A stretch of 9,599 nt of DNA from Candidatus Bathyarchaeota archaeon (GTDB lineage Archaea; Thermoproteota; Bathyarchaeia; Hecatellales; Hecatellaceae), in assembly GCA_030669485.1 (NCBI GenBank), contig DAOVDL010000011.1, forward strand, positions 1 through 9,599, written 5' to 3'. The notes beneath the pieces were generated by a model, which searched no databases, had not been told where the DNA came from, and saw only the letters and a list, made by a program, of their open reading frames with translations. Position 1 is the stretch's first letter, and each line of letters opens with the position of its first letter. Shown here piece by piece: positions 1 through 9,599 of the stretch. The position numbers and the translations under genes are program-made.

Positions 1-65
1 AATGTGTTCATTTTGGATGAAGTCGGTAACACTTGAATCGTTAACAATGCAAACCAACATGACCA

Positions 66-76
66 AATTTAAATTA
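66..76 (+). promoter_or_regulatory. TATA box, leaderless promoter of the corrinoid protein gene
   Basis: An A/T-only stretch (AATTTAAATTA) is centred about 27 bases before the ATG at 98. Archaeal transcription starts about 25 bases downstream of the TATA centre, so the mRNA would begin at or next to the start codon. No GGTGA-like site precedes the ATG, which agrees with a leaderless message. Confidence 0.5.
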
Positions 77-97
77 TCTGCCTCAGAATAGAATGCC

Positions 98-757
98 ATG
101 TCCTCTGACACCTTGGGTGCTATTAGAGATACTATACTGAACTTGGATGTGAACAAGGCTGAGGAGACTGTGGACGAGGCGCTGAAGAAGGGAGTTCCCG
201 CCTTAAAGATTCTCAACGAGATGGCTGAGGCTATGCGAGTGATGGGAAAGCGCTATGAGGATATGGACTGCTTCCTCGCAGACCTAATTATGGCGGCAGA
301 AGTCTTCAACAGAGGTATGAAAGTTTTGAAGCCGCTCCTCGCGGATATCCCCCGAACCACGATGTCTGCCACGGTGGTCATAGGAACTGTGAAGGGAGAC
401 ATCCACGACATAGGCAAGAACATCGTAACCACTATGCTTACAGCCGCAGGCCTCCAGGTTCACGACGTTGGAGTCGATACCCCCCCAGAGAGATTTATCG
501 AGAAACTTCGAGAGGTTGACGGCCAAATACTGGCAATGTCTGCATTATTATCAACCTCAGCAGAAAACATAGGCGAAGTGATGGAACTGCTTGAGAAGGA
601 GTCAATGAGAAAGAAAGTGAAGGTCATGGTAGGCGGCGCAGCGGTGTCGAAAGCCTTGGCTAAGGATGTGGGAGCAGACGCCTACGGTGAAGAAGCAGTT
701 GATGCAGTAGAGATCTGTAAAAGGTTTGTTAAAGAGGAAAAGCCTAAATCCCCTTGA
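98..757 (+). CDS. Corrinoid (B12-binding) methyltransferase protein, MtbC/MttC/MtmC-like
   Basis: A 219-residue methyl carrier. In this family a methyltransferase (MtaB/MtbB/MttB/MtmB-like or MtrH-like) loads a methyl group on the cobalt and a second enzyme passes it to coenzyme M, tetrahydropterin or another acceptor. The N-terminal helical cap domain (about residues 1-85) shows the expected FLADLIMAAE segment. The Rossmann-like B12 domain (about 90-212) has the DxHxxG signature DIHDIG at 101-106, so His103 would be the lower cobalt ligand. It also has the SALLSTS loop at 148-154 and a Gly-Gly turn at 179-180. Length is normal for a free-standing corrinoid protein. No methyltransferase or reactivating ATPase lies downstream, and the gene has its own promoter, so its partner is either upstream of the window or elsewhere. 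The family call is firm; the substrate (methylamines, methanol, methoxylated aromatics or other) cannot be read from this sequence. Confidence 0.93.
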   Translation: MSSDTLGAIRDTILNLDVNKAEETVDEALKKGVPALKILNEMAEAMRVMGKRYEDMDCFLADLIMAAEVFNRGMKVLKPLLADIPRTTMSATVVIGTVKGDIHDIGKNIVTTMLTAAGLQVHDVGVDTPPERFIEKLREVDGQILAMSALLSTSAENIGEVMELLEKESMRKKVKVMVGGAAVSKALAKDVGADAYGEEAVDAVEICKRFVKEEKPKSP

Positions 758-759
758 AG

Positions 760-790
760 AGCCAGACGGTTCAATATTCCGTATCTGGCT
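760..790 (+). terminator. Possible hairpin after the corrinoid protein gene
   Basis: AGCCAGACGG (760-769) can pair with CCGTATCTGGCT (779-790), with a two-base bulge and a nine-base loop. It starts two bases after the stop codon. No strong T-run follows, so it may be a 3' stabilising hairpin rather than a terminator. Confidence 0.35.
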
Positions 791-806
791 TTGCCTCTGG
801 GAGCAT

Positions 807-815
807 ACTTTAAAT
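807..815 (+). promoter_or_regulatory. TATA box ahead of the zinc-ribbon/pdaD pair
   Basis: ACTTTAAAT sits about 30 bases before the ATG at 842, the spacing expected for a leaderless or nearly leaderless archaeal message. It shows the downstream pair is transcribed separately from the corrinoid gene. Confidence 0.45.
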
Positions 816-841
816 CCTCTGTTACTGTAACTAAACCCGCA

Positions 842-970
842 ATGATCAAGATAGATCGCTGTAAAAAATGTGGGAAGATAACCTATCTGGAGGGTGACCT
901 CTGCCTCTCATGTCTCAATGAAGTCTGCAATATCGATGAGTTGGATAAGATAGAAACCATGGAAGACTGA
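842..970 (+). CDS. Small zinc-ribbon protein (42 residues) upstream of pdaD
   Basis: A 42-residue reading frame running ATG to TGA. It has two CxxC knuckles, CKKC (7-10) and CLSC (21-24), ten residues apart, with a further Cys at 29 and an acidic tail (IDELDKIETMED). The pattern C-x2-C-x10-C-x2-C is that of a minimal zinc ribbon; such proteins commonly bind nucleic acid or act as partner subunits, but nothing here identifies the role. A TATA box about 30 bases upstream, an ATG start and a stop only two bases before the arginine decarboxylase start argue that it is a real first gene of a two-gene operon. It could be a cofactor or regulator of the decarboxylase, or only a neighbour. I do not recognise a named family. 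Confidence 0.7.
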   Translation: MIKIDRCKKCGKITYLEGDLCLSCLNEVCNIDELDKIETMED

Positions 971-972
971 CG

Positions 973-1467
973 GTGCATCGGATGAATGTCGGAAAGAAGT
1001 TTTTTGTAACTTCGGGAAAATCAACCAGCCCAATAAGTGGTTTGAACGCTTTTGACAAGGCTCTTCTCAATGCCGGTATAGGTAACACCAATATGCTCTG
1101 TGTCTCCTCAATTCTCCCAGAAGCTGTCACTCAAATAGATAGGGTTCGCTTACCGAAAGGGGCGATTGTACACTGCGTTATGGCGAGGATGGACGGGGAA
1201 GAAGGCGAGAGGATATCTGCGGGGCTAGCATGGGCGAAATTCAAGAAGAAGAAGTGGGGGATAGTTGCAGAGGATCACGGTAAATATTCTGCTAAAACAA
1301 TGAAGGAGCAGCTACGTTGGAAGATAACCGAGATGGCTAAGCTGCGCGGCCTTAAACTTGGAGAGATTAACTATAAGATTGAGACAATAACGGAGATCCC
1401 ATGGGATAAAGAAGGCTGCGTGTTAGTTGCTTTAACCTTTTTAGACGAGAATGAAGAGCCGATTTAG
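973..1467 (+). CDS. pdaD: Pyruvoyl-dependent arginine decarboxylase
   Basis: Converts arginine to agmatine, used for polyamines and, in archaea, for the agmatidine base of tRNA-Ile2. The 164-residue precursor matches the Methanocaldococcus jannaschii enzyme from memory in length and motifs: NAFDKALLNAGIGN (25-38), Asn40, then VSSILPE (44-50). Self-cleavage would fall between Ser45 and Ser46, leaving Ser46 as the pyruvoyl group at the N-terminus of the alpha chain. Glu100 in IVAEDHG aligns with the catalytic Glu109 of the M. jannaschii enzyme. The start is GTG at 973, seven bases after GGAAG (961-965); the ATG at 982 is an alternative, with GGTG at 972-975 as its site. The gene lies two bases after the zinc-ribbon gene, so translational coupling is likely. 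Nothing appears missing. Confidence 0.94.
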   Translation: MHRMNVGKKFFVTSGKSTSPISGLNAFDKALLNAGIGNTNMLCVSSILPEAVTQIDRVRLPKGAIVHCVMARMDGEEGERISAGLAWAKFKKKKWGIVAEDHGKYSAKTMKEQLRWKITEMAKLRGLKLGEINYKIETITEIPWDKEGCVLVALTFLDENEEPI

Positions 1468-1513
1468 CCCACTCATTCAATCCGATGGGTATTATGCCCA
1501 GTTTACAGGAAGG

Positions 1514-1528
1514 AACCGTTTAACGGTT
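1514..1528. terminator. Palindrome between convergent genes, possible terminator or protein site
   Basis: AACCGTT (1514-1520) and AACGGTT (1522-1528) are perfect complements around one base. A one-base loop is too tight for a good RNA hairpin, so a DNA-binding site is equally possible. A T5 run (1551-1555) follows on the plus strand and could end the pdaD message. The gap of 120 bases between pdaD and the convergent minus gene holds nothing else that I can name. Confidence 0.3.
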
Positions 1529-1587
1529 AAAGATTGAGGTATAACCAGCATTTTTCACCAGTTCAACCCATCTCTTCTCATGGAATG

Positions 1588-1935
1588 TTACTCTTCCACC
1601 CTTCTAACCAGCAGAAAGGAAAACAAAACAACTACCACAACTATGATGGATAGTGCCGTTCCGACGGTGGCTCCTACGCCCAATGTAGGCGGATACGCCG
1701 GCACCTCGGTGCCTTCTGGCGAAGGTGCTGGCGCTGGCAGAGGAGCTGCATCAAAGTCCTCAACACCAACCCGTCCCCCTTTCTCTTCAAGGGTCACAAC
1801 TGGCCCAAGCTGCGACTGGTCAGTCATCTCCCATATCGACGGAGCAAGGAGTAGGCTGAGCACCAAGGCCACGACTATTCCCGATGAGGCCGCGTGGACG
1901 AGTTTGAGCTGCATCTTCCGCCCCCTACTACTCAT
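1588..1935 (-). CDS. Small secreted or membrane-anchored protein with Pro-rich linker (unknown function)
   Basis: Unrecognised protein of about 115 residues with a clear layout: a basic N-terminus, a hydrophobic signal/anchor segment (about 15-34), an extracytoplasmic stretch rich in Pro, Ala and acidic residues (about 45-85), then a strongly hydrophobic helix (about 86-110) ending in RRVEE. This double-anchor, linker-rich form resembles a reduced version of the divergent DUF4349 protein (helix, Thr/Pro linker, C-terminal helix, basic end). Three in-frame ATGs are possible, at 1941, 1935 and 1914. GGTGAG (1942-1947) touches the first and stands six bases before the second, so 1935 is favoured if the gene is read from the upstream regulator. 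If the TATA-like box at 1948-1953 is used, 1914 would fit better. An overlapping plus-strand frame is low in complexity and has no membrane logic. Confidence 0.62.
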   Translation of the reverse strand: MSSRGRKMQLKLVHAASSGIVVALVLSLLLAPSIWEMTDQSQLGPVVTLEEKGGRVGVEDFDAAPLPAPAPSPEGTEVPAYPPTLGVGATVGTALSIIVVVVVLFSFLLVRRVEE

Positions 1936-1941
1936 GAGCAT

Positions 1942-1947
1942 CTCACC
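1942..1947 (-). promoter_or_regulatory. Ribosome binding site that decides the start of the small membrane protein
   Basis: Read on the minus strand this is GGTGAG, a good match to the archaeal GGAGGTGA site. It directly abuts the ATG at 1941 and lies six bases from the ATG at 1935, so the second ATG has proper spacing. Confidence 0.5.
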
Positions 1948-1953
1948 GATATA
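1948..1953 (-). promoter_or_regulatory. Putative internal TATA box next to the operator
   Basis: TATATC on the minus strand lies directly after the TAGAAC half of the upstream palindrome. A start site about 25 bases on (near 1925) would place transcription before the in-frame ATG at 1914. It would give the small membrane protein its own operator-controlled promoter. Confidence 0.3.
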
Positions 1954-1971
1954 GTTCTAGGGTTTAGAACA
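1953..1971. promoter_or_regulatory. Operator-like palindrome, copy 1 (GTTCTA-N5-TAGAAC)
   Basis: The core GTTCTA (1954-1959) and TAGAAC (1965-1970) are perfect complements around GGGTT. The 13-mer GGTTTAGAACACC (1961-1973) recurs exactly at 2548-2560. It lies in the 34-40 base gap between the winged-helix regulator and the small membrane protein, immediately upstream of a minus-strand TATA-like box, where bound protein would block TBP/TFB. Confidence 0.6.
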
Positions 1972-1975
1972 CCCC

Positions 1976-2419
1976 TCAAACCGGCTTCAGCCTCCACTGC
2001 CGAACAGCCTCATACGCTGTGATGATGGCGGCGCTGGCTCCGAACATCAGGGCGAAGATGCCTTGAAGCGTCAAAGGTTGGAGGTACCTCAACGTGAAGA
2101 CGGCTAAGAGTGTTAGAAAGAAGGCGGTGTAGAAGAGGTATCTGGGAACCATTAATCCGCTGACCTTCACAAATGACTTTAAGGCTCCTACACCAACAGT
2201 CTCCTTCACCTCATAATCCCCAGAAGCATTCTTCCGGACAATACCCATGTGGACTAGTTTGTCCAAGTGATATACCGCGACGCTGGGGCTTGATAGATGC
2301 AGCTTTCTCTGAAGACCCCTCGCACTTGTTACGCTACCTGCCTTCACCAAGTGCCAGTAGACACGAAGCGTCGTCCCCTTAAGCTTCGCCTCCAAATCTA
2401 AATCTGACAATAATACCAC
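1976..2419 (-). CDS. Winged-helix transcriptional regulator with two C-terminal membrane helices
   Basis: A 147-residue one-component regulator. The N-terminal ArsR/MarR-like winged helix covers about residues 10-75: the helix-turn-helix is about 32-58 (GLQRKLHLSSPSVAVYHLDKL, read as 35-55) and the wing about 60-72 (IVRKNASGDYEVKE). Two hydrophobic helices follow at about 90-110 and 116-137, with a short basic cytoplasmic end (RQWRLKPV). The DNA-binding part would stay at the inner face of the membrane. The start is GTG at 2419; a TATA box at 2441-2450 lies about 26 bases upstream, so the message is probably leaderless. It is divergent from the DUF4349 gene and followed on the same strand by the small membrane protein. 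Matching palindromes beside both of those genes make it the obvious candidate regulator of them. The signal it senses is unknown. Confidence 0.85.
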   Translation of the reverse strand: MVLLSDLDLEAKLKGTTLRVYWHLVKAGSVTSARGLQRKLHLSSPSVAVYHLDKLVHMGIVRKNASGDYEVKETVGVGALKSFVKVSGLMVPRYLFYTAFFLTLLAVFTLRYLQPLTLQGIFALMFGASAAIITAYEAVRQWRLKPV

Positions 2420-2440
2420 AACCGTTTATTGAAACACTGA

Positions 2441-2450
2441 TAAGTATAAG
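2441..2450 (-). promoter_or_regulatory. TATA box of the winged-helix regulator gene
   Basis: On the minus strand this is CTTATACTTA, centred about 26 bases before the GTG at 2419, giving a leaderless transcript. A degenerate half-site (TGGAACA on the plus strand, 2470-2476; one mismatch to TAGAACA) lies about 20 bases upstream and could allow weak autoregulation. Confidence 0.5.
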
Positions 2451-2539
2451 AATTGTTTGCCAAGTGAACTGGAACATACTATCCTGTAAACGGGATCGAG
2501 GCGGGAAGAAGCAATCATACCTCCCGACTGAGACAGGTC

Positions 2540-2567
2540 TGTTCTAAGGTTTAGAACACCTGTTCTA
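2540..2567. promoter_or_regulatory. Operator-like palindrome, copy 2, with a third half-site
   Basis: TGTTCTAA (2540-2547) and TTAGAACA (2551-2558) form a perfect 8-base inverted repeat around GGT. A further TGTTCTA (2561-2567) forms a second perfect palindrome with TAGAACA (2552-2558), so three half-sites alternate in orientation. The two TGTTCTA direct copies are 21 bases apart, two helical turns. The last half-site runs into the TATA box of the DUF4349 gene at 2567-2575, so a bound protein would exclude TBP/TFB. Confidence 0.7.
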
Positions 2568-2575
2568 AAATATAG
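2567..2575 (+). promoter_or_regulatory. TATA box of the DUF4349 gene
   Basis: AAAATATAG, followed by TTTAA. A start site near 2597-2600 would leave a leader of about 20 bases, long enough to carry the GGTGGA ribosome binding site at 2608-2613. Confidence 0.5.
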
Positions 2576-2607
2576 TTTAATTTGGGTAGAATGAGTATCA
2601 TAAAGTC

Positions 2608-2613
2608 GGTGGA
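2608..2613 (+). promoter_or_regulatory. Ribosome binding site supporting the TTG start at 2619
   Basis: GGTGGA lies five bases before TTG at 2619. The ATG at 2630 is out of frame, and no upstream in-frame start exists near the promoter, so TTG is the best start. Confidence 0.5.
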
Positions 2614-2618
2614 TTGGG

Positions 2619-3530
2619 TTGGAGAATACATGGAAAACCAAGCTGTTGAAGAGAAAACGGCTGGTAGCTGCTATAGCCCTTATAGTTGTGATTGCATCAT
2701 CAGGCTTTGTGGTTGGCTTAACACTCCAACCCGCCGGCAGACAAGGGATAGTCGATTATGACATTGGGAAGACTCTACCACCTGCTGATACACGTACACC
2801 AATGCCAACACCTACCTCTGCACCAACATACTATAAAGCAGGCGCAGAGGGCATCACCGCCTCACTGGAGACAGTGAGTCGGAAGATAATCTACAACGCT
2901 TGGCTCTCTCTTGAAGTTCAAGACGTAGATGTGACCGTCAGCCAGATACAGGCAGTAGCCGAGGAGCTCGGCGGATACATCTCTCAGCTATCCGTCTCCA
3001 AAGGGAAGGAGGTAAAGACTGGTTCAGTGACCCTTCGAGTACCACAGGCCGACTTCTACACAGCTATCAGCCGAGTTGAACAGCTGGGTGAGGTGAAGGA
3101 CAAGAACATCGGCAGCGAAGACGTAACTGAGCGGTACATTGACCTGAAGGCACGGCTGGAGAACGCCCAACGCCAAGAGCAACGCCTCCTCGAACTACTA
3201 GACAAAGCCTCCGATGTTGAGGATATGCTGAAGATCGAACGGGAGCTTGGAAGGATTCGGGAGCAGATAGAGGTCTACACCGGCCAGCTTACCTACCTTG
3301 AGCGCAGGGTTGAGTACGCAACCGCCACGATTGCTCTCTCCGAGCCAAGTCCCCCCGCTCCGCTCCCTGAGGTTGACTGGGATGCCACGGTCAAAACTGG
3401 GCTTTGGGGGTTGTTCGTCATTGTTCAGGGGTTGATAGTCCTTGCCTTCATCATAATCCCTCCAGTAGCTGTGGGAGTGCCAATCTACTACGTGTACAGG
3501 CGACGACATAGAAAGAAAGCAAGCGCTTAA
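2619..3530 (+). CDS. DUF4349 domain membrane-anchored coiled-coil protein
   Basis: A 303-residue envelope protein. A basic N-terminus leads into a signal/anchor helix (about 14-36), a Thr/Pro-rich linker (about 52-72), then the DUF4349 region from about 86 to 290. Family hallmarks visible are RKIIYNAWLSLEVQDV (88-103), the LGGYIS turn (117-122), VTLRVPQADF (137-146), the SEDVTERYIDLKARL block (166-180), a charged coiled coil (about 175-222, with IERELGRIREQIE at 206-218) and a C-terminal transmembrane helix (about 262-293) ending in RRRHRKK. In this family the central part is expected outside the membrane and the basic tail inside; no biochemical function is known to me. It is divergent from the winged-helix regulator, starts with TTG and has an operator-like palindrome against its TATA box. 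It is followed after 11 bases by a four-helix membrane protein. Confidence 0.88.
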   Translation: MENTWKTKLLKRKRLVAAIALIVVIASSGFVVGLTLQPAGRQGIVDYDIGKTLPPADTRTPMPTPTSAPTYYKAGAEGITASLETVSRKIIYNAWLSLEVQDVDVTVSQIQAVAEELGGYISQLSVSKGKEVKTGSVTLRVPQADFYTAISRVEQLGEVKDKNIGSEDVTERYIDLKARLENAQRQEQRLLELLDKASDVEDMLKIERELGRIREQIEVYTGQLTYLERRVEYATATIALSEPSPPAPLPEVDWDATVKTGLWGLFVIVQGLIVLAFIIIPPVAVGVPIYYVYRRRHRKKASA

Positions 3531-3541
3531 GATGTTGCGGT

Positions 3542-4003
3542 ATGGACAGACGCAAACTAGCCGTGTTTTCTCTGATAGGTTTGGGCTTATTCGTTATGCT
3601 GTACTGTGCGCTACTTCTAATCTCGACGAGAATGGCTCTGCCGCCTTGGTCCCTTCAAACTGAGGGGAAATATGTCGCATATGGCTTGAGCGTGTGGCTG
3701 TATGGATTATGGATGATTCCTATTGGAGCTATCATAACGCTTCTGGGGATATATCTCTACCCAACCTCTTCACTCAGTAGAAAGAGCTTCATCATTCCAG
3801 CGGTCTTAGGACTTGGGGCTTCAGCCGCCCTCCTCTACTATGGTTCAAGCATTATCAGCAACTTAATTACGTATCCCCAGCTTCCGACGCCTCTCCAAAT
3901 ATTCGGCGGCTTTGTAGGAATGTTCTTACCACTCACAATAGTGCTTCTTCTATCTATTTTTACCGCTCGCAAAATACTGAGAACCATGCACTCCCAGAAA
4001 TAG
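3542..4003 (+). CDS. Four-helix integral membrane protein (unknown function)
   Basis: A 153-residue protein with four predicted helices at about 7-28, 46-73, 82-108 and 118-142, a basic N-terminus (MDRRK) and a basic C-terminal tail (ARKILRTMHSQK), so both ends are probably cytoplasmic. The loop between helices 1 and 2 (about 29-45) is the longest extracytoplasmic part. I do not recognise a family or any catalytic motif. It lies 11 bases after the DUF4349 gene on the same strand with no visible promoter between them, which suggests co-transcription and a possible partnership in the membrane. The ATG at 3542 is the only reasonable start near the upstream stop; its ribosome binding site is weak. 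Confidence 0.7.
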   Translation: MDRRKLAVFSLIGLGLFVMLYCALLLISTRMALPPWSLQTEGKYVAYGLSVWLYGLWMIPIGAIITLLGIYLYPTSSLSRKSFIIPAVLGLGASAALLYYGSSIISNLITYPQLPTPLQIFGGFVGMFLPLTIVLLLSIFTARKILRTMHSQK

Positions 4004-4127
4004 GCTGAACAGAATGGTCGTCTTTAAGACGGCTAGCCCTACTGTTAGGATATATTTCTTCACCATGCTCAACCTTTAGGCCTACAGCCAATAGAAACCC
4101 ATAAAATAAGTCCTTTAGGTAGAATCA

Positions 4128-4136
4128 AAGTATAAT
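4128..4136 (+). promoter_or_regulatory. TATA box of the AbrB-like gene
   Basis: AAGTATAAT lies about 28 bases before the ATG at 4160, so transcription would start close to the ribosome binding site or the start codon. Confidence 0.45.
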
Positions 4137-4159
4137 GTAGATACAACTTGGTGTGGTCA

Positions 4160-4354
4160 ATGGGAAAACCATCTAAATTCCTGAAGGTCAGAGTTGTCAA
4201 AATGGGTGAGCATCTCCGAATGGCAATCCCTCCAGAAGTGGCTGAATCCTTGAACATAAGGGAAGGCGATGTTCTAGGTGTAACAACAACGAACCATGAA
4301 ATATTAGTTAAAAAGATGGGATATAGAGTGGTTGAAAAATCAAAAGAGAAATGA
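4160..4354 (+). CDS. AbrB/SpoVT (MazE-like) DNA-binding protein
   Basis: A 64-residue protein that is almost entirely one swapped-hairpin AbrB domain (about 8-52): VRVVKMGEHLRMAIPPEVAE (10-29), followed by SLNIREGDVLGV and a final strand ILVKK. Such proteins bind DNA as dimers and serve as antitoxins or global regulators. No toxin (PIN or MazF-type) gene adjoins it: purM lies convergent downstream and the DUF4349 pair lies upstream, so it looks like an orphan regulator. The ATG at 4160 has GGTG (4150-4153) six bases upstream; TTG 4148 or GTG 4151 would overlap that site. The tail (KSKEK) is basic and short. Confidence 0.85.
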   Translation: MGKPSKFLKVRVVKMGEHLRMAIPPEVAESLNIREGDVLGVTTTNHEILVKKMGYRVVEKSKEK

Positions 4355-4362
4355 ACTTAGAG

Positions 4363-4371
4363 AAAAAAAAA
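4363..4371 (-). terminator. T-run, possible purM terminator on the minus strand
   Basis: Nine A residues on the plus strand, that is T9 on the minus strand, lie about 95 bases beyond the purM stop. T-rich tracts end transcription in archaea without a hairpin. No stem is obvious next to it. Confidence 0.4.
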
Positions 4372-4464
4372 TAGTTGTAGAGAAAGCAGCCCTTAGGCAA
4401 CGTTAAGCATCCGGATCGATATTCTTCCACCCTTTAAGCTTCCTAACTATCTCCTAACCTAGAT

Positions 4465-5565
4465 TCAGGCCTTCTGGAAGTGGCCTCTGAGACCTAGAAG
4501 ACCCTTGGGCTTAAGGATTAACCTCTTCTGTGGATCCTTCACGGCTTTACCCATGATTAGACCTTTGACCTTATGTTTCTCCGCTATGGACAAGGCTTCT
4601 TCAGCCTCGCTGGGGGGTAGAACTAGGCAGAGGCCGACGCCCATGTTGAAGATTCTGTACATCTCTTCATCAGGCATCCTTCCCCTCTTCTGAATGAGGT
4701 TGAAGATGGGCTGAGGCTTGGGCAACTTCTCGATGATGTAACCGACTCCCTCGCCGACTCTGCCAAGGTTGAGGATGCCCTTCCCAGTTATGTGGGCTAT
4801 TGCCTTTATGTGGATGTCTGCCTTAAACATCTCAAGAACCTCGGGGACGTAGATCCGAGTGGGCTCCAGCAACTCCTCACCCACGGTTCTGCCGAGCTCA
4901 TCTATGTGGCGGTGAACCTTCAGCTTTGCCTTATCTAAGAGAACGCGTCTGGCTAGGGTGAGGCCGTTGCTGTGGATGCCTGAGCTTTCAAGCCCCACCA
5001 ATGCATCTCCATCCGCTATGTCGCTGCCTGTGATCATCTTGTCTAGGGGGACTGTGCCGAGGCACATGCCTGCAAGGTCGAATCCTCGGTTTCGTCTTTT
5101 CCCTTTTATCATCTCTGGAAGTTGGGCTGTTTCGCCGCCGACTATGGAGACCCTTGCCTGTTTGGCGCCTTCCACGAGACCTTGGGCTATCTCCTCCAGC
5201 ATCCGGTGGTCAGGCTTCTGGATCGCTAGGTAGTCGATGAATGAGATGGGTTTGCCTCCGATGCATATGACATCGTTGACGTTCATGGCGACGCAGTCTA
5301 TCCCCACGGTGTCATACCGATCCATCAGCTGGGCTACAAAGACCTTGGTCCCTACCCCATCACTCTTGAGAACTAGACCTAACTTATCGGTGAACTTGAT
5401 CACTCCTGCGAAGTGGGCTATAGGGAGAGCGGGGGAGCCAATCTCATCGCGGAAGGCATAGGTCTGATGGAAGAGCCTGATCATGTTCTTCACTGCCTCA
5501 TCCTCCCGGTCGATATCGACTCCTGAACTCTTGTAATCAACTTTCACTCTTCTAGATGGAGACAT
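4465..5565 (-). CDS. purM: Phosphoribosylformylglycinamidine cyclo-ligase (AIR synthase)
   Basis: Closes the imidazole ring in purine synthesis: FGAM plus ATP gives aminoimidazole ribonucleotide. The 366-residue protein is full length for PurM and shows the family order of motifs: YKSSGVDIDRED (11-22), SDGVGTK (68-74), the long MNVNDVICIGGKPISFIDY segment (94-112), GGETAQLPEM (143-152), GLESSGIHSNGLTL (191-204), EPTRIYV (234-240), AHITGKGI (257-264) and FNMGVGL (306-312). The ATG at 5565 has GTGAG (5573-5577) seven bases upstream; GTG at 5577 would add four residues and overlap that site. No other pur gene is adjacent; the glycosyltransferase upstream on the same strand is unrelated in function, and a TATA-like box and leader hairpin in the gap suggest that purM has its own promoter. 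Confidence 0.97.
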   Translation of the reverse strand: MSPSRRVKVDYKSSGVDIDREDEAVKNMIRLFHQTYAFRDEIGSPALPIAHFAGVIKFTDKLGLVLKSDGVGTKVFVAQLMDRYDTVGIDCVAMNVNDVICIGGKPISFIDYLAIQKPDHRMLEEIAQGLVEGAKQARVSIVGGETAQLPEMIKGKRRNRGFDLAGMCLGTVPLDKMITGSDIADGDALVGLESSGIHSNGLTLARRVLLDKAKLKVHRHIDELGRTVGEELLEPTRIYVPEVLEMFKADIHIKAIAHITGKGILNLGRVGEGVGYIIEKLPKPQPIFNLIQKRGRMPDEEMYRIFNMGVGLCLVLPPSEAEEALSIAEKHKVKGLIMGKAVKDPQKRLILKPKGLLGLRGHFQKA

Positions 5566-5591
5566 AGTGCATCTCACTAGCTTACTGGTTT

Positions 5592-5621
5592 AGGGCCACC
5601 CCCACAGTGGGCGGGAACCCT
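5592..5621 (-). other. GC-rich hairpin in the purM leader
   Basis: On the plus strand AGGGCCACCCCCAC (5592-5605) faces GTGGGCGGGAACCCT (5607-5621). The arms are near-complementary, including a perfect CCCAC-A-GTGGG core and AGGG/CCCT ends. It lies 27-56 bases before the purM ATG, just after two TATA-like boxes. It might be a leader RNA structure or a leftover terminator of the upstream glycosyltransferase gene. Confidence 0.4.
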
Positions 5622-5624
5622 GAA

Positions 5625-5649
5625 GATATAATCATCCTCAGGTTTATAG
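5625..5649 (-). promoter_or_regulatory. purM promoter region with two TATA-like boxes
   Basis: On the minus strand, ATTATATC (5625-5632) and CTATAAAC (around 5642-5649) are both TATA-like. The more distal one would start transcription near 5620 and place the hairpin at the 5' end of the leader; the nearer one would start near 5603, inside the hairpin. The sequence does not show which is used. Confidence 0.35.
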
Positions 5650-5696
5650 CAGTTATACCTTCAATTCTCTACCGTCTTAATTGCTTTTGAATTTGC

Positions 5697-6854
5697 TCAA
5701 TACTTCCAGTCTATGTCAACGCTACTACGCATACATACTTTCAGGAAGCTTACAGCAACGATGAAAAGAAAGAGCGGGGAGAATACAAAATAGAAGCAGA
5801 AAAATTCAAACGGGTGGAACTCGTACCTAAACTTTCTGGCGAAGAGGTAATAGATCGCTGTAAGTGCACCGAAACTGGCAACGGAAGCTACGATATTCTT
5901 CGTGAGGGTTATACCGACGAATGCGAACAGTATCGGCGGCAACAGGATGCCAATCTGGGTTGCCGCGAGCAGCATTAGCACTATCAGAGACTGATAGCAT
6001 AGGATGTCTGGAAGTAGGAGATTGATAATCAGCAGTATTAGGGACGGACAGATGAGAAACATTGCGGGCAGTATGAATTTAGGTGAATTAACTAGCGCTC
6101 TCAATAAATCTTTATAATAGTCTCTAATCCACAGCGCCGTGCCAACCCCCCACCGTTTCCGTTGCTTGTACCATTCCCTCCACCCAGAGGGTACTCTGGT
6201 GGCTATCTCAACATTCTCAGTGTACTTGAAGCTACAATTGTTGAGGTAGGCGCGTGTGCCTATATCCATATCGTCTGCTACTGCCCCGTGGAATCTACCT
6301 ATCTGCTCGAAGGTCTGCCGTTTAATTGCGAAGGCAGCGCCGTTGAAGCCAAGGGTTTTACCTAAGAATTTGGAGAAAAGCCAGATAGCAATGTTGGAGC
6401 ATAGATAATCGTAATGAACAATTCTGGTTGTGAAGGATGTTCTGATTACCTTCTTCTTTATATCTAGTAAGTCGAAATCTCTCATCTCATCGACGACGGT
6501 CTCCAAAAATTTTGGTTCTTTCTTAACCAGTTTAATGTCGCTGTCGAGGAAGAGAAGGATCTCGCCGGTTGACCTATCGGCTGCCTCGTTTAGCGCATGC
6601 ACCTTACCTACTCTATGTCCATTGAGTATGAATTGAACTCTATCCTCCATTCTTTCAGCTAAGCTTAGACTTCTCTCAGTTGGTTTATCTATAATTACAA
6701 AGATCTCTTTTGACTGGTAGGGATCCAAAAGTAAACTTTTTAGCAATGGCTCTAGCATGTCCGATTCTCGGTAGACTGGTATGATGACACTTATCTTCAC
6801 ATTTGAAGGAGGGTCCACCTTCTCTACTGGGCCTCCTTCGGTGTAAGCAACCAT
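5697..6854 (-). CDS. Family 2 glycosyltransferase, processive polysaccharide-synthase type
   Basis: A 385-residue inner-membrane glycosyltransferase. The GT-A domain opens at about residue 20 with ISVIIPVYRESD. It has the metal/nucleotide-binding DSD (104-106, in LLFLDSDIKL), an acceptor-region NGAAFAIKR (171-179), the catalytic-base segment VADDMDIGTR (192-201, Asp194/195) and QRKRW (231-235). The last motif is the Q-x-x-R-W of processive synthases such as cellulose, hyaluronan and N-acetylglucosamine polymerases. Three or four membrane helices follow (about 258-281, 286-314, 318-340, 349-374). All catalytic residues are present. The start at ATG 6854 has no ribosome binding site, and an AT-rich stretch about 28 bases upstream suggests a leaderless message. 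It stands alone, with no export or modification genes, so the sugar and product (extracellular polysaccharide or glycolipid) cannot be named. Confidence 0.92.
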   Translation of the reverse strand: MVAYTEGGPVEKVDPPSNVKISVIIPVYRESDMLEPLLKSLLLDPYQSKEIFVIIDKPTERSLSLAERMEDRVQFILNGHRVGKVHALNEAADRSTGEILLFLDSDIKLVKKEPKFLETVVDEMRDFDLLDIKKKVIRTSFTTRIVHYDYLCSNIAIWLFSKFLGKTLGFNGAAFAIKRQTFEQIGRFHGAVADDMDIGTRAYLNNCSFKYTENVEIATRVPSGWREWYKQRKRWGVGTALWIRDYYKDLLRALVNSPKFILPAMFLICPSLILLIINLLLPDILCYQSLIVLMLLAATQIGILLPPILFAFVGITLTKNIVASVASFGALTAIYYLFARKFRYEFHPFEFFCFYFVFSPLFLFIVAVSFLKVCMRSSVDIDWKY

Positions 6855-6860
6855 TTTTAA

Positions 6861-6944
6861 GGTAACCGCCGTTTAACATTATTAACTCAAGTATTAAACT
6901 GTAATAAAACTAAACCACTTGACATAGAAACGGCGACAATTACC
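6861..6944. repeat. Imperfect inverted repeat in a divergent promoter gap
   Basis: GGTAACCGCCGTTT (6861-6874) and AAACGGCGACAATTACC (6928-6944) match as AAACGGC/GCCGTTT and GGTAA/TTACC with a short mismatch between them, separated by 53 bases. The left arm lies between the TATA region and ATG of the glycosyltransferase. It may be a pair of protein sites or chance; apart from it and the two promoters the 189-base gap holds nothing that I can name. Confidence 0.3.
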
Positions 6945-6982
6945 CTTTATCTTCATCCCTATTATAGCGTTGGATGGACTAT

Positions 6983-6991
6983 TGTATATTA
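6983..6991 (+). promoter_or_regulatory. TATA box of the GTPase gene
   Basis: TGTATATTA would start transcription near 7012, leaving a leader of about 30 bases with GAAGG (7031-7035) eight bases before the TTG start at 7044. Confidence 0.45.
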
Positions 6992-7043
6992 AGTCGGCTG
7001 ACTTCACATGTAACTTACCAGAAATTTGATGAAGGATTGAAGG

Positions 7044-8042
7044 TTGAAACAGCCATTCGAGACCGTGAAATCAATTCTCACAGCAAAAGAATTGGTGGAC
7101 TTGGCGTTCAGCAGCGCATCTAAAGTATCTGTCCCTCGAATTAGGAGAAACATCGTTTGGGTGAGAAAGAAGGAGAGGCAGAGAATAAAAGTTGTTGAAG
7201 CAACTATCACAAGTAAACTGAATAATATTACCCGAAAGATGCCGAGGGTTGAAGACCTCCACCCCTTCTACCTAGATCTGGTTGATGTTCTTGTTGGAGC
7301 GCAAAATCTTAAGAAGAGCTTGGCTGCGTTGAACTGGGCTGTTAAGAGAATTCAATCTTTCTCAACATCCTACTCAAGGAGGCTCAGTCGAGCTGAAACC
7401 ATAAGTGAGGCCTCAAGACTCAGAAGAGAGGCTTATGGGCGAATAGCATCTGTGTTAAAGCAGGTTTCACAGGATCTGGATTTTCTGAAGGAGGCGAGGG
7501 GGAAATTAGCTAAGCTTCCATCAATCGGCACAGATCTAAACACGATAATCGTAGCCGGCTATGCAAATGTTGGGAAATCAACCCTCGTGAAGCAGATTTC
7601 ATCAGCTAAACCGGAGATTGCCACCTACCCATTCACAACCAAGAAGATCGTTATCGGGCACACGGACATCTTGGGGCGAAAATGTCAGGTCATTGACACA
7701 CCAGGTCTACTGGACAGACCGTTAAGTAAGAGGAATAAAATGGAGCTACAAGCAATAATTGCAATGAGACATCTGACCAGCGTAATAGTCTTCGTTTTCG
7801 ACCCATCTGAAACCTGCGGGTATCCCCTTAACAGTCAGGTAAATCTATTCAAGGAGATCATCCACCAGTTTAAGGAGGTTCCGATGGTAAAGGTTCTGAA
7901 TAAGGTTGACCTAGCATCTGAAAAACAGATCACGTTAGCCAAGGATGCTCTAGGTGAAGATGTGGCTGAGGTCTCAGCCCTGAAGAATAGGGGGGTGGAG
8001 GATGTGTTCCGAAAAGCATTAGACCTGAGTTTAACAAGATAA
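7044..8042 (+). CDS. NOG1-like GTPase (OBG/HflX class)
   Basis: A 332-residue P-loop GTPase of the NOG1 group, which in eukaryotes acts in large-subunit ribosome assembly; the archaeal proteins are presumed to act on the 50S subunit. A helical N-terminal domain (about 1-160, rich in Arg/Lys, including HPFYLDLVDVL at 73-83) precedes the G domain. The G domain has G1 GYANVGKST (172-180), G2 around YPFTTKK (195-201), G3 DTPG (218-221), G4 NKVD (286-289) and G5 SAL (311-313). It lacks the long C-terminal region of the eukaryotic proteins, as archaeal members usually do. TTG at 7044 is the first possible start, since an in-frame TGA lies six bases upstream. The DUF6951 gene follows 33 bases later and is probably co-transcribed. 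Confidence 0.93.
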   Translation: MKQPFETVKSILTAKELVDLAFSSASKVSVPRIRRNIVWVRKKERQRIKVVEATITSKLNNITRKMPRVEDLHPFYLDLVDVLVGAQNLKKSLAALNWAVKRIQSFSTSYSRRLSRAETISEASRLRREAYGRIASVLKQVSQDLDFLKEARGKLAKLPSIGTDLNTIIVAGYANVGKSTLVKQISSAKPEIATYPFTTKKIVIGHTDILGRKCQVIDTPGLLDRPLSKRNKMELQAIIAMRHLTSVIVFVFDPSETCGYPLNSQVNLFKEIIHQFKEVPMVKVLNKVDLASEKQITLAKDALGEDVAEVSALKNRGVEDVFRKALDLSLTR

Positions 8043-8064
8043 AGAGACAGATCATAGTGAACAT

Positions 8065-8070
8065 GGGGGA
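8065..8070 (+). promoter_or_regulatory. Ribosome binding site placing the DUF6951 start at 8076
   Basis: GGGGGA overlaps the upstream ATG at 8070 and lies five bases before the ATG at 8076, so the second ATG is favoured. Confidence 0.4.
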
Positions 8071-8075
8071 TGTGT

Positions 8076-8387
8076 ATGTCTAAAGTTAAGGTATCTGCTG
8101 GTATCTGCGGCTTCACAGCACTCATAAAGGCAAAGAAGAGGAAAGACGGGAAGATAGCTCTGAAGATAACCAGCAACTGCAACGAAGTCAAAGAACTCGC
8201 TGATGCCCTCCGCACCGTTGAACTGAAGGAAGCCTTCAGGAAAATATGTGAGAACCCAATCTACAAGGCTGCAACCCAACATCACCTGCACCCCGCCTGC
8301 CCAGTCCCCTCTGCAATACTTAAGGCAATAGAGGTTGAGGCAGGATTAGCCATCCCCAAAGATGTCTCCATAGAGATAGAAAAATAA
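8076..8387 (+). CDS. DUF6951 family four-cysteine protein
   Basis: A 103-residue soluble protein that I recognise as the DUF6951 type, known from methanogens and some anaerobic bacteria, without an assigned function. It has conserved features in order: VSAGICGFTALIK (6-18, Cys11), KITSNCNEVKELADAL (30-45, Cys35), Cys58 in RKICEN, and a C-terminal signature HPACPVPSAILKAIEVEAG (72-90, Cys75) followed by LAIPKDVSIEI. Three histidines (69, 70, 72) lie next to Cys75, so a metal site or redox centre is plausible, though unproven. It lies 33 bases after the NOG1-like GTPase. The ATG at 8070 would add two residues (Met-Cys) but overlaps the ribosome binding site. Confidence 0.8.
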   Translation: MSKVKVSAGICGFTALIKAKKRKDGKIALKITSNCNEVKELADALRTVELKEAFRKICENPIYKAATQHHLHPACPVPSAILKAIEVEAGLAIPKDVSIEIEK

Positions 8388-8430
8388 TTCTCCATAACCC
8401 CGAAAACTGTTCCCTTACATAAACAGGTGG

Positions 8431-8476
8431 ACTGAATTTTCCTGTCTCCGATCCTATTGTTTATGAAAAATTCAGT
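8431..8476. terminator. Inverted repeat between convergent genes, possible bidirectional terminator
   Basis: ACTGAATTTT (8431-8440) and AAAATTCAGT (8467-8476) are perfect 10-base complements with a 26-base loop. The right arm overlaps the stop codon of the minus-strand membrane protein and the left arm ends in TTTT on the plus strand, so it could end transcription from both sides. Confidence 0.5.
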
Positions 8477-9005
8477 TGGGCTTTGTGGGAGCCTTCCTCT
8501 CTAGGCAGATGCCTGATAGGTCGTAGCATATGTCGAATAGGAGGAATCCAACCATGCTTGGGAGGGTTACAGCACCGGTAAGGGCGATGATCACCGCGGT
8601 GGCTTTTAGGAGGCATCTGTACCTGAAGAAGAGCTGGAAACTGTGCTTCCATTTGGAGGTATGTTCGTGGGCAAACTCGTCTAGGTAGGCAGCGGAGGCG
8701 AGGATTATGAGTGGCCAAATGATAGGTGTGTGGAAACCTAAGGTTGCTGAGAGAATCACTATGATCACAAGTCCTACGATGAGGTTAGGTCTGTTGACCT
8801 TCAAGGAGGCTACGCAGCCAATTATAACGGCAACCATAAAGGTGGATGTGGAGGGGCTCTCAGTCAGCAATAGCCAGAAGAGAAATGCGGCGGCTATTGA
8901 GATTCCATATGCTTTGAGGTCTGTCTTTACCTCTCCGTAGACATCTGCAGCCTTGAGGGTGATGCCTGCTAGGGCATAGGTGAGCAGAAGATAAATCACA
9001 TCCAC
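8472..9005 (-). CDS. Polytopic membrane protein downstream of apgM (unknown function)
   Basis: A 177-residue integral membrane protein with about five or six hydrophobic helices (about 3-20, 33-49, 54-68, 74-92, 94-108 and 132-158). Polar motifs that could be functional are LKAADVYGE (17-25), SLKVNRPN (67-74), LDEFAHE (108-114) and FDICYD (157-162); the recurring acidic residues at helix ends suggest metal-assisted chemistry or transport. I do not recognise the family. They do not form the D-x-x-D pairs of UbiA prenyltransferases or the CDP-alcohol phosphotransferase signature. The start at GTG 9005 is well supported: GGGGGTGA (9011-9018 on the minus strand) ends five bases before it. It follows apgM by 53 bases on the same strand, so co-transcription is likely. 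Confidence 0.75.
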   Translation of the reverse strand: MDVIYLLLTYALAGITLKAADVYGEVKTDLKAYGISIAAAFLFWLLLTESPSTSTFMVAVIIGCVASLKVNRPNLIVGLVIIVILSATLGFHTPIIWPLIILASAAYLDEFAHEHTSKWKHSFQLFFRYRCLLKATAVIIALTGAVTLPSMVGFLLFDICYDLSGICLERKAPTKPN

Positions 9006-9010
9006 CTACT

Positions 9011-9018
9011 TCACCCCC
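9011..9018 (-). promoter_or_regulatory. Strong ribosome binding site for the GTG start at 9005
   Basis: GGGGGTGA on the minus strand is close to the ideal archaeal GGAGGTGA and has a five-base spacer to GTG. It is the best-formed ribosome binding site in the window. Confidence 0.6.
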
Positions 9019-9058
9019 ATTTCAGAAGTTGATCCCTGGTACATGTGGGGTGGTGTGC

Positions 9059-9599
9059 TTAACTTTTGATGAAGCCCATCAGCATAGGCACAAGTTCTGG
9101 TCCTCTTATTGTTCCGATGCTTCCACCTTGACATTCCTTCTCGCTGAAGACTTGTGTGCTGTCAGGTTGGATGTTGCCACCTGAGACCAGAAGGGGAACG
9201 GGATCTGCTGAGTGTGCTTTAAGGGAGCAGGGTGTAGAGTGATCTGCGGTGACCGTTACCACTGTTTCAGCGATATTGATCTTTGGGAGAACACTGGCGA
9301 AGAAGTAGCTGTCTATCAGCTCTACCACCTCTTTCTTCCTCTCGAATTCACCGTCATGCCCAGGCTCATCTGGCCCCTTCAGGTGGATGTAGATTGCATC
9401 AAAGCTTTTCAATGCTTCAATGGTCTTCTCGGAGCGAAGGGGGTAATCCGCCTTCAGGTCTTTGGTTGGGGGCGGCAGTTTAATCTCTTCCATGCCGCAG
9501 AGTAGCGCTATCCCCCGCTCAACAGGCATCTCGACCACGCATCCAGCTTTGACACCGTAGAGTTCATTGAATTTAGGAAACTTAAATAAACTATCACCA
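9059..9599 (-). CDS. apgM: 2,3-bisphosphoglycerate-independent phosphoglycerate mutase, archaeal type (C-terminal part)
   Basis: Interconverts 3- and 2-phosphoglycerate in glycolysis and gluconeogenesis. Only the C-terminal 179 or so residues are in the window; the frame is open across the right edge, so the true start lies outside. The family pattern is clear: KFPKFNELYGVKAGC near the edge, then PVERGIALLCGME, EALKSFDAIYIHLKGPDEPGHDGE with metal-binding Asp and His, VTADHSTPC with the second Asp-His pair, and AHSADPVPLLVSGG carrying another metal-ligand His. The GGSIGTIRG end is also typical. All the metal ligands expected in this part are intact. An internal GTG at 9538 is a valine codon in continuous coding sequence, not the start. 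The downstream membrane protein is on the same strand after 53 bases. Confidence 0.94.
   Translation of the reverse strand, partial: GDSLFKFPKFNELYGVKAGCVVEMPVERGIALLCGMEEIKLPPPTKDLKADYPLRSEKTIEALKSFDAIYIHLKGPDEPGHDGEFERKKEVVELIDSYFFASVLPKINIAETVVTVTADHSTPCSLKAHSADPVPLLVSGGNIQPDSTQVFSEKECQGGSIGTIRGPELVPMLMGFIKS

Follow-up and report, generated by a model that had tools for sequence, protein, structure and literature searches.

TATA-fused palindromes as candidate operators of a membrane-anchored winged-helix regulator family in Bathyarchaeia

Two near-identical palindromes with the core GTTCTA-N5-TAGAAC flank the gene of a small winged-helix protein on a contig of a Candidatus Bathyarchaeota archaeon (GCA_030669485.1, DAOVDL010000011.1). 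This arrangement raises the question of whether the intervening gene encodes a regulator that uses the palindromes as its operators, and which genes they might serve. Here, we address this question for the whole stretch of DNA analysed, a window of 9,599 nucleotides, and for related loci in other archaeal genomes. As judged from sequence comparisons, the palindromes probably serve this regulator family as operators, be it for activation or repression, and a membrane-anchored DNA-binding protein apparently controls cell-surface-protein genes in many uncultured archaea. We infer the binding of regulator to site from their co-occurrence, a well conserved recognition helix and the lack of the site in a group of nine loci where the neighbours are metabolic genes. 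Gene regulation in these archaea is little known, and a readable operator yields regulons that can be tested starting from sequence alone.

The locus, its palindromes and its regulator

The features of the locus, in window coordinates, are as follows.

1588 to 1914, minus strand: gene of a small protein of 108 aa; hydropathy, the sole basis for its topology, shows two terminal hydrophobic segments joined by a loop; putative target of the regulator and perhaps also its partner
1948 to 1953, minus strand: TATA-like box TATATC, directly abutting the single operator
1954 to 1970, minus strand: candidate single operator GTTCTA-N5-TAGAAC, 6 nt past the stop codon of the regulator (also +6 in L001 to L006), facing the gene of the small two-TM protein
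1976 to 2419, minus strand: gene of the regulator, 147 aa; winged helix at the N-terminus, two predicted membrane helices at the C-terminus, no separate sensor domain
1991 to 2191, minus strand: codons of the helical hairpin, residues 77 to 143, a predicted membrane anchor in the AlphaFold2 model
2249 to 2287, minus strand: codons of the predicted recognition helix, residues 45 to 57, with 7 of 13 residues invariant among 30 aligned members
2541 to 2557, plus strand: candidate distal operator of the DUF4349 promoter, an exact core match (12/12)
2562 to 2578, plus strand: candidate proximal operator, degenerate, GTTCTAAAATATAGTTT (9/12), 21 bp downstream of the distal site
2575 to 2583, plus strand: TATA box that probably serves the DUF4349 gene; it is fused to the proximal operator and was placed from relatives
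2619 to 3530, plus strand: gene of a DUF4349 membrane protein, 303 aa (PF14257, E 1.1e-57); putative target of the tandem operator

Both cores lie where the initial annotation had placed them and are the only exact copies in the window. They have the 13-mer GGTTTAGAACACC in common (1961-1973 and 2548-2560), and TATATC was likewise found at 1953-1948 on the minus strand. The statement that no other copy exists holds for exact cores, but it overlooked the degenerate third site 21 bp past copy 2. The TATA box that had been assigned to the DUF4349 gene at 2567-2575 falls within this third site, and related promoters place the box further downstream. The idea that both copies share one geometry had to be given up as well, with copy 1 being a single site abutting its TATA-like box and copy 2 the distal member of a pair.

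Allowing up to three mismatches, the 19-mer around the core has three matches in the window against 0.06 expected, and none of 200 shuffles reached three. The third of these (4270-4288) looks like a chance match; it lies inside the reading frame at 4148-4354, which encodes a short MazE/AbrB-like protein (PF04014, E 3e-7). The 17-mer core alone is not unusual at this tolerance (eight matches against 4.05 expected, a number reached by seven shuffles).

The small-protein gene lies 3′ of the regulator gene on the same strand, and the DUF4349 gene is divergent from both. The DUF4349 protein is a clear family match (195.3 bits against a cut-off of 27.7). A database entry from the window's own contig (P0090) gives the small protein 108 aa; its translation probably starts at 1914, a position that suits a TATA box at 1948-1953. 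Downstream of the DUF4349 gene by 11 nt, and possibly on one transcript with it, lies the gene of a 153-aa hydrophobic protein (3542-4003) without a Pfam match. Beside the locus are encoded a corrinoid (B12-binding) protein (98-757) and a pyruvoyl-dependent arginine decarboxylase (973-1467).

The regulator resembles the ArsR-like Pfam family HTH_20 at E 0.00097 and 19.5 bits, below the curated cut-off of 27, and many of its homologues carry a precomputed match to PF12840. NCBIfam holds no family for the regulator or for the small protein. An AlphaFold2 model (mean pLDDT 80, pTM 0.56), built from the window sequence with 30 hand-chosen sequences out of 89 homologues, predicts a winged helix with helices at residues 6-12, 15-27, 33-40 and 45-57 and strands at 61-63 and 69-71. 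Five residues past the last wing strand it continues into a helical hairpin (77-112 and 118-143), which is also hydrophobic in the alignment and which we take as a predicted membrane anchor. Nine of the 22 invariant alignment columns fall within or just before the predicted recognition helix (S43 to L55). Foldseek neighbours of the model were winged-helix regulators, mostly generic, with none at E ≤ 0.001, and a sequence search of the PDB gave weak matches only.

The site in relatives and the genes it precedes

Homologues of the regulator are widespread. The search returned 89 at E ≤ 0.001; named records are mostly from Bathyarchaeota, with others from Methanomethylicota and further groups. 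At E ≤ 1e-20, at least one family member was found in 209 of 256 genomes of the class, and many genomes have two to six. Eighty genome loci were fetched by their regulator (41-61% identity, 774 kb in total). The exact palindrome occurs 13 times in these loci: ten loci have one copy each directly past the regulator stop, and three of them have a second, upstream copy. Like the window, L001 to L006 have a copy 6 nt past the stop, here with at most one mismatch; each has a second one that faces a divergent gene from 94-176 nt upstream of the regulator match. An unbiased scan for palindromes in the 120 nt around the stop recovered the same form, since arms of six with a gap of five turned up in 18 of 80 loci, where shuffles gave 1.3; a gap of three gave nine loci against 2.0, and the remaining gaps were near chance.

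A site matching at least 9 of the 12 core positions is present between -8 and +30 of the regulator stop in 60 of 80 loci (window included; one of the 81 loci was too short and was dropped), as compared with 64 of 3,978 random windows and 15 of 584 ends of other long reading frames. Sites were also seen in records of Methanomethylicota, Baldrarchaeota, Culexarchaeota and Nitrososphaeria. Of the two halves, the left one (GTTCTAA) hardly varies, whereas the right one does (TAGAAC, TAGAAT, TGGGAT, TGGACA). The regulator stop codon is overlapped by 13 of the 60 sites, where conservation of the regulator C-terminus may add to the match. At six loci (L013, L019, L024, L031, L033 and L035, all at position -6) the left half overlaps the last codon and the stop, and the operator is there in part coding.

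The position of copy 1, only 6 nt past the regulator's stop, would also suit a terminator or another RNA-level element following the regulator gene, or simply a chance repeat. We regard this as hardly credible: the site is conserved upstream of the regulator too and in trans before other genes, it is commonly followed directly by a TATA-like box, and its arms are AT-rich.

The 20 loci without a site comprise nine beside sugar-metabolism-like genes (L008, L010, L012, L026, L036, L040, L058, L061 and L073, all with sites below 9/12), L007 and ten more that are non-metabolic. The neighbours in the metabolic group are mostly sugar-oxidoreductase-like or isomerase-like genes. This group was set apart by hand after sites and neighbours had been viewed, and without it the count becomes 60 of 71. 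In the regulator tree, from which two of the 81 loci were left out, the nine form one group (support 91/86, not starred) nested among site-bearing regulators. A 17-mer that recurs upstream of the metabolic group was set aside, as it is probably part of a tRNA-His gene; such a gene lies just upstream in L008, L010 and L058, and none was found in L012 or L040. The regulator of L007 is sister to the clade of the window's regulator and has no site beside it. A 9/12 site does, however, lie upstream of a DUF4349 gene in the same genome (G005, to which L124 also belongs).

To which genes do the sites belong? Neighbours were classed by fixed rules in 81 loci, and a gene of a small two-TM protein directly follows the regulator in 47 and a beta-propeller gene is adjacent in 31 (16 downstream, 15 divergent). 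Of the propeller proteins, the three examined for their family match PF09826 at E 5e-140 or better. The site is present in 45 of the 47 small two-TM loci and 30 of the 31 beta-propeller loci, which amounts to 58 of 60 loci with either gene; among those with neither it was found in 2 of 21. A tblastn search of the first 80 regulator loci detected no DUF4349 gene, and none was found in 14 of 15 genomes. The impression that the DUF4349 link is private to the window was nevertheless overturned by a class-wide family search, which matched 26 of 256 genomes (19 over the cut-off), and by the loci that resulted from it: in L126, L127, L132 and L133 the DUF4349 gene is divergently adjacent to the regulator, as in the window. 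The putative targets of the regulator look like membrane or secreted proteins, and DUF4349 and beta-propeller proteins of unknown role would be tied to one membrane-tethered control system.

Thirteen regulator-bearing genomes chosen from the loci contain 13 exact sites, against four for the reversed pattern. Eight lie at regulator genes, three in trans before genes of N-anchored proteins, and two (both in G002) at neither. In G007 (L091) a tandem pair 7 kb from the regulator precedes a gene whose product is homologous to the 140-aa divergent target of L001 (52% identity), and trans sites precede further homologues of this protein in G011 (L087; 43%) and G148 (L170; 54%). With one mismatch allowed, the motif exceeded its reversed control in only 3 of 12 genomes; most of these sites are background, and they were inspected singly.

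A hand sum over all 256 genomes gives about 106 exact sites. The reversed pattern yields about 61, and a control of the same composition that keeps CTA/TAG yields 17. Since the reversed pattern is far from rare, chance may account for many of the isolated exact sites. The class-wide count alone was accordingly unconvincing as evidence, and signal was separated from chance by the TAG-keeping control and by site position. Among 28 class-wide motif loci (one from each genome in listing order, hence not a random sample, with near-copies retained), the start of a gene with an N-terminal TM segment is nearby in 14, a family regulator is in the locus in eight, and the site lies inside a reading frame in six. 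The corresponding numbers are 0, 0 and 28 for 30 loci of the reversed control, and 1, 0 and 8 for 15 loci of the TAG-keeping control. Fisher tests of motif against reversed control give 4e-6 for N-TM starts and 2e-8 for location inside reading frames; those against the TAG-keeping control are weaker (0.006 and 0.046). The junction between tandem sites, TAGAAC-N4/5-GTTCTA, was found in 76 of 256 genomes, with controls also common, and was not used as evidence. In sum, the proposal that the palindromes are operators for the regulator between them gained support from conservation at related loci and from gene preference, the latter seen above a background.

The sites might be bound by another factor, for instance a winged-helix paralogue whose gene lies elsewhere in the genome. 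Many genomes do have several family members, and paralogues carry near-identical sites (L001 and L063 in genome G001). Where a genome has several paralogues they share one motif, and any of them might bind a given site. We consider this reading unlikely, as 60 of 80 loci have the site beside a family member, an arrangement typical of a local regulator.

Promoter architecture and the sense of control

An earlier test of the distance between site and TATA box favoured the earliest of equal scores and was redone with a strict box; near-copy loci were removed only for this test, for the A+T profile and for the set of 52 exact sites. In 59 distinct promoters, a strict TWWA lies at offset 0 of the nearest site in 28, compared with 0-5 at 44 other offsets, and WAWW lies there in 44. 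The first three positions after the proximal site are 97-100% A+T. The 52 distinct exact sites behave alike, with TWWA directly adjacent in 24 and 0-6 at other offsets. For 38 exact sites (10 hand-picked loci and 28 class-wide), a gene start was found within 123 nt in 26 cases, and all 26 sites lie 30-110 nt before it; as this set mixes two kinds of loci, the comparison of the 28 class-wide loci with their controls is the cleaner one. One site with a single mismatch, in L189, is only 1 nt before a reading frame.

A second feature is the pairing of sites. In the DUF4349 promoters of 17 loci (including near-copies, L129 with L131 and L135 with L137) and the window, the mean best pair score is 15.89 of 24 at a spacing of 21 bp, as against 13.1-14.2 at other spacings from 14 to 44 and 12.88 (sd 0.22) in shuffles. 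At 21 bp, 8 of the 18 promoters score at least 17, and the window scores highest (12 + 9). The search upstream of DUF4349 genes that the initial annotation had proposed gave a largely positive answer: the site is found in most of the 17 loci, but five lack a strong pair, with scores of at most 14 (L124, L128, L131, L136, for which only 83 nt were available, and L138). This pairing in relatives marks copy 2 as the distal site of the window's promoter. In 11 of the 17 relatives the proximal site runs straight into TTTA, which makes 2575-2583 the most likely approximate position of the window's DUF4349 TATA box.

Pairs are also seen outside DUF4349 promoters. They occur, spaced by 21 or 22 bp, in thirteen downstream promoters of regulator loci. 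The gene that follows encodes 599-696 aa in ten of these and is small in L027; the second member in L038 looks like chance. The divergent promoters of L001 to L003, L005 and L006 have an extra site about 20 bp further out. Of the 52 distinct exact sites, nine are partnered at 21 or 22 bp, and control spacings give 0-2. When offsets are ranked by mean match alone, 21 and 22 bp are unremarkable (z 1.3-1.6) and offset 13 comes first (z 4.7). In L172, tandem sites (1488-1525) lie between a more distant winged-helix/two-TM regulator of 142 aa and a 276-aa N-anchored protein.

The fusion to a TATA box at fixed spacing would also be expected if the motif were not this family's operator but belonged to the core promoters of these archaea in general. 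This is very unlikely, given that the 256 genomes hold only about 106 exact sites, that the motif tracks regulator loci and surface-protein genes and drops below 9/12 in the nine loci with metabolic neighbours, and that a palindrome and a 21-bp pairing are both foreign to core promoters.

If the sites are operators, their geometry suggests how they may work. The regulator would be a small membrane-tethered one-component factor whose winged helices bind GTTCTA-N5-TRGAAY as dimers. One such site abuts the TATA-like box of the small two-TM gene, and two candidate sites 21 bp apart precede the DUF4349 gene, the nearer being fused to the likely TATA box. As 21 bp corresponds to two helical turns, both DUF4349 sites would lie on the same face of the helix, where two dimers could cooperate. 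With the box fixed directly after the site, the right half-site occupies the expected position of the BRE, and a bound dimer would therefore act on the loading of TFB and TBP. The signal would come from the membrane, probably reflecting membrane or envelope state and perhaps being read through the small two-TM protein.

We give activation by recruitment of TFB/TBP a little better than an even chance, and favour it over repression. The alternative, a real possibility that we put somewhat below even, has the same regulator on the same operator as a repressor, with a dimer covering the edge of BRE and TATA and blocking TFB/TBP until a membrane signal releases it. It is in keeping with the right half-site covering the bases just before the TATA-like box, and TrmB is described as repressing from a site that overlaps BRE and TATA (PMC4706686). 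The rigid spacing of site to TATA box, the upstream position of the extra site in the pairs inspected, and the lack of any of the 26 exact sites within 30 nt of a start codon argue for activation instead, as repressor sites would be expected downstream of TATA too. There are precedents as well: ArnR and TFB-RF1 are reported to activate from upstream (PMC6396743, PMC5937170), and the requirement for the activator EarA is reported to be bypassed by a stronger BRE (PMC13286277). The locus would be a clean case of a membrane-held factor acting on an archaeal TBP/TFB promoter.

A wider proposal is that the family provides a code for the surface proteome. Short, tethered and sensorless winged-helix regulators of Bathyarchaeia, Methanomethylicota and neighbouring lineages would use one TATA-fused operator, as single sites before small two-TM proteins and often as 21/22-bp pairs before large surface proteins, and the small two-TM protein would be a dedicated extracytoplasmic sensor for its regulator. 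We offer this tentatively and hold it to be rather doubtful in its full extent.

Comparison with known systems

A literature search, in which few subscription journals were covered, found no account of this regulator family or operator in these archaea. Its wider class is that of the transmembrane transcription regulators (TTRs), since one chain combines a DNA-binding domain with at least one predicted TM region. This combination is described for TTRs of bacteria and archaea, including the ToxR- and TcpP-type pairs (PMC10269533). A membrane partner gene is reported to adjoin some bacterial members (PMC10269533), and the small two-TM protein might, as a guess, be such a partner. The window's regulator differs from the TTRs described there in having no extracytoplasmic sensor domain (PMC10269533).

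In logic, the regulator would be closest to ArnR and ArnR1, membrane-bound activators of archaellum and pili genes in Sulfolobus acidocaldarius (PMC6396743), with a different protein build and operator. ArnR and the window's regulator both have an N-terminal HTH and two C-terminal TM helices, predicted in the latter. The ArnR operator is likewise described as a pair of inverted repeats, spaced by 5 nt and lying upstream of BRE/TATA, that are jointly required for binding, and its targets are surface structures, as the putative targets here look like membrane or secreted proteins (PMC6396743). In contrast, ArnR is reported to have a HAMP-like and sensor region between HTH and TM helices, which is absent here, and its box is TCGAC-N5-GTCGA, as opposed to GTTCTA-N5-TAGAAC in two copies at the DUF4349 gene and one at the small gene (PMC6396743). 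The ArnR fragment with both boxes spans -43 to -84, whereas the nearer site here runs into the TATA box (PMC6396743). The putative targets also differ, being DUF4349, beta-propeller and small two-TM proteins. By the features compared, namely domain layout and operator, the regulator is outside the ArnR family. A possible wider link comes from a census of archaeal pili loci, which reports pfam12840 regulators near archaellum genes and one membrane-bound halobacterial regulator (PMC4858521).

Three further systems share single elements. TrmBL1 of Pyrococcus furiosus is soluble. It is described as using a palindrome with the same 5-nt spacer, TATCAC-N5-GTGATA, the effect of which is set by its position relative to BRE/TATA; it differs in its operator and in its regulon of sugar uptake and glycolysis (PMC4706686). 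SurR of the Thermococcales resembles the regulator in its ArsR-type winged helix and its GTT/AAC half-sites, three of which make up the long motif, but that motif, GTTn3AACn5GTT, is another operator, and the reported CxxC redox switch has no counterpart in the cysteine-free regulator of the window (PMC12162507). Finally, TFB-RF1 of P. furiosus is reported to have a palindrome, TCTGAANTTCAGA, which precedes a weak BRE and TATA box by a conserved distance and is retained at the protein's targets in relatives, much as the sites described here; operator sequence, membrane anchoring and targets set the two systems apart (PMC5937170).
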